Positions 1 through 64,000 of a DNA stretch of 64,000 nucleotides are shown here, piece by piece. Within the stretch, counting starts at the first letter, position 1; each line of letters starts with the position of its first letter. Below the pieces are notes generated by a model, which saw only the letters and a list, made by a program, of their open reading frames with translations, ran no database searches and was not told the DNA's origin. This DNA comes from Pseudofrankia sp. DC12 (GTDB lineage Bacteria > Actinomycetota > Actinomycetes > Frankiales > Frankiaceae), in NCBI RefSeq assembly GCF_000966285.1, contig NZ_KQ031391.1:2577208-2641207 (forward strand). The letters are read 5' to 3'. The translations under genes were made by a program, and so were the position numbers.

Positions 1-2
1 CG

Positions 3-686
3 TTCGGCGCCGGAGTGTTGGTCGCGATGGAACTCGTCGTCCGTGACGGGCTCGTGCTCGTCGTCGTCGCGCTCGCGCCGCTGAGCTTCGCCGGATCCGT
101 GATGCCGGCGGCGCGGGCGGCGGCGGGCGAGGCCGTCAAGCTCGCGGCGGCCGTGGTGCTCTCCAAACCGGCGATCTACGTCGCGTTGCGGATCGGGATC
201 GACCAGCTTCACGACCACCAACCAGGCGATCTCGTCGCGACCGACTGGGGCCGCTACCTGACCGGGTTGACGGTGCTGGTCGTGGCCGGGTTCATGCCGT
301 TCGTCGTGTGGCGCCTCATGCCGCTCGTCGAGGCGTACGCGCTCGCACAGGGAGTGACGCGGGCGCCGTTCCGGGCGGCGCAGCAGTCTGCCCAGCTCGC
401 GTACTACAGCCGTTTCCTGACCGGCGGCGGACGCGGCGGTCTGCCCGGCGGCGGACGCCGTAGTGGGCAACAAGCCGGCCAGCCGGCGGGCCAGGGCGCC
501 GCGCCCACGGGTCTCGGCCTCCCACGCCGCCTGCCGCCGCCACCCGCGGCCCGGCCAGCACAGGGCCGACGTCCCGATCCCGAATCCGCCGCCCCGCCAG
601 CGTCTGAGCGCCCACGGACAGACAGGCAGCGGCCGCGCCGCCCCGGCGACCCAGGCGGCGCCGCCAGCCGGAGGCGCAACAGATGA
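3..686 (+). CDS. SCO6881-like conjugation/secretion membrane protein, 5' end outside window
   Basis: The frame is open from the window edge, so the true start lies upstream; the GTG at 15 is only the first start codon visible. The visible part has about three hydrophobic segments (roughly residues 5-25, 35-60 and 80-105) followed by a polar, Gly/Pro/Arg-rich tail of about 100 residues. This layout matches the C-terminal half of the multi-spanning membrane protein (SCO6881 type, VirB6/TrbL-like in role) encoded just before SCO6880-family ATPases in actinobacterial transfer operons. Its stop overlaps the next start (ATGA at 683-686), so the two are translationally coupled. The family call rests mainly on the neighbours. 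Confidence 0.6.
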   Translation, partial: FGAGVLVAMELVVRDGLVLVVVALAPLSFAGSVMPAARAAAGEAVKLAAAVVLSKPAIYVALRIGIDQLHDHQPGDLVATDWGRYLTGLTVLVVAGFMPFVVWRLMPLVEAYALAQGVTRAPFRAAQQSAQLAYYSRFLTGGGRGGLPGGGRRSGQQAGQPAGQGAAPTGLGLPRRLPPPPAARPAQGRRPDPESAAPPASERPRTDRQRPRRPGDPGGAASRRRNR

Positions 687-2410
687 GTGACGGGCCGATC
701 TACCGGCTGCCGCCGCAGCGGGCCGGGACTGGGTTCTACGGGCTGACCGTCGCCCAACTGGCCCTGGCTGGTTCCGGGGTGACACTGCTGGCAGTCGCGG
801 CCTTGACCGTTCGCGGGCAGGCCGGGCTGCTCCTCGGTGCTACCGGCATGGTCGGGTCGGTGCTGCTCGCGGTCGTCCGCATCGACGGCGAGCCACTGCA
901 CCAGCTGCTGCCGCTGTTGGCCCGCTACGCCCTCACCCACTGCCGGCCGCGCAGGCCCACCCGTTCGGACCGGCCGCCGGCCAGCCCGCACGGACGGGCG
1001 TGCCGCCAAAGACACCGCCCGTCGTTGGCAACGTCGCCGGCGGCGGGCGGCACCGGCTGGCCGCAGGACGGTCGGCTGGCGGGTGTGGACCTGCGTGACG
1101 TCGAACTGCTCGACGGGCCGCGCGGACTGCTACCCACGAGCGGCGACGGTCCGCCGGTGGTGATCCGCCACCGGGCTGGGGGCGCGGTCACGGTCGTCCT
1201 CGAGGTTCGGGGCGGCCCGTTCACGCTCCTGGACGCCGGCGACCAACACCGGGCGCTGGCGGCCTGGTCCCGGGTGCTGGCCCAGACCGCCCGCACCCCG
1301 GGCGTCGTCGCGTTCGGCTGGACCCTGCACACCCAGGAGACCCACCCCAACAGGCTGCAGCCCACCAGACCCGTGACGCACCCGCGGGGCGCCGAGCCCA
1401 GGGCCAGATCGGCACCGACCAGGGCGCGGGCCGACACGACCGGCAACCACCCGGCGGCACAACCCGCCGGCCGCCTTCCGCCGGCGGCCAGGCCCACGCG
1501 GACCCCGACCGATGCCGCACCCTCAGCCGGAGGCGCTGCGGCGGTCGCGTCCTATACCCGGCTGCTCGCCGCCACCCAGCTGCAGCAGCACGACCTCCGC
1601 CTCTGGATCACCATCGATCCACGCCGCGGTCAGCGTCGCGCCGGACACAGCGGCCGCCCCGAGCAGGTCGGCTTCGAGGCCGCGGCGTCACTCGCCGCCC
1701 GCGCCGCCGACGCCGGACTGACCATCCACGGCGCGCTGACCGCCGCCCAGCTCACCGCCGACCTCACCCGCCAGACCGACCCAGCTCCGTTCCGCCGACC
1801 CCAGAACCCGCGGGAACCGGTCGGCCTTGCCGCCCGCGCCGGCCTCCCCGGCGCCCTGACCACCGCCCCGGCCGCCGGTCACGACAGGCGACGCGTGCGC
1901 TGGGACGCGGTCCAGACGGGCGAGACCTGGCACCGCGTCTTCTCCGTCGCCACCTGGCCCACCGGGCCGCTGGCCCCCGGCTGGCTTGATCCGCTACTGC
2001 ACGAAACCCCTGGCGCGAGGACGTTGACGGTCGCGTTCGCTCCCCTGTCGACGCGGGCCTCGCGCCGACGGCTCAACCACGACACCGCCGCCGTCGACCT
2101 CGCGCTACAGATCCGCGACCGCCACGCCGTCCGCGTCCCCGACCACCTCGCCCGCGCCCACGACGACATCCGCCAACGCGACGCCGAGATCACCGCCGGC
2201 CACCCCGAACTCGCCTACCTCGCCCTGCTCGACCTCACCGCCCCCGACCACCACACCCTCGACGCCGCCACCGGCGAACTCGCCGACCTCGCCGCGCGCG
2301 CCGGCATCACCGACCTGCGACCCCTGCACGGCCGCCACCACCACGCCCTACCCGCCGTCCTCCCCCTCGGCCTGACCATCCGCCCCGCCCACCCCGGAGC
2401 CGAACGATGA
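683..2410 (+). CDS. SCO6880-family type IV/conjugation-associated protein
   Basis: The 575-residue protein begins with a short cytoplasmic stretch and two adjacent hydrophobic segments (about residues 22-60), as in PrgI/SCO6880-type proteins, then a soluble region. The middle (about residues 215-290) is a Pro/Arg/Ala-rich insertion. No Walker A motif is visible, so it is probably the N-terminal VirB4/CagE-like half of the transfer ATPase, with the motor domain supplied by the next gene. ATGA overlaps at both ends place it inside a tight operon. The likely role is an inner-membrane-attached component of a conjugation or type IV secretion channel. The family match is from the order of segments and operon position, not an alignment. 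Confidence 0.65.
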   Translation: MSDGPIYRLPPQRAGTGFYGLTVAQLALAGSGVTLLAVAALTVRGQAGLLLGATGMVGSVLLAVVRIDGEPLHQLLPLLARYALTHCRPRRPTRSDRPPASPHGRACRQRHRPSLATSPAAGGTGWPQDGRLAGVDLRDVELLDGPRGLLPTSGDGPPVVIRHRAGGAVTVVLEVRGGPFTLLDAGDQHRALAAWSRVLAQTARTPGVVAFGWTLHTQETHPNRLQPTRPVTHPRGAEPRARSAPTRARADTTGNHPAAQPAGRLPPAARPTRTPTDAAPSAGGAAAVASYTRLLAATQLQQHDLRLWITIDPRRGQRRAGHSGRPEQVGFEAAASLAARAADAGLTIHGALTAAQLTADLTRQTDPAPFRRPQNPREPVGLAARAGLPGALTTAPAAGHDRRRVRWDAVQTGETWHRVFSVATWPTGPLAPGWLDPLLHETPGARTLTVAFAPLSTRASRRRLNHDTAAVDLALQIRDRHAVRVPDHLARAHDDIRQRDAEITAGHPELAYLALLDLTAPDHHTLDAATGELADLAARAGITDLRPLHGRHHHALPAVLPLGLTIRPAHPGAER

Positions 2411-3927
2411 CCCGACGCCACCCCACCCGCCGGCTCCGACGCACCCACAACAGGCCAGTCGTGCCGGTGACCCTGCCCTGGCAGGTCGCCACCACCGCCC
2501 ACCTGTGCACCCTGAGCCCACTGGCGATCGCGACCAGCGCCGGCCACGCCGGGCCGCTGCTCGGCGCCGACCGCCTCGCCGGCGGCCCGTTCCACTTCGA
2601 CCTCATCGACGCCTACGAAGCCGGCCTCATCCAAGGCCCCAACATGCTCATCTCCGGGGCCGGCGCCCACGGCAAGAGCGCTCTGGCCAAGGCCTACCTG
2701 CACCGCACCACCGCCCTGACCACCGTCACCGGTGGCCGGGCACGCTGGACCGCGGTCATCGACCCCAAAGGAGAATGGACCACCCTCGGCCACCACCTCG
2801 GCTACGCCGTCCTACGCCTCACCCCCGGCGGCACCCTGCGCGTCAACCCCCTCGACACCGGCCACCGCGAACAAGAACCCAACGGCGCGCGCACCCCTCC
2901 CACGGAGACCACCCGCGCCCAGTCCACCGTCGCTCGACAACCAGCCGCGCCCACACCAGCGAAAGGCCCCCAGCCCGACTCCCAACACCGCACACCGACA
3001 ACCGCGACTATGGCCGGGGCGGACAGCAACGTCGACGCGGTCGCCGCCCAGCGGGCCGCCGTCCTGGAAACCCTCCTCGCCGTCGCCCTAGACCGTCCGG
3101 CCCTCGATCCCAGCCAGCAACGCCTCCTCGTCGAGACCGCCCGCCGACTCACCGCCCGACCCGGCGCGACTGCCTCGGGCCCGAACGCACCAACGCTGCA
3201 CGACGTCCGCCACCTGCTCGCCCAGCCCGACGAGGCGTTCGCCGCCGACCTCGACACCACCCTCGACGAGCTCCTTGAGCGCCGCCGCCCCCTCCTCGAC
3301 GCCACGGTCACCCTGCTCGAACACGACCTGCGCGGCATCTGCGACGGCCCGACCACCCCTGGCCTCGCCTGGCATACAGCCCCCGGCCTGATCCTCGACC
3401 TGTCCGCGCTGCTCACCCAGCCCCGAACCTTGAAACTCGTCCTCACCGCCGCGACCGGCTGGCTCTCGGCCGTCATGTACGGCCAGCCCGCCGCCCACAA
3501 AGTCACGATCGTCGACGAGGCCTGGATCGCCCTCGATGATCCCGCCATCGCCCGCCACCTGCACAACCAATGGCGCCTCGGTCGCCAGTTCGGCCAGGTC
3601 AACATGCTGATCACCCACGCCATCGCCGACCTACGCACCCGTGCCGCCGCCAGCCCCGGCGGCGCTACTACGGCCGAGGGGCTGCTGAACACCACATCCG
3701 TGCGCGTCTACCTCCACCAGAACCCCGAACACGTCGCGCGACTCCTCGCCGAGATGGGTCTGACCCACCGCCAGGCGGCCCTCCTCGGCCAGCTGCCTCC
3801 GTTCACCGCCCTCTGGCAGATCGGCTCCCACACCGCGCTGGTCGACCACGTCATCGCCGACGACGAATGGACCTTCGCCGACACCGACGCCGCCATGACC
3901 GGCCGGTCGCGGATCGGCGGCCCCTGA
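2407..3927 (+). CDS. VirB4-like P-loop ATPase of a conjugation apparatus
   Basis: The 506-residue protein has a Walker A motif GAGAHGKS (residues 84-91) and a Walker B region VTIVDEAW near residue 366, followed by a QFGQVNMLITHA stretch typical of VirB4/TraE-type motor ATPases. A low-complexity Thr/Pro/Gln insertion lies between about residues 155 and 205. It would power substrate or pilus transfer at the inner membrane together with the SCO6880-like protein encoded immediately upstream (4-base ATGA overlap). A VirD4/TraG coupling ATPase is an alternative, but position and the lack of an N-terminal membrane anchor favour VirB4. It is the last gene of the plus-strand operon. Confidence 0.75.
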   Translation: MTRRHPTRRLRRTHNRPVVPVTLPWQVATTAHLCTLSPLAIATSAGHAGPLLGADRLAGGPFHFDLIDAYEAGLIQGPNMLISGAGAHGKSALAKAYLHRTTALTTVTGGRARWTAVIDPKGEWTTLGHHLGYAVLRLTPGGTLRVNPLDTGHREQEPNGARTPPTETTRAQSTVARQPAAPTPAKGPQPDSQHRTPTTATMAGADSNVDAVAAQRAAVLETLLAVALDRPALDPSQQRLLVETARRLTARPGATASGPNAPTLHDVRHLLAQPDEAFAADLDTTLDELLERRRPLLDATVTLLEHDLRGICDGPTTPGLAWHTAPGLILDLSALLTQPRTLKLVLTAATGWLSAVMYGQPAAHKVTIVDEAWIALDDPAIARHLHNQWRLGRQFGQVNMLITHAIADLRTRAAASPGGATTAEGLLNTTSVRVYLHQNPEHVARLLAEMGLTHRQAALLGQLPPFTALWQIGSHTALVDHVIADDEWTFADTDAAMTGRSRIGGP

Positions 3928-3992
3928 AGCCGGGAGAACAGACCTACCTGCGACGCATGACGCAGGCGTACGAGCACCGGCCGCATTTCCGG

Positions 3993-4913
3993 TCAGCCGC
4001 CTTGCTCAAGTGCCTGGTACTCGTGGACGACGACCGTGATCGGCGTTGTGGTCACGAGCGGGTCGAGCGCACCGGTCTGGCCGTTGCTGGCGGTCCAGCC
4101 GACCTGCCAGCGGACCGACAGGGACGCTGGCCAGGCGTGCCTGTCCGGCGCAGCGGTCGAGGCGTCCCGGTAGGTATACGAGCAGGCCGGCGGGGCGACC
4201 GGCGCCGGCACGGTCGGATCGAAGGCCGGACCAGGGCCAGCGCAGCTGACCGGTGCGGAACCGTCGCCTGGGTCGTACACCAGTGTGTCCGGGGTCGCGG
4301 TCACCGTGACGGTGGCCGCGAGCGCCGTCGCGGTCGCCTGTACCCGCACCCACTGCGAAGCGGGTACCGCGAACCAGGTCGCGACCTTGACGACCAGGCC
4401 GACAGTCGGGTCCGGCGACAGCACCGGTCGGGGTAGCGGCAGTCGGCGGCGCACCTCGTCGCGTGCCGCGGCGAGTGAGGCTGCCCGGTCCGGGACCGCG
4501 AACCACTGCCAGTCGGCGACCGTCCCGTCGCCGCACACCCGCGCATACAGGACCGCTTTGGTTCCACCAGCGGCAGTCTGGTCGAGGCCGCCGTTCATCC
4601 CGCCGCCCGGTTGGTCGTCGATCGACGCCGCGACCTGCGCCCAGGGCTTCCACAAACACACCGGTGCCGAAGCGGCCGAACCTCGCGGGCCGCTGGTCGG
4701 CGCGGCGCCATCGTTGATCGTGACGGACGACAGCAGTTGCTGGCGGTCTTGGTCGGTCTCGACATGGCCGTCCGCCGTGCTTCCGCCTCGGTCCGTCCAA
4801 CGAAGCGAGACCGGATCACCAGCCCGCGCGGGAACCGTGTGACCAGCCAGAACCGCGGCGACGATCACGCTGGCAGCGGCCGCGGTCACGACCCGCCGGG
4901 CCGTGCAGGACAC
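3993..4913 (-). CDS. Secreted protein of unknown function
   Basis: The 306-residue product starts with a clear Sec signal peptide (MSCTARRVV then an Ala/Val core, likely cleaved after residues ~29-31, AxA). The mature part contains four Cys residues, suggesting disulfides outside the membrane, and ends in a beta-rich segment (YDPGDGSAPVSC, then a VRWQVGW region) reminiscent of PKD-like folds seen in actinobacterial exported proteins next to transfer genes. No catalytic motif is visible. Its start overlaps the 3' end of the upstream lipoprotein gene by 28 bases on the same strand, so the two are probably co-expressed. The function is unknown. Confidence 0.7.
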   Translation of the reverse strand: MSCTARRVVTAAAASVIVAAVLAGHTVPARAGDPVSLRWTDRGGSTADGHVETDQDRQQLLSSVTINDGAAPTSGPRGSAASAPVCLWKPWAQVAASIDDQPGGGMNGGLDQTAAGGTKAVLYARVCGDGTVADWQWFAVPDRAASLAAARDEVRRRLPLPRPVLSPDPTVGLVVKVATWFAVPASQWVRVQATATALAATVTVTATPDTLVYDPGDGSAPVSCAGPGPAFDPTVPAPVAPPACSYTYRDASTAAPDRHAWPASLSVRWQVGWTASNGQTGALDPLVTTTPITVVVHEYQALEQGG

Positions 4914-5656
4914 CGATTTACTCCCTCCCAGCTGTCGAGTACGAGCGCATCGCCGATCTTCCAGGAACCATCGGCCTGTTCTAGCCAGGTAGTTCGTGTA
5001 CGGCCCCCGCCGGGGGTGTTGTTCACGGTGATCTCCCGTCCGTCTGGCGCGCGATGGACGCCGTCGATCACTGGATCGGTGTCCCAGCCGCAGTCGACGG
5101 AAACCGCCCGGCCGGTGGGCGGGAGCGCGTTGACAGTGATGCTCTCGATCACGTAATACGACGCCGGGTCGGGGCGCACGACGTAGCCGTGCTGCGCGAA
5201 GAAGGCCATCCGTCCGCGAACGTTGTCGCCGACGACCGACTGGTCGGTGTAGAGAGAGCGCAACGCCGTGACGAGCGCAGAGTCAGATGGGTCGGCGCCA
5301 GCGGCGCGGTAGGCGTCGAAGTAGCGTTTCTCGGCCAGGGTGACCGCCGCACGGACCTCGGCGGCGGGGTCGGCTGGCGACGCTGATGGCGTCGAGGCGG
5401 CTCCGCTGCTTGTCACGGCTCGGATTGGGGTACCGGCGCTGCTGGTGCCTGAGCACGCCGAGGCAACCAGGCAAAGTCCGAGGGTGGCGGCCGTCAAAAC
5501 TATCCGGATCGGCCCACGCGGCACCCTTCGCGGGCGACGCGAGGTCCCGTTCCGGCGCCTTTCCGATCCGGCTCGGCCCGAGCCCGTCTCGGGTCGCGCG
5601 ACCTCACGCAGTCCCGAATTCGAGGAGCGGCGTTGGGCTGGGATGCGACGACGCAT
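4886..5656 (-). CDS. Putative lipoprotein
   Basis: The hydrophobic segment IRIVLTAATLGLCLVASAC ends in a lipobox with Cys68 (from the ATG at 5656), followed by a Ser/Thr/Ala/Pro-rich linker, so the product should be a membrane-anchored lipoprotein. The Arg-rich stretch before it is unusually long for a signal peptide; the GTG at 5524 would give a normal one and may be the true start. The remaining ~170 residues form a compact domain with two Cys and a WLEQADGSWKIGD ending, resembling NTF2-like or VirB8-type accessory domains. That resemblance is only suggestive. It is coupled to the secreted protein downstream. Confidence 0.65.
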   Translation of the reverse strand: MRRRIPAQRRSSNSGLREVARPETGSGRAGSERRRNGTSRRPRRVPRGPIRIVLTAATLGLCLVASACSGTSSAGTPIRAVTSSGAASTPSASPADPAAEVRAAVTLAEKRYFDAYRAAGADPSDSALVTALRSLYTDQSVVGDNVRGRMAFFAQHGYVVRPDPASYYVIESITVNALPPTGRAVSVDCGWDTDPVIDGVHRAPDGREITVNNTPGGGRTRTTWLEQADGSWKIGDALVLDSWEGVNRCPARPGGS

Positions 5657-6027
5657 CGAACCTCCAATCAGCCATGGCCGGATACGGTGCGTCCCGGCAT
5701 TTGCGAGGGCCGCTACGGCGCGGCGATAGGGCAAAGCGCGAGGTCAACGCGGTCTCACCCGCCGAGCGGATCAAAGGCACCCGGGCAGATCGTTACCGCT
5801 CGGGATCGCCGGTGGCGGCCGAACGATGGGCTGGCGAGATGAACGGTCCGGGCGGCTCGGGCTGGCGCATTCTCGAAATGGTCGTACCACAGGCATTCCA
5901 TCTCTGGGCAGGCAACGCCTCCAGCGCTGCCAGCGCTGCTGCATCGCCTCGACGTCGGCTGTTCGGAAACTGGACCCATCCACCGTGCCGAGATGACCAA
6001 GGGTCACGTCCGGTGCACGGCCCTCGG
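5657..6027. other. Intergenic region without a supported gene
   Basis: Between the lipoprotein start and the end of the LysM-BTAD gene there is no ORF with a plausible protein signature. The only structure seen is the inverted repeat at its right edge, listed separately. Confidence 0.5.
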
Positions 6028-6030
6028 TCA
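5994..6030 (-). terminator. Possible terminator of the Tad operon
   Basis: TGACCAAGGG (5994-6003) pairs with CCCTCGGTCA (6021-6030) with one mismatch, giving a 10-bp stem around a 17-base loop. It starts at the stop codon of the last Tad-operon gene. There is no clear T-tract, so it could be a weak or Rho-assisted terminator. Confidence 0.3.
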
Positions 6031-9000
6031 ACGTGGCACGCCACGTCGACTGTGATCGAGCCAGCGGACGCTTGTGGTGGCTGTTCGGGTGGTGAGCTGC
6101 CGGTGAAGGTGAGCGAGGTCGGTGTCGGTGTCGCCGGTCGAGTCGGGGTCGGCCTGTTCAGCGCGCAGGTAGGAGTGGTATTCGGCGGTGACGGCGGCCA
6201 GGTCGCCGGCCGCGGCGTGGGCGCGCAGCCGGGTCGCAAACAGGCCGGGGTGGGCGGGGTGAACCGCCAGTCCACGCCGGGTCGCGGCAAGGGCCTTCCC
6301 GGACTCGTCGCGGTCGAGGTGGAGTTCGGCGAGCAGGAGGGCGGCGCGGACGGCGGTAGCGGTCAGAGCGGAGCCGAGCTCGGCTTCGAGCCAGCCGTAG
6401 GTCGCAGGGGTGCCGATGACCAGGTCGAGAGCCGCGTCGAGCACGGGGATGGCGCTGTCGGGGTCGGAACGGTGGGCGTGTGCGTAGTCGAGGCGATGTT
6501 CGAGCAGGGCGAGGTCGGTGGTGACGGCGAGGTCGAGGCGTAGGACGGAGCGGCTGTTCGGGAGCCAGGCGCGGGCGTGTTCGCCGGCGAGCTGGACGAG
6601 GAGGCGGCGGACCAGGCTGAGTTTGTTGTTCAGGGTGCGGTGTTCCGGCCGGGTGTCCCAGAGGGCGTTCTCGAGGGCGTCGCGGGTGTGGTTGCGGTGG
6701 GTCGTGAGCCAGGCGAGTACTTCGAGGATCCGGGGGTGGCCGGGTTCGCCAGTGGGTTGTCTGCCGGTGCGGCTGGTGACTGCTGGCGGCCCGTAGAGCC
6801 GGGCCATGATCTGCCAGTCGGGCTCGCGGTAGGGCGGCGTCTGGTCGGCAGCCCGCTCGGCCGGGACCGACGCGAGCACCTCCTGGTGGGCGACGTCTGG
6901 CATGGGCATGACTGCCCCTGGTGCCGGTGGCAGCAGGGGCATCCAGGGCTGCGGCGATTCGTCCTGCCGCATCGGAGCTTGGCCGGTGGGTGCCGTCTCC
7001 TTGGGCGATGGGGTCGAGGGCAGCGCCGGGACCGCGATGGGAGGGCGAGCGACGTCGCTGAGCAGGTCGGACAGTGCCCTCAGTTCGGCGGCGGCGAGCG
7101 TGATGGGCGTCAGCACCAGGCCGAGCGGGTCGAGGCGCCATCGTGGCGTGTTCGCCGTTTCCCGTAGGTCGGCGACGGCGGCGAGCCCGCCTCTGTCACC
7201 GGTCGGGTCGTCGTCGTCGAAGTCGTCCGGGTCGGGGTCGCGGGCGCCGGATGCAGGGTCGTCGGTGGGCGACGGCGGGTTGGCGGGACCGTCGAGGAGG
7301 GTGAGGCGCCAGTGGGGTTGGTGGTCGGAGGTGGCGGGCCCGATGACGGCGAGGCCGCCGCCGGGGGTGGCGAGGAGCGCGAGGTCGGTGAGCTGGTCGC
7401 TTTCGGTGTCGTCGGCGGATGGGGTGACGATCAGTGCGATCGTGGGTTCCCAGTTGTCGGTGGGGGTGGTCGCGCGGGCTTCGAAGGTGGTGTCCGCCTC
7501 GGGGGCGACTGCTTCGAGGTCGGCACGCAGCTGGCCGATCTCGGCGGCCGTCGCGGTCAGCAGGTCATCAAGGCTGTCGGCGGGGTGGACGCGGTCCTCG
7601 GCGGCGAGGCCGTCGGGGTGTAGGCCGTAGGTTCGGATGGTCGGGGCGACGGCAAGCGGGCTCAGGGCAAGGGTGGCGAGCAGGGCGCGAGCGAGGTCCT
7701 GCAGCGCGGCCGGGCCGTGGGTAGCGGTGTCGAGGGTGAGGGTGCCGAGCGCTTCAAGGTCGGCGTAGACGGCGGCGCCGTCGGTTTCGTGGCCGAGCTG
7801 GACGAACGCCGGGCACGGCGGGGGCAGCCCGGTGTCGACGTCGGGGAGCGTCGCGTCGGTGGGCAGTGTCCAGACCTGGCCGTGGGCGTCGGCTTCCCAG
7901 GGTGGCGGAGGATCTGGGATCGGGTCGCGCAGGTAGACGTCGAGGGTGCCCGTCGAGCGGGCGAGCACGACCTGCGGCAGCGGCCCGCCCTCACCGCCGG
8001 GGACCGTGTGCAGATCCGCGAGCGCGCGCAGCGCATGGTCGATCCGCTGGGTGTCCTGCTGCGAGGTGGTCGCGAGCAGGGCCGTGTGGAGGGCCGCGGC
8101 GTCCGGGGTCGGCGGTGGCGGGGCGGTGTCCGGGGTGACGGTGGCGTCGCGGCGTCGCCGCCGGTAGGCGACGGCGGCGACCACGGCGGCGGCGAGCAGT
8201 CCTCCGCTGAGCCCGGCGGCCAGCGCTCGGGCGAACCGGTACCGCCCGTCGGCTGTGTGGCCCGCGGGTGGGCGCTGGCCGGTCGGCTTGGGTGTGTTCG
8301 TCGGCGGCTCGGGGGTGTGTGGCGCGACCGGGGTCGACTGGGCCGGCGACGCCGAGACACCCGGCGTCGGGCTGGGGGGACGGGTCAGCTGCGGCGTCGG
8401 TGAGACCGTGGCCGGCGTCGCGGGTGGGCTCGTGACCGGTGACAGCACCGAGGGTCCGGTTGTGGTCCTGTTCCCCGGATCTGGGCGGCTCGCGACGCCC
8501 GCGGGCTGGTCTGGGACCGCCGGTGCGGTTGCGGTGAGGTCGATGGTGGGCAGGGTCAGGACCATGCCGGGGTTGATCAGGCTGGGGTGGACGAGGCGGC
8601 GACCGGCCGGGTCGGGGGTTCCGAGGTTCGCGGCGAAGACGGCGTCGACGGCGGCGGGGAGCTGGGCGAGGGTGGCGTCTGGGTAGGCGTCGGCGGCGAT
8701 TGACCAGAGTGTCTGCCCCGGTGCGACGGTGCAGCGCCCGGTCGCAGGGTGCAGCGTGACTGTTGGCGTCGCCGCGCCTGCTCCGCCCGTCGCGCTCGCG
8801 GTCGCCGTCGCGGTGGGGGCGAGGGTGAACCAGTCCTCGAGGCTGAGATCGCCGAGATCCTGCGGTCCGGTGGTGGTAACCGCGGTAGTGGCGATGGCCT
8901 GGCCGGTGGCGGGCGGCCCGGTGGGGGTGGCGGCGAGCGCGGCGCGGCTGGACAGCAGGGTGATCGCGACGCTGGCGGTGGCGATCCAGCGGGCGGCGCC

Positions 9001-9492
9001 GTGCCGAACGGCCCGGGGTGCCGGCGCGCCACCGTGCCCTCCTGCTCCCTGCCCACGGCCCGCGGTGATCGCCGGCCGTCCTACCGTCGACGCTCCGCGA
9101 CCCGGGCTGGCGGTGGTGCGTGGGCCTGGCCGGCGGCTGGCGGTGGCGATCTGGGTGATGGCTTCCCAGGCGAGGCAGAGCGCGAGCCAAGCCCAGAGCA
9201 GCCAGCTGGCGGTGGCGATGGCGTTGGGTAGTACGTCGGGGTGGATGTAGCCGGCGAGGAGCAGCTGCCACCAGCGGCCGGGTTGGAAGGTCGTTGGTAG
9301 CGGGTAGCCGCGCCACGTCCACAACAGCAGTGGCACCCCGCCGAGAAACGCGATCAGGGCGACCAGCGCGGCCAGGCTGGTGATGACCTCGCCGGCTCGC
9401 CTTCGCCGTGTGCGGCGATCTGGTCGGACCGCGGCGGGCGCCGGGCCGCGTCGGGGTGGGGTGGCTGGGTGTCTGGTGGCCCGCGGGGGCAT
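6028..9492 (-). CDS. LysM and BTAD (SARP-like) domain membrane protein of the Tad locus
   Basis: The product has 1154 residues. An N-terminal basic tail leads into membrane segments at about 35-60 and 90-115. A LysM-type domain (CTVAPGQTLWSIA, about residues 250-315) should bind peptidoglycan outside the cell. After a Pro/Thr-rich spacer a third hydrophobic segment (about 418-440) returns the chain to the cytoplasm. The C-terminal ~240 residues read as a winged-helix plus bacterial transcriptional activation domain (BTAD), with the WLTTHRNHTRDALENALW helix pair and TPR-like helices to the end. Such proteins occur at actinobacterial tad loci. A wall-sensing regulator of pilus output is my inference. 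An AGGAAGG ribosome site precedes the ATG, and it follows TadG by 24 bases. Confidence 0.8.
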   Translation of the reverse strand: MPPRATRHPATPPRRGPAPAAVRPDRRTRRRRAGEVITSLAALVALIAFLGGVPLLLWTWRGYPLPTTFQPGRWWQLLLAGYIHPDVLPNAIATASWLLWAWLALCLAWEAITQIATASRRPGPRTTASPGRGASTVGRPAITAGRGQGAGGHGGAPAPRAVRHGAARWIATASVAITLLSSRAALAATPTGPPATGQAIATTAVTTTGPQDLGDLSLEDWFTLAPTATATASATGGAGAATPTVTLHPATGRCTVAPGQTLWSIAADAYPDATLAQLPAAVDAVFAANLGTPDPAGRRLVHPSLINPGMVLTLPTIDLTATAPAVPDQPAGVASRPDPGNRTTTGPSVLSPVTSPPATPATVSPTPQLTRPPSPTPGVSASPAQSTPVAPHTPEPPTNTPKPTGQRPPAGHTADGRYRFARALAAGLSGGLLAAAVVAAVAYRRRRRDATVTPDTAPPPPTPDAAALHTALLATTSQQDTQRIDHALRALADLHTVPGGEGGPLPQVVLARSTGTLDVYLRDPIPDPPPPWEADAHGQVWTLPTDATLPDVDTGLPPPCPAFVQLGHETDGAAVYADLEALGTLTLDTATHGPAALQDLARALLATLALSPLAVAPTIRTYGLHPDGLAAEDRVHPADSLDDLLTATAAEIGQLRADLEAVAPEADTTFEARATTPTDNWEPTIALIVTPSADDTESDQLTDLALLATPGGGLAVIGPATSDHQPHWRLTLLDGPANPPSPTDDPASGARDPDPDDFDDDDPTGDRGGLAAVADLRETANTPRWRLDPLGLVLTPITLAAAELRALSDLLSDVARPPIAVPALPSTPSPKETAPTGQAPMRQDESPQPWMPLLPPAPGAVMPMPDVAHQEVLASVPAERAADQTPPYREPDWQIMARLYGPPAVTSRTGRQPTGEPGHPRILEVLAWLTTHRNHTRDALENALWDTRPEHRTLNNKLSLVRRLLVQLAGEHARAWLPNSRSVLRLDLAVTTDLALLEHRLDYAHAHRSDPDSAIPVLDAALDLVIGTPATYGWLEAELGSALTATAVRAALLLAELHLDRDESGKALAATRRGLAVHPAHPGLFATRLRAHAAAGDLAAVTAEYHSYLRAEQADPDSTGDTDTDLAHLHRQLTTRTATTSVRWLDHSRRGVPR

Positions 9493-9516
9493 GGGCCTGC
9501 CTTCCTGGGGTGGGGG

Positions 9517-9993
9517 TCAGGGGCCGGTGGTGGCGGTGGCGGTGCGGGTCTGGGTGACGGTGGCCTGGGTGTGGCCGGTGAGGGCGAGGAGGCGGTAGTC
9601 GACGGTTTCGGTGACGGTGACCGTGACGGTCAGCCCGTTGATGTCGATCGCGGTGGGCTGGGCTTCGGGGTGGCGGGCGAGGTAGGCGCGGGCGTCAGTA
9701 CTCGCTCGGGTGGGGTCGAGGGTGGGAGTGCCGGTGCGCAGGCTGGTTTCGTCGAGGGCCTGGGCGCCGGCGCGGGCCGCGCCGGCGGCGAGGTCGGAGG
9801 CGTGGCCGGCGGCGTCCAGGGTCCGGCCGGCGTCGAAGATCAGGCCGGCGAGTAGCAGCGCGCCGGCGAACAGGACCGCCAGCGTCGCGCTGACCGTCCC
9901 CTGATCGCCGGCCGCCGGGGACGGGCGGTCGTCACTCGCCGGGCTCATGGGCCGCCGTGGCACGTATGCGGGCCGACGGTGCCGGGGAGTCAT
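9517..9993 (-). CDS. TadG/TadE-like pilus assembly protein
   Basis: The 158-residue protein has a basic N-terminus, a GDQGTVSATLAVLFAGALLL signature at the start of its single membrane helix (about residues 29-52), and an extracellular part ending in a Thr/Val-rich beta region. This is the usual shape of the minor-pilin-like TadE/TadG proteins placed after the pilin gene. The Glu normally at +5 of the prepilin-peptidase site is not present, as is common in the TadG-like member. Its ATG overlaps the preceding stop (ATGA 9990-9993); an internal ATG at 9948 is a possible alternative start. Confidence 0.7.
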   Translation of the reverse strand: MTPRHRRPAYVPRRPMSPASDDRPSPAAGDQGTVSATLAVLFAGALLLAGLIFDAGRTLDAAGHASDLAAGAARAGAQALDETSLRTGTPTLDPTRASTDARAYLARHPEAQPTAIDINGLTVTVTVTETVDYRLLALTGHTQATVTQTRTATATTGP

Positions 9994-10412
9994 GGTGTGG
10001 TGAGGGTGGGGTCGGAGCGGTAGTGGTCGAGGACCGCGTCGCCGCTGGCCTGGGCAGTCCGGCTGGCGACGAGGACGTCGAACTGGCAGCGCACGACGAC
10101 GGTGACGACGGTGAGCTCACCGGTCGTCGAGATCGCGGTGTCGACGCCGGTGGTGTGGCACAGGCCGGCGCGCAGGTTGCCCCGGGCAGTCGCGTCGGCG
10201 ATGGCCGTCACGTCGCTGGGGGTGGTCGCGAGGGAGGCGGCGCGGGCGGCCTGTCGGGCGGCCCGGCCGACCTGGGCGGAGGCGGTCGCGTCGAGGGTGG
10301 CGCCGGCGACGACGAGCAGCGCGAGCAGCAGCACGGGCAGCGCGAAGGCGAACTCGAGGGCGTATGACCCCCGATCCTGGCCGGGCGGTGTGCGCGGGGC
10401 GGCATGGCTCAT
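9990..10412 (-). CDS. TadE-like pseudopilin
   Basis: I start this 140-residue protein at the ATG at 10412, because that ATG overlaps the upstream stop (ATGA 10409-10412). The reading frame stays open further upstream but only as a shadow of the preceding gene. The sequence DRGSYALEFAFALPVLLLAL carries the class-III pilin/TadE signature, with a cleavable Gly and Glu at +5 before the hydrophobic helix. Two Cys (85 and 109) in the exported part could form a disulfide. It probably acts as a minor pilin in Tad pilus assembly at the membrane. Confidence 0.75.
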   Translation of the reverse strand: MSHAAPRTPPGQDRGSYALEFAFALPVLLLALLVVAGATLDATASAQVGRAARQAARAASLATTPSDVTAIADATARGNLRAGLCHTTGVDTAISTTGELTVVTVVVRCQFDVLVASRTAQASGDAVLDHYRSDPTLTTP

Positions 10413-10825
10413 CGGGCGCTGGTCCCGGCGTCGGGCAGGAAGCGGATCGTCGGGCCGGTCGCGGTCCGGGTGACCGCGCCGCCGAGCAGGGCGGTGACGG
10501 TGACGTCGACGGTGACCGTCGCGGCGGTCCGGGTCACGGTGGTGTGCACGGTGGTGATGGCGCCGCTGGAGCGGGCGATGCCGGTGGCGACATGGCTGGC
10601 GGCGGCATCGGTCCCGCCGTCTGCCTGGGCGGTCTCGAGGGCTCGCTGGGCGGCGGCGTCGGCGCCCTGGGCGGCCAGCCAGCGCATCCCGACCAGCAGG
10701 ATCAGTGCGAACAGGGCGAGGACCGCGCCCATGACCACGGCCAGCTCGACCGCGCCCGCTCCCCGGTCCCGGCGCCCGCCCGGCCGGCGCCGGCCGGGGC
10801 GGGGGCCGCCGGGGTGGGGACTCAT
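10409..10825 (-). CDS. TadE-like pseudopilin
   Basis: This 138-residue protein starts at the ATG at 10825, which overlaps the stop of the pilin-like gene (ATGA 10822-10825). It has a very basic N-terminus (PGRRRPGGRRDRG) and the motif RGAGAVELAVVMGAVLALFA: a Gly followed by Glu at +5 and a hydrophobic helix, the TadE prepilin-like processing signature. The exported part is rich in Thr/Val/Ala. It is a second TadE-like component beside the one encoded immediately downstream; paired TadE proteins are common in actinobacterial tad operons. Confidence 0.75.
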   Translation of the reverse strand: MSPHPGGPRPGRRRPGGRRDRGAGAVELAVVMGAVLALFALILLVGMRWLAAQGADAAAQRALETAQADGGTDAAASHVATGIARSSGAITTVHTTVTRTAATVTVDVTVTALLGGAVTRTATGPTIRFLPDAGTSAR

Positions 10826-11076
10826 CGGCAGGTGGTCCCGTCGGTTGAGGTGCAAATGCTGTTCGCGGCACCTTCGGCCTTCGCGCGGAGGATCGCGACG
10901 ACGGCGATGGCCATCGCGATCGTGCCGAGCGCGATGACCGCCATGGTCAGTGGGCTTTCGCCCCGGTCATCGCGGGTGAGGCGCCGCGCGGCAGCCGTAG
11001 CCTGCGCGGCGGCCCGGGCGGGTAGGGCGGTCAGCCACAGGCCGGTGAGGGTGAGGTAAAGGGCCAGTCGGCGCAT
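10822..11076 (-). CDS. Small Flp-pilin-like protein of the Tad locus
   Basis: The 84-residue product is too short to stand out against its overlapping shadow ORF but is well supported: an AAGGAG ribosome site sits about 8 bases before the ATG at 11076, and its stop is coupled to the TadE start. It has an N-terminal hydrophobic segment, a DDRGESPLTMAVIALGTIAM junction like a pilin processing site, one membrane helix and two Cys near the C-terminus. Its position between TadC and the TadE genes is where the major pilin is normally encoded. The expected Glu at +5 after the Gly is missing, so its processing may differ. Confidence 0.65.
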   Translation of the reverse strand: MRRLALYLTLTGLWLTALPARAAAQATAAARRLTRDDRGESPLTMAVIALGTIAMAIAVVAILRAKAEGAANSICTSTDGTTCR

Positions 11077-11102
11077 CGCGGTGCTCCTTGTCGCGAGGAC
11101 GT

Positions 11103-11963
11103 TCAGGGGGTGAGACCGGTGGAGGACAGGGCTGCGAGTAGCGGGTAGGTCAGGAACGCGACGAACACCAGCGCGACAGCGGCCGCGGGCAGTTCCAGCT
11201 CGGCGTCGGCTCTCGCGGCGTCCGCGCGGGCGGCGGCGGCTTCGGCGGCGCGCAGGTGGATGGCTTTGGAGTCCATCGCCTCGACGGGGGACGCGCCGCG
11301 CAGCGCGGAGGTGACGGTCAGCCGTAGCTCCCGCCATTCGGCGAGCGGTATCCGGGCCGCGAGGGCGTCGAGGCCGGTGTCGGGGGGCTGCTGGCGGGCG
11401 GCGGCGCTGGTGAGGGCGTGCCGGATCTGTTCGAAGGCCCAGCCGTGGCCGGCGTCCGCGGCCAGGCGCAGCACGGCGTGCAGCGGCAGGCCGCTGGCGA
11501 GCAGGACGCGGGTGAGTTCCAGGTAGACGGCGACCGCGAGGCGGGCCTCCTGGCGGCGGCGGGTGGCGAGCTGGCGGACCGGCCGGTCGACCAGCGCGAC
11601 CCCCACGAGCGCGCCCAGCGGCACGGTGACGAGCGCCGCCGGGCCGGGCAGAGCGGCAGCGGTCCCCGTCGCGGCGACGATGGCTAGGGCGAGGGCGGCG
11701 CCAAGGCGGGCGGCGGTGTGGACGGCGTCGTCGCGGCCGGCGATCGCCAGGTCCTCGGCGAGCAGCAGCCGGCGCGCCCGCGTCGGCCCGGCCGCCGAGG
11801 TGACCTGGCCGTTCAGCCACGCCCCACCCGCCCGCGCCCACAGCGCCGCCCGGGCCGGCCTCGGGAGTCCCGAGAGCGCGGCCCGCGCGGCGACGAACAG
11901 GCCCAGCCCGGCGCAGCCGCCCGCGAGACCGGTCAGCAGCCCGGACGCGGGGACGCCACTCAC
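11103..11963 (-). CDS. tadC: TadC-like inner-membrane platform protein
   Basis: This is a type II secretion F-family (GspF/TadC) membrane protein of about 286 residues. Hydrophobic pairs lie near the N-terminus (about residues 5-25 and 90-130) and at the C-terminus (about 255-280), around a cytoplasmic helical domain. I choose the GTG at 11963 because it overlaps the stop of the 16-codon ORF upstream (GTGA at 11960-11963); the frame extends further but would intrude into tadB. TadB and TadC together form the assembly platform energised by TadA. The pilin gene follows after 26 bases. Confidence 0.75.
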   Translation of the reverse strand: MSGVPASGLLTGLAGGCAGLGLFVAARAALSGLPRPARAALWARAGGAWLNGQVTSAAGPTRARRLLLAEDLAIAGRDDAVHTAARLGAALALAIVAATGTAAALPGPAALVTVPLGALVGVALVDRPVRQLATRRRQEARLAVAVYLELTRVLLASGLPLHAVLRLAADAGHGWAFEQIRHALTSAAARQQPPDTGLDALAARIPLAEWRELRLTVTSALRGASPVEAMDSKAIHLRAAEAAAARADAARADAELELPAAAVALVFVAFLTYPLLAALSSTGLTP

Positions 11964-12010
11964 CACGCCACCGCACCCACGCCGAGCACGCTCTGGAGGT
12001 CGCGGGTCAT
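11960..12010 (-). CDS. 16-residue coupling ORF between tadB and tadC
   Basis: ATG at 12010 overlaps the tadB stop (ATGA 12007-12010) and the TGA at 11962-11960 overlaps a GTG start for tadC. The predicted peptide, MTRDLQSVLGVGAVAW, has no recognisable domain. The most economical reading is a translational relay that carries ribosomes from tadB to tadC across a gap. Whether the peptide itself has a role cannot be told. Confidence 0.35.
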   Translation of the reverse strand: MTRDLQSVLGVGAVAW

Positions 12011-12891
12011 GGGGTCTCCCGGAAGAAGTCAGGAACCGTGGGCGGCCGGGAGCGGACCAGCAGGGCATGGATCGCGGCGCCGACGGCGAGCAGCAGGCCA
12101 GCGAGGACCAGCTGACCGCCGGGCGACCGGTAGGGGCCGAGGACCGCCGGCCAGACGGCCAGCAGCACCACCGTCGTGACGGCGAACAAGCCCAGCAGCA
12201 GGCTCATCGCGCGCCGGTAACGCGCCCGCCCGGCGTGAAGGTCGCGCAGCACCGCGACCCGGTGCCGCGTCGTCTCGACCTGGCCGGCCATCAGCCGCCC
12301 GACACCGCCCGCGCCGTGGCGGTAGGCCAGCGACAGGGCGGCGACGACCTGGCCGACCGCCGGGTGCGCGACCTCGGTGTGGAAGGCGGCCAGCGCCGCC
12401 GGCAGCGGCTGGTGGTCCTCCAGCCGGCGCGCCAGGCCGGCCAGTGGGGCGGCGAGCGGGGGTGGCGGGAGCAGGCAGGACGCGGCGACCGCCGCGAGCA
12501 GCGGCTGGCCGGCGTCGAGTTCCTGGCGGACCGTCTCACACCAGCTCGCGACCGCGTCACCCAGCTCGTTGACCTGCGGCACCGCCCGTACCGCCCGCGT
12601 CTGACCGACCAGCCACACCAACCCACCCGCCGCGACCGCCAGCACCGGCAGGCCGACCAGCACCCCGACCGCCAGCCCGCCAGCCGCCGCGACCAGCGCC
12701 CCGCTGGCGCCCTCGGGCAGTCGCCATCGCACGCCGCCCAGCACGGCGGCCGCCGGCCGGGTGGGCGTCGCGCGCCGGCGCCCACCCGGCTGGCCGCCGT
12801 GCCCGAGGACGCCCCAGGCCGTCAGCCACACTCCGACGCCGCCGGTCCCACCCGCGCAGGCGAGCACGACCAGGCGCAGTCCGCCGCTCAT
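12007..12891 (-). CDS. tadB: TadB-like inner-membrane platform protein
   Basis: The 294-residue protein has an N-terminal hydrophobic segment, a pair of helices at about residues 55-95, a soluble four-helix domain (WCETVRQELDAGQPLLAAVA; HGAGGVGRLMAGQVE) and two C-terminal membrane helices, the topology of TadB/GspF-type platform proteins. The ATG at 12891 is preferred over the longer frame because it overlaps the tadA stop (ATGA 12888-12891). With TadC it forms the membrane platform on which the TadA ATPase acts to polymerise Flp pilins. The only unusual point is the tiny ORF inserted before tadC. Confidence 0.8.
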   Translation of the reverse strand: MSGGLRLVVLACAGGTGGVGVWLTAWGVLGHGGQPGGRRRATPTRPAAAVLGGVRWRLPEGASGALVAAAGGLAVGVLVGLPVLAVAAGGLVWLVGQTRAVRAVPQVNELGDAVASWCETVRQELDAGQPLLAAVAASCLLPPPPLAAPLAGLARRLEDHQPLPAALAAFHTEVAHPAVGQVVAALSLAYRHGAGGVGRLMAGQVETTRHRVAVLRDLHAGRARYRRAMSLLLGLFAVTTVVLLAVWPAVLGPYRSPGGQLVLAGLLLAVGAAIHALLVRSRPPTVPDFFRETP

Positions 12892-14309
12892 CCGCCCACC
12901 TGCGTCCGGGCCGCCGCGAACGGCCGCGGGTCGGTGACCGACGCCAGCTTCTCCCGCAGCGCCGGTGACATCTCGATCTCGGTCCGCACCGCCCGTCCAG
13001 CGCCCGGGTGCCACGCCCACAGCTGCGCCGAGGTGACCATCCCCGCCTGGTAGTCGCCGATCTCCCGCACCTCAGTCACGACCCGGCGTCCACCGACGTG
13101 GGCGACATGTACGACGAGGTCGAGGGCGCGGGCGATCGTTGCCAGCACCACCGGCTCCGCGACCGTCCGCGAACCGAACGCCGCATACGTCTGCAGACGG
13201 GCCACAACGTCCGCAGCGGACAGGGCGTGGATCGTCGTCGCGATGCCCTGACCAATGCCCTGCCCCGCGCCCAGCAGCAGCGGCAGCACCCCACCATCGG
13301 GTTTCAGTTCCCCGAGCAGCACCCGGCTGGGGGTCTGGCGGCGCAGGTCCGCGGTCAGATAGCGCTCCATCGAGTACTCGCCCCGGCCATCGACGTTCGA
13401 CTCCCGGGTCTCGAACTCCACCAAATTGCGAAACCGGGCCCGGTCCAGAAACAGCTCCGCCTCGTCCTCGACCGTCACCACCCGGTCCAACGCCCGCTCC
13501 GCCGGCGCCGCGTTCGCCCACGCCCGCAGCAACGTCGTCTTCCCCGCACCGGTCCCACCCGAGAGGACCAGACCGAACGGCACCCGCAGCGCTGCGGTTG
13601 CAGCCAGCAGCGCGGCCACATCCGGCCCGCACATCCCCGCCGCAGCCAACCCGGCCAGCGAGTCGAGCGCCGGGGTGAACAGCCGGCAATCCAGATGCGT
13701 CACCGACGTCACCCGACCCAGCGCATGCACCCGCACCCCGTTCGGCAACCGGAAACGCACCGACGGATTCGCCTCGTCGAACCGCCGCCCCGCCAACGCC
13801 GCCCGCGACGCCGCCCACTCCCACACCGCGACATCGGTCGCGAACGGCGACGGGCCCTCCACACGCCGGCCGGACAGCCGTTCGGTGCAGACCATGTTCA
13901 CCGCCCCGTTGACCTCCACGTCGGAAAACCGGTGCGCCGCCGTCAGCACCGGACCCAACACGCCGAGATCCGCACCCGCCTCACGGGCACGCGCCCGAAC
14001 CATCTCCTGACCGACCAGATCCAGCGGGGCGACACCGGCCTCGGCTGCGTCCGCGCGGGCAGCCGCCAACACGACGGCGACCGCGTCCTCGACCAGCGAC
14101 GCCCGGTCCGCGGGGTCGACTGTCACCCCGGAACGGCGGGCCTGCGCGAGGCGTGCCTCGACCATCTCGCCAACCTCGGCCACCAGCGCGGCGACCAGCT
14201 CCTCATCCACCGCGACCGGCCCGCCTGACCGCAGGTCCGGCGCGCGGATCGCCACCACCGGGTGCACCGCCGGGACGATGTCCGCCGGGCGCAGACCACG
14301 CGACGCCAT
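12888..14309 (-). CDS. tadA: TadA/CpaF-type secretion ATPase
   Basis: The 473-residue protein is the motor ATPase of the Tad pilus. It carries Walker A SGGTGAGKTTLLRAW (about residues 249-263), the Asp box TVEDEAEL, a Walker B region RVLLGELKPDGG (about 325) and the His box ATTIHALSA, all diagnostic of VirB11/CpaF-type ATPases. The start at 14309 is set by a one-base TGATG overlap with the upstream SAF-domain gene; the open frame beyond it is a shadow. It works as a cytoplasmic hexamer on the TadB-TadC platform. The ATPase motifs are complete and intact. Confidence 0.92.
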   Translation of the reverse strand: MASRGLRPADIVPAVHPVVAIRAPDLRSGGPVAVDEELVAALVAEVGEMVEARLAQARRSGVTVDPADRASLVEDAVAVVLAAARADAAEAGVAPLDLVGQEMVRARAREAGADLGVLGPVLTAAHRFSDVEVNGAVNMVCTERLSGRRVEGPSPFATDVAVWEWAASRAALAGRRFDEANPSVRFRLPNGVRVHALGRVTSVTHLDCRLFTPALDSLAGLAAAGMCGPDVAALLAATAALRVPFGLVLSGGTGAGKTTLLRAWANAAPAERALDRVVTVEDEAELFLDRARFRNLVEFETRESNVDGRGEYSMERYLTADLRRQTPSRVLLGELKPDGGVLPLLLGAGQGIGQGIATTIHALSAADVVARLQTYAAFGSRTVAEPVVLATIARALDLVVHVAHVGGRRVVTEVREIGDYQAGMVTSAQLWAWHPGAGRAVRTEIEMSPALREKLASVTDPRPFAAARTQVGG

Positions 14310-15193
14310 CAGGTGCCACCTGCGGCCTGTCCGCCCAGCCCGCCGGTCGGCGAACCGGAGCCCGGCACGTTCACGCCCGCGCCAGGTGAGGTGGTCGGTC
14401 TGCTGGTGCTGGACGCGCCGGCGTAGACCGACGATCCGGCGCTCGGCGGCGCCAGGACAGCGGTCGCGGCGCTGGTCGGGACAACAGCCGGAACCCCGGG
14501 ATCGGTGGAGCCGGTGACGCCGAGCAGCCGGACCCCGGGGCCCTGCGCGGCGGCGGCCGCGACCTGAGGTGCAAGCTCGGCATCGACCGCCAGATAGACG
14601 ACCGTGTTCCCACCGCCTGCCCCGCCGCCGGGGGCGTGGACCTCGGTGACGGTCACCATCGACGCCAGCGTCAGCGGCTCCTTCGACACCGCGTCCACAC
14701 CGACCACGTCGACCACATCCCCCGGCCGGAGTCCCGCGGACGGCAGGCCCGCGGCGTCGACGGCGACGCCGAGCGTCAACGTCCCCGCCGGGCCGGACAC
14801 CGAGCCGACCAACTCCGGGCTCAGCAACGTCCCCGCCGGCAGGTCGACCAGAGCCTGACGGCCCACCACCGCGTGACGGGCCGCCGCCGGCGACGCCAAC
14901 CGGACCTGTCCCCCATCGGCGGCGACCCGCACCACCGCCAGATCCCCCACCCCGACGACCTGGCCACGCTGCACCGGTCGCGACAGCGCCACCGCGTCGA
15001 TCATCTGGACCCGCCCGGAGCCGAGCCACAACGCCAACCCGGCACCCAGCGCGGCAAGCAACAGGCCCGCGAGCACCCCACCCCACCGCGGGACGCCCCG
15101 GCCGGCACCCGGCACCGGGGCGTCGCCGTACAGGTCGCCGTCCTCGGCCGGCAGATCCCAGCGCCGCGGCGCGGCGTACGTCACCGCCGACAC
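14309..15193 (-). CDS. SAF-domain (CpaB/RcpC-like) pilus assembly protein
   Basis: The 294-residue protein has a short cytoplasmic start, a single membrane helix (about residues 38-58, GGVLAGLLLAALGAGLALWL) and an exported SAF-type domain: VALSRPVQRGQVVGVGDLAVV, then LPAGTLLSPELVG and GLRPGDVVDVVGVD. A Ser/Thr/Gly-rich low-complexity tail follows. CpaB/RcpC proteins of this kind belong to Tad systems and help build or stabilise the pilus path across the envelope. It is the first gene of the minus-strand Tad operon, so its upstream region should hold the main promoter. Confidence 0.8.
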   Translation of the reverse strand: MSAVTYAAPRRWDLPAEDGDLYGDAPVPGAGRGVPRWGGVLAGLLLAALGAGLALWLGSGRVQMIDAVALSRPVQRGQVVGVGDLAVVRVAADGGQVRLASPAAARHAVVGRQALVDLPAGTLLSPELVGSVSGPAGTLTLGVAVDAAGLPSAGLRPGDVVDVVGVDAVSKEPLTLASMVTVTEVHAPGGGAGGGNTVVYLAVDAELAPQVAAAAAQGPGVRLLGVTGSTDPGVPAVVPTSAATAVLAPPSAGSSVYAGASSTSRPTTSPGAGVNVPGSGSPTGGLGGQAAGGT

Positions 15194-16161
15194 CCCCCAC
15201 GTCCCGCCGCTACCGCCAGCGAGACCGCGCCACCAACAGGAGCCCCCCGCCGGCCCCGGCCACCACGGCCCGCCGGTCCCGGCGCACCTGGCAGCGCACC
15301 GCCCACCGCTGATGCCCGGATCCGGACATCAGCCGGCGCTCTCTTCAAATGCAATGCCTGGATCCGGACATTCGATGGCCCAACCGGGTCGCCGAATGTC
15401 CTAAACCGGGCGGCACGGCGCGGCACGAAACAACACGAGCGGCGATGGTGCCGAGAACTCGGACGCATGATTCTCCTATCGGGCAGGTCGGAGTACCCGC
15501 AACCAGGGCGCCCGAAAAGACGCCATCCGGCTGCGAGCGCAGCAAGATGTGCAGCTCAGAGCATGTTTCTGGGACGAGGCGAGCTGGTGCGACCGCAGGC
15601 AACACCGCCGCCAGGGGACGGCAAAGCAATCGGAAAGATCGTCGGAGTGTAGCGCCCGGCTAGTCCGGACCATCATTAGAGAAAGGTGGTACCACAGGAT
15701 TTCACGATTGAAAAGCCTTAGCATCCGACCATGCGAAGAACCCTCGACAACGGCCGCGACCGTCCGTCATCACGGCCACGCCGCTAAACCCCGCCGACCC
15801 GAGCGCAAACGCCACCACGAGGCCGAGCCCGTCCCCGACGCGCCCGCGGCCCGGGACCCTCCACTCCGCGCGCACCCCCAGATCCGCTGACGCCACGGGC
15901 CGCGCGCTACCGCGCCGGACCGTCCCGTCCGCCCGTCACCTCGATACCCGTGCTCGCCGGCGACCGACACGGCAGGTCACCGAGGGGTCGACCGATGTCC
16001 GTGGGGCACCGCGCGCCCGACACGCCCATCAACCGCTTGCCCAGCCGACCCCGATCGAATCACTACAATCCGTACTCAAAGTGATGTGCCTCACATAACG
16101 GGCGTCGACTCTTCCCCTACAGCCACCGCTCCCCCGCCACGCCAACATCGGGCAGGCCGCC
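15194..16161. other. Divergent control region between the Tad operon and the DUF2637 gene
   Basis: No ORF in this ~970-bp stretch has a credible protein signature or ribosome site. The left part should contain the Tad promoter and holds a paired palindromic repeat (separate entry). The right part precedes the plus-strand DUF2637 gene and is relatively A/T-rich near 16045-16105, including a TACAAT hexamer at 16064-16069 that could be a -10 element; a matching -35 at good spacing is not evident. Confidence 0.4.
15312..15371. promoter_or_regulatory. Paired operator-like repeat upstream of the Tad operon
   Basis: ATGCCCGGATCCGGACAT (15312-15329) is repeated as ATGCCTGGATCCGGACAT (15354-15371), identical at 17 of 18 positions and exactly 42 bp apart, about four helical turns. 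The core CCGGATCCGG of the first copy is a perfect palindrome. The pair lies 119-178 bp before the first Tad gene, so it would sit on one face of the DNA near the promoter. It is a candidate binding site for a dimeric regulator or for a direct-repeat-binding SARP-type activator. Confidence 0.5.
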
Positions 16162-17178
16162 ATGACCCCCGCACCCACCACCGCCGCCAGAATTCGAACA
16201 CCACACCGCGCCCATCCCCAAAACTCCGGCCACACCGCCCACGCGCAGTCCTTCACCTCGCCGACCGACGCGACCCGGGCCAGGCACACACCAACCACCG
16301 AGGGCGGCCAGCCGCCCACCGCCAAGCCGGGAGCCGCAAGTCGCGGCACGCAGGCACCGACCACGCCCACGCTGGGTCCACCGGCCGAAGCGCGGACCAC
16401 GTGGCGAGACGCCGAGTTCTGGATCCGCCTCGCCACCATCGCCGCCGTCCTGACCGTCGCGGCCATCGCCGCCGCCGTGTCCTACCGCCACATGCGCGGC
16501 GTCGCCCTCGACCACGGCGAGGACCACACCGCCGCCGCCATCATCCCGATCTCCGTCGACGGCCTCATCGTCGCCGCCTCCATGACCCTGCTCGCCGACA
16601 GCCGCGCCGGACGCCGCCGCACCCTGCTGCCCTACGCCCTGCTAGCGCTCAGCTCCGCCGCCTCCGTCGCCGCCAACGTCATGCACGCCGAACCCACCCT
16701 GGCCGCCCGGGTGATTGCCGCCTGGCCGAGCGCCGCTCTGATTGGCGCGTACGAGCTGCTCATGGGGCAGATCCGTGCTGCCAGCCGTGCACCCCGCAAC
16801 GGCCGCGACGGCGGCCCGGGCCGGCGCCGCCGCACGGTCCCTGCCGGCCAGACCAGTCAGATCGATCAGGTCCCGGCGCGACGGAGCGACGCCGCACCAA
16901 GCGAAGTGGCGCAGGGGCGAGGGGTCCCAGCCGGGCCGGCGACCCGGGCAAGCGGCGCGCGGACGCACCCGCGCCGCGCCCTGGTCACGGTGCCCAAGCC
17001 AGGAACGAAACGCGAAGCGCTCGCGGCACTCCTCGCCACCGTCGCCCAAGACGACCCGCGCACTGACTACGCGCTCGCCCGCGACCTCGGCCCCGCCGTC
17101 GACCTCCACATCAGCACCGCCCGCCGCTACATCGGCCAGCTCCGCCAACTCGACCCGCCAGGCGCTGTGGCGGCGTGA
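16162..17178 (+). CDS. DUF2637 (SpdB-like) membrane protein
   Basis: The 338-residue protein has a disordered ~80-residue N-terminus and then four membrane helices (about residues 87-110, 123-145, 152-173 and 182-203), starting RLATIAAVLTVAAIAAAVSY: the DUF2637 pattern found in spread (Spd) proteins of actinomycete plasmids and integrative elements. After a basic linker, the C-terminus (YALARDLGPAVDLHISTARRYIGQLR) reads as a helix-turn-helix. Spd-type proteins are thought to aid intramycelial plasmid spread. Here it lies upstream of a RecD2-like helicase and a relaxase, supporting a mobile-element context. Confidence 0.75.
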   Translation: MTPAPTTAARIRTPHRAHPQNSGHTAHAQSFTSPTDATRARHTPTTEGGQPPTAKPGAASRGTQAPTTPTLGPPAEARTTWRDAEFWIRLATIAAVLTVAAIAAAVSYRHMRGVALDHGEDHTAAAIIPISVDGLIVAASMTLLADSRAGRRRTLLPYALLALSSAASVAANVMHAEPTLAARVIAAWPSAALIGAYELLMGQIRAASRAPRNGRDGGPGRRRRTVPAGQTSQIDQVPARRSDAAPSEVAQGRGVPAGPATRASGARTHPRRALVTVPKPGTKREALAALLATVAQDDPRTDYALARDLGPAVDLHISTARRYIGQLRQLDPPGAVAA

Positions 17179-17411
17179 CGCAAGGAAGGCAGCGCCGTCG
17201 CCTCACGGCGGGCCAGCCTGCTTCAAGATCTTGAATCAGGCTGGGAGGTCACGCGGGCCAGCAGGCCGGCCCAAACCGGGCCACGCTCGCAGAGCGCGGT
17301 GGATGCCCGAACCGGGTCGAGGCTGTTGCCCGTCCTTGGACAGTTGGTCGCGCGCCGTAGGCTGATCTCCGCGGAAGGGCGGGGAGGGGTCTGCGCGGTG
17401 ACCACAGGCCA

Positions 17412-19763
17412 GTGAGCGGTGGATCGAACGCCAGCTTGGCGCCGGACGGGCGCGCCGCGGCGCGCAGACCCGATCGGGCTGCGCGCCCGGGTGAGGGTGC
17501 CAGGGCCGGTTCGGTGGACGGGCCGCGGTGGACGTTGCTGGACGCGACGTTGGAGCGGGTCACCTTCGCCAACGAGGAGACCGGCTACACCGTCGCACGG
17601 GTCGATCCCGGCCGTGGTGGGGAACTCGTCACGGTCGTCGGGTCGCTGCTGGGTGCCCAGCCAGGGGAGTTCCTGCGGATGCGGGGCCGCTGGGGCAGCC
17701 ATCCCCAGCACGGCCGGCAGTTCCAGGTGGAGGACTACACGACCGTCCTGCCCGCCACCGTCCAGGGCATCCGCCGCTACCTCGGCTCCGGGCTGATCAA
17801 AGGGGTGGGGCCGCGGCTCGCGGAGAACATCGTCGAGCACTTCGGCGCCGAGGCCCTCGATGTCATCGACACCGAGCCCGCCCGGCTGATCGAGGTCCCC
17901 AAGCTCGGCCCGAAACGCGTCAAGGCGATCACCGCCGCCTGGGACGAACAACGAGCCATCAAGGAAGTGATGGTCTTCCTGCAAAGCGTCGGGGTCTCGA
18001 CCTCGCTCGCCGTGAAGATCTACAAGAAGTACCAGGACGGCTCGGTCGACGTGGTCCGCCGCGAGCCCTACCGGCTCGCGAACGACGTGTGGGGCATCGG
18101 TTTCCGGACCGCGGACACCATCGCCCAGGCCGTCGGTATCCCGCACGACGCCCCCGAGCGGATCAAGGCCGGTCTACAGTACTGCCTGTCGGAGTCGACC
18201 AGTGACGGCCACTGCTATCTGCCCGAGCAGCGGCTGCTCACCGACGCGGCGAAGATCCTGGAAGTCGAGCTGGCCGGGGTGATCGACGCCCTCGGCGCGC
18301 TCGTCGCCGAGGACGGGGTCGTCCGCGAGGAGCTGCCCGGTGAGGACCCGGCGCAGCCGGTGCCCGCCTACTATCTCGTGCCGTTCCACCGGGCCGAGGT
18401 GTCGCTGGCCAACCAGCTGCAGCGTCTCCTGGACGCCGACACTGATCGGCTCGGCGCGTTCGCGACCGTGGACTGGGACGCGGCCCGGCGCTGGCTGCGC
18501 GGGCGGACGGGCGCCGATCTCGCGCCGGCGCAGGACGAGGCGGTCCGCCTCGCGCTGACCCGCAAGGTCGCGGTGCTGACCGGCGGGCCGGGCTGCGGGA
18601 AGAGCTTCACGGTCCGCTCGATCGTGGAGATGGCGACGGCGAAACGCGCGAAGGTGCTGCTCGCCGCGCCGACCGGCCGCGCCGCCAAGAGACTGACCGA
18701 GCTGACCGGCCACCCCGCAGCAACCGTGCACCGCCTGCTGGAGCTGCGCCCCGGCGGCGACGCCGCCTACGACCGCGACCGCCCGCTGGACGCCGACCTC
18801 GTCGTCGTCGACGAGGCCTCGATGCTTGACCTGCTGTTGGCGAACAAGCTCGCCCGCGCGGTCGCCCCCGGCGCCCACCTGCTGCTCGTCGGCGACGTCG
18901 ACCAGCTGCCCTCCGTCGGCGCCGGCCAGGTGCTGCGTGACCTGCTCGCCGACGACACCCCGGTCCCGCACGTCCGGCTGACCCAGGTGTTCCGCCAGGC
19001 CGCCCAGTCCGGGGTCGTCACCAACGCCCACCGCATCAACGCAGGCACCTTCCCCCAGGTCACCGGCCTGCCCGACTTCTTCCTGTTCGCCTGCGACGAG
19101 GCCGAGGACGCCGCGAACCTCACCGTCGACGTCGTCGCGAACCGGATCCCCCGCCGGTTCGGCCTGGACCCCCGCACCGACGTCCAGGTCCTCACCCCGA
19201 TGCACCGCGGCCACGCCGGCGCCGGCACCCTCAACGGCCTGCTCCAGGACGCGCTCACCCCTGCTGGCCCCGGCGTCCCGGAGCGGCGATTCGGCGGCCG
19301 GGTGTTCCGCGTCGGCGACAAGGTCAGCCAGATCCGCAACAACTACGACAAGGGCACGGCCGGTGTCTTCAACGGCACCCTCGGCGTCGTCACCGCCCTC
19401 GACCTCGTCGAGCAGACCCTGACCGTGCGGACCGACGAGGGCGAGACCATCCCCTACGATTTCGCCGAGCTCGACGAGCTCACCCATGCCTACGCACTGA
19501 CCATCCACCGCTCCCAGGGCAGCGAATACCCCGCCGTCGTCATCCCGGTGACGATGAGCGCCTGGATGATGCTGCAACGCAACCTGCTCTACACGGCCGT
19601 CACCCGCGCCAAGAAACTCGTCGTCCTCGTCGGCTCGCGCAAGGCCATCGGCCGTGCCGTGCACACCGCGACCGCCGGCCGCCGCCACACCGGCCTCGCC
19701 CACCGCCTCCACACCAGCCCACCGCGGCGCGACACACCGAACCTCCCCGCCGCCCCGCACTGA
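17412..19763 (+). CDS. RecD2-type ATP-dependent DNA helicase
   Basis: The 783-residue protein has the RecD2 layout: an N-terminal OB-like domain (LLDATLERVTFANEETGYTV), helix-hairpin-helix motifs (about residues 125-175, LGSGLIKGVGPRLAENI), then the SF1B motor with Walker A TGGPGCGKSFT (about 389-399), Walker B LVVVDEASM (about 463-471), a GDVDQLPSVGAGQ motif III, and a C-terminal AYALTIHRSQGSEYP motif of the UvrD_C2 type. It unwinds DNA 5' to 3' and acts in repair, or here possibly in element processing. The start is the GTG at 17412; the first ~45 residues are low-complexity, so a later start is possible. Confidence 0.88.
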   Translation: MSGGSNASLAPDGRAAARRPDRAARPGEGARAGSVDGPRWTLLDATLERVTFANEETGYTVARVDPGRGGELVTVVGSLLGAQPGEFLRMRGRWGSHPQHGRQFQVEDYTTVLPATVQGIRRYLGSGLIKGVGPRLAENIVEHFGAEALDVIDTEPARLIEVPKLGPKRVKAITAAWDEQRAIKEVMVFLQSVGVSTSLAVKIYKKYQDGSVDVVRREPYRLANDVWGIGFRTADTIAQAVGIPHDAPERIKAGLQYCLSESTSDGHCYLPEQRLLTDAAKILEVELAGVIDALGALVAEDGVVREELPGEDPAQPVPAYYLVPFHRAEVSLANQLQRLLDADTDRLGAFATVDWDAARRWLRGRTGADLAPAQDEAVRLALTRKVAVLTGGPGCGKSFTVRSIVEMATAKRAKVLLAAPTGRAAKRLTELTGHPAATVHRLLELRPGGDAAYDRDRPLDADLVVVDEASMLDLLLANKLARAVAPGAHLLLVGDVDQLPSVGAGQVLRDLLADDTPVPHVRLTQVFRQAAQSGVVTNAHRINAGTFPQVTGLPDFFLFACDEAEDAANLTVDVVANRIPRRFGLDPRTDVQVLTPMHRGHAGAGTLNGLLQDALTPAGPGVPERRFGGRVFRVGDKVSQIRNNYDKGTAGVFNGTLGVVTALDLVEQTLTVRTDEGETIPYDFAELDELTHAYALTIHRSQGSEYPAVVIPVTMSAWMMLQRNLLYTAVTRAKKLVVLVGSRKAIGRAVHTATAGRRHTGLAHRLHTSPPRRDTPNLPAAPH

Positions 19764-20472
19764 CCAAGGCGACCCCGGACCCGGTCGGACGCGGGCGGCG
19801 ATCGTCCCTGCCCCGGCCCCAGTCGGTACCGGTCCGACCCCGCAATCGGACACTCGATCACGGGCTGGCCGGCCGACCTCAGGCAGGACTCAGGCCACCG
19901 CCCAATCAAACAGATGATCGTCCGGGTGAGGTCTCGACGTCGGGCGTCGTCACGGCCAGCGGCGCTCAACGGGCGGCGATGACCACATCCTGCGACCGGC
20001 GCGAGCGCGACCACGCATCGGTCAAGCCGTCGTCGCGCGGCCTGGCCCGGCCCAACCGGGCGGCGGGTCATCCGCCACGCCAGACCCGAACACCACGCAA
20101 TCCGGCTGGGCGGCCGGTTCCCGAGACACGAGGAAGGCGGCTGCATGCGCGGCCGAAGCCGCGCTGTCACCGGGGTCGAACGGTGCCCGTGACGGGCGGC
20201 GTGACCCTCGTGGTGACACCGGTGGTGACAGTCGCGGTGCGCGAATCCGCCCGCGGGCGGGGCCAGTGATGGTCGCGGTGACGATGGCGGTGACGTGCAC
20301 GGTCAGCGTTGGGCTGTTGGGCGCCTTCCCGGGGCGCGGGTCCGGCACCAGGAGCACGCATGGCGCGACGCGGAACGTCACTACCCCGTAGCGACACCCT
20401 GATCGGTACGGCGACGGTCCTGGGCTCCGTTCGGCCCCAGGTCGGGACGGGACCCGCCAGGATGGCCGTCTG
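19764..20472. other. Non-coding region before the relaxase gene
   Basis: This ~710-bp interval has no convincing gene. It holds two short arrays of 12-bp-period repeats (separate entry) within 285 bp of the relaxase start, the usual place for an origin of transfer. A 40-codon ORF from the ATG at 20269 exists but is largely made of the repeat and lacks a ribosome site. Confidence 0.45.
20189..20313. repeat. 12-bp-period GTGAC repeat arrays, candidate oriT/iteron region
   Basis: GTGAC occurs at 20189, 20201, 20213 and 20225, exactly 12 bp apart, with a weaker fifth unit GTGCG at 20237. A second array has GTGAT at 20266 and GTGAC at 20278 and 20290, again 12 bp apart, then a degenerate GTCAG at 20302. 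The arrays lie 160-285 bp upstream of the relaxase start. Iteron-like protein binding at an origin of transfer or replication would explain them. A purely coding explanation (a Val-Thr repeat in a short spurious ORF) is less likely but not excluded. Confidence 0.4.
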
Positions 20473-23400
20473 GTGATCGCGACGGTGCGGGTGTTGCGGG
20501 CGTCGCACCCCGGGCAGGTCGCGAAGGCAGCGCGGGACGTCGTCGCCTACGTACAGGGCGGCCAGCCCGAAGCGTCCAGCCCGCTGGCGGTGTACTACAG
20601 CCGCGCCCGTGCACAGGGCCGGGCGCGGGGGGCCGGCGCCGAGCTGGTCGGGCTGGACGGGCAGGTGTCCGCGCTCGCGCTGGAACGGCTGCTACGCGGT
20701 CGGCACGCGGTCAGCGGCCGTCCGCTGCTGTCCGCCGCCGGCTCCGCCGGCCGAGTGCCACGGCGCCCTGGCGCCGGTCCCGGCGAGGCAGACGAGCTGC
20801 TGACGCTCGCAGCAGCGGCACGGATCGCCGGAGTCGGACCGACCTATCTACGCCGCCTGGTCAGCCGCAACGCCCGCACCCTGACCGCGGCCACGACGCC
20901 GGCCGGCCGCACAGCCACCCCAGCCGGCCTCAGACGCCCGGCTGACCGGGATGCGGCCCGAGCCACCGCCGACGACGCGAAGGCCGCGGCCGGAGGGCTG
21001 CCAGCCGGCCAGTTGGCGGGAGTCCGGGGGCGGGGAGGCCAGTGGCTGGTACGCCGCGCCGAGTTGGAACGGTGGTGTGCCCAGCGGGTCCCGCCTGCGA
21101 CGGTGCTGGGCTATGACCTGGTGTGCTCGGCGCCGAAGTCGGTCAGCCTGCTGTGGGCCTTCGGTGACGACGCCCTGCGCGCGGACGTCGCCGCCGCGAT
21201 GGAGGCCGCGGTCGACGCGACGATCGGCTACCTGGAACGCCACGGTGTGTTCGGCCGGGTCCGCGGGCAGAGCCGCCACGCCCTCGGCCTGGCAGTCGCC
21301 TCTTATCTGCACGACGTGTCCCGCAGCGACGAGGCACACCTGCACATCCACAACATCATCATCAACGCGGTGTTCGTCCCCACCGAACCCGACGACGATC
21401 CGAGCGCGCCGGCGGGCGGCGGGGAGTGGCGCACGATCGACGGCGAGGCGCTGCTCACCGAGGTCAGGACCGCCGGCTACGTCGGCGCGGCCGTGTTGCG
21501 CCACGAGCTGTCCGCCCGCCGGGCTGTCGACTGGCTCCCGGTGCGCAACGGCGTCGCGGAGATCGCCGGTTTCCCGTCCGACCTGTTGACGGCGTTCTCG
21601 ACCCGCCATGGCGAGGTTATGGCGGAGTTCACCCAGCTCGTCGCCGCCGGACTCGAGCCGTCGGCGGCGACCAAGGATGCGGCGCAGCGCGGGTCGCGGG
21701 CGCCGAAGCGGGTGCTGGCGGACGCCGAGGTCGACGCGCTGCAACGCGACCGGCTCACCGCGACCGGCTGGACCATCGACGCTGTGCGCCACCTGGCCCC
21801 GGCCCGGCCCGCCCGTTCAGGCACCGCGACGTCCCCGCCGTCCGTGGACAGGGATGTGCGGGCGGTTGGTGCGCTGTTTGACCAGCTGTCGGGCGCGGAT
21901 GGGCTGACGGCGCGGGCGACGACGTTCACCCGCCGCCAGGTCGTCGAGCAGGTCGCCGCCTGGGCCGGTGACCGCCTCGGCGCCGACGCGATCGAACGCC
22001 TCGCCGACCGCTACCTCGCGGACGCCCGTGTGGTGCTGCTGCACGACACCAGCCGCACGCGCCGACGCCACGAACCCGAAGCGCTCTACACCGTCGAAGG
22101 ACTCCTCACCGTCGAGGACACCCTGCTGGCACTGTGCCGCCAAGGCCAGGTCGCTGCCGGAGCGATCCCGCGCCTCCTGCTGGACCCGGGTCTCCTGAAC
22201 GCCCAGCTCGCCGCCGCCACCGCCCACCCTGCTGCACGCGAGGCCGGGCCGCGGCTGACGGACGAACAGGCCGAACTGGTCCGCCGGCTGCTCGACTGCG
22301 GTGACCTGGTCCGCCCCGCGGTCGGCCCGGCCGGCACCGGCAAAACCGAGGCCATGCGGGTCCTGACCGCGATCCTGCACAACGGCGGGCGGACCGTGCT
22401 CGCGACCGCCCACGGCGGCCGCCAAGCCGAGGAACTCGCCGACCGCATCGAAATTCCCGCCCGCGTCGTCGCGAGCTGGCTGACCCTGCTCGAGCACACC
22501 GACGACCCGAGCACCGTCTGGCCACCCGGCTCGGTCCTCATCGTCGACGAAGCCACCCAGGTCCCCACCCGCGACGCCGAACAGCTCCTGCGCTACGCCA
22601 CCCGCACCGGCACCGTCCTCATCCTGCTCGGCGACCCCGCCCAGCTCGGCTCCGTGTCCGCCGGCGGCTGGTTCACCCACCTCGCCACCCACACCCCGGC
22701 CATCCCGGCGCTGGCAACAGTGCACCGCCAGGCCGGCCCGCAGCTGGCGCCGATCCGCGCCGCACTCGGCGCGCTACGCGCCGACACACCGGCCGCGACC
22801 CGCGCCGCCCTCGACGAGCTCGCCCGCCTCGGGCACGTCCACCTCGCTGAGAGCGCCACCGTCCTGCTCGACCGCGCCGTCGAGGGCTGGTACACCGAAC
22901 GCCGCCAGGCGCTTGAAGCCAAGCCGAGCCAAGCCACCCACTCCCCCGGGCGACGAGTCGAGCCAAGTCATCGCCAGCCGCGGGCCACACCCGCCCCGAG
23001 GACCGCGGATCCAGACGGCCCTCCCAGCCAGGAAGACGCCGAGCCGGCAGGGCTCACGCCGGCGCGGCCGGCGATGGTCCAGATGATGGCGCAATATCAG
23101 CGCGACGTGGACACCCTCAACACCGCCGCCCGCGCCCTGCTCACCGACGACGGCACCCTGACCGGACCCACCCTCACCGTGGCCGGCCGGCAGTTCCGTG
23201 TCGGGGACGAGGTCATCACGCTCACCCAGGCCGGCCACACCCTGATCCCCGCCGGCCGGCCCGACTCCGCCTACATCCGCACCGGCACCGTTGGCATCGT
23301 CACCGCCGTCCACCTGCACGACACCACCGCCGCACAGGCCATCGAGGTGTCGTTCCCGTCCAAAGGCACGGTCCGGGTCCCCTGGGCCTACCTCACCCAC

Positions 23401-25191
23401 CGGTTCGAGGACGGACGCGACGGCGGCCTCGCTCACGCCTACGCCATCACCGCGGCCAAGGCCCAAGGCGCCACGATGGACACCACCCGCGCCGTCGTCC
23501 CTGACGACACCACCCGCGCCGGCCTCTACGTCATGCTCTCGCGCGCCCGCACCGACCTACACGCCTACCTGCTACGCCGCGACCAACTACGCGACCGTGA
23601 CGACGACGAATCCTGGCTCCCCGCCGTCGAAGCCGGCCCCGCTGACGGCGACCCTCTCGACCGGTTCGCCGAACGGCTCGCCCGCAGCCGCGCCGAACGG
23701 CTCGCCACCGACCACGACCCGCACGCAGAGGCAGCCCACCAGCTCCGCGGTCGCCACACCCTCAGCGAACTGACCGCCGCGAGGCTCGCCCACCAACCAC
23801 CGCAGCCGGCAGACTCCGCGCCGGCAAGCCAAGCCCCCACCGGACCGAGCGGCGGCGAGCCGGCCGCGCCGCGCCGCGAGCCGTCCCGCGGCCACCTGTT
23901 CGGACGGCGACGCGGCCGGCCGGCGCCGGCAACCGAGGACGCCTCGACCGGGACGCCCAGCAACGGGTCCAGGCCGCCGCACGAGCCGAGCCAAGCCGAG
24001 CCAAGCCAGGCCGCGCTGCGGGTCAATAGCGGGCCGACACCAGCCGAGCCGAGCCAGACCCTGGTGGAGCCAGGCCGCGCGGCCAACGCCACGTCAGAGC
24101 CACCCACCGAGCCGGCAGGGGCCGCTCTGCCACGCCAGGTCCTCCTGCGGCGCGCCGAGCTGGCCGCCGAAGCCGCCATCCGCGCCGCGGCGCTCGCCGA
24201 CCCACCCGCGCAGCTCCTCGCCCGCATTGGCCCCCTGCCAACCTCCGGCGCGGCCCGGGCGACCTGGGACGACGCTGTCGCCGCCCTGGCGATTCACCAC
24301 GCCCGCCACCAGCCCGCCGCGCCCACCGACACCCTCGGTCCGCCACCAATCACCGCACCGGACGGGCGGCACCGCGATCCATGGCTCCGCGACCACTACC
24401 AGGCCATGCGCCTCGCCGCGGACTGGGCCGAGCGACTACCCGACCCGGCCCGCGCCCATTTCCACCACCCCGACGAAACCGTGCCCCGCGCCCGCGCGGT
24501 CGCCGGACTGCACGCCCTGCTCGACCACGGCCACCCCGCCGACCGGCTCGCCGGCACCCTGGCCGCAGAACCGGTCACCGACATCCGCACCGGCGCCGCC
24601 GTCCTCGCCCACCGCGTCACCGACCTCTGCCACCAAGCCCACCTCGACCCGGCCCACTACGAGCTCCCGCCCCCAGCCACCGTCCACCACGAGTGGCAGC
24701 GCGCCTTCCGCCTCCTGCACGCCGCCGAGACCCACCACCTTGCCACCCGGCCCACGGTTGACCTGGCCGCCGAACGCCACGCCCTCGACCAGCAGCTCCA
24801 CCAGCCCCCGGCCGCACCCGACCACCTCGCCGGCCCGCGCGATCCGCGCGAGATCCAGACACGGCTGAAGCGACTCGACTCCGCCCTGGACCGCCAGACC
24901 AGCCACGCAGTCGTACGCGCCACCCACGAGCCCGCTGGCTACCTCACCGGCCTCCTCGGCCCTCGCCCCACCGCGCAGCCCGCTGCCACGGCCTGGGACG
25001 ACGCCACCCACCGCATCGAGCACTACCGCCACCACGTCCTCGGCCTGCCCTACAACACCCCCGCCACTCCCGACGACCCCGACCCCGCCCACCACGCACT
25101 CGGCCCCCGCCCCACCGACCCTGCCGGCGCCGCCGCCTACGACCACGCCCTGCACCCCGATCCAGCCCTCGACCCCCAACTTCCCCTGTAG
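20473..25191 (+). CDS. TrwC/TraI-type conjugative relaxase-helicase
   Basis: The 1572-residue protein joins a MobF relaxase to an SF1 helicase. Tyr41-Tyr42 (AVYYSRARAQG) are the likely nicking tyrosines, and HLHIHN (His289, 291, 293) is the three-His metal site. An insertion (about residues 95-200), partly Pro/Ala/Gly-rich, separates them and includes a helix-turn-helix-like segment LTLAAAARIAGVGPTYLRRL. The helicase has Walker A GPAGTGKT (618-625), Walker B LIVDEAT (689-695), and a HAYAITAAKAQGATMDTT motif near 990. Two low-complexity stretches with repeated Glu-Pro-Ser-Gln interrupt the C-terminal half. It would nick oriT and unwind the transferred strand; the repeat region upstream is the likely oriT. 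The start is GTG. Confidence 0.9.
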   Translation: MIATVRVLRASHPGQVAKAARDVVAYVQGGQPEASSPLAVYYSRARAQGRARGAGAELVGLDGQVSALALERLLRGRHAVSGRPLLSAAGSAGRVPRRPGAGPGEADELLTLAAAARIAGVGPTYLRRLVSRNARTLTAATTPAGRTATPAGLRRPADRDAARATADDAKAAAGGLPAGQLAGVRGRGGQWLVRRAELERWCAQRVPPATVLGYDLVCSAPKSVSLLWAFGDDALRADVAAAMEAAVDATIGYLERHGVFGRVRGQSRHALGLAVASYLHDVSRSDEAHLHIHNIIINAVFVPTEPDDDPSAPAGGGEWRTIDGEALLTEVRTAGYVGAAVLRHELSARRAVDWLPVRNGVAEIAGFPSDLLTAFSTRHGEVMAEFTQLVAAGLEPSAATKDAAQRGSRAPKRVLADAEVDALQRDRLTATGWTIDAVRHLAPARPARSGTATSPPSVDRDVRAVGALFDQLSGADGLTARATTFTRRQVVEQVAAWAGDRLGADAIERLADRYLADARVVLLHDTSRTRRRHEPEALYTVEGLLTVEDTLLALCRQGQVAAGAIPRLLLDPGLLNAQLAAATAHPAAREAGPRLTDEQAELVRRLLDCGDLVRPAVGPAGTGKTEAMRVLTAILHNGGRTVLATAHGGRQAEELADRIEIPARVVASWLTLLEHTDDPSTVWPPGSVLIVDEATQVPTRDAEQLLRYATRTGTVLILLGDPAQLGSVSAGGWFTHLATHTPAIPALATVHRQAGPQLAPIRAALGALRADTPAATRAALDELARLGHVHLAESATVLLDRAVEGWYTERRQALEAKPSQATHSPGRRVEPSHRQPRATPAPRTADPDGPPSQEDAEPAGLTPARPAMVQMMAQYQRDVDTLNTAARALLTDDGTLTGPTLTVAGRQFRVGDEVITLTQAGHTLIPAGRPDSAYIRTGTVGIVTAVHLHDTTAAQAIEVSFPSKGTVRVPWAYLTHRFEDGRDGGLAHAYAITAAKAQGATMDTTRAVVPDDTTRAGLYVMLSRARTDLHAYLLRRDQLRDRDDDESWLPAVEAGPADGDPLDRFAERLARSRAERLATDHDPHAEAAHQLRGRHTLSELTAARLAHQPPQPADSAPASQAPTGPSGGEPAAPRREPSRGHLFGRRRGRPAPATEDASTGTPSNGSRPPHEPSQAEPSQAALRVNSGPTPAEPSQTLVEPGRAANATSEPPTEPAGAALPRQVLLRRAELAAEAAIRAAALADPPAQLLARIGPLPTSGAARATWDDAVAALAIHHARHQPAAPTDTLGPPPITAPDGRHRDPWLRDHYQAMRLAADWAERLPDPARAHFHHPDETVPRARAVAGLHALLDHGHPADRLAGTLAAEPVTDIRTGAAVLAHRVTDLCHQAHLDPAHYELPPPATVHHEWQRAFRLLHAAETHHLATRPTVDLAAERHALDQQLHQPPAAPDHLAGPRDPREIQTRLKRLDSALDRQTSHAVVRATHEPAGYLTGLLGPRPTAQPAATAWDDATHRIEHYRHHVLGLPYNTPATPDDPDPAHHALGPRPTDPAGAAAYDHALHPDPALDPQLPL

Positions 25192-25467
25192 GGCGACAGG
25201 GCGGCGGGCGGGCTCGTTGGAGGGTTCTCGCGGTAGCCAGAATGAGTGAATCTTGGCGGTACCACGCCACACCGCACAAACATGGCGCAGGCTCGCCACC
25301 GCATCTCCCTTCCCGGGTTGTCCGGGTTCAGATAGCTTCGCGACAACCCGAATTCGACTGACGTCTCGCACCTATCCGCAACACGCAGACGACAGCCACG
25401 TCGTTATCTACCCGTGCCCTGGCCGCAGCCGAGCCAATTCGCGATCTTTCTTTGTCTCGACGGGCGC

Positions 25468-26595
25468 ATGACGCGGTTCGTTCGTGGGAGATGGGAAAAG
25501 AACGTGCCACGCCATCCGACGGATATCAGCGACAGCTACCACGACCGCACCACGACATCCCTCGCGCCTGAACCCACACCGAGCCTCGCACTCGCCGCCG
25601 CCTTCGGACTGGACGACGTCGCGGCCAGCGTCTTCGCCGCCGCGGTGCAGCGACCATGCGCCGACCTGGCCACCGTCGCCGACCTCGCCGGCCGATCCCT
25701 GCGCCAGACCCACATCGAGATCGCCTGGCTACAGGAACGAGGCCTCCTCCGCGAGATCGACGGGATCTGGGCGCCACCCCATCCCAGGCGTGTCCCGCGC
25801 GCCCAGCAGGCACGCCAGGACGCCGCGATCGCCGCCCACTGGACCGCAGCACTCGCACGCCACGCCGAACACCTCCGCGCGGCAATCCTCGCGGGCACCG
25901 AGCTCACGGGAAGCCTGCCCAGCGACGACGTCGAACTTCTGCACCCGCACGAGGCCCACGCCCGCGTCGCCCGACTCCTCGACACCGCGCGATCCCACGT
26001 CCATTTCCTGCTCTGTGGCCCGACACTGCCCCAGGACCACAGCGAACACCTGATACACGCCCTGCTCCGAGCCGCCGGGCGCGGCGTCGCGATCACGTCG
26101 GTCTGGACGCCCGACTTCCTCGCCGCCGCCTGCGCACGCACCGCCGGCGAACAGCTACGCACCGCCGACTGGATCCGCCAAAGCCCCGACGTCCCCATGC
26201 GGATGCTCGTCGTCGACCGGCAGACAGCCCTCCTCCCCATCGACGCCACCGACCTGGCCCAAGGCGCGCTCGCCTTCCGAACCCCAGCCCTACGCCAGCT
26301 CGTCACCAACCTGATCGAACAGATCCACCGCGACGCGACACCACCACCGCCGCGCACCAACCCCGCGAACCGCCACGCCGAAGTACTCGCGCTCCTCAAC
26401 GAGGGCCTCACCGAAGACGCGATCGCCGCGCGCCTCCACGTCCACGTCCGCACCGTCAGCCGCACCATCGCCAACCTCCGCAACGAACTGAACGTCTCCA
26501 CACCCTTCCAACTCGGCGCCGCAGCCCACCAACACGGCCTGATCCCCCGACCCCGCCCCACCGAACCAGAACGCCGCAACCAGCCAGCATCATGA
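25468..26595 (+). CDS. LuxR-type transcriptional regulator with N-terminal TrmB-like winged helix
   Basis: From the ATG at 25468 the protein has 375 residues. The N-terminal part (AAFGLDDVAASVFAAAVQ ... LATVADLAGRSLRQTHIEI) looks like a winged helix of the TrmB type, the middle is a phospholipase-D-like or ligand-binding region (VHFLLCGPTLPQ ... PVDRQTALLP-like), and the last ~60 residues are a LuxR-type helix-turn-helix: VLALLNEGLTEDAIAARLHV, HVRTVSRTIANLR. A GTG at 25504 has the better ribosome site (GGGAGA) and may be the real start. It follows the relaxase by ~280 bp on the same strand. Its target and signal are unknown. Confidence 0.7.
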   Translation: MTRFVRGRWEKNVPRHPTDISDSYHDRTTTSLAPEPTPSLALAAAFGLDDVAASVFAAAVQRPCADLATVADLAGRSLRQTHIEIAWLQERGLLREIDGIWAPPHPRRVPRAQQARQDAAIAAHWTAALARHAEHLRAAILAGTELTGSLPSDDVELLHPHEAHARVARLLDTARSHVHFLLCGPTLPQDHSEHLIHALLRAAGRGVAITSVWTPDFLAAACARTAGEQLRTADWIRQSPDVPMRMLVVDRQTALLPIDATDLAQGALAFRTPALRQLVTNLIEQIHRDATPPPPRTNPANRHAEVLALLNEGLTEDAIAARLHVHVRTVSRTIANLRNELNVSTPFQLGAAAHQHGLIPRPRPTEPERRNQPAS

Positions 26596-26963
26596 TCTTC
26601 AGCGCACTAGATCATCCACACGGTTGATCATGAAACCAGTCGCTTGTAGTTACTTTGCTTGGAAACAACTCCCCCATCGAGCGTCCTACCGACCCCCCCG
26701 CCCCGAGCCCGGCCGCGGGCAGCCCGCCGCCCGGCCACAACACCGAACAGACCAGGAAAAGGCACACCCGAATCGGCCCACCGCGACCCCACGGCACACG
26801 TGCAGGTGGCGCTCCGCGCCACCAGCCAGGAAAGATCAAAGACCGTCGCGCGCCGCGGAGTTCGCAGGATTATGGGAGCCGAGGGCCGCGATACGTCCTC
26901 GCGCAGGCCGGCTCGGACACCAATAGCCGTCCCCGCGGACCAGGGTTACCTAAGGATAGTTCC
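26596..26963. other. Intergenic region without a supported gene
   Basis: This stretch is locally A/T-richer around 26600-26680 and contains a short inverted repeat, GATCA/TGATC near 26610-26630. The frame that stays open through it belongs to the small gene starting at 26964; its upstream extension is low-complexity and lacks a ribosome site. Confidence 0.4.
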
Positions 26964-27278
26964 GTGCGCGAGAAACCTGTGTTCGGCGATTCGTGGTCGG
27001 ACCTGCGCGGAGGCGGACTCTCCGAACGCCAACAACGCGAGGCGCTTGCACGAGAGCTCCGCGCCGAAGTCGCCATTGGCCATCCCCTGCACGGCCAGCG
27101 GGCCGCGATCATCGCGCAGTCGTCCGCCGCGGATGACATCATCGTCGAGCTGGCCGAGGGCGGGTGGGCCCACGTGCATCTCACCTGGATCCACGCTGCT
27201 GAGAGCCCCCCATGGCCTGTTACGACCTTCTACGAGACCGTCGCCGCCCTCGAACAGGATCTCGACCGCGCCACTTGA
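26964..27278 (+). CDS. Small conserved actinobacterial hypothetical protein
   Basis: A GTG at 26964, with an AAGGAT ribosome-like site about 8 bases upstream, gives a 104-residue acidic protein. It has a helix rich in Arg/Glu (LSERQQREALARELRAEV), the stretch GHPLHGQRAAIIAQSSAADD, and a WAHVHLTWI segment followed by WPVTTFYETVAALEQDL. I have a general sense of this pattern from actinomycete hypothetical proteins of about 100 residues, but no function is attached to it. The longer open frame starting at 26655 is a Pro-rich read-through and is not supported. Confidence 0.55.
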   Translation: MREKPVFGDSWSDLRGGGLSERQQREALARELRAEVAIGHPLHGQRAAIIAQSSAADDIIVELAEGGWAHVHLTWIHAAESPPWPVTTFYETVAALEQDLDRAT

Positions 27279-27591
27279 CCCGCACGCGAGAGCGCACCAA
27301 CCATCAGCTCGATGCGCGGCCCATAACCACTGTCGTCAGCGCCGGTGCACCGGCGCTGGATAGACGGGCCGCCCAGCAGGCAGCCCGGACGGAACCTGCG
27401 CCCGCACGTGCACCGCGACCGTTCGCGTCGGCAGGACCGCGAGCGTGCAGGCGGCAGCGCTCGCGTTGTGCGTAGATCTTGGCGGGGAGCCTCATGTACC
27501 AGTCGATGGCCGGCGAGACCGTGGGCCGGATGTCGCGCACGGGCGGCAAATGCAATCGGCATCGGCCCTGGTCAGGCCACCCGGGGGCCGT

Positions 27592-28332
27592 CGGCGCCGA
27601 GCGATCGTGACCGCGGTCGAAAACTCGCTGCGCCGCCTGCAGACCGACCACCTCGACCTCTACCTGATCCACCGACCGGACCCCAGCACGGACATCAAGG
27701 AGACGCTGTCCGCGCTCTCCGACCTGATCCGCAGCGGCAAGGTCCGCGATCGGGACGTCCGCGCTGCCCTCCGACATCGTCGAGGCCCACTGGGTCGTCG
27801 AGCGGCACGGTCTGGCGCGGTTCCGCACCGAGCAGCCACTCGTACTCGCTACTCAATCGCGGCATCGAACGCGAGGTGCTGCCCGTCGCCACAGCGCTAC
27901 GGGATGGGGACCCTGGTGTGGGGCCCGCTCGGGCAGGGCTGCTCACCGGGTGCGTCCGCAAGGGCCAGCACAACGAACTGCGCCGCGCCGCCTTCGTCAC
28001 GCACGTCCACGACGAGCGCCGCCTCGACACCGTCGAGCGGTACCTCTCGCTCGCCGCCGAGGTGGGCCTGCCGCTGACCCACCTCGCCATGGCGCTCGCG
28101 ATCACTCACCCTGGCGTCACCAGCGCGCTCCTCGGGCCGCGCACCATGAACCACCTCGACGGCCTGTTCACCGGCCTCGACGTCGCACTCACCGACGACG
28201 TTCTCGACCGGATCGACGAGATCGTCCCGCCCGGCACCGAACATCGGCATGCTCGACCAGGCCTACGCCCCGCCGCCACTCCAACAGGCGAGCCTGCGCC
28301 GCCGGCCCACCGGCGAACCCGCCGCCACCTGA
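27592..28332 (+). pseudogene. Decayed aldo/keto reductase
   Basis: Pieces of one aldo/keto reductase lie in sequence across different frames: TAVENSLRRLQTDHLDLYLI and LSDLIRSGKVRD (from about 27600), LPSDIVEAHWVVERHGLARF (about 27764), EREVLPVATALR (about 27865), MGTLVWGPLGQG (about 27903), LSLAAEVGLPLTHLAMALAI (about 28045), and a C-terminal LDQAYAPPPLQQASLRRRP ending at 28332. At least four frame changes separate them, and the N-terminal part with the NADPH-site start is missing or unrecognisable. The fold and order match the family, so this is a pseudogene, not several genes. Sequencing errors are possible but would have to be many. Confidence 0.75.
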
Positions 28333-28372
28333 CCAGCCCGCCACCGATCATGAATCTCACGACCCTCTACGA

Positions 28373-29185
28373 TCATCGCGGCTGTTGGGCTAGCTTCCGC
28401 ACCAGCTGTGTCGCCAGCAGCTCCAGCTGGGCCGTGTCGGGTGGGTTTCCGAACCGCCCCAGCGTGAGCTCAATTTCGACCCGCCGATCGATCGCAAACA
28501 ACGTCGTGGCGTAATATTTCTGGCTACTCGCCGGGCCCGAGATGGTCACGACGAACTCCATGGCGGCGGCGAAACCTGGCAGCGGCGAGGCGAAACCGGC
28601 CGAGCTCACGTCAGCAGACAGCTTTTCAGCAAGACTGGGATCCGTGTAACCAGCACGCTTCAACTGACCCTTGAGCTGTGCATCGAAATCTTTGGCAGTC
28701 AAGCTGGCCAGACAGCCCGGATACCTTGGCTCCTGGAGAGCCTTGCGCGCAGCGGTCGCGTCCTCCATCGACAGGATCGCGCTCGTGGAATTCGCGGTCG
28801 TAGGATCTTCGGCACCGTCAGTAAAGGCCGGTCCATTGTAGGCGGCCGTTACCGAAAGACCGGGGATTCCGAGACAGTCGGCTAGGTCTTTACCCGCTTG
28901 TGGATCCGCGAGGCCGGGAGCCCCCGGAGTCGGTTGTTCCTTCAGACCCTTCGTCTCAGGGCCTGACGTGAGTACGTAGTCCTGCGAGCGGAGCACCTTC
29001 AGGTCCGCCGAGCCTGCTGGCAGACCGGTAGTCGAAGAACTGGGCCCGCGCACAGGCGTAGACGCGGCATCGATGTGACCCAGATCCCGACCGCCGCACG
29101 CCACCAGCGCGAGACATGAGGTCATTATGATCGTGACGCTCAGCTTTCCCCGAGGGTTTCCCCGTGCGAGCACCCGCGCAAACAA
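28373..29185 (-). CDS. Putative lipoprotein of unknown function
   Basis: The 270-residue protein has a basic start, a hydrophobic run ending LALVAC (Cys30 of the lipobox) and a Ser/Thr-rich linker (ASTPVRGPSSSTTGL), so it should be a membrane-anchored lipoprotein. Two Cys pairs in the mature part may form disulfides. The C-terminal half (FAAAMEFVVTISGPASSQKY ... LELLATQLVRKLAQQ) resembles exported proteins described only as hypothetical in actinomycetes. Its base composition is lower in GC than the tad and relaxase genes, marking the start of the foreign-looking segment. Confidence 0.65.
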   Translation of the reverse strand: MFARVLARGNPRGKLSVTIIMTSCLALVACGGRDLGHIDAASTPVRGPSSSTTGLPAGSADLKVLRSQDYVLTSGPETKGLKEQPTPGAPGLADPQAGKDLADCLGIPGLSVTAAYNGPAFTDGAEDPTTANSTSAILSMEDATAARKALQEPRYPGCLASLTAKDFDAQLKGQLKRAGYTDPSLAEKLSADVSSAGFASPLPGFAAAMEFVVTISGPASSQKYYATTLFAIDRRVEIELTLGRFGNPPDTAQLELLATQLVRKLAQQPR

Positions 29186-29482
29186 ACCGACGACTCCTTT
29201 GCATTCCTAGCAGACGGGCGACGTCGATCCGCCACGCCACACATCCTACTAGACGTACCACAAGATCGAGTCCGCCCAATCCGCCTTCCACTTGTCAGCC
29301 TACGCACCCATGCGGGCAACAGCAGAATGAGCTCAGGGGCGTTGGTGCCGTCAGCCCATTTCCGCACGGCGATTATTGGGTCTGCGAACAACAGTGGACC
29401 GAGGTCGACAGGCTGACGATTTATGCCGACCGAGGCGCATCCAGAAGCTCACCGCGACGGAGAGGATCTTGACTGCAACACT

Positions 29483-30004
29483 TCAGCGGGAGCTCGACGC
29501 TTGAAGAACAGTGCATCTCGATGACCAAGTTGGCAACGCACCACGGATACTCGCCAAATCGGCATCCACGTAGTTAGGGATCGCTTCGCCAATTCCGTCG
29601 ACTTCGAGCAGATAAAATTCCGCCGAATTCCCTGTGACGATCAGATCGGCATCCGGAAAGAGTCCAAACTCCATAGTAAATGAGTCGAGATCAAACTTCG
29701 GGGCGCTTGACACAATCGTCGCTGCGACGAGCGGTCTATAGCCAGCCAGCCAACTCCAGCTGAATTTACGGAGCCCCCGCACTACGAGGACTGCCGAGTT
29801 CCCAATATCGATCTGGAGAGCAGTTCGCAACTCAAAAAGCAGGGCTGCTGTCGCGGTCAGTGGAGACACTTTGCAATCCAGCAGTTGGACCTCCTGTAGC
29901 GCATCAACCACCCTCAGTGGATCCGCGTCGAGCGAACCCCCAGATGACACGTATTCGCCCTTCTCAGCCAAGCTCGAAATCTCGATCATGGAATCAACGA
30001 GCAT
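29483..30004 (-). CDS. Possible immunity protein of a polymorphic toxin
   Basis: This is a soluble, acidic protein of 173 residues (168 from the ATG at 29989) with no signal peptide or membrane helix. It has low GC content and lies immediately downstream of remnants of a Hint-type toxin tip. Segments such as DLDSFTMEFGLFPDADLIV and AEFYLLEVDGIGEAIPNYVD have the look of compact alpha/beta immunity proteins. I do not recognise a named family. The immunity role is inferred only from position and size; a plain orphan gene is the alternative. Confidence 0.45.
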   Translation of the reverse strand: MLVDSMIEISSLAEKGEYVSSGGSLDADPLRVVDALQEVQLLDCKVSPLTATAALLFELRTALQIDIGNSAVLVVRGLRKFSWSWLAGYRPLVAATIVSSAPKFDLDSFTMEFGLFPDADLIVTGNSAEFYLLEVDGIGEAIPNYVDADLASIRGALPTWSSRCTVLQASSSR

Positions 30005-30114
30005 TCGAAGCGGTCGACCCGAACGAGTGCCCGATTTTCTGTACGACTATACGAATGATCTATCTTATTCATACCTACACCATATCTAACTTGACTGATA
30101 ACTATTAGTCGAGA

Positions 30115-30555
30115 CATTGTACACCCATCCCTTTCCGGTGCTGCCCCCGACTCCGCTGGACGGGCAAGGTATCGCCATTCGGCCCTCCGCACCGCCTCGA
30201 TACGGCAATTTAATTTATGGACCACGGGACTCGTGCCACCACGACAGAGGTAGAAGGTGTAGGTGTCGCCAACAGTACGGTCCACGGTAGCTCCGACCGG
30301 AAAGCATTTGCGGAGGCTAGACAGTGTGCCGACAGCATGTAGGTTGTCGGCGGGTTTGACACTGTGGGCCTCGACCCTGGCATTCGCGCCAGGCTCGTTC
30401 TCAATGTGATGTTTCCAATATAATTCTCTCTCGGGTGCCACCTGTCTCGACGATGACGTCCAGAAGGTAGGCGACGCGGTTGATCCCGTGTTACCGAGAA
30501 CGATGTCCGGGTCAACATCTTTCTCCTTCGACCAGATTTTCGGCGACGCCGGAAT
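30115..30555 (-). pseudogene. Degenerate Hint-toxin tip cassette
   Basis: On the minus strand the frame reads TVDRTVGDTYTFYLCRGGTS and PVVHKLNC near 30200-30300. This is clearly the same motif as the C-terminal end of the Hint domain in the toxin upstream (DLTVQETHTFYIRVGDTSSL, VHNINC). The following tip is short and runs to a stop with no recognisable toxin domain, and the sequence before it does not form a complete Hint domain. It therefore looks like a displaced, decayed alternative C-terminal cassette, the usual residue of tip exchange in polymorphic toxins. Confidence 0.55.
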
Positions 30556-31713
30556 CTAGCTTGGCGGTCCAATCGGCAAATGGGCCCACGGGTCCGCCTT
30601 ACCTTTCGGCGTTTGACCGGTCAAAGGGTTGATAGTCTGCTCCGCCGCGTTCATATAAACGACGTATCCATGCGGGTACCGACTCGTCGGGTCCATCAAC
30701 CGAACTTCGACGACGCGGGGGTTCAGCCCCTGAGTGCCCGCAGGAACGGCGAAAGCCCAGCCTGTTCCTTTTCTGGTCAGTTTTCCTTTCGCCCCGAATG
30801 GAAGGGGCAGGGTTTCGCCGTTAGGCCCCTGCACCGTCCCGATAGGGCAGTTTATGTTATGGACCAGACTGCTTGTGTCTCCTACGCGGATGTAGAAGGT
30901 GTGGGTTTCCTGGACTGTGAGGTCCCACATGTAGCCGCTGGCAGGCAGGACAACTGCGGTGGCGACGGTGGCGACGGTGCCGTTCTCGGTGTGGAGGTGG
31001 TCGCCAGGTTTAAGGTCGATCGCCTCGGTCCAGGCGCGGGTGGTGTCGTCGAAGAAGCGGTGGTGTTCGGTGGTGTGGATCGCTGAGCGGACGCCGTCGG
31101 TCTCGACGATGAGGTCGAGCAGGTCGGTGTCGTGGTTGATCCATACATTGGTGACCGTGCGGGCGCTGGTCTGTCCGGTGGCAGGGTCGGTTGCTCGTAC
31201 CTTGTCGCCGACCTTGATCTTTCCGATCGGTTGTGAGGTGCCGTCAGCGAGAAGGACCTCCGTGTCCTCGGTGAAGCTTTCTCCGCAGCCCTGCAAGGCC
31301 TTACCAAGCTCTTTTCCATAGGTATCTTCGTTCGGCCCGCTCAAGAACGACCAGACGCCTTTCAGTAGATCTTCGTCTGCGTTCGTGTATTGCGACCAAT
31401 CGTTATTGGGGTCGCAGGGGTCCTTCGCTGCGGCGACGGGGCCCGGATCGGGACCACAAACCGATTTCTTGAGCCAATCACCGGGCACCCCCGGAATTTT
31501 AGTGCCCGGCGTCAGCGAGACATTCTGCACATTACTCTTGACATTACTCTTGACGTTACTGGCGGCCGGCAGCTTCACTCCGGCTTTCTGGAACGCGACC
31601 GCGGCGCTGACGCCGGCCCAGAACTTGTCCGCGCCCATGACGGCGATCTGCCGCTGCGCCTCCGGGCTCAGAGCCTGTTTTAGATCTTGTCGACTGTCGG
31701 TCGCGTGGTCCAT
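30556..31713 (-). CDS. Polymorphic toxin: Hint domain with Ntox17-like tip, N-terminus lost to an IS
   Basis: The 385-residue remainder has a spacer, a pretoxin Hint (intein-like) domain from CGESFTEDTEVLLADGTSQP (about residue 144) to VHNINC (about 290), and a ~95-residue tip. The tip (FAVPAGTQGLNPRVVEVRLM, YVVYMNAAEQTINPLTGQTP, DPWAHLP) resembles the Ntox17 family, predicted RNases of contact-dependent systems. Hint would release the tip by autoproteolysis after export. The first ~14 codons, including the ATG, come from the end of the IS5-family element, so the native N-terminal secretion and filament part is gone. A short VKSN repeat (DNA near 31528-31560) lies in the spacer. GC is lower than in the flanks. 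Confidence 0.72.
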   Translation of the reverse strand: MDHATDSRQDLKQALSPEAQRQIAVMGADKFWAGVSAAVAFQKAGVKLPAASNVKSNVKSNVQNVSLTPGTKIPGVPGDWLKKSVCGPDPGPVAAAKDPCDPNNDWSQYTNADEDLLKGVWSFLSGPNEDTYGKELGKALQGCGESFTEDTEVLLADGTSQPIGKIKVGDKVRATDPATGQTSARTVTNVWINHDTDLLDLIVETDGVRSAIHTTEHHRFFDDTTRAWTEAIDLKPGDHLHTENGTVATVATAVVLPASGYMWDLTVQETHTFYIRVGDTSSLVHNINCPIGTVQGPNGETLPLPFGAKGKLTRKGTGWAFAVPAGTQGLNPRVVEVRLMDPTSRYPHGYVVYMNAAEQTINPLTGQTPKGKADPWAHLPIGPPS

Positions 31714-32620
31714 CGCGTGACGTGCCCGCCGCGGGCGAGCCGGCGGGCCATGGTTCGGATCATGGCCCAGCGGATGAAGGCCTCGGAGCTCGCCGGATCG
31801 CGTTCGTAGTCACGGGCAAGGCGGCGATGACCCGTGATCCAGGCCAAGGTTCGTTCCACGACCCAGCGCCGAGGCAGGGGCTGGAAGCCTTTCTGACCGT
31901 CTTTCTTCCGGACGACCTGAACCGTGGTCTTCACGATCTTCGCGGCCCACTCGACGAACCTCCCAGCGAAACCGCCGTCCGCCCACAGGAACCGACACGA
32001 CGGCGTGGCGAAGTAATGGTCCACGAGCAACTGGCGGGCGCCGTCCCGGTCCTGGCGACTCGCCGGCACGACGAGCACCGCGAGCAGCAGACCCAGCGTG
32101 TCGACCACGATGAACCGCTTACGACCGTTGACCTTCTTCCCCGCGTCGAACCCCCGCGACCCCGCCGCCACCGTCGGCGCGCCCTTCACCGACTGCGAGT
32201 CGATCACCCCAGCGGTCGGCGACGCCGCCCGGCCCTCCACCCTGCGAACCTCGTCCCGTAAACCATCGTGGACCTGGACCGTGACGCCTTTCCGCTTCCA
32301 CCGAGCGAAATACCCATAGACCGTCGCCCACGGCGGGAAGTCCACCGGCAACGCCCGCCAGACCACCCCATTGTGCGTCACATACAGAATCCCATCCACA
32401 ACATCCCGGCGATCATGCTTCTCGCGCCGCCCGTCCTTCGACGGCGCCGGCAACAGCGGCGCCACATACGCCCACTCCGCATCGGACATATCGGAGGGAT
32501 ACCGCGGAGATCGACTCATGGAACGACCGTGACCAACCCACCCCAGTCGATCACGTCACCACGCCGAACCCCAACCACGCGGCCAACACCCAGTACACAC
32601 CATCAAGATCTAAAACAGGC
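31673..32620 (-). mobile_element. IS5-family insertion sequence, 948 bp
   Basis: Perfect 17-bp terminal inverted repeats, GCCTGTTTTAGATCTTG at 31673-31689 and its complement at 32604-32620, bound one intact transposase gene. The flanks do not share a target duplication: the left side is the toxin gene and the right side is in the middle of a WD40 repeat. A deletion or recombination at one end after insertion is the simplest explanation. Confidence 0.88.
31680..32519 (-). CDS. IS5-family DDE transposase
   Basis: The 279-residue enzyme begins with the DUF4096-type N-terminus (MSRSPRYPSDMSDAEWAYV ... PAPSKDGRREKHDRRDVVDG) and has the catalytic triad in expected order: Asp in GVIDSQSVKGA, Asp in FLWADGGFAG, and Glu in RRWVVERTLAWI. 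Length and motifs are those of an intact IS5-group transposase encoded in one frame with no frameshift. The stop lies inside the terminal inverted repeat. It catalyses cut-and-paste or related transposition of its own element. Confidence 0.92.
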   Translation of the reverse strand: MSRSPRYPSDMSDAEWAYVAPLLPAPSKDGRREKHDRRDVVDGILYVTHNGVVWRALPVDFPPWATVYGYFARWKRKGVTVQVHDGLRDEVRRVEGRAASPTAGVIDSQSVKGAPTVAAGSRGFDAGKKVNGRKRFIVVDTLGLLLAVLVVPASRQDRDGARQLLVDHYFATPSCRFLWADGGFAGRFVEWAAKIVKTTVQVVRKKDGQKGFQPLPRRWVVERTLAWITGHRRLARDYERDPASSEAFIRWAMIRTMARRLARGGHVTRWTTRPTVDKI

Positions 32621-32944
32621 ACTAAGGGGCACACATTGGCCGTCGGCAGCGCCGACAAGACGGTTCGGCTATGGGACCTGACTAACCGCGCCCGCCCGGC
32701 ACCCCTCGGCCAACCCCTGGCCAGCGCCGACGCCGTGCTCTCGGTGGCGTTCTCCCCGGACGGGCGCACGTTGGCCGTCGGCAGCGAAGACAAGACGATG
32801 CGGCTGTGGGACCTCACTGAACCAACTCGCCCGACACCCTTTGGCCAACCTCTAACCGCCGTAGACTCGGTGGCGTTCTCCCCAGACGGGCGCACGTTGG
32901 CCGTCGGCAGCGAGAAGACAGTGCGACTTTGGCGGCTGCGCTGA
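32621..32944 (+). pseudogene. C-terminal WD40-repeat fragment cut by the IS
   Basis: The frame enters straight from the IS end and encodes two and a half WD40 repeats: HTLAVGSADKTVRLWDL, VLSVAFSPDGRTLAVGSEDK and TMRLWDL, VDSVAFSPDGRTLAVGSEK ending VRLWRLR. Only the 3' end of a longer beta-propeller gene of the nSTAND-WD40 type remains; everything before the IS junction is missing. No independent start with a ribosome site exists. It is a remnant, related to but distinct from the two minus-strand WD40 genes nearby. Confidence 0.8.
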
Positions 32945-33255
32945 GCGCCCAGCGCTAGGCCGGTGTTTACTCAGATCCACGAGATGGCGAGTACGCTCGA
33001 CGCAATTATCAAGCCGAACCGCGCTGTCCCATTGAACACAAGAGCCGTCGTGACTGCTAGGTAAGACAGGGCAGACCGTTCAACCCGCGTCGGTGCATCC
33101 CGGGCTGGACACAGGTCACGGGTCTCGGCGGCGACCGCCTCGTCAAGGTCACTTGCGGCAGGCGGTTGACAGCTCCACCATTTCTTCGACCGATCGGCTC
33201 GGAGTTTGCCTCCCGTAAAGTCGAGGAAGGTCGCGTCGTCGGAAAAGCCTCTGAT
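32945..33255. other. No gene seen
   Basis: About 310 bp between the WD40 fragment and the TPR fragment. Short ORFs here have no protein-like composition, ribosome site or repeat structure. Confidence 0.4.
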
Positions 33256-33530
33256 CTATGATGCTCGCGGACCTTCGTCACCGGACACCTCCGCGGGGTC
33301 CCGCGACCTGGCCAGATCGTTTCGGATAATCAGCGCTTCCGGGTGATCGGCACCTAGCACCCGTTGAAAGTCGGCCAATAGCTGCTCAAAAGCGGGCACC
33401 GCGCCGCCCGGGTCTCCGGGCTCTCCCCGCACCCGTGCCAGGTTGGCCCGGGTGGCCAGAGTTCTCGGGTGATCGAAGCCAAGCACCCGCTGGCAATCGG
33501 CGAGAAGCTCCTCGGAAAGCGGCGGCCCGC
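33256..33530 (-). pseudogene. TPR fragment of an NB-ARC/TPR-type protein
   Basis: The minus frame encodes two 42-residue tetratricopeptide units of the type seen in the TIR-NB-ARC-TPR protein at 51.6-54.2 kb: LSEELLADCQRVLGFDHPRT, LATRANLARV and then FEQLLADFQRVLGADHPEAL, IIRNDLARSR. The frame upstream of about 33530 loses all similarity and runs into an oppositely oriented fragment. Only the C-terminal end of a larger protein survives. Confidence 0.65.
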
Positions 33531-33585
33531 CAGCTGCCGGTCGACTGGGTGCGGAGGCCCCCGCCACGCTACTGTCGCCCCGCCG

Positions 33586-33723
33586 AGCGCCATCGACCTG
33601 CTCGACGTCACCGACGAGGTGGATGCCCCGGCCGCGCTGATCGCCGCGTCCACCACCGAGCCGCCGTTCGCGATCGCGGTGCTGGGCGAATGGGGTGCGG
33701 GAGATTCGACCGTGCTCAAGAGG
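33586..33723 (+). pseudogene. KAP-family P-loop NTPase N-terminal fragment
   Basis: The frame reads SAIDLLDVTDEVDAPAALIA, then PPFAIAVLGEWGAGDSTVLK. This matches the start of KAP-type NTPases (membrane-associated P-loop proteins often in conflict loci), except that the Walker A Lys is Asp (GAGDST for GAGKST) and the rest of the protein is absent. It is therefore a dead 46-codon remnant. Confidence 0.5.
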
Positions 33724-33808
33724 TCCACGGCCGGGTCGAACGGCTCGGGGCGCTGTCGTTGAACAACCTCGGCCGCAGCGCCTACGTCGGGCAGACGGCC
33801 ACTTGAGT

Positions 33809-34336
33809 ATGATGCTTTGGCGGACATCTCCCCGCAGGACCGCTACCCTTTGCCCGGTGTGGATCAGGCGCGGCGAAGTGCGACTCCGTCTCGAACTGCG
33901 CTCCGTGAGCCCCAACACCATCAGACTTCGAGGCCTCAGCCATCATCCTTACGACGGAGCGCTGGCCGCCCGGGAGGCGGGCGGCCACATCGTCCCGCTC
34001 GACGAGGCAAATCCCGACGGGGTCGCACTCGGTCTACTGGCGGCGCCAGGCGTCTGGAGGGCAGTCCGGGCCGCCATCGAGGCAGTCGGGGCCCGTCACA
34101 AGCACAAGCGATTCCGAATTGAGTTCACCGACGACTATCGCCTGAAGATCGAGATTAATGGCCACTCGGCGAAGGACGTCGCCACCCTGCTGGCGCTTGC
34201 CGCAGCCGAGCAGGAACGCCTCGCGCGGACTCGGGAAGCGCCGGGCGAGGACCAGCCAGACACCGCGCCACCCTCGCCCCGCTCGGCCGACGGGCACGGC
34301 GAGGGGGCCAACCCCCTACCACCTGATCCCGCATAG
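33809..34336 (+). CDS. Small protein possibly related to effector-associated constant component 1 (EACC1)
   Basis: The product has up to 175 residues; the ATG at 33809 and the GTG at 33857 are both possible starts. The core contains a hydrophobic stretch, DGVALGLLAAPGVWRAVRAA, a basic patch GARHKHKRFRIEFTDDYRL and KIEINGHSAKDVATLLALAA, then a disordered acidic tail. The order (short alpha/beta head, hydrophobic middle, beta pair and helix) is like the EACC1 adaptors that accompany effectors in actinobacterial conflict systems. I cannot confirm it by eye. It sits between conflict-gene debris and repeat copy A. Confidence 0.4.
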   Translation: MMLWRTSPRRTATLCPVWIRRGEVRLRLELRSVSPNTIRLRGLSHHPYDGALAAREAGGHIVPLDEANPDGVALGLLAAPGVWRAVRAAIEAVGARHKHKRFRIEFTDDYRLKIEINGHSAKDVATLLALAAAEQERLARTREAPGEDQPDTAPPSPRSADGHGEGANPLPPDPA

Positions 34337-34506
34337 CGTCGCGACGCGGCTCCGCCAGCTGATCAAGGTATTCGCCCGTCGGCCTCCGTATGCCGCGAAG
34401 CCCGATCGCCGCGCGAGGATTCAAACGGCGTCCATCGGACCCGGCGAACGTCGGGCTGGCAGAGGGCACCCACTACTACCCCTGGAAGGTCACTAGCAGG
34501 CGGACC

Positions 34507-34580
34507 ATACCGCACGGTTTGAATAACAGCACTCTGCCAGTCAAATAGGCTTCATTCCAACCAGTTAGTGTTCCCGGGAT
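34507..34580. repeat. Module-boundary repeat, copy A
   Basis: Shared blocks: CGGTTTGAATAACAGCACTC (34514-34533), TGCCAGTCAAAT (34534-34545) and a diverged TTCATTCCAACCAGTTAGTG (34551-34570). It lies about 80 bp 3' of the minus-strand WD40 fragment. GGTTTGAAT and ATTCCAACC can pair with one mismatch around the conserved middle. Confidence 0.75.
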
Positions 34581-34658
34581 TGGAAACTGGTGTAGTGCGT
34601 CCCGTTGAGATCAAGAAGGGTGGGAGATCAGTCCACTATCGCATCTGGCCGTGGCACG

Positions 34659-34955
34659 TCAGGGGCACGACCGCCTGTATGCGATACCCGGCACTTCCGC
34701 CAACCATTCCTCTGGCGACAGTCCCCCGCCCGTTGCATAGCATGACCATTGCTGGACGTGGCCGCTTAACGCGGATATCTGCTTAATGTCCCACAGCCGC
34801 AGCCGGCCACCGATGGTGGTGGCAAGGGTGTGCTTGTCGGGGCTGAACGCCAGTGCATTCACGCTCTTGTCGTCATCGACGCTGGCGATGCGGGTTGGCG
34901 CGTTGGCGTCGGTGATGTCCCACAGCTGCAGCACATAACCGTGCCCACCTAGCCA
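34659..34955 (-). pseudogene. C-terminal WD40 fragment of an nSTAND-type protein
   Basis: The minus frame carries one and a half WD40 repeats (YVLQLWDITDANAPTRIASV; VNALAFSPDKHTLATTIGGR) and a C-terminal tail with the pattern GGGLSPEEWLAEVPGIAYRR. The tail corresponds to GGGLTSTEWVQYIPDLTYQR at the end of the large WD40 protein ending at 37731, so the two are paralogues. Nothing upstream in this frame continues the propeller; it abuts the 3' end of the nuclease-like gene. It is a decayed remnant. Confidence 0.7.
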
Positions 34956-34959
34956 CCGG

Positions 34960-36195
34960 CTACGATTCGGGTCCGATGATGATCGAGAGGATCGAGCCGT
35001 TGGGTCCGGCAGAGGTAATCCGGACTCGCCCTCCAGGCTCGACTGCCGCTCGCGGCGGTTCCTCAGTCTCGGCGAGGCTTTGCGCGAAGTTCGACTGGGC
35101 ATCGAGGAGCCCGGTCGGGTTGACTCTCGCGAGCTCCTCGTCGACCGCGCCATCGATGCCGCGACGGATGGTCAGTGTCCGCCCGTTGACTCGGGTCCGC
35201 CTCTCGACTCCCCACGCATAGCCCGAGCCGTAGGGGGTTCCAAAGCGCCTGCGCGGCGGGCCCTGCCCGCCCGCGGGCACGCTGTGCCGCTCGTCCTGCG
35301 CCCACTCTGCGGCTGCGCGTAGGTTGCCGCCGAAGTCGGCGAGGGCGGTCCACGCGATCCTCAATGCGGCGAACGTCGCCTCATCATCCAAGGTCCGCAT
35401 GTTGCCCCTGGCCACTCTGCGGTCATCTGGCGCGGCCTCGACGCCGTCGCACTCAAGCTCCACGGCCCGGTAGGCCACGGTGTCTCTGGAAGTCACCGTA
35501 CTCACGGCGAGGCCAGGAAGCGGGGCGCCGCCGATCTGGATTCCGTCGAGCTGGATCACGGCGCCGGCCAGTTGCCTGACGGCGTAGTCGGCCCTCGCGG
35601 TTCCCTTGCACTCCAGGAAGAAGAGGCGAAACGGCCAGCGCGACCCCGGAACGTGCGCGATCAGCAGGTAATCGGGGTGCTTGCCGTCGTCCTCGACGGT
35701 GAGCTTCCTCCCATGTAGCTTGAGGAAGCCTTGCTTGCGGAGTAGGTCGACATCGACAACCTCGATCAGTCCGGGGCGGAGGCCGCGGTCCCGAATCCAG
35801 TCCTCGGCGATGCGCACGGCGAAGCCGATGCCGAGTTCCTCGGACGTGACCCGGCGCTGGTTGCCCCTGATCTCCCGGCCGGCGTCGCTGACCACGAGCC
35901 GGCCCGCCTTGTCGTGGGCGAAGAAGCCGAGATAGCGAAGGGGTGCCCACCGCTGGTAGAGCTCGATGAGCTCGTCCGGGTACGGGGGCTGGGTGGCAAG
36001 GGCGAGCCTGTGCAGTGCCTCGGCCGGCTGGAGTCGGATCCCCGATACCAGGCCAGCGGCCGGAACGATCCCCTTGGGCGGCGTGATGCCCGCCTTGCTG
36101 ATCTGGCTCTTGATCTCCTTGACCAAGGTGGAGTCGCTGCACCCCTCGAACATGATCTCGGAACGTAGAACCCTTTTCGCCTCAGCGAGATCCAC
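34960..36195 (-). CDS. Putative PD-(D/E)XK nuclease-like protein
   Basis: The 411-residue protein has no signal peptide or membrane helix. Residues 119-136 form an amphipathic helix with acidic residues (EELGIGFAVRIAEDWI), followed by HPDYLLIAHV (Asp175) and RLFFLECKGTARADY (Glu195, Lys197). The order Glu, Asp, x19, Glu-x-Lys after two beta strands is the core of the restriction-endonuclease-like fold. The N-terminal ~110 residues and C-terminal ~180 residues are unrecognised and could bind DNA or a partner. It stands alone between repeat copies A and B among other conflict genes, so a defence nuclease is plausible but unproven. Confidence 0.55.
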   Translation of the reverse strand: MDLAEAKRVLRSEIMFEGCSDSTLVKEIKSQISKAGITPPKGIVPAAGLVSGIRLQPAEALHRLALATQPPYPDELIELYQRWAPLRYLGFFAHDKAGRLVVSDAGREIRGNQRRVTSEELGIGFAVRIAEDWIRDRGLRPGLIEVVDVDLLRKQGFLKLHGRKLTVEDDGKHPDYLLIAHVPGSRWPFRLFFLECKGTARADYAVRQLAGAVIQLDGIQIGGAPLPGLAVSTVTSRDTVAYRAVELECDGVEAAPDDRRVARGNMRTLDDEATFAALRIAWTALADFGGNLRAAAEWAQDERHSVPAGGQGPPRRRFGTPYGSGYAWGVERRTRVNGRTLTIRRGIDGAVDEELARVNPTGLLDAQSNFAQSLAETEEPPRAAVEPGGRVRITSAGPNGSILSIIIGPES

Positions 36196-36474
36196 GGTCG
36201 CATGATCTCATGGCGCTCGAGCACCTCGGCACCCAGGGCGTCGAGAGTACGGCCGATTCGGGTCAGATCTGCGGCTCACCGGTTGGCGAGCGGGCGCTGC
36301 AGCTCCAGGTGTCGACGTCGCAGCCAAGGCTGTGGGCGCTGCAAGGAGGAACCCAACCCATGTCGACCCTCGGATGGGAGGGATTTGATCGGATCGGATC
36401 GGATCGGATCGGATGCTCACCAAGGGGGCGGTGGCCAGCCGGCTGGTCGGCGCGCGAAGCGCCCAAGGCGACCG
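36196..36474. other. 5' flank of the nuclease-like gene
   Basis: No gene is evident. It contains the pentanucleotide tandem repeat listed next and leads into repeat copy B. Confidence 0.4.
36387..36413. repeat. GATCG tandem repeat
   Basis: Five perfect GATCG units plus a partial GA lie about 190 bp upstream of the nuclease-like gene start. Such a slippage-prone tract in a 5' region could vary in length between strains. Confidence 0.7.
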
Positions 36475-36554
36475 TTTATGATCACCGAATACGGCGCGGT
36501 TTGAATAACCGCACTCCACCAGTCAAATAGAATTTCGCTAGGAAGACATTTTCT
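36475..36554. repeat. Module-boundary repeat, copy B
   Basis: Shared blocks: ATGATCACCGAATACGG (36478-36494), CGGTTTGAATAACCGCACTC (36497-36516), CACCAGTCAAATAG (36517-36530). It ends 4 bp from the stop of the coiled-coil membrane-protein gene on the minus strand. Confidence 0.75.
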
Positions 36555-36558
36555 CGAC

Positions 36559-37290
36559 TCAAGGGTTACGCTCGGCGTGTCGATTTACGCTTTGCCCGAA
36601 AAAATATCCAAGAATGATTAGAAAACTGCTGCTCACAATTTCGGGAACTGCGGTCTTGCTAAACATTGCCACCACTAGCGCTATGGTGAGTGCGACGAGC
36701 AAAAAACTTCCGATAACCGTCGCGATCGACTCTCTGCCAAGAAACTGCTGAAGTACGACCCATCGCCTTTCCATGACTTCGAGTTTAGTCATAGCCAACT
36801 CGCGATCAACTCTGGCCCGCTCCGCTTCTTGAGCCCGCCGCACCTGCTCGGATTGCTGGCCCAAATCGCGAGCTTGAATCTCAAGCTCTTCAACCTCTCT
36901 GGCCAGATTCTCACGAATGGCAAGATCGTCAATCTGTCCGATCAGGTCACGAATCGATTCGATCTTCTGGGAACCACCCAGAAGACGAATCCGACTTAGA
37001 ACGAGTTGCTTTCGCTCCAGCAGTAGCGGCAACACGCCGACTTCAAAGCTAGATTCAACGGAAGCGAACACTAGCGCACTGTTGGACTTGAGTCGGAAGA
37101 GCCCGAACTGCTGCGGATTAGAGATCGCGGCATCTAGCACTGAGAGAGAGTCCTGCAATTGAGTGAGATTCTGCTTCTCTATTGCGTCGAGCGATAGTCC
37201 GTGACCAGCAAGCTCGCCTTCAAAGAAGTTTCGCGCTTCTTCGCGAACTCGCTCATGGCTCTTCTCAATGGCTACGTCGCCGCTAGACAT
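36559..37290 (-). CDS. Coiled-coil protein with two C-terminal membrane helices
   Basis: This is a 243-residue protein of clearly lower GC than its surroundings. A long alpha-helical, Glu/Arg/Gln-rich region (about residues 105-175, LAREVEELEIQARDLGQQSE and VRRAQEAERARVDRELAM) predicts a coiled coil, followed by two hydrophobic helices (about 190-210, IATVIGSFLLVALTIALVVA; 218-235, IVSSSFLIILGYFFGQ). No enzymatic motif is visible. As a single-gene module between repeat copies B and C it could be a membrane effector or anchor, but no family is recognised. Confidence 0.6.
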   Translation of the reverse strand: MSSGDVAIEKSHERVREEARNFFEGELAGHGLSLDAIEKQNLTQLQDSLSVLDAAISNPQQFGLFRLKSNSALVFASVESSFEVGVLPLLLERKQLVLSRIRLLGGSQKIESIRDLIGQIDDLAIRENLAREVEELEIQARDLGQQSEQVRRAQEAERARVDRELAMTKLEVMERRWVVLQQFLGRESIATVIGSFLLVALTIALVVAMFSKTAVPEIVSSSFLIILGYFFGQSVNRHAERNP

Positions 37291-37624
37291 CGCTCTCCCC
37301 GAAATCCAAAAAATTGCTCAGTTCCTATGATACCGGCCACCCGGCTTGGCCGTGGCCTTGGACGGTTGCAACGTCTGACTGCCGAGTCAGGCACTCCACG
37401 TGCTCGGGTCCGGGTAACCGGCGGGACTTCCCTACGGGCCGAGGTCGCCCGCCGTTCCGCGACCATCACGTCACGTAGGCGACCTCCCGCGGCTTCGAGC
37501 CAAGGGGCCTGGCACCCAAGAGCGATGCCGGCCGGGCTCCAACCCTGCTGTCAGCGATCGCGAGGCCCAGCCATCACACCGCGGCGCGCAGTCAGCGCGG
37601 GACATCGGACCGCCGCCGAGCCGG
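37291..37624. other. No gene seen
   Basis: A GC-rich ~330-bp spacer between the coiled-coil gene and repeat copy C. No ORF has a protein signature. Confidence 0.4.
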
Positions 37625-37707
37625 CGTTCGTGAATACAGCAGGGTTCAAATAGCAGCACTCCACCAGTCAACTGAGATTTATTCACGCCAGATGTAACTT
37701 CCGGCGG
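37625..37707. repeat. Module-boundary repeat, copy C
   Basis: Shared blocks: GTGAATACAGCAGGGTTCAA (37630-37649), ATAGCAGCACTCCACCAGTC (37650-37669), TGAGATTTATTC (37673-37684) and CCAGATGTAACTTCCGG (37688-37704). It ends 23 bp from the stop of the large WD40 gene (minus). Confidence 0.8.
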
Positions 37708-37730
37708 TTGCTAAAGGTTTGACGTTCTGG

Positions 37731-40562
37731 TTAGCAAGTGCGCTGGTACGTGAGATCAGGAATGTACTGGACCCACTCGGTGGAGGTGAGGCCGCCGCCC
37801 GCTCGTGCGCACGCAGTGGGCACGAGGGCCTTTCGTAGGCCGGCAAGGTAGCTGAGGTCCCATCGGATGGGTTGCGGAAGGGCCGAACCGTTAATATTTG
37901 CCACTGTCAGCTCGGTGTCGTCGGCGTTGAAGGCGATTTGACTAAGGCAGCAGGACTCGACTGCAAGTGTTGGGAGGTCGATGCGGCGCGGGGACGCCAA
38001 GTCGGCTACATCCCAGAGGGAGATCGTCTCTCCGCCGACGGCGAGCGTGGTCGAGTCATGGCTGAATGCCAGTGATCTGGCTGAGCCGAGGTGGCCGGAA
38101 AGCGTTCCGCCGAGCCGACGTGGGGAGGTTGGGTCCGATAGATCCCACAGGGTCACGGTGGAACCAGTCGCACCGTCGTAGGTGGCGCTCGCGAGTGTCT
38201 TCCCATCAGGAGCGAAAGTTGGTAGCTCAATGGACTCGGTGGGGACGGATGCCAGGAGCCGAGGAGATTCCGGACGGGACGTATCCCATATCTCCAAGGT
38301 CAGTTTTCCGTGGACGTATCCTGTCATGATAAGCTTGGTGCCGTCTGGGCTCCAGATCATTTCTGCGCCGTAGCTGTCAAGGTCGGTCTTGGGAGTTCGG
38401 AGGCGGCGGGGCTCGCTGGGATCAGCGAGGTTCCACAGCTCCAGCGTTCCCTGGGCGGTCCCTATGGCCAGCATCTTTGCGTCGGCAGTGAAAGATGGGG
38501 CAGTGGAATAGTCTGCGACGATTGGGAGCTTGGCCAGGAAGCGGGGAGAGGTCGGGTCCGCGATATCCCAGAGCTCTACCGGTTCGTTCTGGTCCGCTGC
38601 CGAGTAGCTTTCAGCGAGGCCATCGTACGCGTCGCGGGTCACGGATATCTTGGTGGCGGACACGACAAGAAGTTTGCCGCCGGGAGCGAACCGGGTGCTC
38701 CGTACGAAAGATCCACCGGGCACGCCAGGCAGCGTTGCGACGCGTCGCGGAGATCCCGCGTGGGTGATGTCCCAGATTTCTACTGGCCCATCGTGTTCTT
38801 TGGGGTCGGTAGCGGCCGTCGAGGTCTCGTCGAGACCAGCGGCGCGGACGAGTGTGGTGCCATCGGCGGTAACGGCAACATCTTGGTTCCGGAACGGGTC
38901 GAACCCTTGAATGTAGTCTGGCTCCGGGTCGACTGGCGTGAGCAGTGCAGCGGGAAGGCGTCGAGGCGCGGCGAGGTCTTTGATGTGCCACAGGGCCGCG
39001 GTGGCGTCAAAACTACCCGTGGCGAGAGTGGCGCCGTTCGGGGCGAATGCCACGGCGTCCACGCCATCGGTGTGGCCTGTGAAGGTCTCTGTACGTTTCG
39101 GGTCGACTGGGTCGGTTACGTCCCAGACGGTGACGGTGCTGTCGTTACTGCCGATCGCGAGGGCCGATCCGTCGCGGTTGAACGCGAGGGCGAGCAGGTT
39201 GGTCGTATGCGTGACGACCGGTTGGCCTATGCGGCGAGCCGTCGCGGGGTCGTGGACGTCCCAAAGGGCAAACGTGCCGTCGGAGCTACCGCTGACCAGG
39301 GTGGTGCCGCCAGGCGTGAACGCGACCGCGTTGACGCCTCGAATCTGTTCCATAGGCTGGTCGAGTACTTCCCCGTTGGCCTCGCCGAATGGCCCGTCTC
39401 CTTCTGTGCTGCCCTCTAGGCGCCGTGGCGCGGTGGGATCCCGGATGTCCCATAGGTGCACACCGGAGTCTCCGCCGACAGCCAGGGTGTTGCCGTCGCT
39501 GGTGACCGCCATGGACAGCACATTGAACGTGTCGTGGATCGGGGTGCCGAACGGCCTTGGTGCGATCGGGTCGGAGGCATCCCAGAGGATCACTGTGCCG
39601 TCGGTGCTGCCGCTGACGAGCGTCTTGCCGTCGGCGGTGAACGCGACAGCCCGGATGTTGCCGGTGTGGCCGCGTAGCGGCTGACCGAGGCGCCGCGGCG
39701 CGGCCGGATCGGAGGTGTCCCACAAGATGATCTCGGCGTCCGTGGCTTCGACGCCGGTGCCGCTGGTATGGGCACTTCCGCTGCTGCCAGTAGTGGCGGT
39801 CGCGAGGACGTCTCCGTCTGGAGTGAACGCAACGGCGAGAACGCCGCCGGTCAGACCGGCGAGCGGATGGCCGAATGGTCGGGGCGAATCCGGGTGGGAC
39901 ACGTCCCACAGGGAAACGGTGCCGTCGGCGCTGCCGGTAGCCAGTGTCGTGCCACTGCCAGTGAAGGCGACCGTGTTGACGGTGGACTTGTGTCTGGTGA
40001 TCGTCGCGGCGAGCGGGCTGCTGCCGACGAGAGTGTCAAGCAGGTTCGCCCGGGCGCCGGGGCTGGTGGCGATGGTGTCGGCGGCGACGGCCAAGCGGAG
40101 CGCCGTGCGTGGGTCGGTTTGCCGGACGCCGTCGGCGCGGGCGAGCAGTCCTTCGGCGATCGCCGAGCGCCGAGCCTGTTCCGTCGCCTTTTCGCGATCG
40201 ACCGCTCGTTGCCACTGCACCAGGGCGGTGAGGCCACCACCGGTGACGAGCAGCCCGAGTACGGCCAGTACGGCCACGGTGCGCAGACGTGCGCGACGGC
40301 CTTGTCGTTGACTGGCGGCGAGGAAGTCGTGGGCCCGTGGACTGAGCTGGGCATCGCTGCGGGTGTCGCTGGCCCAGGCCGCGGCCACGGCGTACCGCAA
40401 AGTCAGTTGTCGCAGGTCAAGGCCAGTTTTCGGCACTGCGCCATGGCGGGAGGATCCTGCCGCCGCCTTGATCTTATGATCTTGGTTTGGTGACTGTCCG
40501 TCGCTGACGGCGCCAGGCGCGGGCGGCTCGCGGCCCCCTGAGCTAATGACTGACAGTGACAC
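37731..40562 (-). pseudogene. WD40 half of an nSTAND protein severed by an ISAs1-family element
   Basis: The open frame is 943 codons, but the first 59, including the ATG, are encoded by the left end of the IS. Native sequence starts at AAAWASDTRSDAQLSPRAHD, continues with a membrane helix (LRTVAVLAVLGLLVTGGGLT), then a long series of WD40 repeats (VNTVAFTGSGTTLATGSADG; AVAFTADGKTLVSGSTDGTV; ALAFNRDGSALAIGSNDS and others), probably two propellers, and the tail GGGLTSTEWVQYIPDLTYQR. WD40 propellers in nSTAND proteins sense a ligand and control the NTPase. If expressed from inside the IS, this half would lack the nuclease and NTPase domains, so it is presumably non-functional. Confidence 0.85.
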
Positions 40563-42204
40563 CGGTGAGGTCGGGTCTGTCCGGGAGATGCCGGGTTGTC
40601 ACGTTCGGCGTGCCGGCGGGGAGAAGGGCAACGGGGCGCGGTTAGGACAGGGGCTTCCTAGGTCCGATGTCCGCCGGAGGCCCCGTTGCCCGTCCAGTCT
40701 CGCATGCCCGTCTCGCGGAGCTCCCGGTCGACGGCGGCCCCTCGACGTCCCGCCCGTAGGGCGGCGACCGCGGCGAGGAAGGCTGTGGTGACGGCGGCTC
40801 GGTCCGAGGTGGCGAGGGCGCTGGCCGCGGCCGAACGCGAGGAGACCCTGGCTCGCGCGCAGGTGACAGTGAATGCGCTGGTCGCGCGGGCGGTGGCGGT
40901 GCGGGCACTGGCGGGCGGGTCGCTGCTCGAGGCGTTCGCGTCGGTGGTCGACCCGCGTCACCCGCGCGGGGTGCGCCACGCGCTCCCGGTGATCCTGACG
41001 TTGTGCGTGGGGGCGGTGCTGCGTGGGGAGACCGAGGTCCTCGACGTGGCGGTCGCGGTCGAGCACGCCGACCAGGTGCTGCTCGCCGCGTGCGGCGCCC
41101 GGACCTCGCCGACGACCGGCCTGTTCGAGGCCCCGTCGCAGGACACGGTGCTGCGCGTGCTCGCGAAGCTGAGCGCGGCATCCCTGGACGAGACCGTCGG
41201 GGCCCACCTGTCCGGCCGCGTGCGCCGCGTCCACGGCGAACGCCCCGACCCCGACGACCCTGCCGGCCCGGACGGGAACGGGCAACCGGCGCACGCGGGC
41301 CGGGCGGGGCGGCGGCGTGAGCAGCGCGCCGCGCGGCGTGCGTTCGCCGCGGACGGCAAGGCGCTGCGCGGCGCCGCGCGCGACGGGACGCGCACGTACC
41401 TGCTCTCGGTGGCGACCCACGACGAGGGCGTCGTCGTCGCCCAGCACGAGATCGGCGAGAAGACCAACGAGGTCCCCGCCCTGGTCCCGCTACTGAAGGC
41501 CCTGGACGCCTACCAGCCCCTGGCCGGCGCCGTGATCACTGTCGATGCCGGCCACACCGTACGCGCGCACGGCAGGGCGATCCGCGCGCTCGGCGCGCAC
41601 TTCGTGTTCACCGTCAAACTCAACACCCCGGCACTCAATGCCGACTGCGAGGCCGCCGCGGACTGGAACAACCTGCCCGTCGAGCACGCGGCCGAGACCC
41701 ACGGCCACGGACGCGAGGAACTGCGCACGATCCGCCGCGCTCCGGCGACCGCCGAGATCCGCGCCCGCCACCCGGGCGCCCGCACCGTCGCGCTCATCGA
41801 GCGCTACGCCACCCACACCGTCCACAAGGGCAAGGGCGCCAGGCGGGTCACGCAGACCGTGACCACCGCGGTGTCGGTGTTCGTCATCACCAGCCTGGAA
41901 CTCGACGAGGTCACCGCCGAGGAACTCGCGGGCTACGTGAAGGGCCACTGGGCCATCGAGAGCAAGGTCCACTATGTCCGTGACGTCACCTACCGTGAGG
42001 ACGCCTCTCAGGTGAGGACCGGTGACCTCCCCCGAGTCATGGCCACGCTCCGTAACACAGCGATCAGCCTGATCCGGCTCGCCGGCCACAAGGCGATCAA
42101 GCCCACCATTCGGCGGCTCAAGCACGACACAGCCCTACTCCTGAACGTCCTCGGCCTCAAACACCCCGCCTGACCAGCACAGACAGACTTTGCGGTACGC
42201 CGTG
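40386..42204 (+). mobile_element. ISAs1-family insertion sequence, 1819 bp, with 9-bp target duplication
   Basis: Perfect 19-bp terminal repeats CACGGCGTACCGCAAAGTC (40386-40404) and its complement (42186-42204) bound an intact transposase gene. GGCCGCGGC is duplicated directly on both sides (40377-40385 and 42205-42213). Removing the IS and one duplicate rejoins the interrupted nSTAND gene in frame, which fixes the ends to the base. Confidence 0.93.
40686..42173 (+). CDS. ISAs1-family transposase
   Basis: The 495-residue protein (TTG start at 40686; an ATG follows at 40704) has the family's N-terminal block, LLEAFASVVDPRHPRGVRHA and ILTLCVGAVLRGETEVLDVA, then the DDE-like core: AFAADGKALRGAARDGTRTY, HEIGEKTNEVPALVPLLKAL, VITVDAGHTVRAHGRAIRAL, FVFTVKLNTP, and near the C-terminus GHWAIESKVHYVRDVTYRED. 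These are the ISAs1 hallmarks. Between about residues 180 and 218 a Pro/Arg/Gly-rich insertion extends the usual length of about 380-400 residues. It appears intact. The stop lies 31 bp from the right end of the element. Confidence 0.9.
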   Translation: MPVQSRMPVSRSSRSTAAPRRPARRAATAARKAVVTAARSEVARALAAAEREETLARAQVTVNALVARAVAVRALAGGSLLEAFASVVDPRHPRGVRHALPVILTLCVGAVLRGETEVLDVAVAVEHADQVLLAACGARTSPTTGLFEAPSQDTVLRVLAKLSAASLDETVGAHLSGRVRRVHGERPDPDDPAGPDGNGQPAHAGRAGRRREQRAARRAFAADGKALRGAARDGTRTYLLSVATHDEGVVVAQHEIGEKTNEVPALVPLLKALDAYQPLAGAVITVDAGHTVRAHGRAIRALGAHFVFTVKLNTPALNADCEAAADWNNLPVEHAAETHGHGREELRTIRRAPATAEIRARHPGARTVALIERYATHTVHKGKGARRVTQTVTTAVSVFVITSLELDEVTAEELAGYVKGHWAIESKVHYVRDVTYREDASQVRTGDLPRVMATLRNTAISLIRLAGHKAIKPTIRRLKHDTALLLNVLGLKHPA

Positions 42205-42212
42205 GGCCGCGG

Positions 42213-44163
42213 CGAGGGTGAGCCGGTTTCCTTGGTAGAGGTGGACAGGGTTGCGATTGCCTTCGGTCCAGGCGTGTGCGTCGTCATCGAGGCGTTGCCG
42301 CAGGAGCTGTCCGGCGCGGTCGCTGTCGATCCACTCGCGAAGCGTGGGCCAGGCGCGTAGAAGTGCCTCGTGCGTGATCTCGACTCGATCTTCATGGATC
42401 GTGACAAGGCGGGCATCGGGTGCGGCTAACTCGGTGAGTACCCGTTGCGTGCGCTGTGGGTCTGGGGCGCTGGCGAGCAAGCGCGCGAGAGGCATGCGGC
42501 GTCGGGTGTCGTCGGTGCCTTCGCCGATCTGGACCAGGTCGAGGAGCAGGTTGCGGGCCGTGTCGTAGTGATCTTTGTCGAGTCGGGCGACGATGTCGTC
42601 GGCAGTGCTCGCGACGGCCCGGCGTATCCCGCCGGTGGCCTGGTAGGCGGCAAGGGTGAGATGCGTTCCAGCGCTTCGCTGGCAGGTCACCAGCAGCGCG
42701 TGCGACAGCAAAGGCAGCTGGCCAACCTCGTAGCTGGCCTCGGCGCCCGCGCTTCTCCCCGCTCGGGGACCGAGGTCGTCGATTAGTCGGTCGACCAGCC
42801 CTAGCTCAAGCGTCAGGCCGGCCGCTGCCGCGGGCTGTTCGACAGCGGATCGCAGCTCGTCCGAACTCATTGGGCCGACAAGCACCGGGTGAGCTTCCAT
42901 CGCCGCCCGTAGCTGCGGGAATGCCGCGAGGTGCGCGACGAAGTCGGCCCTGATACCGATCACCACGGCCGCGGCAGGTGCAGACCCGTCGTCACAGGCC
43001 GCCGCGGCACAGATCGCGTCGATGAACGCCTGCCGAGCAGCGCTATCCGTGCACTGCGTGAACACCTCCTCGAACTGGTCGACCACCAGCAGGCAGCGGT
43101 CGGCGCCGGCCGGCGGCGATTCCAGGTCGCCAGTTCTGGCGTCCTCGCCAAGCCAAGCCGCCAGCCGATCAGGGTCGGCCCGCAACTGGCCTGCCAACCC
43201 GTCAGCCGAACGCCTGGTCGCTGCGGCGACCGCTGCGGCGAGTGCGCCCAGGGGATCCCCGGTAGGCGTGAACAGAGCCCGAGGCCAGGCTTCTGATCCA
43301 GCCACGTCGAGCTGCCCCTGGCGCAGCGCGGGCAGCATGCCAGCCGCGAGAAGCGACGACTTTCCCGCGCCAGATGCCCCCATGACCACCAAGGGCCGGC
43401 CCTCCGCGTGAGAACGCGACAGCCGTCCGACGACTCGGGCAGCGAGCTGCTCCCGACCGAAGAACACCGACGCGTCGGCCTCGGTGAACGCGGCCAACCC
43501 CTTGTACGGGCAGGCCGCATCGCGGTCGCTCTGGCCTTCCAGCAGGGCTTTCGCCGCGCTGGCAGCACTCTCACGACGACGAGGGTCGACAGGTAGAAGA
43601 TCGTGAATTTGGGACAATACGTCGCCGAGGACGATCTGGCCGGCATTGGTCCGGCGGACGCCGTCGTGGACATCGAGCAGGCGGCACAGCTTGTCGTAGT
43701 GCCATACCGCCCAGTCCCGCAGACCCAGACGCTTGGCGTAACTCTCGATGAGTCGATCAACCGTGTCGACGCCGCCGCCTCCCGCCACCGGCGAGAGCAC
43801 GACGTTCGTGGTCATCAGTAGGTAGTCCGGTACTCGGCCCTTCTTGACCCTTACAGAGTCGGGCTCCAACCACTTCTCAAGTTCGGCCTTCACCTGGGCT
43901 GCGAACCAGCGCTCGCCGCTTGCCGTGTCCCCCGGGCGACGCAGGTACTTGGCCTGTACGACTCCGAAGCCGTTCCACCTACCTCGGCCGTCCCGATGCG
44001 GAAGATTCACACCGCCCTCGAACGTAGCTTCGCGTCCGCCATCCGGACCGTCGCCGAACACCTCGACACCAGGACCCAACGCAGCCAGCACCAATGCCTG
44101 CGACAGGTGCTCGAACTCCCGTTCGCCCAACCGGCTCAAGTCGTAGTCCACAGCCCGAATCAT
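42213..44163 (-). pseudogene. Mrr-like nuclease plus nSTAND NTPase half of the interrupted protein
   Basis: From the ATG at 44163, residues 1-110 resemble an Mrr/restriction-endonuclease domain: LGEREFEHLSQALVLAALG, GDGPDGGREATF (Asp41, Glu45) and FGVVQAKYLRR (Gln70-x-Lys72, the QxK form of the Mrr motif). Then comes an nSTAND NTPase: PYKGLAAFTEADASVFFGRE, Walker A GASGAGKS (262-269), Walker B CLLVVDQFEEVF (about 358), and a winged-helix region ending VHLYQGNRLTLAAA. The ISAs1 element enters exactly there; the frame then runs into the IS and stops at 42157. In Avs-like antiphage NTPases a similar nuclease is activated on ligand sensing. Cut from its WD40 sensor, this half is probably inactive or unregulated. 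Confidence 0.85.
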
Positions 44164-44549
44164 TCAGCTTGCTCTGCCGCAACCGATCACCCGGGTCGCG
44201 GATCCTGTGTCCGTGGCCGCCGTCGCGCCAGGCGGCCCCCGAAAGACTTAGCGGCCCCGCTGACCTGGGTGAGCCGCTGCTCGCCGCCGCGCTGGATGTC
44301 GAGATCGTCCTCTTTCCAGTAGAGGAGGCCATCGACGCCGGTGAACACGAGCCGATCGTGGAGCAACCGGTCCAACTCGCCGGCAGCGGCAGCGAACTGC
44401 GCCGCCTGCACCACTGCACCGGTAGCCAGAAGCCGGAAGCCGGAACATCACCCGGTTTCGCCCGTCGAGACAAGGCAACAACTGATCGAGTGCTCATCAC
44501 GGCTGCGCCGACCAGGAGGCTCGGTCCACGTCGCGCCCAGGGCGGCCAT
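44164..44549. other. 5' flank of the nSTAND gene
   Basis: No complete gene. A minus-strand stretch of ~75 codons (44187-44414) reads LDRLLHDRLVFTGVDGLLYW and KEDDLDIQRGGEQRL, which is protein-like but has no start signal or known family. Parts of 44400-44549 (for example CCAGGAGGCTCGGTC at 44512-44526) recur upstream of repeat copy F. Confidence 0.35.
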
Positions 44550-44628
44550 CCATGATCACTGAATACTGCACACTTTGAATAACAACACTCTGCCAGTCAA
44601 ATGAGATCTATTCGAACTCAGTTGCCGG
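44550..44628. repeat. Module-boundary repeat, copy D
   Basis: Shared blocks: CCATGATCACTGAATAC (44550-44566), ACTTTGAATAACAACACTCT (44572-44591), GCCAGTCAAATGAGATCTAT (44592-44611), TCGAACTCAGTTGCCGG (44612-44628). TTTGAATA and TATTCGAA pair over 8 bp, with one G-T, around the middle. It overlaps the end of an IS110-like fragment. Confidence 0.8.
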
Positions 44629-44737
44629 CCTGCGGCGGGCTGGGCGTCCGGGCGCAGGCGACCAGGAACCGCTTGCCCAGATCCACCCCAGCGGACCGCA
44701 GATGAGTGACCTCGTCCTTCACGTTCTCGCTGGCCAC
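44618..44737 (-). pseudogene. N-terminal fragment of an IS110-type transposase
   Basis: A GTG at 44737 opens 39 codons: VASENVKDEVTHLRSAGVDL and GKRFLVACARTPSPPQAGN. The VDLGKRFLVACARTPSP core resembles the first acidic motif of IS110-type (DEDD) transposases, near their N-terminus. The frame stops inside repeat copy D and no downstream part exists here, so the element was truncated at the repeat. The upstream ~250 bp could be the element's 5' non-coding end. Confidence 0.42.
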
Positions 44738-45338
44738 AGCCCTCTCCGTCTCCCTGACACCTCACCCGGCGGGTACCCCGGAGAGGCCAGAGGAAGAGGC
44801 GGAATCTGACACACGCGCTCTAGGCAGCGAACCGCCCTGGCGCAACCCGTGATCCCCTGATCGGCCCCCATCGCCATCCTGTAGAACGAGCTGACCCGCG
44901 TCACAGGCCCAACGGCTGACCGGGACACCCGAGATCAATTTTCCAGTACACGTGATGATCAGCGCAGCGATCCGCCCTGCCTGTAAGAACAATGGACAGT
45001 CCCACGGTGGATCGAGGCTCGACGCAGGTGGCCGAGTTCCGGAATCCCAAAGGCGGGTGGCCGGCCCCCTGTCCCGGCCACCCCGCCCAAGTCCTCCGGT
45101 TGGTCTCTGTTCAGGTGAGATGAACTGGTGCTTCATGCCGTGGGAGAAGTGGGCTCGCCGTTTGGTCCGACGCCGGTTTCCGCCGCTTCCGGGTGGGGCC
45201 GGCGGGCGGCGGGCAGACCGTCAGATGATCGCCTGGTGGGAGGCTGGACGGGGCGATCCCTCCTTCGGCTGTGAGATGGGGACGGTCAGTGGGCTCGGGA
45301 ACGGCCTTCGGTGGGCCGTGCGAGTGGGGCGTGGCCGG
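44738..45338. other. No supported gene
   Basis: A ~600-bp stretch. The first part is probably the non-coding end of the truncated IS110-like element. The rest has open frames only because of high GC; none shows a protein signature or ribosome site. Confidence 0.4.
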
Positions 45339-46331
45339 TCAGCTGGCTTTGATCCATTCGGGCTGGGCCTTGAAGTCGGGTGTGGTGACGACTGGGGTCA
45401 GGCCGGTGCCGTCCGCGTGTACGACGGCCAGTTCGTCGGCTGGGTGGGGGTCGCCGGTGATCGTGGCGAGGCAGAACAGCAGGAGCGACCCGTCGGGTGA
45501 CCAGGTGGGCGTGATCGCCGTGCGGCCCTTCGGCGGGGTGAACACGGGTCGCAGGTCGGTGCCGTCCGAGCGGACGGCCATGAGTGCGCCTGCGGCTGTC
45601 ACCGATGCGGCGCCGAAGGCGATTGTCTGCCCGTCGGGTGACCAGCGTGCCGGGCCGGCTTCGACGCCGGCAGGGGTGACCTGGCGGGGCGCGGAGGCGT
45701 TGGCGGCGGCGTCGGTGAGGTAGAGCGTCCCGTGGGGGGAGCCGTCGGCGGTCGTCGCGCGCAGGAAGAGTAGCTGTGTGCCGTCGGGTGAGTAGTCCAT
45801 CGGGATGTCGTGGTATCCGGCGGGCGCGACCGTGAGGCGCCGGACTGCCGGTTGGTCGACGGGGGGTGCGGTGTAGATTCCGTTGCGTCCCGGGTCCTGG
45901 TCGTCCCAGCCTTCGAAGGCCAGTTCGCGGGCGTCGCGGGACCACGCGCCCGGCCCGAGGTTGATAGTCCCGTCGGGTAGCTCAAGCGGGTGTGACGCTC
46001 CGGCGCCCTGGTAGATCGCCGTGGTGATGCGACCGTCCGCGGTGGTCGCCGACGCCAGTATCCGGGTGCCGTCGGGTGAGAATCGTGGGCAGCAACCGTC
46101 CGGTAGCTGGTTGATCTGCTGCTCGCTCGTCCCGTCGGCGTGGGCGGTGAAGACGGTCGATTCGCCGAACGGTCCACCGGCCCTGGTGAACAGGATGGTG
46201 CCCTGGAACGCGGCGGCCGGTTGTCCAGTCGACGACGACCCGCCCGACGGGGTGGGTTCGCTGTTCGCGTTGCAGGCGGTTACTACCGCGACCAGCACGA
46301 GACCGGCTGCCAGTTTTCCTAGACGAGTCAT
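45339..46331 (-). CDS. TolB-like beta-propeller lipoprotein
   Basis: The ATG at 46331 is preceded by AAGGGAAGGA and gives 330 residues. The signal MTRLGKLAAGLVLVAVVTAC has a lipobox Cys at residue 20, so the protein is anchored outside the membrane. The mature part carries repeated PD40/TolB-type blades: CCPRFSPDGTRILASATTAD, AWSRDARELAFEGW, MDYSPDGTQLLFLRATTADG, ARWSPDGQTIAFGA and TWSPDGSLLLFCLATITGDP. Such propellers bind proteins or ligands outside the cell. The stop of a small membrane ORF overlaps its start (ATGA). The function is otherwise unknown; a sensor role for the two-component system nearby is conjecture. Confidence 0.82.
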   Translation of the reverse strand: MTRLGKLAAGLVLVAVVTACNANSEPTPSGGSSSTGQPAAAFQGTILFTRAGGPFGESTVFTAHADGTSEQQINQLPDGCCPRFSPDGTRILASATTADGRITTAIYQGAGASHPLELPDGTINLGPGAWSRDARELAFEGWDDQDPGRNGIYTAPPVDQPAVRRLTVAPAGYHDIPMDYSPDGTQLLFLRATTADGSPHGTLYLTDAAANASAPRQVTPAGVEAGPARWSPDGQTIAFGAASVTAAGALMAVRSDGTDLRPVFTPPKGRTAITPTWSPDGSLLLFCLATITGDPHPADELAVVHADGTGLTPVVTTPDFKAQPEWIKAS

Positions 46332-46498
46332 GTCGTCCTTCCCTTTTGAATCGAATGCAATGGCAGCCTCTCCCGCCGCCGGACGGCGCGCGGGAACACG
46401 GCTCCGGTCGCCGTGACGGCGAGGACCAGACCGAGGGTGAGGTGGAAGAATTCCACGTCGAGGTAGTCCTGCATGATGAGCGCCTGCCGGTCGTTCAC
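46328..46498 (-). CDS. Small single-helix membrane protein coupled to the lipoprotein
   Basis: A GTG at 46498 (56 codons) or an ATG at 46474 (48 codons) opens a small product with one membrane helix, FFHLTLGLVLAVTATGAVF, flanked by acidic residues before and a basic patch PRAVRRRERL after, so the C-terminus should be cytoplasmic. Its stop overlaps the lipoprotein start by ATGA, the main evidence that it is translated. It could also be a leader ORF or the tail of a decayed larger membrane protein. Confidence 0.4.
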   Translation of the reverse strand: MNDRQALIMQDYLDVEFFHLTLGLVLAVTATGAVFPRAVRRRERLPLHSIQKGRTT

Positions 46499-46846
46499 GC
46501 CGGTCCGGCCGAAATCGTCGCCAGTACGGGGCCTCTGACACGTGGTCCGGCCGACTGGTGGACTCGAAGGCATAGTCGGAGACGAGAATCGTCGTACACC
46601 ACAGCGTGTCTTCGACGGCGACCCGACCACACGGCCACGCAACCAACAAGGAGCAACCGAGCGATCGAGGATTGTGAGAACTGGTCAGCGGTCAAGCTCA
46701 ACGCGCCGCCCAACCGACTTGGGCACCACCAGGGACGGCTTTAGCAGTGCGAGCGAGGCGCCGGCGACGGTGGCTGCAGGGCAGGCTGGGGCGATTGCCG
46801 GACAGGTCGTCGCTGCCTGGCCGGGGACTCTGGGGTGGCGCCGGTC

Positions 46847-47458
46847 TTACTCGGGCCGCACTGGGGCGCTGCGCGCGGTCCAGGCCAGGGCGAGGCCGGC
46901 GAGCAGGCCTACCGGCGGGAACGTTCCGATGAGGGATACGAGACCGGCCAGGATGAACAGGACGCAGGCGCCGCGGGGCATGGCGCGCCGTCGCCAGCCA
47001 ACGATCCCCGCCGCGACGAAGCCCACCAGACACGCAGCGGTCATGGGAATGGAGTTCAACTGCAGCAGGAAGGTGGTCTTGCCGAGCCGGTCGAACTCGT
47101 CGTCGGACACGCTGTTGGCCACATGAGCGATCACGCTGCCGTCCGCCCAGGCCTGGATGGCGATGAAGGCGGCGCCCACGGCCGTGGTGAGCAGTACCCA
47201 GCGGGGAAGCCTGATGGAGCCCGCTAGCAGGGGCAGGCTGAGGGCGAGCGCGATGTAGGCCAAGCCCGCGACCAGGCTTGTGGTGACCGTGACTGGTGCT
47301 CGTGCCACCTCGGCCTGCGACATGCCGTGCAGCGAGAACACGCTGGCGACGAAGCCGGCGCTGGCGAGCGCGCCGGCAGTTCCGGCCGCGGTGACGACGC
47401 CTCGGGTGCTGGTGACTGGCTGGCTCACCGCTGGGCTGGCGGTGGTCTCGACGGACAT
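46847..47458 (-). CDS. Multi-spanning membrane protein of unknown function
   Basis: From the ATG at 47458 the product has 203 residues and about six hydrophobic segments (GVVTAAGTAGALASAGFVAS; TVTTSLVAGLAYIALALSLP; WVLLTTAVGAAFIAIQAWAD; IPMTAACLVGFVAAGIVGW; ACVLFILAGLVSLIGT; VGLLAGLALAWTA), with one acidic loop SVSDDEFDRLGK. No transporter or enzyme signature is visible. It is divergent from the histidine kinase gene, with starts only 130 bp apart, so the two may share a control region. The N-terminal extension in the same frame lacks a ribosome site. Confidence 0.6.
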   Translation of the reverse strand: MSVETTASPAVSQPVTSTRGVVTAAGTAGALASAGFVASVFSLHGMSQAEVARAPVTVTTSLVAGLAYIALALSLPLLAGSIRLPRWVLLTTAVGAAFIAIQAWADGSVIAHVANSVSDDEFDRLGKTTFLLQLNSIPMTAACLVGFVAAGIVGWRRRAMPRGACVLFILAGLVSLIGTFPPVGLLAGLALAWTARSAPVRPE

Positions 47459-47587
47459 GGGAATCAGCTCCGATCGTGAGAGACGGTTTCTACTGGCAAG
47501 GGTGGTCCGTGACGACGGCCCGCACAGCGCCCGTCGGGCGGATTCTCGATTCCTCCGCATGGGGGAATCGACAAGCGCGGGTCCCCC

Positions 47588-50149
47588 ATGCGGTGGAAAC
47601 ACGCCTTCCGCCGGGAGAAGGACTCGCCGTATGGCGGCCCGGTCTATCCTTCGGGCGTGCGCCGGGGTGTGGGGTGGGCCGCGCCGGGATGGCGGGACCG
47701 GCAGTGGCCGGTCGACGCGCTGCTGACGGCGGTGCTCGCCGCTGTTGTGGTGGCCAGCGTGGCGAGCAGGAACCCCGCGGTGGCGTACGAGTTCCGGGCG
47801 CCGAGTGGGTGGTCGGTCGGGCTGGGGCTGGTCGCGAGCCTGCCGCTCGCGGTGCGTCGGCGCTGGCCGTTCACCGTCGCCGCCCTCGTGACTGCGGCGG
47901 TGGTGGCGATCGCGGTGGGCCGCTGGGATCCTGGTCAGACGCCGTTCTGTCTTTTCGTGGCCTTGTATACGGTCGCTGCCTGGTGTCGACGGGCGGTCGC
48001 GGTGGCCGGCTTGGCCTTCGCTTACGCGGGCCTTGGCCTCGCGGCCTTGCTAGGGGTGCCGTACTTCGACCACCCCTTCGGGTGGCTCATCGTGGTCGCG
48101 GCTACCACCGCGTGGGTGATGGGACGGGTGATGCGCCGGTGGCGCGGCGCTCGCGACAACGCGGTGGCGCGGGCGCTGGTGGCACAACGGGCCCGGACCC
48201 TGGCGGCCGAACGGGCTGTCTTCGCCGAACGGCTGCGGCTGGCCCGCGAGTTGCACGACGTCGTCTCGCACACGCTGTCGCTGATCGCGGTGCAGTCCGG
48301 GGTGGCCCGCCACCGGTTCGGCCACCAGGCCGACCCGGCGGGATCGGCGCTGGCCGCCATCGAGCAGGCCAGCCGTGCCGCCCTCAACGACCTGCGCCGC
48401 ATGCTGGGGGTGCTCCGCGACGACACGGCCACCGGCTCGACCGGGGCCGCCACCGACCCGGCGCCCCCGCCCGGGGTGGCCGAACTGGAGCCGCTGGCGG
48501 CGGCCCACCGGGCTGCGTACGGCCCGGTCGAGCTGAGCGTCGACCCGGCGGCCGGGTCGGCGCCGCCGAGCCTACGGCTGACGGTGTACCGGCTCGTGCA
48601 GGAGGCGTTGACGAACGCGCGCAAGCACGCTCCCGGAGCGGCGGCATGGGTCAGCGTCCGCGCCGAGGCGGGAACGTTCGTGGTCCAGATCGACAATGAC
48701 GGCCCGGGACGGGGCAACACCCTCGGGCCCGTGAAAAAGCCGGACCCGGATCAGCCTGACCGCCATGGGTACGGCCTGCTGGGGATGCGCGAGCGGGTGT
48801 CGCTGTTCGGTGGGAGCATCGCCGCCGGCCCGCGCCAAGGCGGCGGCTTCCAGGTCCGGGCGGTGCTGCGCGAGAGTGCCCACGGCAGCCCGGCGGCCGA
48901 GCCGGGAGGGGAGCCCGACGACCAACCCGACCCCGTCGTTCCCCACCCTCAGGCATCGGAGTTCACCCGCCGGGGCTTGGTGCCCGAGTCGCTGGTCGAC
49001 GCGGTGGTAGCGGTGACGCTGGCCGCCTTCGGGATCGCCGATGCCTATGTGCGCGACCCAGCGGTGGCGCACCCGTACCCGCGGCCGAACGCCTTGCTGG
49101 TGGTGCTCGTGCTGGCGGCCGGCCTGCCGCTGGCGGTACGCCGCCGCTGGCCCGTCGCGGTCTTCCTCGGGGCGGCGGGCATCGCCTTCTTGGTTGCGCT
49201 GCGCGGGTGGAATGCCGAGGTTCCGGGATTCTGCTCCTTCGTCGCGCTGTACACGGTGGCGGCGTGGCGCCGGCTACCGGTCGCCACCGCCAGTCTGGCT
49301 CTGCTGGTCACCGCCGACGCGACGTTGGCGATGCTGCACGCACCGAACTTCGACTACGCCGGCGAACTGTGGGGGGCCGGTGCCGCGGTCCCCTGGGGGG
49401 TCGGGTTGATCGTGCGGCGCTGGCGGCACGAACGGGAACAGGCGTTGGCCCGCGCGCTGGAGGCAGAACGCACCAGGGTGGTGGCGGCCGAGCGGGCAGT
49501 CTTCGCTGAACGCCTGCGCATCGCCCGGGAGATGCACGACATCGTCTCGCACACACTGTCAGTGATCGCGGTACAGTCCGGCGTGGCCCGCCACCAGCTG
49601 GCCGGACAGTCCAGCCCGATCGCCCCGGCGCTGACCGTGATCGAGGAGGCCAGCCGCGCCGCCCTCGACGATCTCCGCCGCATGCTGGGCGCGCTGCGGG
49701 CCGACACCGACCCGGAGGACAGCCTCGGACCCAGCCCGGCCGTGGCCGAGCTGGACCTGCTCATCTCGGCCCACCGGGCGGTCTGCGGCCCGGTCGAGCT
49801 GGCGGTCGACGCCGCCACGGGGTCCGCGCCACCCAGCGTGCAGATGACCGTCTACCGGCTGGTCCAGGAAGCACTGACCAACATCCGCAAGCATGCGGCG
49901 GGCGCCGCGACCAGGGTGACCGTGCGCGCGGCTACAGGGACCGTCACCGTCACCGTCGACAACGACCCGCCGCGCGGCGCCGGGCCGACCGACGACGACG
50001 GGTACCTTGCCAGCAACGAGCACGCCCTGACGGGCATGCGCGAACGGGTCGCGATCTTCAACGGCAGCCTCCACGCCGAACCGGGCGAGGACGGCGGCTT
50101 CCGGGTCCGCGCCGTGCTGCGCGACATAGGCGAGGTGCCGGCCACATGA
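47588..50149 (+). CDS. Tandem-duplicated NarL-type sensor histidine kinase in one chain
   Basis: The 853-residue protein contains two complete kinases in series. Module 1 (about 1-430) has five to six membrane helices, the phospho-acceptor helix RLRLARELHDVVSHTLSLIA (His223) and an ATPase domain with EALTNARKHA and GYGLLGMRERVSLFGGSIAA. Module 2 (about 440-853) repeats this: membrane helices, RLRIAREMHDIVSHTLSVIA (His650), EALTNIRKHA and ALTGMRERVAIFNGSLHA. Both have the residues needed for activity. Kinases of this class are normally ~400 residues and dimerise through the His helix; here a dimer could form within one chain. The ATGA overlap with the response-regulator gene shows they work as a pair. 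The exact start (ATG 47588 or GTG 47657) is uncertain. Confidence 0.9.
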   Translation: MRWKHAFRREKDSPYGGPVYPSGVRRGVGWAAPGWRDRQWPVDALLTAVLAAVVVASVASRNPAVAYEFRAPSGWSVGLGLVASLPLAVRRRWPFTVAALVTAAVVAIAVGRWDPGQTPFCLFVALYTVAAWCRRAVAVAGLAFAYAGLGLAALLGVPYFDHPFGWLIVVAATTAWVMGRVMRRWRGARDNAVARALVAQRARTLAAERAVFAERLRLARELHDVVSHTLSLIAVQSGVARHRFGHQADPAGSALAAIEQASRAALNDLRRMLGVLRDDTATGSTGAATDPAPPPGVAELEPLAAAHRAAYGPVELSVDPAAGSAPPSLRLTVYRLVQEALTNARKHAPGAAAWVSVRAEAGTFVVQIDNDGPGRGNTLGPVKKPDPDQPDRHGYGLLGMRERVSLFGGSIAAGPRQGGGFQVRAVLRESAHGSPAAEPGGEPDDQPDPVVPHPQASEFTRRGLVPESLVDAVVAVTLAAFGIADAYVRDPAVAHPYPRPNALLVVLVLAAGLPLAVRRRWPVAVFLGAAGIAFLVALRGWNAEVPGFCSFVALYTVAAWRRLPVATASLALLVTADATLAMLHAPNFDYAGELWGAGAAVPWGVGLIVRRWRHEREQALARALEAERTRVVAAERAVFAERLRIAREMHDIVSHTLSVIAVQSGVARHQLAGQSSPIAPALTVIEEASRAALDDLRRMLGALRADTDPEDSLGPSPAVAELDLLISAHRAVCGPVELAVDAATGSAPPSVQMTVYRLVQEALTNIRKHAAGAATRVTVRAATGTVTVTVDNDPPRGAGPTDDDGYLASNEHALTGMRERVAIFNGSLHAEPGEDGGFRVRAVLRDIGEVPAT

Positions 50150-50826
50150 CCAGCGTGCTGCGGGTCGTGGTCGTGGACGACCAGGACCTGGTCCGAGCCG
50201 GGTTCGTCGCTTTGCTCTCCGGCGTCGACGACCTTCGGGTGGTCGGCGAAGCCGGCCAGGGGGAGGAAGCGGTACGGATCATCCGTGCCACGCAGCCCGA
50301 TGTGGTCCTCATGGACGTGCGCATGCCCGTCGTCGACGGCATCGAGGCGACCCGCCGCATCTCCGCCGACCCGACATGCGCCGGGACCAGGGTCGTCATG
50401 CTGACCACATTCGGCCTCGACGAATACGTCTTCGGGGCACTGCGCGCCGGAGCCGTCGGGTTTCTCCTCAAGGACACCCCACCCGAGGAGCTGCTCTGCG
50501 CCGTGCGGCTCGCCGCGGCCGGTGACGCCCTCCTGTCGCCCTCGATCACCCGCCGCCTGATCGAGGTCTTCGCCGCCACCTCGCCGGGCCCATCCACCCC
50601 GCCAACGCCTGAACCGGAACTGACCGAGCGGGAACACGACGTGCTCCTCCTAGTCGCCCACGGCCTGTCCAACAGCGACATCGCCGCCCGGCTGCACATC
50701 GGCGTCGCCACCGTCAAGACGTACGTCAGCCGGCTGCTGATGAAACTCGACGCCACCGCCCGAGTCCACCTCGTCATCCACGCCTACGAATCAGGCCTGC
50801 TCGGCTCGACGCGCCACCAGCGATAG
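50146..50826 (+). CDS. NarL/FixJ-type response regulator
   Basis: The 226-residue protein has a receiver domain with the acidic pocket VVVVDDQDLV (Asp11, Asp12), the phosphorylation site DVVLMDVRMP (Asp57), the Thr in VVMLTTFG and the conserved Lys in FLLKDTPPEE. It is followed by a LuxR-type helix-turn-helix (LTEREHDVLLLVAHGLSNSD, IAARLHIGVATVKTYVSRLL). It is coupled by ATGA to the tandem kinase gene, so the kinase phosphorylates this regulator, which should then bind DNA. Target genes are unknown; the divergent membrane protein and TolB-like lipoprotein genes are nearby candidates. Confidence 0.92.
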   Translation: MTSVLRVVVVDDQDLVRAGFVALLSGVDDLRVVGEAGQGEEAVRIIRATQPDVVLMDVRMPVVDGIEATRRISADPTCAGTRVVMLTTFGLDEYVFGALRAGAVGFLLKDTPPEELLCAVRLAAAGDALLSPSITRRLIEVFAATSPGPSTPPTPEPELTEREHDVLLLVAHGLSNSDIAARLHIGVATVKTYVSRLLMKLDATARVHLVIHAYESGLLGSTRHQR

Positions 50827-50999
50827 CGAAAGCGTTCGCGCAGCACCAACGGCGCGTATACCGCGCCAGAACTCGCTGCGACACGAGGTCGCCGGTCGGT
50901 GGTCGAGGTGGTGCAGGCCGCGGTGACGGCGGCGGCGATCGCGACAGCGATGATCCGTCGGCGGCGGCGTGGTCGGCGGGCCGATGGTATTCCGACCAC
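50784..50999 (-). CDS. Short lipoprotein-like ORF, possibly a remnant
   Basis: A GTG at 50999 gives 71 residues with PRRRRRIIAVAIAAAVTAAC, a convincing lipoprotein signal and lipobox, followed by only ~45 residues. Its 3' end overlaps the response regulator by 43 bp on the other strand. The signal suggests the start of a once longer exported protein; no homologous continuation is visible. Confidence 0.28.
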   Translation of the reverse strand: MVGIPSARRPRRRRRIIAVAIAAAVTAACTTSTTDRRPRVAASSGAVYAPLVLRERFRYRWWRVEPSRPDS

Positions 51000-51326
51000 A
51001 AATCCTCCGCCATGAAGAGGCGACTGTGTGGTCCCCGCCCGGAGGCAGGGGATCTGTATGGGATCGTATGGACCTGATGTGTCGGTCGATACGTTTTGCC
51101 CGGATCGTGCGTGCCTGGAGCGAGACACGTTTCAGGCGCCACGTGGGAGGCCCAGGCCAGGGCCGGTGATGGCCGCGCCGGGGGCGTCTCCTACCCTGCC
51201 CGGCGTCCGCCGATACGGCCGTGGGGCCGATTGGTGGGCTCCCCTACGGACATGATCCCCGAAATGGCCGCTCCGGGTTGGCGGGCTCGAAGCGGCGAGA
51301 CCCGATGCCCGCGCCACGCGGCATCA
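51000..51326. other. No supported gene
   Basis: A ~330-bp spacer before repeat copy E. Short ORFs here are overlapping shadows with Arg/Pro-rich composition. Nothing else is seen. Confidence 0.4.
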
Positions 51327-51410
51327 AGATCGTCGAATACCGCAGGGTTCGGATAACAGCACTGTGCCAGTTAAAGAGGATTTATTCGAGCAAGATGCAA
51401 CATCCGGCGG
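51327..51410. repeat. Module-boundary repeat, copy E
   Basis: Shared blocks: GTCGAATACCGCAGGGTTCG (51332-51351), GATAACAGCACTGTGCCAGT (51352-51371), GGATTTATTCGAGCAAGATG (51378-51397) and CAACATCCGGCGG (51398-51410). It lies 150 bp 3' of the TIR-NB-ARC-TPR gene. Confidence 0.8.
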
Positions 51411-51560
51411 ACGCTGAGAGCGTCAAGATCGTTGCTTCAGTGTTCTCGATTGACGTGAGGCGCCTCGCAGATCGCACGGATCGTATCTGAACCCACATCT
51501 CCGATTGTACCGAGGTGCAAGCGGCGGGCCGCTCGGTTCGCCACCAGCACGCGCGCAGTC

Positions 51561-54197
51561 TTATTCGTGAGCGGTGAGGTCAATGCGGGCAGCAGCAAGA
51601 TCACGCTCCGATTTCAAGGTGAAGGGGTGTTCCTTCCCGAGAACCCGACGCATCTGGGAGAGAGTACCCTCGGCCAGCACCTGCGCTGCATGGGACATCC
51701 CAAGAGCCGCCAGTTCGAGGGCGAGGTTGGATGCCACGACCAGAGCATTGGGGTGGTCTTCGCCGAGGACCTTTCGCATCCGCGCGAGGGTGTCCTCTGC
51801 AAGCGCTCTCGCGGCCTCGTGGTCGCCGAGATCCGCCAGACGAAGCGCGAGGTTGTTCGCCGATCTCAAAGTATCGGGATGATCAACACCAAGGACGTGG
51901 CGCCGTCGGACCAGGACGTCCTCGGCCAGCGAATGTGCGGCACGCTGCTCCCCAAGTTCGGCTAGCCAAAGAGCCAGATCATTCGCTGAATGCAGCGTAC
52001 TGGGATGGTCCTCACCGAGTACACGGCGTCGGCGGAAGAGGGTGTCTTCGGCCAGCGCACTTGCAGCTTGATATTCACCAACATCAGCCAGGCGACGGGC
52101 CAGGTTGTTCGCCGAGGTCAGCGTCTCAGGATGATCAGCGCCGCGGATTCGGCGTAGGCGCCCAAAGGTGTCCTCGTCCAGCACACGTGCAGCTTGGTAC
52201 TCGCCAAGATCGGAAAGACGCAGAGCAAGATTGTTCGCCGATATCAGACTGTGAGGATGGTCGTGGCCGAGGATGCGGCGCCGCCGTCCCAAAGTCTCCT
52301 CGTCCAGGACCCGGGCCTCCTCGTGCTTTCCAAGAGCGGCGAGGACGGACGCGAGGCTGGAAGCCGCGTTCAGAGTATCAGGATGATCAGCTCCGAGGCC
52401 GCTTTTCCAGCGGACGTATGTCGATTCGGTCAGGACACGTGCGCTGGTGAGCTGACCGGCGCTGTACAGATACCAGCACGCCCGATCCAACAGGAGACGG
52501 AACCGGTCGGGTTCGAGGACATCGTCGGCGTGGGCAAGGTGGGCCGCGGCGGCGGTGATGTGGGGGACGAGCTCACCATAGGCGGGCCAGTTGGCGGGAT
52601 CTTCGGCATCTTGCGGGGTCACGGTACCCAGGAGAGTGAGGGCGGCTTCGAGGGAGGCGCGGACCGACGCCGGGGTGAGGCGAGCGCGCAGCAGGCTTTG
52701 CACGAGGCGGTGGAGCTGGACCGTGGCGCCGCTACGGCGGGCCAGCGCGTACCGACCGATCGCTGCCAACATAATGTGTGTGGTCAGCGGATCTGCCACC
52801 AGCAGCGCTCCGGGCACAGGGCTCGCGGTCCCGACCGGGATCGCGGCCAGCGGAATGGGTTCCGGGGCGAGGAAGGCAAGCTGATCGAGCAGTGCCGCAG
52901 CGGCTGGATAGCCGGCGGCGAGCTGGTCGTGAGCGGCCATCACCGTGGTAACCAACCCCGGATGGTGGGGGGTGTCCTCGTCCAGCAAAACCTGCGGGTG
53001 AACGGCGAGTAGCGCCAGGTAGCCGTCTAAGGCCATGGCCGTCGCCGCTAGGAACGCCCCGGCCTGATCCACGGCCAGCGGCAGATTGCCCAACATTTCC
53101 CCGAGCCGGTCCGCCGCCGTTTCGTCGATGTCAGGGACGTGACGGCGGATCAGCGCGGCGGTCTCATCTCGGGTGAATTCGCCGACCTCGACCAGTTCCG
53201 CGCCGACGCGGCGTAGAGCGGGGTCGCGGCACGTCAGAATAAGCCGGCCCGATGATGGCGGCATCACCGCGGCGATGGAGGCCGGGTCGGTGACGTTGTC
53301 GTAGATCATTAGCCAACCCTCGCGGCGACCCAACTCCGCCAGCGCCGCAGCTGCCCGCTCGGGCACGTCCCCCGTTCCCACCCCTAGCGTGTTAGCAAGG
53401 GCTGCAAGGCCGGCGTTCAGAGCTATCGGGGTTTCCGCGTCGACCCACCAGACCAGCGGGTAGAGGTCGGCGTACCGCCAGGCGTACTCCACGGCCAGCT
53501 GGGTCTTACCCATCCCTCCCAGCCCCTGCAACGCAGAGACCGCGACCCGCCCCAACCCGCCTGACAGCTGCTCATGGAGCCGGTCAAGAAGTCGATCGCG
53601 GCCCGTGAAGAGCAGGTTTCGCGCCGGCACCGGGCCCCAGACCGGTGGCAGCCGTCCAGGGAAGACCACCGGTGGATGCCGACCGCCCGCCAACGCAGAA
53701 CCGGCGTAGGCCCCCGGGAACGTCGTCCTCGTGCCCATCGGCGGGCGGCGGGCCCCTGCCAGACGATCCAGCAGGGTCCTGCGCGCCGCCGCCTCATCCA
53801 AGCCCACCAGGTCGATATAGATCAGCGGCGCCAACAGTCGTGGATACTCCTCCGGCCCACAAGGTCGGATCAGCACTGGCACCAGGAACCCGGCGTCTTC
53901 CGACTGACGGACGAACGCTGCCTCCCACTCGACCGCCGTCCACGTCCGGGAAAAGTAGTCCGGGCTCGCCAGCGCCAACAACCGGTCCGCCCGGCTCAAC
54001 GCCCGCTCCATTGCCGCGACGAAGCTCGTACCTGCGGTCCAGTCCCAGACATCCAGCTCGACGCTGTACCCGGCGGCCTCCACCGTCGTTGCGATCCACT
54101 CCGCCCACGCCGTATCCGGGCCGGCATGGGAGACAAAGAAGTCCACCTGGCCGGCCCGGCCGCCCGCCGCGGCCAGCGCCCCAGCGCCCGCGCTCAT
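51561..54197 (-). CDS. TIR-NB-ARC-TPR protein
   Basis: From the ATG at 54197 the protein has 878 residues in three parts. Residues 18-135 are a TIR domain (VDFFVSHAGPDTAWAEWIAT; LALASPDYFSRTWTAVEWEA) with Glu90 at the position of the catalytic Glu of NAD-cleaving TIRs. Residues ~190-470 are an NB-ARC NTPase with P-loop GLGGMGKT (225-232), a WLMIYDNV Walker B and LILTCRDPALRR. Residues ~575-870 hold about seven 42-residue TPR units with a DHPDTL-type signature. The order matches immune-type NTPases that oligomerise and trigger NAD loss on sensing. The C-terminus also resembles the FxsT-type TPR proteins of actinomycetes. The frame extends to 54341, but the internal ATG sits just before the TIR domain. 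Confidence 0.88.
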   Translation of the reverse strand: MSAGAGALAAAGGRAGQVDFFVSHAGPDTAWAEWIATTVEAAGYSVELDVWDWTAGTSFVAAMERALSRADRLLALASPDYFSRTWTAVEWEAAFVRQSEDAGFLVPVLIRPCGPEEYPRLLAPLIYIDLVGLDEAAARRTLLDRLAGARRPPMGTRTTFPGAYAGSALAGGRHPPVVFPGRLPPVWGPVPARNLLFTGRDRLLDRLHEQLSGGLGRVAVSALQGLGGMGKTQLAVEYAWRYADLYPLVWWVDAETPIALNAGLAALANTLGVGTGDVPERAAAALAELGRREGWLMIYDNVTDPASIAAVMPPSSGRLILTCRDPALRRVGAELVEVGEFTRDETAALIRRHVPDIDETAADRLGEMLGNLPLAVDQAGAFLAATAMALDGYLALLAVHPQVLLDEDTPHHPGLVTTVMAAHDQLAAGYPAAAALLDQLAFLAPEPIPLAAIPVGTASPVPGALLVADPLTTHIMLAAIGRYALARRSGATVQLHRLVQSLLRARLTPASVRASLEAALTLLGTVTPQDAEDPANWPAYGELVPHITAAAAHLAHADDVLEPDRFRLLLDRACWYLYSAGQLTSARVLTESTYVRWKSGLGADHPDTLNAASSLASVLAALGKHEEARVLDEETLGRRRRILGHDHPHSLISANNLALRLSDLGEYQAARVLDEDTFGRLRRIRGADHPETLTSANNLARRLADVGEYQAASALAEDTLFRRRRVLGEDHPSTLHSANDLALWLAELGEQRAAHSLAEDVLVRRRHVLGVDHPDTLRSANNLALRLADLGDHEAARALAEDTLARMRKVLGEDHPNALVVASNLALELAALGMSHAAQVLAEGTLSQMRRVLGKEHPFTLKSERDLAAARIDLTAHE

Positions 54198-54390
54198 GTC
54201 GGCATAGCCTGCCAGAACGGCCACACCCCTGGGGACCAGCCACCACCTGGGTGTCCTCGAACCACTGCGCCGGCACCCGGAAGTGCCCACACCCAGGTCC
54301 ACTGATCGAGACGGGACATCAGCGGCTCCGGTGCCCACCACAGCGGCCCCAGCCAGGAGGCTCGGTCAGCCAGACACCCCAAAGCAGCCG

Positions 54391-54477
54391 TCCATGATCA
54401 ACTAATACGGCGTACTTCGAATAACAGCACTCTGCCAGTCAAACGAGCTTTATACCAACCAGATGCGAACATTCCGG
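54391..54477. repeat. Module-boundary repeat, copy F
   Basis: Shared blocks: TCCATGATCAACTAATACGG (54391-54410), TTCGAATAACAGCACTCTGC (54416-54435), CAGTCAAACGAGCTTTATAC (54436-54455) and CAACCAGATGCGAACATTCC (54456-54475). Similarity to copy D extends left, including CCAGGAGGCTCGGTC at 54353-54367. It lies 89 bp 3' of the SpaB_C-type gene. Confidence 0.8.
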
Positions 54478-54565
54478 AAATACGATCTCGTTGGCCAGAG
54501 GCAATTCCGCGACCTCCGCACACTGCTTGACCCCAGCGGGAGCTACCGCCGGCGCAGCGGCGGTC

Positions 54566-55495
54566 TTACCGGTTGTAGGCCTCGGTAGCGGCGCGGACGA
54601 GGACCGCGCGGGCAGGGGCGGGCAGGCCGAGGCGTGCCCAGTGCGGGCGTATGAGGGCGGCGAGGACGTCGGTGATCGGGCTGGTGAGCAGGCCGCCCGC
54701 GGCGGCGTCGGCGAGGCGCTGGCCGGCGGTCGCGCAGGCGCCGACCCAAGCGCCGCCGATCGCCGTGCGCGTAGCCGGGTCGCTGAGAAACGTGTGCAGA
54801 TGGACGCCCAGCTGTCGGGCGCCGATCGGCTCGGCCGCCTCGTACGGGGGCGAGGTGACGGCGAGCTGGGTGTAGACGTCGCCACGTTCAATCCAGGTCA
54901 GGCCGGCGGCGGCCAGGAGGATGTCCACGATGGCGATCGACAGGTCTCGGCGTCCCAGCAGCGGGTCGGTGCGCCGCGCGTACTCCAGAATGCCTCGGCT
55001 GTCCGCGACGAAGAATTCATAGGCGATCAGGGTGCCGGTCATCCCGCCGAACGGGCGAACATCGGGTTCGTGCAGCGCCGGCTGCGTCGCCGCGACCGGC
55101 CGTCCCTTGCCAAGGTCGTGGAGGAACTCGCCGAGGACGGCCGGATCCGGGTGACGGACGTGGACCCGCCAGTCGCTTTCGCGGCGTAGGAACCACCAGT
55201 CGACCGGCGTCTCCCAGGAACACAGCGAGTCCAGCGCCGGCGCGACCACGTCAGCCATGACCTTCTCCGGCTGGGTCTGGGTCGGGAACATCAGCCGGCT
55301 GGCGTACCAGCGGTCCCCCGGCCGGGTCAGCGCTGCTGTGCCGGCCTCGTGGTAGGCGGAGATCGCGGCGGTAAGCTGCGCGGTCGCCAGGCCGTGGGCC
55401 GCCGCGACCTCGCAGAGGTCTCCACCAGCGAGCGCCACGCGGACCGCGTCCACCAGCGGCCCGACTGACACAACGGGCACAGGTCCCACGATCAC
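54566..55495 (-). CDS. Stand-alone SpaB_C / thiopeptide-type dehydratase small-subunit protein
   Basis: The 309-residue protein (GTG start) has an N-terminal helical part (VRVALAGGDLCEVAAAHGLA) and then the core DSLCSWETPVDWWFLRRESD, WRVHVRHPDPAVLGEFLHDL, with FEFF-like YEFFVADSRGILEYARRTDP and a long C-terminal helical region. This is the fold of the elimination (SpaB_C) domain of LanB-type dehydratases encoded separately, as in thiopeptide and FxLD gene sets. It would remove glutamate or tRNA-Glu from activated Ser/Thr to give dehydro residues. The full-length LanB in this locus has its own such domain, so this second copy is either auxiliary or serves another step. Confidence 0.75.
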   Translation of the reverse strand: MIVGPVPVVSVGPLVDAVRVALAGGDLCEVAAAHGLATAQLTAAISAYHEAGTAALTRPGDRWYASRLMFPTQTQPEKVMADVVAPALDSLCSWETPVDWWFLRRESDWRVHVRHPDPAVLGEFLHDLGKGRPVAATQPALHEPDVRPFGGMTGTLIAYEFFVADSRGILEYARRTDPLLGRRDLSIAIVDILLAAAGLTWIERGDVYTQLAVTSPPYEAAEPIGARQLGVHLHTFLSDPATRTAIGGAWVGACATAGQRLADAAAGGLLTSPITDVLAALIRPHWARLGLPAPARAVLVRAATEAYNR

Positions 55496-55574
55496 AGGCC
55501 CCCTTCAGGACACCTAGGAACACGACCACGCACGGCCGGAAGGCGGGCGGGCCACCGGTCAGGCGCATGGCGTC

Positions 55575-56417
55575 TCACGGTTTGCGCCCGACCGCCGCGT
55601 AGCAGGACACCTCGTCATCCGTGAGCGTGACCTCGACGTGGCCGGTGGGCGGTGCGGCGTCGGGGCGCCAGTGGTGCGCCACGACGACGCCCGGGTCGAT
55701 CAGTTCCAGGCCGTCGAAGAAGCAGTCGACCTCGTCGAGGCTGCGCGCCTGGGCGGGGATGCCGCGGGCTCGGTAGATCGCGGCGGCCTGGTCGGCCTGC
55801 GCGCGGGCGAAGTCCGCGGTGGCATGCGTGAGCGTCAGGTAGCTGCCGGACGGCAACGCGTCCAGCAGCGTCGCGACGATTCCGTAGGGGTCGGCGTCAT
55901 CGGGCAGGAAATGCAGGACCGCGATCAGCGACAGGCCGACTGGGCGGGTCAGGTCCAGGGTGTCCCGGACATCCTCCGAGTCAAGGATCCTCGCGGGTTC
56001 GAGGAGGTTAGCGTCCAAGTACGCGGTCACGCCCTGCGGGCTGCTCGTCAATAGCGCCCGGGCGTGGGACAAAACGATCGGATCATTGTCGACGTAGACG
56101 ATCCGCGCCTCCGGAGTGTTCGCCTGAGCGATCTCATGCAGGTTAGGTGACGTAGGGATACCCGTTCCAATATCGAGGAACTGGCGGACTCCCGCGCTGG
56201 CGGCGAGGTACCGGGTCGCGCGGCGCAGGAAAGCCCTGTTCTGCCGTGCGGCGGTCCGGGCCTGGGGGAACTCGGCCAATACCAGATTGGCGGCTTCCCG
56301 GTCGGCGGTGAAGTTGTCCTTGCCGTCGAGATAGTAGTCGTACATGCGCGCCGAGTGCGGCACGTCGATTCGCAGATCGACGGGTGAGCGCGGCCGATCG
56401 GAATCATTCAGGAGCAT
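55575..56417 (-). CDS. DUF574-type SAM-dependent methyltransferase
   Basis: From the ATG at 56417 the protein has 280 residues with the family pattern PHSARMYDYYLDGKDNFTAD near the N-terminus, the SAM-binding loop QFLDIGTGIPTSPNLHEIAQ, VYVDNDPIVLSHARALL and LLIAVLHF-like SLIAVLHFLPDDADP. DUF574 proteins are abundant in actinomycetes and often lie next to small regulators; the methyl acceptor is generally unknown. It is 50 bp downstream of the anti-sigma-like ATPase gene and 79 bp upstream of the SpaB_C gene on the same strand, so the three probably form one operon. Confidence 0.85.
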   Translation of the reverse strand: MLLNDSDRPRSPVDLRIDVPHSARMYDYYLDGKDNFTADREAANLVLAEFPQARTAARQNRAFLRRATRYLAASAGVRQFLDIGTGIPTSPNLHEIAQANTPEARIVYVDNDPIVLSHARALLTSSPQGVTAYLDANLLEPARILDSEDVRDTLDLTRPVGLSLIAVLHFLPDDADPYGIVATLLDALPSGSYLTLTHATADFARAQADQAAAIYRARGIPAQARSLDEVDCFFDGLELIDPGVVVAHHWRPDAAPPTGHVEVTLTDDEVSCYAAVGRKP

Positions 56418-56467
56418 TTCTTCTACTTCCCTTATCCCTTGTCGTCGCCACCGCTTCCCGCGCGAGC

Positions 56468-57148
56468 TCAGGCGGGCGCACCCGACGAAACACCGGCAGG
56501 GCTCACGGCCAGACCAGGAGCGCACGGAAACGTGAGCGTGCGCAGGCCCTGACGAACGCGACCCAGCAGCGCCAGATCATCGGCCACCGTCGGTGGGGCA
56601 TCGGGCATAGCCGGACTCCTTCTCGGCAGCCACCCCGACACGGGATCGCTTCCCCCGCGAGAGCCGCCATGGTCAAAGCCGGCCCAGACGATCTTCCCGG
56701 ATCCAGTCGCCACTCGGTAACTGCCCCACGTGGCGAGCGTTTCGACCAGGCGCAGACCCTTCCCGGTCTCGGCCATCGGGTCATCTGCCTGCACGACCGG
56801 AACACCTGGGGCAGCATCAAAGACCTCGATCACGAATCGCCGTCCCGTATCACTGAACCGAACAGCGACCCAGCTGAGAAACGGGTCCTCCAAGCCGGCG
56901 CCGGTACCGGTTGAGGCGTTCACCGCGTTCGTGACCAACTCACTGACGACGATCTTCGCGTCATCGACGAGAATCGGCACACCCCACTCCGACACAACCG
57001 CATCCACCTGGCCACGGGCGATAGACGGCGCAGTCGGTGTCGCCAGGAGCCAGCGAACGACTGGCCGCGCAATCGACATCGCGTCTCGCTCCATCACAAG
57101 TGCCAATGATCGGCCGGCAACAGGCCTGCGTGGTTCGGTGAGGACCAT
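56468..57148 (-). CDS. HATPase_c-domain protein, anti-sigma-factor/regulatory kinase type
   Basis: The 226-residue protein from the ATG at 57148 has a GHKL ATPase fold without a His-kinase acceptor domain: N-box IVVSELVTNAVNAS, G1-box EVFDAAPGVP, and the ATP-lid start GKGLRLVETLATWGSYRVAT. This is the layout of RsbW/SpoIIAB-like regulators encoded in great number in actinomycetes, often beside DUF574 methyltransferases as here. It would bind a sigma factor or other partner in the cytoplasm. No sigma factor gene is in the window. A GGAGC ribosome site supports the start. Confidence 0.82.
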   Translation of the reverse strand: MVLTEPRRPVAGRSLALVMERDAMSIARPVVRWLLATPTAPSIARGQVDAVVSEWGVPILVDDAKIVVSELVTNAVNASTGTGAGLEDPFLSWVAVRFSDTGRRFVIEVFDAAPGVPVVQADDPMAETGKGLRLVETLATWGSYRVATGSGKIVWAGFDHGGSRGGSDPVSGWLPRRSPAMPDAPPTVADDLALLGRVRQGLRTLTFPCAPGLAVSPAGVSSGAPA

Positions 57149-57378
57149 AAAAATGCTCCAGAACGGAGGGCGGAGGGCGGCGCGAATAGAATCGTGGTTC
57201 CGCGCTACGGCGGGTTCAGCGCGTGATCCTCGCTGGCTTGACCAGCAAACCTGGTCGCCGTTGCCGGCGCTACCGTCCACAGCCCAGCCAATAGGAACCG
57301 TATGAGGCAGAGGGAAGTGCCGTCCGATAGTTTCACCCTGGTGGCTGAGGCGTGCTCGGCCTCCCGGGAGGAGTCCGC

Positions 57379-58035
57379 ATGCCGATCAGGTCAGTGTTCT
57401 TCGACGTCGGTGAGACGATCGTGGATGAGTCTCGGGAGTATGGGACGTGGGCGGACTGGCTGGGGGTGCCGCGGCACACGTTCTCGGCGGTGTTCGGCGC
57501 CGTGATCGCTCGGGGGCTGGACTACCGCGAGGTGTTCCAGGTTTTCCGGCCAGGGTTCGATCTCCGTGCCGAGCGCGAGCGGAGGACGGCCGCAGGACAG
57601 CCTGAGTCGTTCAGCGAAGAGAACCTCTACGCCGATGCCCGGCCGTGCCTCGAAGCGCTGCGCTCCGGGGGTCTGCTGGTCGGCCTGGCGGGCAACCAGA
57701 CAGCCCGAGCGGAGACCATTCTGCGGGCATTGGATCTTCCGGTGGATCTGATCGGCACCTCGGACGGCTGGGGCGTAGAGAAGCCCTCGACGGCGTTCTT
57801 CGACCGCGTCGTCGCCGAGGCGCGATGCGCGCCGGAGGAAGTGCTCTACGTCGGCGACCGGCTCGACAATGACATCCGTCCGGCGCAGGCGGTCGGGCTG
57901 GCGACTGCCCTCGTCCGCCGAGGCCCGTGGGGGTACATCGTCGAGGACACCGCCGTCGCCAGCCGCTGTCTGTTCCACCTCGACTCCTTGGCCGACCTGC
58001 CCGAGCTGGTGCGCAAACACAACGAGGCGCGCTAA
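57379..58035 (+). CDS. HAD-superfamily hydrolase
   Basis: The ATG at 57379, preceded by GGGAGGAG, gives 218 residues. Motif I is SVFFDVGETIVDE (nucleophile Asp, but Gly where the usual second Asp acts as acid/base), motif II is in LLVGLAGNQTARAE, motif III is the Lys of GVEKPSTAFF and motif IV is YVGDRLDNDIRPAQ. The size and cap fit small-molecule phosphatases or dehalogenase-like enzymes. The missing second Asp is seen in some actinobacterial HAD proteins and may change its activity. It is convergent with the regulator gene and lies beside the lanthipeptide genes; a role there is not evident. Confidence 0.82.
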   Translation: MPIRSVFFDVGETIVDESREYGTWADWLGVPRHTFSAVFGAVIARGLDYREVFQVFRPGFDLRAERERRTAAGQPESFSEENLYADARPCLEALRSGGLLVGLAGNQTARAETILRALDLPVDLIGTSDGWGVEKPSTAFFDRVVAEARCAPEEVLYVGDRLDNDIRPAQAVGLATALVRRGPWGYIVEDTAVASRCLFHLDSLADLPELVRKHNEAR

Positions 58036-58051
58036 CCCCCTCGGGCAAGGG

Positions 58052-59365
58052 TCACGATGCCCGCGGCAATGCCTTGATCTGCTCGTCGAGGTGTCGACCA
58101 TGCTGGCTGTCCCCGAGAAGCGGCCGGGTGGCGCGGAGTCGTTCCAGGCCGGTCGCATACCAGTCGCTGGTCAACGCTGTGATCGCCTGGCCAAGGAAGT
58201 CAGCGACGCGGTCACCGTCCCGGCCATGTGCGGCGGCGAGATCCGCGAGGACGACGCTTCGCTGCTTGCTGCCGTCGGCGCCGAGTCGGTCGGCGGCTGA
58301 GGCCAGCCTGCGGGCGGCTTCCGGATGATCGCCGGTCGCGAGGGCGGCGTAGCCGGCGAAGCAGTCGAGGCGTCCGGCGTCGTAGAAGTCGAACCACGGG
58401 AGGTCGCCCGGCTGGTCGGGCAGCGACGCTTCCGCAAGGTCGATCTTGTGTCGGCTGGATGCCGCGGCGCCGCCTCGGGCTTCGATCTCGGACGACACGG
58501 CGTGTAGCCATGATCGGACGATGGGCTGGACGCCGTGCCAGCAGTGTTGCAGCGCGGCGGCGATCAGGTTCCGCGCGCTGTCGGGATCCTGGCTGAAGCC
58601 AGGGATGAAGGCCATATGACCGAGAACCGTGGCGGCGAGGGCATGGTCGCCGGCCTCTTTGCTCGCCGTGAGCGCGACCTCGTAGCAGCGGGCGGCGACG
58701 GCGGGCTGGCTGAGGTCAAAGAACGCGAGGCGTCCGGCCAGCAGTGCTGACTGGACCAGGCCGGTGGCTAGCGCGGTGCGGCGGGTGCCGCGAGCACCGC
58801 GCACGAGCGTGACGCCCAGGTGCGTGTGCGCGAAGGACGCCTCGAAGAGCAGACGTGCAGGGCTGCTCCAGTAGAGCTCCCGCTGGCCATTCGCGATCTT
58901 CGCGTAGGCCTCTGGGTCTACCGCGGCAGATCCGGCGGGCTCCTCGCCCTCGATCGACGTCACGGACAGCAACGGGCTTAGTAGCGGCAGCGCGCTCGTT
59001 CCGAGTAGCGCTCGAAGGACGGCCGCCCGGTCCCAGTCCGGACCACTACCTGCGTCAGCAGCCATGTCACCCTGCTTTCCCGTCCTGGGCTCGGGACGCA
59101 TCTTCAACTCGTCCGGCGTGAGCAGGCCCAGCTCGCTCGCCGGCTTCCCGAACACGGTCACCAGGTGTTTGCGGTACCGAGGCTCGGGGTGCCGCTCGCC
59201 GGTCTCCCACCGCCGGACCGTGTTGGCGGTCAGGCCCGTGTAGGTCTCGCCGGCGCGGTCCATCTCGATGCTGACGCGGCGGGCGACCTCGTCGTGCGAC
59301 CAGCCGCGTTGGAGCCGCTCCCAAGCCAAATCGCGGTTCGGGGGACGACGGCTGCTCGTCATCAC
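58052..59365 (-). CDS. XRE-family regulator with TPR-like C-terminus
   Basis: The 437-residue protein begins with a helix-turn-helix of the XRE type (LAWERLQRGWSHDEVARRVS, GLTANTVRRWETGERHP). A ~330-residue all-helical region follows, with repeated Ala/Leu-rich helix pairs (FDLSQPAVAARCYEVALTAS; DHALAATVLGHMAFIPGFSQ) like the TPR-type sensor of quorum or peptide-responsive regulators. It is divergent from the FxLD methyltransferase gene, 237 bp away, and is the best candidate to control the lanthipeptide operon. A peptide ligand is conjecture. Confidence 0.85.
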   Translation of the reverse strand: MMTSSRRPPNRDLAWERLQRGWSHDEVARRVSIEMDRAGETYTGLTANTVRRWETGERHPEPRYRKHLVTVFGKPASELGLLTPDELKMRPEPRTGKQGDMAADAGSGPDWDRAAVLRALLGTSALPLLSPLLSVTSIEGEEPAGSAAVDPEAYAKIANGQRELYWSSPARLLFEASFAHTHLGVTLVRGARGTRRTALATGLVQSALLAGRLAFFDLSQPAVAARCYEVALTASKEAGDHALAATVLGHMAFIPGFSQDPDSARNLIAAALQHCWHGVQPIVRSWLHAVSSEIEARGGAAASSRHKIDLAEASLPDQPGDLPWFDFYDAGRLDCFAGYAALATGDHPEAARRLASAADRLGADGSKQRSVVLADLAAAHGRDGDRVADFLGQAITALTSDWYATGLERLRATRPLLGDSQHGRHLDEQIKALPRAS

Positions 59366-59602
59366 ATCTCCAAAGGATTCGGCCTTGCCGACCTTGTCGG
59401 ACAGGGATAAATCTAGTGCAGCCGTTACCTTGCGTCATCGCATGGTTGCCAATGGACGCACCGTGGGTGGTACCGCCGCCGAGTGCCGTCAGGTTTTCTG
59501 GTCACGCCGACGGGACCTCCCCTGATACGGCGGTCCGCCGGGCGCATCGCACACTCCGGCCACGCATGATCTTGCCCCGCACGCATCGGGAGAGGAATCT
59601 GA
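59366..59602. promoter_or_regulatory. Divergent promoter region of the lanthipeptide operon
   Basis: The 237-bp gap between the XRE regulator and the FxLD methyltransferase must hold both promoters. A GGAGAGG ribosome site lies just before the ATG at 59603. No clear -35/-10 pair can be assigned by eye. Confidence 0.45.
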
Positions 59603-60850
59603 ATGACCCTCGGCACCCTGGACGGCGAGAGCCTCCGTCACGCGCTGGTCGACAAGCTGGTCGCCGATCAGGACGCGAAGGGGCTTGTGCTTCCAGCCGC
59701 GGTCGAGGCGGCGATGCGGACGGTTCCCCGCGAGCTGTTCACACCGAGCCTCCCCGTGCAGGAGGCGTACGCGGACGCCGCGGTCCTCAAGAAGCGGCGC
59801 GGCGAGGAAGTCGTCAGCTCGGTGTCGGCGCCGTTTCTGATCGCGGAGATGCTCGCCCAAGCGGTGAACAGCCTCCGCGATCTGGAGGGCCGACACGTCC
59901 TGGAGATCGGCAGCGGAGGCTACAACGCGGCACTGCTGCGGGAACTTGTCGGCCCGACGGGCTCCGTCACGACCGTCGACATCGACCCCGAGGTCACCGG
60001 CAGGGCCGGCGCCTGCCTGGCGGCCGCAGGCTACCACGACGTCACGGTGGTGTGCGCGGACGCCGAACATCCGGTCGTGCCGGGCCGCCGCTACGACCTG
60101 GTCATCGTCACGGTCGGGGCGTGGGACATCCCGCCAGCGTGGCGGAATCAGCTCACCGAGGACGGCGTGCTCGTCGTGCCGCTACGGACGTTCGGGATGA
60201 CCCGGTCGTGGGAGCTACAGCGCGACGGGGATCGTCTGGTCAGTGCGAGCAACCGCATGTGTGGGTTCGTCTCGATGCAGGGCGACGGAGCCCACGAGAT
60301 GCGCTACATCGACATCGCCGAGGGCGTCCATCTGCGGCTGGACGAGGGCCAGCAGATCGACCCGACCACGATCGCCGGCCTCCTCACACTGCCCCGCGAG
60401 GAGGCGTGGGCCGGGGTGAGCCTGCCTCCCCGGACCAAGCTGGCCGACCTCAACCTGTGGCTCGCGACCCGCCTCCGCAGCGAGCCGGGAGACGTCGTCG
60501 CCCTCACCGCGCAGGAGGCAGCGATCAAGGCCGGCGGGGTCACCCCCTCCTGGCAGTTCGGCACCCCGGCCACCCTGCGGAACGGCACGTTGGTCTACCG
60601 GTCGACCCTGCGCTGGACCGACCGGCTGTTCGATCTCGGCGCCTACGCCCACGGTCCCGAGGCCGCCCTGGCGGCCGGGCGGATGGTCGAGCACATGCGC
60701 GCGTGGGTGGACGCCGGCGGCCCGCCGCCGGTGCTGCACGTGCTTCCCGCGCAGACCCCCGACGGCGACCTGCCGGCGGGGGCGGTCCTGGACAAGCGGC
60801 ACAGCCGCCTCGTCCTGGCCTTCACTCCCCAGGAGAAGGGAACCCCCTGA
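59603..60850 (+). CDS. FxLD-system methyltransferase (protein-L-isoaspartate methyltransferase-like)
   Basis: The 415-residue protein has the PIMT N-terminus (AAVEAAMRTVPRELFTPSLP; VSSVSAPFLIAEMLAQAV) and a SAM-binding core HVLEIGSGGYNAALLRELVG (98-117), VTTVDIDPEV, YDLVIVTVGAWDIPPAW. A ~190-residue C-terminal extension, typical of the methyltransferases linked to FxLD lanthipeptides, follows. Related LanSA-type enzymes methylate an Asp side chain of the modified peptide, giving succinimide and isoaspartate; a TDD-type Asp in the precursor could be the substrate. Its stop overlaps the precursor start (TGATG), so it is made with the peptide. Confidence 0.9.
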   Translation: MTLGTLDGESLRHALVDKLVADQDAKGLVLPAAVEAAMRTVPRELFTPSLPVQEAYADAAVLKKRRGEEVVSSVSAPFLIAEMLAQAVNSLRDLEGRHVLEIGSGGYNAALLRELVGPTGSVTTVDIDPEVTGRAGACLAAAGYHDVTVVCADAEHPVVPGRRYDLVIVTVGAWDIPPAWRNQLTEDGVLVVPLRTFGMTRSWELQRDGDRLVSASNRMCGFVSMQGDGAHEMRYIDIAEGVHLRLDEGQQIDPTTIAGLLTLPREEAWAGVSLPPRTKLADLNLWLATRLRSEPGDVVALTAQEAAIKAGGVTPSWQFGTPATLRNGTLVYRSTLRWTDRLFDLGAYAHGPEAALAAGRMVEHMRAWVDAGGPPPVLHVLPAQTPDGDLPAGAVLDKRHSRLVLAFTPQEKGTP

Positions 60851-60993
60851 TGGACAACCCCGAGTACGAGCTGGACCTGACTCTCGTCGACGCCGGTCCG
60901 GTCGCGAGCGGTCACGCCCTCACCACCGACGACGAATGCGGCTCGGGTGAGACAGGCACCAACGCCTGCACGACCAACGCCGACGCCAGCTGA
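60850..60993 (+). CDS. FxLD-family lanthipeptide precursor
   Basis: The 47-residue peptide was found in the gap between methyltransferase and LanB genes. Its leader contains EYELDLTLVDAGP, the family's FxLD box with Tyr or Glu in place of Phe, and the core region ALTTDDECGSGETGTNACTT has two Cys (30 and 40), nearby Ser/Thr for dehydration and a TTDDxC segment usual for the family. Two thioether rings are possible; the Asp residues 28 and 29 are possible targets of the methyltransferase. Start ATG overlaps the upstream stop. It is too short to be found by length alone. Confidence 0.9.
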   Translation: MDNPEYELDLTLVDAGPVASGHALTTDDECGSGETGTNACTTNADAS

Positions 60994-61007
60994 ACCCCCG
61001 CTAGCCC

Positions 61008-61041
61008 GGCGGGGCCCGGTCGACCTCGACCGGGCCCCGCC
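61008..61041 (+). terminator. Strong hairpin between precursor and LanB genes
   Basis: GGCGGGGCCCGGTCGA (61008-61023) and TCGACCGGGCCCCGCC (61026-61041) form a perfect 16-bp stem, the loop being almost absent (2 bases; 4-6 in practice). It lies 15 bp after the precursor stop and 28 bp before the LanB start, with no T-tract. In lantibiotic operons such stems act as partial terminators or mRNA stabilisers that keep precursor transcript in excess over the enzymes. Confidence 0.75.
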
Positions 61042-61069
61042 GACCGACCCCCGCGACACGGAGCCACCG

Positions 61070-63820
61070 ATGTACCAGGCCACCGACGCCGCGCTGATCA
61101 GGGCCGCGGCCTACCCCCAGGATCTGGCGCTGCACGCCTGGCCCGACCTGACCGACAACCAGCCCGGCCAGTGGCTGGACTGGCTGCGTCGGGTGTGGGA
61201 ACTGCCGCAGTTCGCGGCGGCCGTCGCGCAGGCCACGCCGGACCTGGCCGCCCAGATCGGCCGCGCCCTGGCCGACGAGCCAATCCAGGCCCGCAGGCTG
61301 CGACGGGTGACGGAGTCGACGGTCCGCTACCTGCTTCGGTGGACGACTCGGGCCACGCCGTTCGGCAGGTTCGCCGGCGTCGCGCCCGTCATGTTCGGTC
61401 CGCACGCGGCGGTCCGCTGGGCGGAGAACCACCACGTGGTGATCCGCCCGGACGGCCACCGGATCGCAGAGTTCACAGCCGCAGCTGAGCGGGGGGTGGC
61501 GACGCTGCCGACCGTCACGGTGGTGACGAACGCGCTGGGATTTCGCCGCGGCCGAGTGTGGGTGCTGCCCTGCGCCCGCGCTAAGGGCGACACGATGTGG
61601 GACATCGAGATCGGCCTCACCGACCCGGTGCGCGTGGCGGTCGAGGTGGCCACCGTCCCAATTACTTCTGGCGAGTTCATCGCGACGATGGCCGAAAAGC
61701 TGGCCAGCGACACCGCGAAGGCGGAGCGGTTGCTCACTGCGCTGGTGAGCGCCGGGGTACTCCTTACCGCGATCAGACCGCCGATGGTTGTGACCGACCC
61801 GGTCGCGCACCTGGCCCGTTTCAAAGCCTCTCCCGACCTGGGTACCGGGACCGCAGTCGATCTGCGCGTCGACTGCGCGGTGACGCTGCCTCCCGCCGTG
61901 GTCCGCGAGGCCGAGGAAGCCGCCCGCGCGCTCGTCGCCGTCGCGCCCCACCTGCCGGGCTGGGCCGACTACCACCGCGCATTCCTCGAACGATGGGGTC
62001 CCGGCGCGGCGGTACCAGTGCGCGACGTCCTGGCCATCCTCGGCTTTCCCGCCGGATACCGTGGCTCGCCCCGCCTCGACCCGGCAGTGCTCGCCCCCCG
62101 CGACGGGCTTCTGGCCACGCTCGCGCAGCGGTCGGCCCTGGATGGGTGCGCCGAGGTGGTCCTCGATGACGATCTGATCGAGTCCCTGCGGGGCGAGGAC
62201 GACCGGCCGCCAATCCCACACACTGAGCTGCGGTTCACCCTCGCCGCCAGCACCCTACGTGACCTTGACCGCGGTTCGTTCACCCTGACAGTGGTGAGCG
62301 GGGCCCGCCACGCGGGCGTGGCCGCCGGCCGGTTCCTGCACCTGCTCACCCCCGGCGAGCTGGACCGTTTCCGCGCCGTCTACGCCGCCCTGCCGACCGC
62401 CCTGCCGGGCGCGCAGACCGTGCAACTGTCCGGCCCTCCACTGGACCCCCGGCTCACCACCGTCGCCCGTGCCCCGGAGCTTCTGCCAGTCCTGCCCGCC
62501 GGCGACTTCCACCCCGGCTCGCCCTGGACGCTGACGGACTTGGCGATCACCGGAGACGGCCAGCGACTGTGGCTGGTGTCGTCCACAACCGGCCGGTCGG
62601 TGGAGCCGCTGTTGTTCAACAGCGTGCGCCTGCCGGCGGGCCAGCAACCGATCCTCCGGTTCCTCACCGAGATCTGGACCGCGTGGACAGCGCCCTGCGC
62701 CCGGTTCGACTGGGGCCAGGCCCGTCACCTGCCGTTCCTGCCACGGGTCCGGCGAGGCCGCTCCATCCTGCATCCGGCCCGCTGGAGCATCCTGGCGAGC
62801 TCGTTACCCGCCCGCACCGCACCCTGGCCGGAATGGAAGACCGCCTGGCAGCGCCACCGCGAACGCCAGCGGCTGCCACGCGAGGTGCTGATGGGCGAGC
62901 ACGACAGGCTGCTGCAGCTCGACCTCGACGAGAACGCCCACCTCGCGCTGCTGCGCCAGCACCTCGACCACCGGGCCAGCGCCGTCCTGATCGAGGCCAG
63001 TGGCTCATCGGAGTGGATCCACGGTCGACCCGCCGAGATCATGCTCACGCTCACTCACGCGCAGCCGGCGCCTCGCGCGGCCGCGCGCCCGGCCCGCCCC
63101 GCCAGCACCCTCGCCTACCGGCCCGGCCGCTCGCGCTGGCTGGACGCCCGGCTCGCCGGACGATCTGATCAGATCCTCGCCCGGCTCGCAGAGTTCCCCG
63201 ACCTACCCCCTGGCTGGTGGTTTCTGCGCTACCCACGACCCGAGGCCCATCTGCGGCTGCGGATACCGCTCCAGGACACCACCCGATTCGCCCAAGCCAC
63301 ATCCAACCTCGCGCTGTGGGCAGCGCAGTTGCAGGACGACGGTCTGCTGGCCGACTACACACTGGCGACCTACCGACCCGAGACCCGCCACGGCACCGGC
63401 GAGACCCTCGCCGCAGCCGAGGCGGTGTTCGCCGCCGACTCTCGCGCCGTGCTCCAGCGGTTATCCGGCGACCGGCAGGCCGCGACCGCGGCAGGGATGA
63501 TCGCCATCGCCGATGGGTTCACCAGCGACGGCGCCCGCTGGCTCGTCGACCACGCACCTCACCACAGTGGACCCCGCTTACAGTCCGCCCAGCTCGCGGG
63601 CGCCCGCCTGCCGTTTCGGGACAGCGACCTGGCCGCGGCCTTGGCCGCCTACCGGGCCCTCGCCCATAGGGACGGCCTGAATACCGATCAAATGCTGGCC
63701 GATCTGCTGCACCTTCACCACGCCCGCATGATCGGAGTCGACACCGCCTCCGAACGGCACTGCCTACGCCTCGCCCGTGCCGTGGCCCGTACCGACCTGA
63801 TGACGAGAACAACCTCGTGA
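61070..63820 (+). CDS. LanB-type lanthipeptide dehydratase, full length
   Basis: From the ATG at 61070, with GGAG upstream, the protein has 916 residues. Residues ~1-650 form the glutamylation domain (RRVTESTVRYLLRWTTRATP; FGRFAGVAPV; LSGPPLDPRL; LLFNSVRLPAGQQP), which uses Glu-tRNA to activate Ser/Thr. Residues ~680-910 form the elimination domain (GWWFLRYPRPEAHLRLRIPL; YTLATYRPETRHGTGETLAA; MLADLLHLHHARMIGVD), which removes glutamate to leave dehydroalanine or dehydrobutyrine. Both domains appear intact. It is encoded after the hairpin and coupled by GTGA to lanC. The frame upstream of 61070 crosses the hairpin and is not used. Confidence 0.92.
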   Translation: MYQATDAALIRAAAYPQDLALHAWPDLTDNQPGQWLDWLRRVWELPQFAAAVAQATPDLAAQIGRALADEPIQARRLRRVTESTVRYLLRWTTRATPFGRFAGVAPVMFGPHAAVRWAENHHVVIRPDGHRIAEFTAAAERGVATLPTVTVVTNALGFRRGRVWVLPCARAKGDTMWDIEIGLTDPVRVAVEVATVPITSGEFIATMAEKLASDTAKAERLLTALVSAGVLLTAIRPPMVVTDPVAHLARFKASPDLGTGTAVDLRVDCAVTLPPAVVREAEEAARALVAVAPHLPGWADYHRAFLERWGPGAAVPVRDVLAILGFPAGYRGSPRLDPAVLAPRDGLLATLAQRSALDGCAEVVLDDDLIESLRGEDDRPPIPHTELRFTLAASTLRDLDRGSFTLTVVSGARHAGVAAGRFLHLLTPGELDRFRAVYAALPTALPGAQTVQLSGPPLDPRLTTVARAPELLPVLPAGDFHPGSPWTLTDLAITGDGQRLWLVSSTTGRSVEPLLFNSVRLPAGQQPILRFLTEIWTAWTAPCARFDWGQARHLPFLPRVRRGRSILHPARWSILASSLPARTAPWPEWKTAWQRHRERQRLPREVLMGEHDRLLQLDLDENAHLALLRQHLDHRASAVLIEASGSSEWIHGRPAEIMLTLTHAQPAPRAAARPARPASTLAYRPGRSRWLDARLAGRSDQILARLAEFPDLPPGWWFLRYPRPEAHLRLRIPLQDTTRFAQATSNLALWAAQLQDDGLLADYTLATYRPETRHGTGETLAAAEAVFAADSRAVLQRLSGDRQAATAAGMIAIADGFTSDGARWLVDHAPHHSGPRLQSAQLAGARLPFRDSDLAAALAAYRALAHRDGLNTDQMLADLLHLHHARMIGVDTASERHCLRLARAVARTDLMTRTTS

Positions 63821-64000
63821 CGGCGGGGCAGTCGCTCACCGATGGAGCTGCCGGCATCGCGCTCCTCCACCTGGAAACCGGGGACTGGCCGGCGGCCTTC
63901 GCGACACTGCACCAGGCCGTCGCCGACAGCGTCAGCGTCGCCGATAGCGCGAGCCTCTACTACGGCGTGCCCGCCCTCGCGTTCGTCCTGGCCGCGCGTG
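63817..64000 (+). CDS. LanC-like lanthipeptide cyclase, 3' end outside window
   Basis: A GTG at 63817 overlaps the LanB stop (GTGA). The 61 visible codons read SLTDGAAGIALLHLETGDW and SLYYGVPALAFVLAAR, the GxxG-type start of LanC cyclases, in which the first inner helix pair of the alpha/alpha barrel carries this SxxxGxxGIALLH pattern. The Zn-binding Cys/His residues lie beyond the window. It would add Cys thiols to the dehydro residues made by LanB. Frame and family are clear; the rest cannot be checked. Confidence 0.85.
   Translation, partial: MTAGQSLTDGAAGIALLHLETGDWPAAFATLHQAVADSVSVADSASLYYGVPALAFVLAAR

Follow-up and report, generated by a model that had tools for sequence, protein, structure and literature searches.

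Within the window, a stretch of 64,000 nucleotides (2,577,208-2,641,207 of the 6.88-Mb single-contig genome of Pseudofrankia sp. DC12), two ORFs on the reverse strand flank an insertion sequence (IS) of the ISAs1 family. The features at this site, together with a relaxase gene elsewhere in the window, are as follows.

20473-25191: TrwC relaxase gene
37731..40376, minus strand: 3' part of the interrupted gene (hydrophobic helix and WD40 propeller region; stop at 37731)
40377..40385, no strand: target-site duplication copy GGCCGCGGC, on the 3' side of the interrupted gene
40386..42204, plus strand: ISAs1-family insertion sequence of 1819 bp; inverted ends perfect over 19 bp
40686..42173, plus strand: ISAs1-family transposase ORF, 495 aa from the first TTG, on the strand opposite to the interrupted gene
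42205..42213, no strand: target-site duplication copy GGCCGCGGC, on the 5' side of the interrupted gene
42214..44163, minus strand: 5' part of the interrupted gene (PD-(D/E)XK-like N-terminal domain and nSTAND1 NTPase)

At 30556-32519, a pretoxin-HINT (PT-HINT) ORF directly adjoins a transposase of the IS4/5 type (DUF4096), and the pair is probably a second IS-associated remnant. WD40 fragments of another gene are found at 32426-33049 (+) and 34659-34990 (-), the latter ending in the kind of C-terminal motif (GGGL..EW....P...Y...C) that is also present in the interrupted gene. The relaxase, the transposase, the pretoxin-HINT remnant and the WD40 fragments fit a neighbourhood that is mobile and decaying. 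On the other side of the IS, at 51561-54341, a TIR domain is fused to a TPR protein of the FxSxx-COOH system (NF040586, 593 bits).

Two nearby genes were considered as conserved partners of the interrupted gene and rejected. A 243-aa ORF downstream (36559-37290) has two hydrophobic stretches in its C-terminal part, has a low GC3 of 0.55 and is likely to be foreign; as an operon partner it was set aside for want of a relative among the 34 genomes compared. A 411-aa ORF (34960-36195, minus strand) carries a possible nuclease-like motif (PDYLL...FFLECKG), has no Pfam match, and shares 40-42% identity with two paralogues in the genome. Its relatives do not adjoin the homologues of the interrupted gene that were fetched.

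The insertion element and its copies

The terminal inverted repeats of the element are perfect over 19 bp (CACGGCGTACCGCAAAGTC), and the direct repeat that flanks it consists of two identical copies of 9 bp, GGCCGCGGC. Boundaries at 40386-42204 are the only ones that give both perfect ends and the longest duplication. At one fixed offset and with this base composition, a 9-bp match is expected by chance with a probability of ~1.5e-5. The limits, ends and duplication given in the original prediction were thus confirmed in every countable detail.

The transposase scores 137.2 bits against the NCBI ISAs1 model NF033564, above the cut-off of 70, and matches the Pfam domains DDE_Tnp_1_assoc and DDE_Tnp_1. 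The element therefore shares with the ISAs1 family the transposase profile, the DDE_Tnp_1 and associated domains, perfect inverted ends and, at 9 bp, a target duplication within the family range of ~8-10 bp, and the earlier assignment to this family holds. At the DNA level, the matches of the element in related genomes are partial, with at most about 75% identity over at least 250 bases, and the known plasmids searched contain no near match. At 1819 bp and 495 aa, the IS and its transposase are longer than those of typical family members.

A second full copy of the element is present at G000:C1:1389114-1390932. It differs from the copy in the window at 1 of 1819 bases, and its first and last bases coincide exactly with those of that copy, so that the ends of the element are fixed independently. 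A third copy, at 2,487,215, is truncated at its 5' end (1160 bp, 16 differences). The flanks of the second copy lack a target duplication, and a deletion or rearrangement may therefore have followed its insertion; a deletion adjoining this copy (within L002, G000:C1:1387614-1392432) is likely. Here the IS is found where an AAA/TniB-like ORF ends, and on the other side of the IS is a methyltransferase-like ORF with an NPPW motif (both labels were assigned by eye).

Since the second full copy is almost identical, transposition appears to have been recent. The near-identical copy, the perfect duplication and the lack of frameshifts in 4.6 kb likewise support a recent date for the insertion into the gene, as had been proposed earlier from the open reading of both halves. 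No close relative with an empty site was found at the DNA level, the nearest homologues having about 51-62% protein identity.

A gene continuous across the insertion site

When the flanks were rejoined by script with one copy of the duplication, the result was a reading frame of 4605 bp (1534 aa plus stop) that has no internal stop and no frameshift, with the junction LYQGNRLTLAAA|WASDTRSDAQLSPRAHDF. This reproduces the in-frame gene of 1534 codons described in the original prediction, including its stop-free halves.

Homologues extend across the junction. A search of 97 whole genomes with 828 residues returned three homologues at 62% identity over that length, all from a single genus of the same family, and a further one, in the same genus, at 54%. 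In three genomes of the family the homologue is a single uninterrupted ORF (L131, L133 and L134), with 51%, 51% and 41% identity respectively in full-length comparison, the alignments covering query residues 2-1534 or 3-1534. A fourth close homologue (L132) is cut by a contig end. The four closest homologues align without gaps at the junction (LYQGNRLTLAAAWASDTRSDAQLSPRAHDFLAAS vs LYQGHRLATATAWAADPRNRAQMSPRARDFLAAS), and homologous sequence that spans the junction without a stop is present in 103 fetched loci, a number that includes a few repeat fetches of the same place. An intact counterpart of about 1534 residues, which the original prediction had called for, thus exists. Homologues that are normally two proteins without joint sequence, which would have spoken against a split gene, were looked for and not found. 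A two-gene origin is ruled out by the continuity of the homologues and, as judged from these sequence comparisons, the two ORFs are one gene.

The joined protein has four parts. Residues 1 to about 190 form a putative Mrr-like PD-(D/E)XK-type nuclease domain. The nSTAND1 NTPase follows at residues 219-639 and is full-length (PF20703, E=4e-120, profile positions 1-378 of 379). Just beyond the junction, at joined residues of about 687-706, is a hydrophobic helix that is conserved in homologues, and the C-terminal region contains WD40 repeats in six stretches (PF00400, E=5e-59). The nSTAND and WD40 labels given previously therefore both rest on strong profile matches.

The N-terminal domain is more difficult to name. 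Across 13 homologues D41, Q70 and K72 are invariant and position 45 is D or E, so that the D...(D/E)...QxK motif is present; we take D41, D/E45 and Q70-x-K72 to be the pattern of Mrr-like PD-(D/E)XK nucleases. The domain has no Pfam match, gives weak hits in PADLOC, and finds no credible solved structure in the PDB by sequence. A single-sequence fold model has a mean pLDDT of 38.6 (low confidence). Because this model is too poor and a solved-structure match is absent, we infer the nuclease label from the motif; the name used in the original prediction is a fair one given the conserved motif, but lacks a Pfam or PDB counterpart.

Homologous N-terminal domains head several other types of protein, namely NACHT/AAA-type proteins on plasmids of Rhodococcus, Gordonia, Priestia and Variovorax, a TPR protein (L136), and an ABC-three-component (ABC-3C) protein with CTD12. 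This spread fits a shuffled defence effector domain. Viral relatives of the domain were looked for and none was confirmed. Effectors of the REase fold occur in bacterial conflict systems with STAND NTPases (reviewed in PMC7159879).

Consequences of the insertion

The domain architecture suggests a division of labour in the intact protein: the C-terminal WD40 propeller would be the sensor that detects a trigger, nSTAND1 would be an ATP-dependent switch and oligomerisation module, and the Mrr-like domain at the N-terminus would be a DNA-cutting nuclease. The IS lies just after nSTAND1 and therefore severs the effector and the switch from the membrane helix and the putative sensor. The 5' part with the duplicate at 42205-42213 encodes 653 residues; the ORF now extends into the IS to 42157, which adds 15 foreign residues and gives 668 aa. 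What is left would be a nuclease-nSTAND1 piece with a foreign tail, devoid of the hydrophobic helix and the propeller, together with a WD40 piece for which a translation start is not evident. The target gene has most likely lost its function, and we infer that its role was in defence. Very probably, then, the recent transposition of an ISAs1-family element to a point just behind the NTPase domain has inactivated one STAND-type conflict/defence gene of 1534 residues.

The 5' ORF nevertheless still begins at its original start and contains the nuclease-like domain and the nSTAND1 span (219-639) in full, and the truncated piece might still be made and be active, free of the helix and propeller, so that function was changed rather than abolished. 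A parallel is Apaf-1, which is reportedly de-repressed by loss of its WD40 part. Unrestrained nuclease activity would probably burden the host, and we regard this outcome as improbable. Decidedly improbable is a functionally meaningful insertion, which might act as an off-switch reversible by precise excision or yield a working nuclease-STAND protein that is free of its sensor.

The 3' ORF continues without a stop through the end of the IS, where a 943-aa ORF (37731-40562) starts at a GTG inside the element. The two pieces might on this basis be separate subunits, the second being translated from the GTG at 40562, 40436 or 40388, all inside the IS. However, none of these candidate starts is preceded by a convincing ribosome-binding site, a sigma-70-type promoter scan of 40300-40700 (which covers actinobacterial promoters poorly) gave no match, and a two-gene version is seen in none of the homologues. 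Separate subunits are thus extremely unlikely, and inactivation of a single gene is the reading that we adopt.

Relation to known systems

The nSTAND1 domain was defined in bacterial conflict systems (PMC8195603). As in the conflict proteins centred on it (PF20703; PMC8195603), the NTPase of the interrupted gene has an effector on its N-terminal side and repeats on its C-terminal side; here, however, a WD40 propeller follows a hydrophobic helix, and the gene is broken by an IS. The antiviral Avs STAND proteins have the same general layout of nuclease-like effector, STAND NTPase and repeat sensor, but with TPR-type repeats in place of WD40. In L136 a homologous N-terminal domain is joined to TPRs. 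The Avs profiles in PADLOC gave no match at E 0.01.

Transposition of IS elements into cas genes, as described in PMC10359306, inactivates CRISPR-Cas. To that extent the two cases agree, in that an IS enters a defence gene and breaks it; they differ in IS family and target, and the defence role of the gene described here is putative. The event is most likely an ordinary, known kind of gene inactivation by an IS, with a defence-like STAND gene as its target.

For annotation, the two ORFs should be treated as one pseudogene. The locus shows, in clear form, a defence-like gene shortly after its loss through IS insertion. Its nuclease-nSTAND1-WD40 layout adds a further example of a nuclease-type effector domain that is common to STAND, NACHT/AAA, TPR and ABC-3C proteins.

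Follow-up and report, generated by a model that had tools for sequence, protein, structure and literature searches.

A five-gene lanthipeptide operon

The window, as we call the whole stretch of DNA analysed here, comprises 64,000 nucleotides of Pseudofrankia sp. DC12 (G000:C1:2577208-2641207) and is part of a 6.88 Mb one-contig genome. The operon lies at its 3' end and continues into the flanking DNA. The genes and other features are listed in window numbering.

58052-59365, minus strand: NsdA-family TPR-like regulator, upstream of the operon (163 bits, cut-off 75)
59603..60850, plus strand: methyltransferase (LanSA), 415 aa, a PIMT/PAMT-type protein-aspartate O-methyltransferase with a C-terminal extension
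60850..60993, plus strand: LanA precursor, 47 aa, with a TIGR04363 score and kept in the branch described below
60865..60876, plus strand: recognition box Tyr6-Glu-Leu-Asp9 of the leader, from the translation
60925..60939, plus strand: core motif Thr26-Asp-Asp28-Glu-Cys30, where ring A is predicted, with Asp28 as the predicted site of modification
60952..60969, plus strand: Thr35 to Cys40, predicted ring B, taken as the equivalent of CoiA1 Thr50-Cys55 as described in PMC9486935
61007..61042, plus strand: lanA-lanB hairpin, a 16 bp perfect stem with a 4-nt loop
61070..63820, plus strand: full-length LanB, 916 aa, glutamyl transferase and C-terminal glutamyl lyase
63817..64893, plus strand: LanC cyclase with a GTG start; the window ends at 64000 and the rest lies outside
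64911-65705 (L009:7119-7913), beyond the window: fifth gene, a stand-alone glutamyl lyase with a Lant_dehydr_C match
67177-68265, window-equivalent numbering: transposase, named by eye, 1.5 kb downstream of the operon

The ATG of lanA and the stop codon of the preceding methyltransferase gene share bases (ATGA), and lanB and lanC overlap by 4 nt. LanC is cut by the window edge; examination of the flanking DNA gave the full gene, 63817-64893, and the fifth gene sits directly 3' of it, just past the window end. A first-pass annotation had reported the coordinates and frames of the genes inside the window and the 47-residue peptide, all of which held when re-checked on the sequence. It had also named the locus an FxLD-type class I lanthipeptide operon, and the family matches bear this out. 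The precursor scored 43.6 bits against TIGR04363, 'FxLD family lanthipeptide' (cut-off 30, E 2.1e-11), and the methyltransferase 409.9 bits against TIGR04364, 'methyltransferase, FxLD system' (cut-off 320, residues 10-407). LanB matched Lant_dehydr_N (PF04738, E 3.9e-158) and Lant_dehydr_C (PF14028, E 1.1e-27), and LanC matched LANC_like (PF05147, E 1.5e-29). The components of a class I cluster, namely a LanB dehydratase, a LanC cyclase and a core with Ser, Thr and Cys, are thus all present. A different precursor gene downstream had been considered in the annotation; a pattern search of 17 kb (L009, window 57793 to ~74790), which pattern-divergent precursors would escape, found only 60850-60993. 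A PDB search with the precursor gave no match.

To place the operon among its relatives, loci were gathered via the methyltransferase: 30 from 196 genome-set assemblies (104 with a match) and the best 80 of 176 confirmed methyltransferase relatives in the genome_contigs set, giving 110 loci. A precursor was parsed by pattern in 99 of these, and the other 11, with no pattern-matching LanA beside the methyltransferase, were dropped. The loci overlap, as the same species occur in both genome sets, and distinct peptides were therefore counted. The gene order methyltransferase-LanA-LanB-LanC-lyase was found again in the relatives, which include many actinobacteria, and all five genes are intact in the Pseudofrankia locus. 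The four enzyme genes gave dN/dS values of 0.23-0.44 against six relatives (24 comparisons), and LanA gave 0.36-0.66 against five relatives (5 comparisons). The recurring order and the purifying selection argue that the operon is not a chance arrangement, and the constraint on its genes suggests that it is probably used.

A search for a conserved sixth gene, such as an exporter or a protease, revealed no other neighbour family common to more than 5 of 26 stretches, some from the same species; this comparison was coarse, with the operon genes lumped into two groups and flanks mostly of up to 6 kb. The NsdA-type regulator was considered as a part of the operon and left out, as no relative of it stands beside the operon in the loci searched. 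An upstream ORF at window 57352-58035, named by eye as a HAD-like hydrolase, has relatives near the operon only in L042 and L077. Downstream of the lyase gene lie a repeat-rich ORF and then the transposase, both named by eye. The proximity of this transposase, at 1.5 kb, and a truncated methyltransferase copy elsewhere in the genome (L011) might be read as signs that the operon is decaying. This is extremely unlikely, as none of the five genes is disrupted, selection on them is purifying, and the catalytic columns of LanB and of the lyase are kept. From gene content and by analogy, we consider it very likely that the locus holds a complete and probably functional operon for a PIMT-modified class I lanthipeptide, akin to those of OlvA and CoiA1. 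Its five genes probably direct the synthesis of a small peptide that contains rings and a single modified aspartate.

The precursor belongs to a TxDxCGSG branch

Among the 99 parsed loci, 49 loci with 34 distinct precursors, the window's included, carry a T-x-D-x-C-G-S-G core, and the other 50 loci (45 distinct precursors) have other cores. Members of the TxDxCGSG branch come from Frankia, Actinomadura, Micromonospora, Salinispora and kin. The branch forms one clade in the methyltransferase tree with support 1.0; the tree labels are from an older precursor parse, and 6 of the 40 leaves under the branch ancestor lacked the core label. In the final parse four of these six (L056, L058, L059 and L074) do carry the core, L046 has no parsed LanA, and L069 has only a non-CGSG LanA beside its second methyltransferase. 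The precursor is unevenly distributed in Frankiaceae, with a match at E <= 0.001 in 14 of 35 genomes and at E <= 2e-9 in 12 of these 14. Identical precursors occur in L015 and L077 and in L024 and L074, the named carriers being Frankia sp. AgB1.9 and F. nepalensis. A literature search, with most subscription journals outside its coverage, found no paper on the branch and no assay of any of its enzymes.

The recognition box had been singled out as a notable variant, a point that does not survive comparison with the branch. The literal Phe-x-Leu-Asp box is absent, and the YELD of the window differs from it at position 1 only. At this position the 34 branch precursors have Y in 18, F in 12, G in 2 and D and R in one each; at position 4 they have N in 23 and D in 11. 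The 45 non-branch precursors have at position 1 F 38, W 2, A 2, and L, Y and V once each. YELD is thus a branch-typical box, closer to FxLD than the YxLN of many sister precursors, and a role of the box as a specificity switch was ruled out, Tyr being the branch norm (18/34). Because branch members vary at this letter, it does not define membership of TIGR04363; the curated model does. A 2025 survey already reported substitutions such as FxLD to LxLD (PMC12710340). The first-pass annotation therefore spotted the operon correctly and stressed the wrong feature. Boxes without any aromatic residue (GELN, DELN and RELN), more deviant than that of the window, occur in L056 and L058 (Micromonospora), L042 (Parafrankia sp. 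EUN1f) and L059 (Actinomadura atramentaria).

The two Cys ascribed to the precursor are present in the translation, and 30 of the 34 distinct branch precursors likewise have two; in the branch member L067 the second Cys is shifted. In Parafrankia colletiae an additional, shorter precursor may be encoded immediately upstream of the methyltransferase gene (L049:6104 and L016; G020:C143:15609-15713), but the N bases in this stretch could mean that it is an artefact of the assembly.

The methyltransferase probably modifies Asp28

The dedicated methyltransferase named in the annotation was supported by fold and family as a PIMT-type enzyme. In addition to passing the TIGR04364 cut-off, the protein matched PF01135 (E 4.8e-27). 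The best solved match of the methyltransferase METHYLTRANSFERASE, both by sequence and by fold, was Thermotoga maritima PIMT 1dl5, with a fold match of E 1.0e-17 over 376 columns. 1dl5 is a solved PIMT with a C-terminal domain and belongs to the clade of Lee et al. (PMC10787088). At 415 aa and with this nearest fold, the window protein is a PIMT homologue with a long C-terminal extension. The same genome also carries, at L011:6931-7818 (~3.660 Mb), an FxLD methyltransferase gene that is truncated; the identity is 65% across residues 7-237, and the adjoining ORFs, named by eye, resemble recombinase/integrase genes.

The PIMT homologues of class I lanthipeptide clusters methylate a conserved Asp after ring formation, and the ester gives an aspartimide and then mostly isoAsp, as described for OlvA among the lanthimiditides (PMC13001092). 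Lee et al. describe TxDGC as the motif of most PIMT-modified precursors (PMC10787088); in the window the Asp and Cys of this motif are present, and Glu29 stands in place of Gly. The Asp28 column is Asp in all 34 branch precursors, and with positions transferred from OlvA and CoiA1 this makes the Asp-derived modification proposed in the annotation probable. By this analogy Asp28 is probably converted to aspartimide/isoAsp in the product.

The conserved Asp is followed in the 34 distinct branch precursors by N in 15, G in 7, D in 6, E in 5 and K in 1, and in the 45 distinct non-branch precursors by G in 25, N in 17, E in 2 and D in 1. Aspartimide formation is slower at Asp-Glu than at Asp-Gly. 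The reaction at Asp28-Glu29 could therefore go no further than the methyl ester, or Asp27 could be involved, a column that is also conserved (Asp in 29 of 34, otherwise Ser). We regard it as unlikely that the enzyme only methylates, leaving a stable Asp methyl ester on a poor aspartimide former, or that it targets Asp27: Asp28 is the family-wide Asp, and non-Gly residues do occur after the modified Asp in the family, as a review lists Thr, Asn and Asp there besides Gly (PMC13001092). Glu is not among the residues named in that account.

The fifth gene carries a syn-lyase signature

LanB matched MibB 5ehk (E 1e-53), and its diagnostic columns read Y, R, R, E, R, H, the set of an anti-eliminating lyase. 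LanC matched MadC 8byk and NisC, with the Cys and Cys-His motifs aligned. The fifth gene product matched Lant_dehydr_C (E 4.2e-22), and it differs from the lyase domain of LanB at the diagnostic columns. Two residues have been described as marking syn-lyases, a Lys at the position of the anti-lyase Tyr and a hydrophobic one at the position of Arg826 in NisB (PMC9486935). K, R, R and E are present in all 64 aligned stand-alone lyases; the Arg826 column is Ala in 62, the window genome's protein included, and Gly and Val in one each; the LanB catalytic His column holds A, S, T or G (with one gap), never His. The window genome's protein has both the Lys and the hydrophobic residue of the coi-type extra lyase, and by its sequence the fifth gene is a stand-alone glutamyl lyase with the published syn-eliminating signature. 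Of the 37 branch loci checked (window genome plus genome_contigs set), 32 have this gene, the other five having contig ends or a broken LanB.

A structure model of the lyase (pLDDT 88.7) matched MadB 9g05 (E 6.6e-7), MibB and NisB. The same model also fitted the pyridine synthases PbtD and TbtD and a [4+2] aza-cyclase, and the NCBIfam name of the protein is 'thiopeptide-type bacteriocin biosynthesis protein'. These likenesses could suggest another reaction of the fold, such as [4+2] cycloaddition, or a structural role. Either is very unlikely given that the Lys, the two gamma-carboxylate Arg and the Glu are retained in 64/64, and Ala replaces NisB Arg826 in 62/64, as expected of syn-glutamyl elimination from the description in PMC9486935.

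A second FxLD cluster occurs in the same genome (L010:6533-14919, ~3.024 Mb). Its precursor has the box FDLD, and its enzymes are a tandem pair of FxLD methyltransferases, a LanB, a LanC and a stand-alone lyase. In this LanB the lyase domain has G and W in place of the two gamma-carboxylate Arg and Q in place of the catalytic His, whereas the stand-alone lyase is intact. Both lyase Arg are missing in 15 of 68 aligned LanB proteins, all outside the window's branch (L088, L095, L096, L102, L104, L106, L107, L109, L111, L114-L117, L121 and L010). In these clusters the stand-alone syn-lyase may carry out all of the elimination.

A conserved hairpin separates lanA and lanB

The lanA-lanB gap contains a perfect 16-bp inverted repeat, and the MFE of the gap is -44.7 kcal/mol (z -4.63 against shuffles). 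Thirty branch loci were measured at first; the stem-length count kept 28 of them after a box filter, and the covariation alignment took 28 of the 30, leaving out L061 and L064 for their long loops. The hairpin is conserved in the 28 aligned loci, and 10 of the 13 consensus pairs show changes in both partners. Branch stems are 9-18 bp long and reach at least 11 bp in 25 of 28 loci, compared with 41 of 1200 random 75-mers from the same loci. Stems of at least 11 bp were also found in 29 of 36 non-branch loci, measured over 110 nt against the 75 nt of the control. A terminator scan at lanA-lanB found no T run after the hairpin, a sigma-70 promoter scan found no promoter, an Rfam scan gave nothing near a gathering score, and a literature search on lantibiotic attenuators yielded nothing usable. 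The hairpin presumably resembles that between nisA and nisB. It is a probable attenuator or transcript end/stability element, and its likely effect, through partial termination or as an mRNA end, is to increase precursor relative to enzyme; since no T run follows the stem, we infer the attenuator rather than observe it.

Predicted rings and a model of the pathway

The rings of CoiA1 are Thr43-Cys47, Thr50-Cys55 and Cys51-Thr57, the last being D-allo-L and needing the syn-lyase (PMC9486935). Motif alignment to CoiA1 places Thr26-Cys30 and Thr35-Cys40 in the window precursor, and the equivalent of Cys51 is Gly36. A Thr/Ser-Cys dipeptide after the first core Cys is found in none of the 34 branch precursors, compared with 39 of the 45 others, and a third ring of the Cys51-Thr57 type has no counterpart in the window precursor. 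By analogy the predicted product has two methyllanthionine rings (T26-C30 and T35-C40) and an aspartimide/isoAsp at Asp28; other ring pairings are possible given Thr26, Ser32, Thr35, Thr37, Thr41 and Thr42. The product had been called not predictable to a known compound. This stands in so far as no mature product of the family is known according to PMC7268733 and the discussion of PMC9486935; OlvA and CoiA1 nevertheless allow the positions of the rings and of the Asp to be assigned by transfer.

In the proposed pathway, the leader would dock on LanB through its YELDLTLV stretch. LanB would use Glu-tRNA to form glutamyl esters on Thr/Ser of the core; the glutamate would leave by anti-elimination in the LanB lyase domain and, at one or more Thr, by syn-elimination in the stand-alone lyase. 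LanC would close the rings by adding Cys30 and Cys40 to the dehydrated Thr26 and Thr35, respectively. The methyltransferase would then methylate the ring-bound Asp28, and the ester would collapse to an aspartimide that opens mainly to isoAsp. The lanA-lanB hairpin probably keeps precursor mRNA above enzyme mRNA.

The syn-lyase is kept although the branch lacks the Cys partner of the CoiA1 syn ring. Tentatively, and with some doubt, we therefore suggest that syn-elimination acts at a new place, giving either D-allo-L-methyllanthionine in one of the rings A and B or an (E)-dehydrobutyrine that is left uncyclised (e.g. at Thr42), beside an aspartimide at Asp-Glu, Asp-Asn or Asp-Asp. Two details are of interest here, the Glu after the modified Asp and the syn-lyase kept without the Cys of its CoiA1 ring; the role of the syn-lyase when its known ring is missing is the most interesting point. 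As branch cores are small (two Cys in 30/34), they offer a simple test bed for aspartimide formation without a following Gly, for the role of the syn-lyase without its known ring and for the purpose of the products.

Comparison with known systems

Among the auxiliary enzymes found in class I lanthipeptide clusters, PIMT homologues are described as the most frequent (PMC13001092). The closest described system is the coi cluster of Streptomyces coelicolor, which like the window operon has LanA, LanB, LanC, a PIMT-type methyltransferase and a syn-glutamyl lyase (PMC9486935). CoiA1 and the window precursor share a T-x-D-x-C ring A at i+4 and a Thr-to-Cys ring at i+5, both predicted in the window. 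By the same account, the coi syn-lyase is fused to the methyltransferase, whereas that of the window operon is a separate protein, and Cys51 of CoiA1 partners the syn-made third ring, whereas the window precursor, with two Cys in all, has no equivalent. The olv cluster of Streptomyces olivaceus likewise encodes a PIMT homologue, whose target is the conserved Asp within a methyllanthionine ring; as described in PMC13001092, the cluster has no additional lyase and more rings than the predicted window product.

Families I 1-4 of Walker et al. 2020 (PMC7268733), likened here by description, also combine a conserved core Asp with a PF01135 methyltransferase. The Frankia EAN1pec (I) and Salinispora arenicola Sare_0601 clusters of Marsh et al. 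2010 (PMC3091789) come from the same genera as branch members and have, by their description, a similar layout. These two clusters possibly belong to the same branch, which may thus have been seen in 2010. The locus adds one member to a family that is known, widespread and still product-less.
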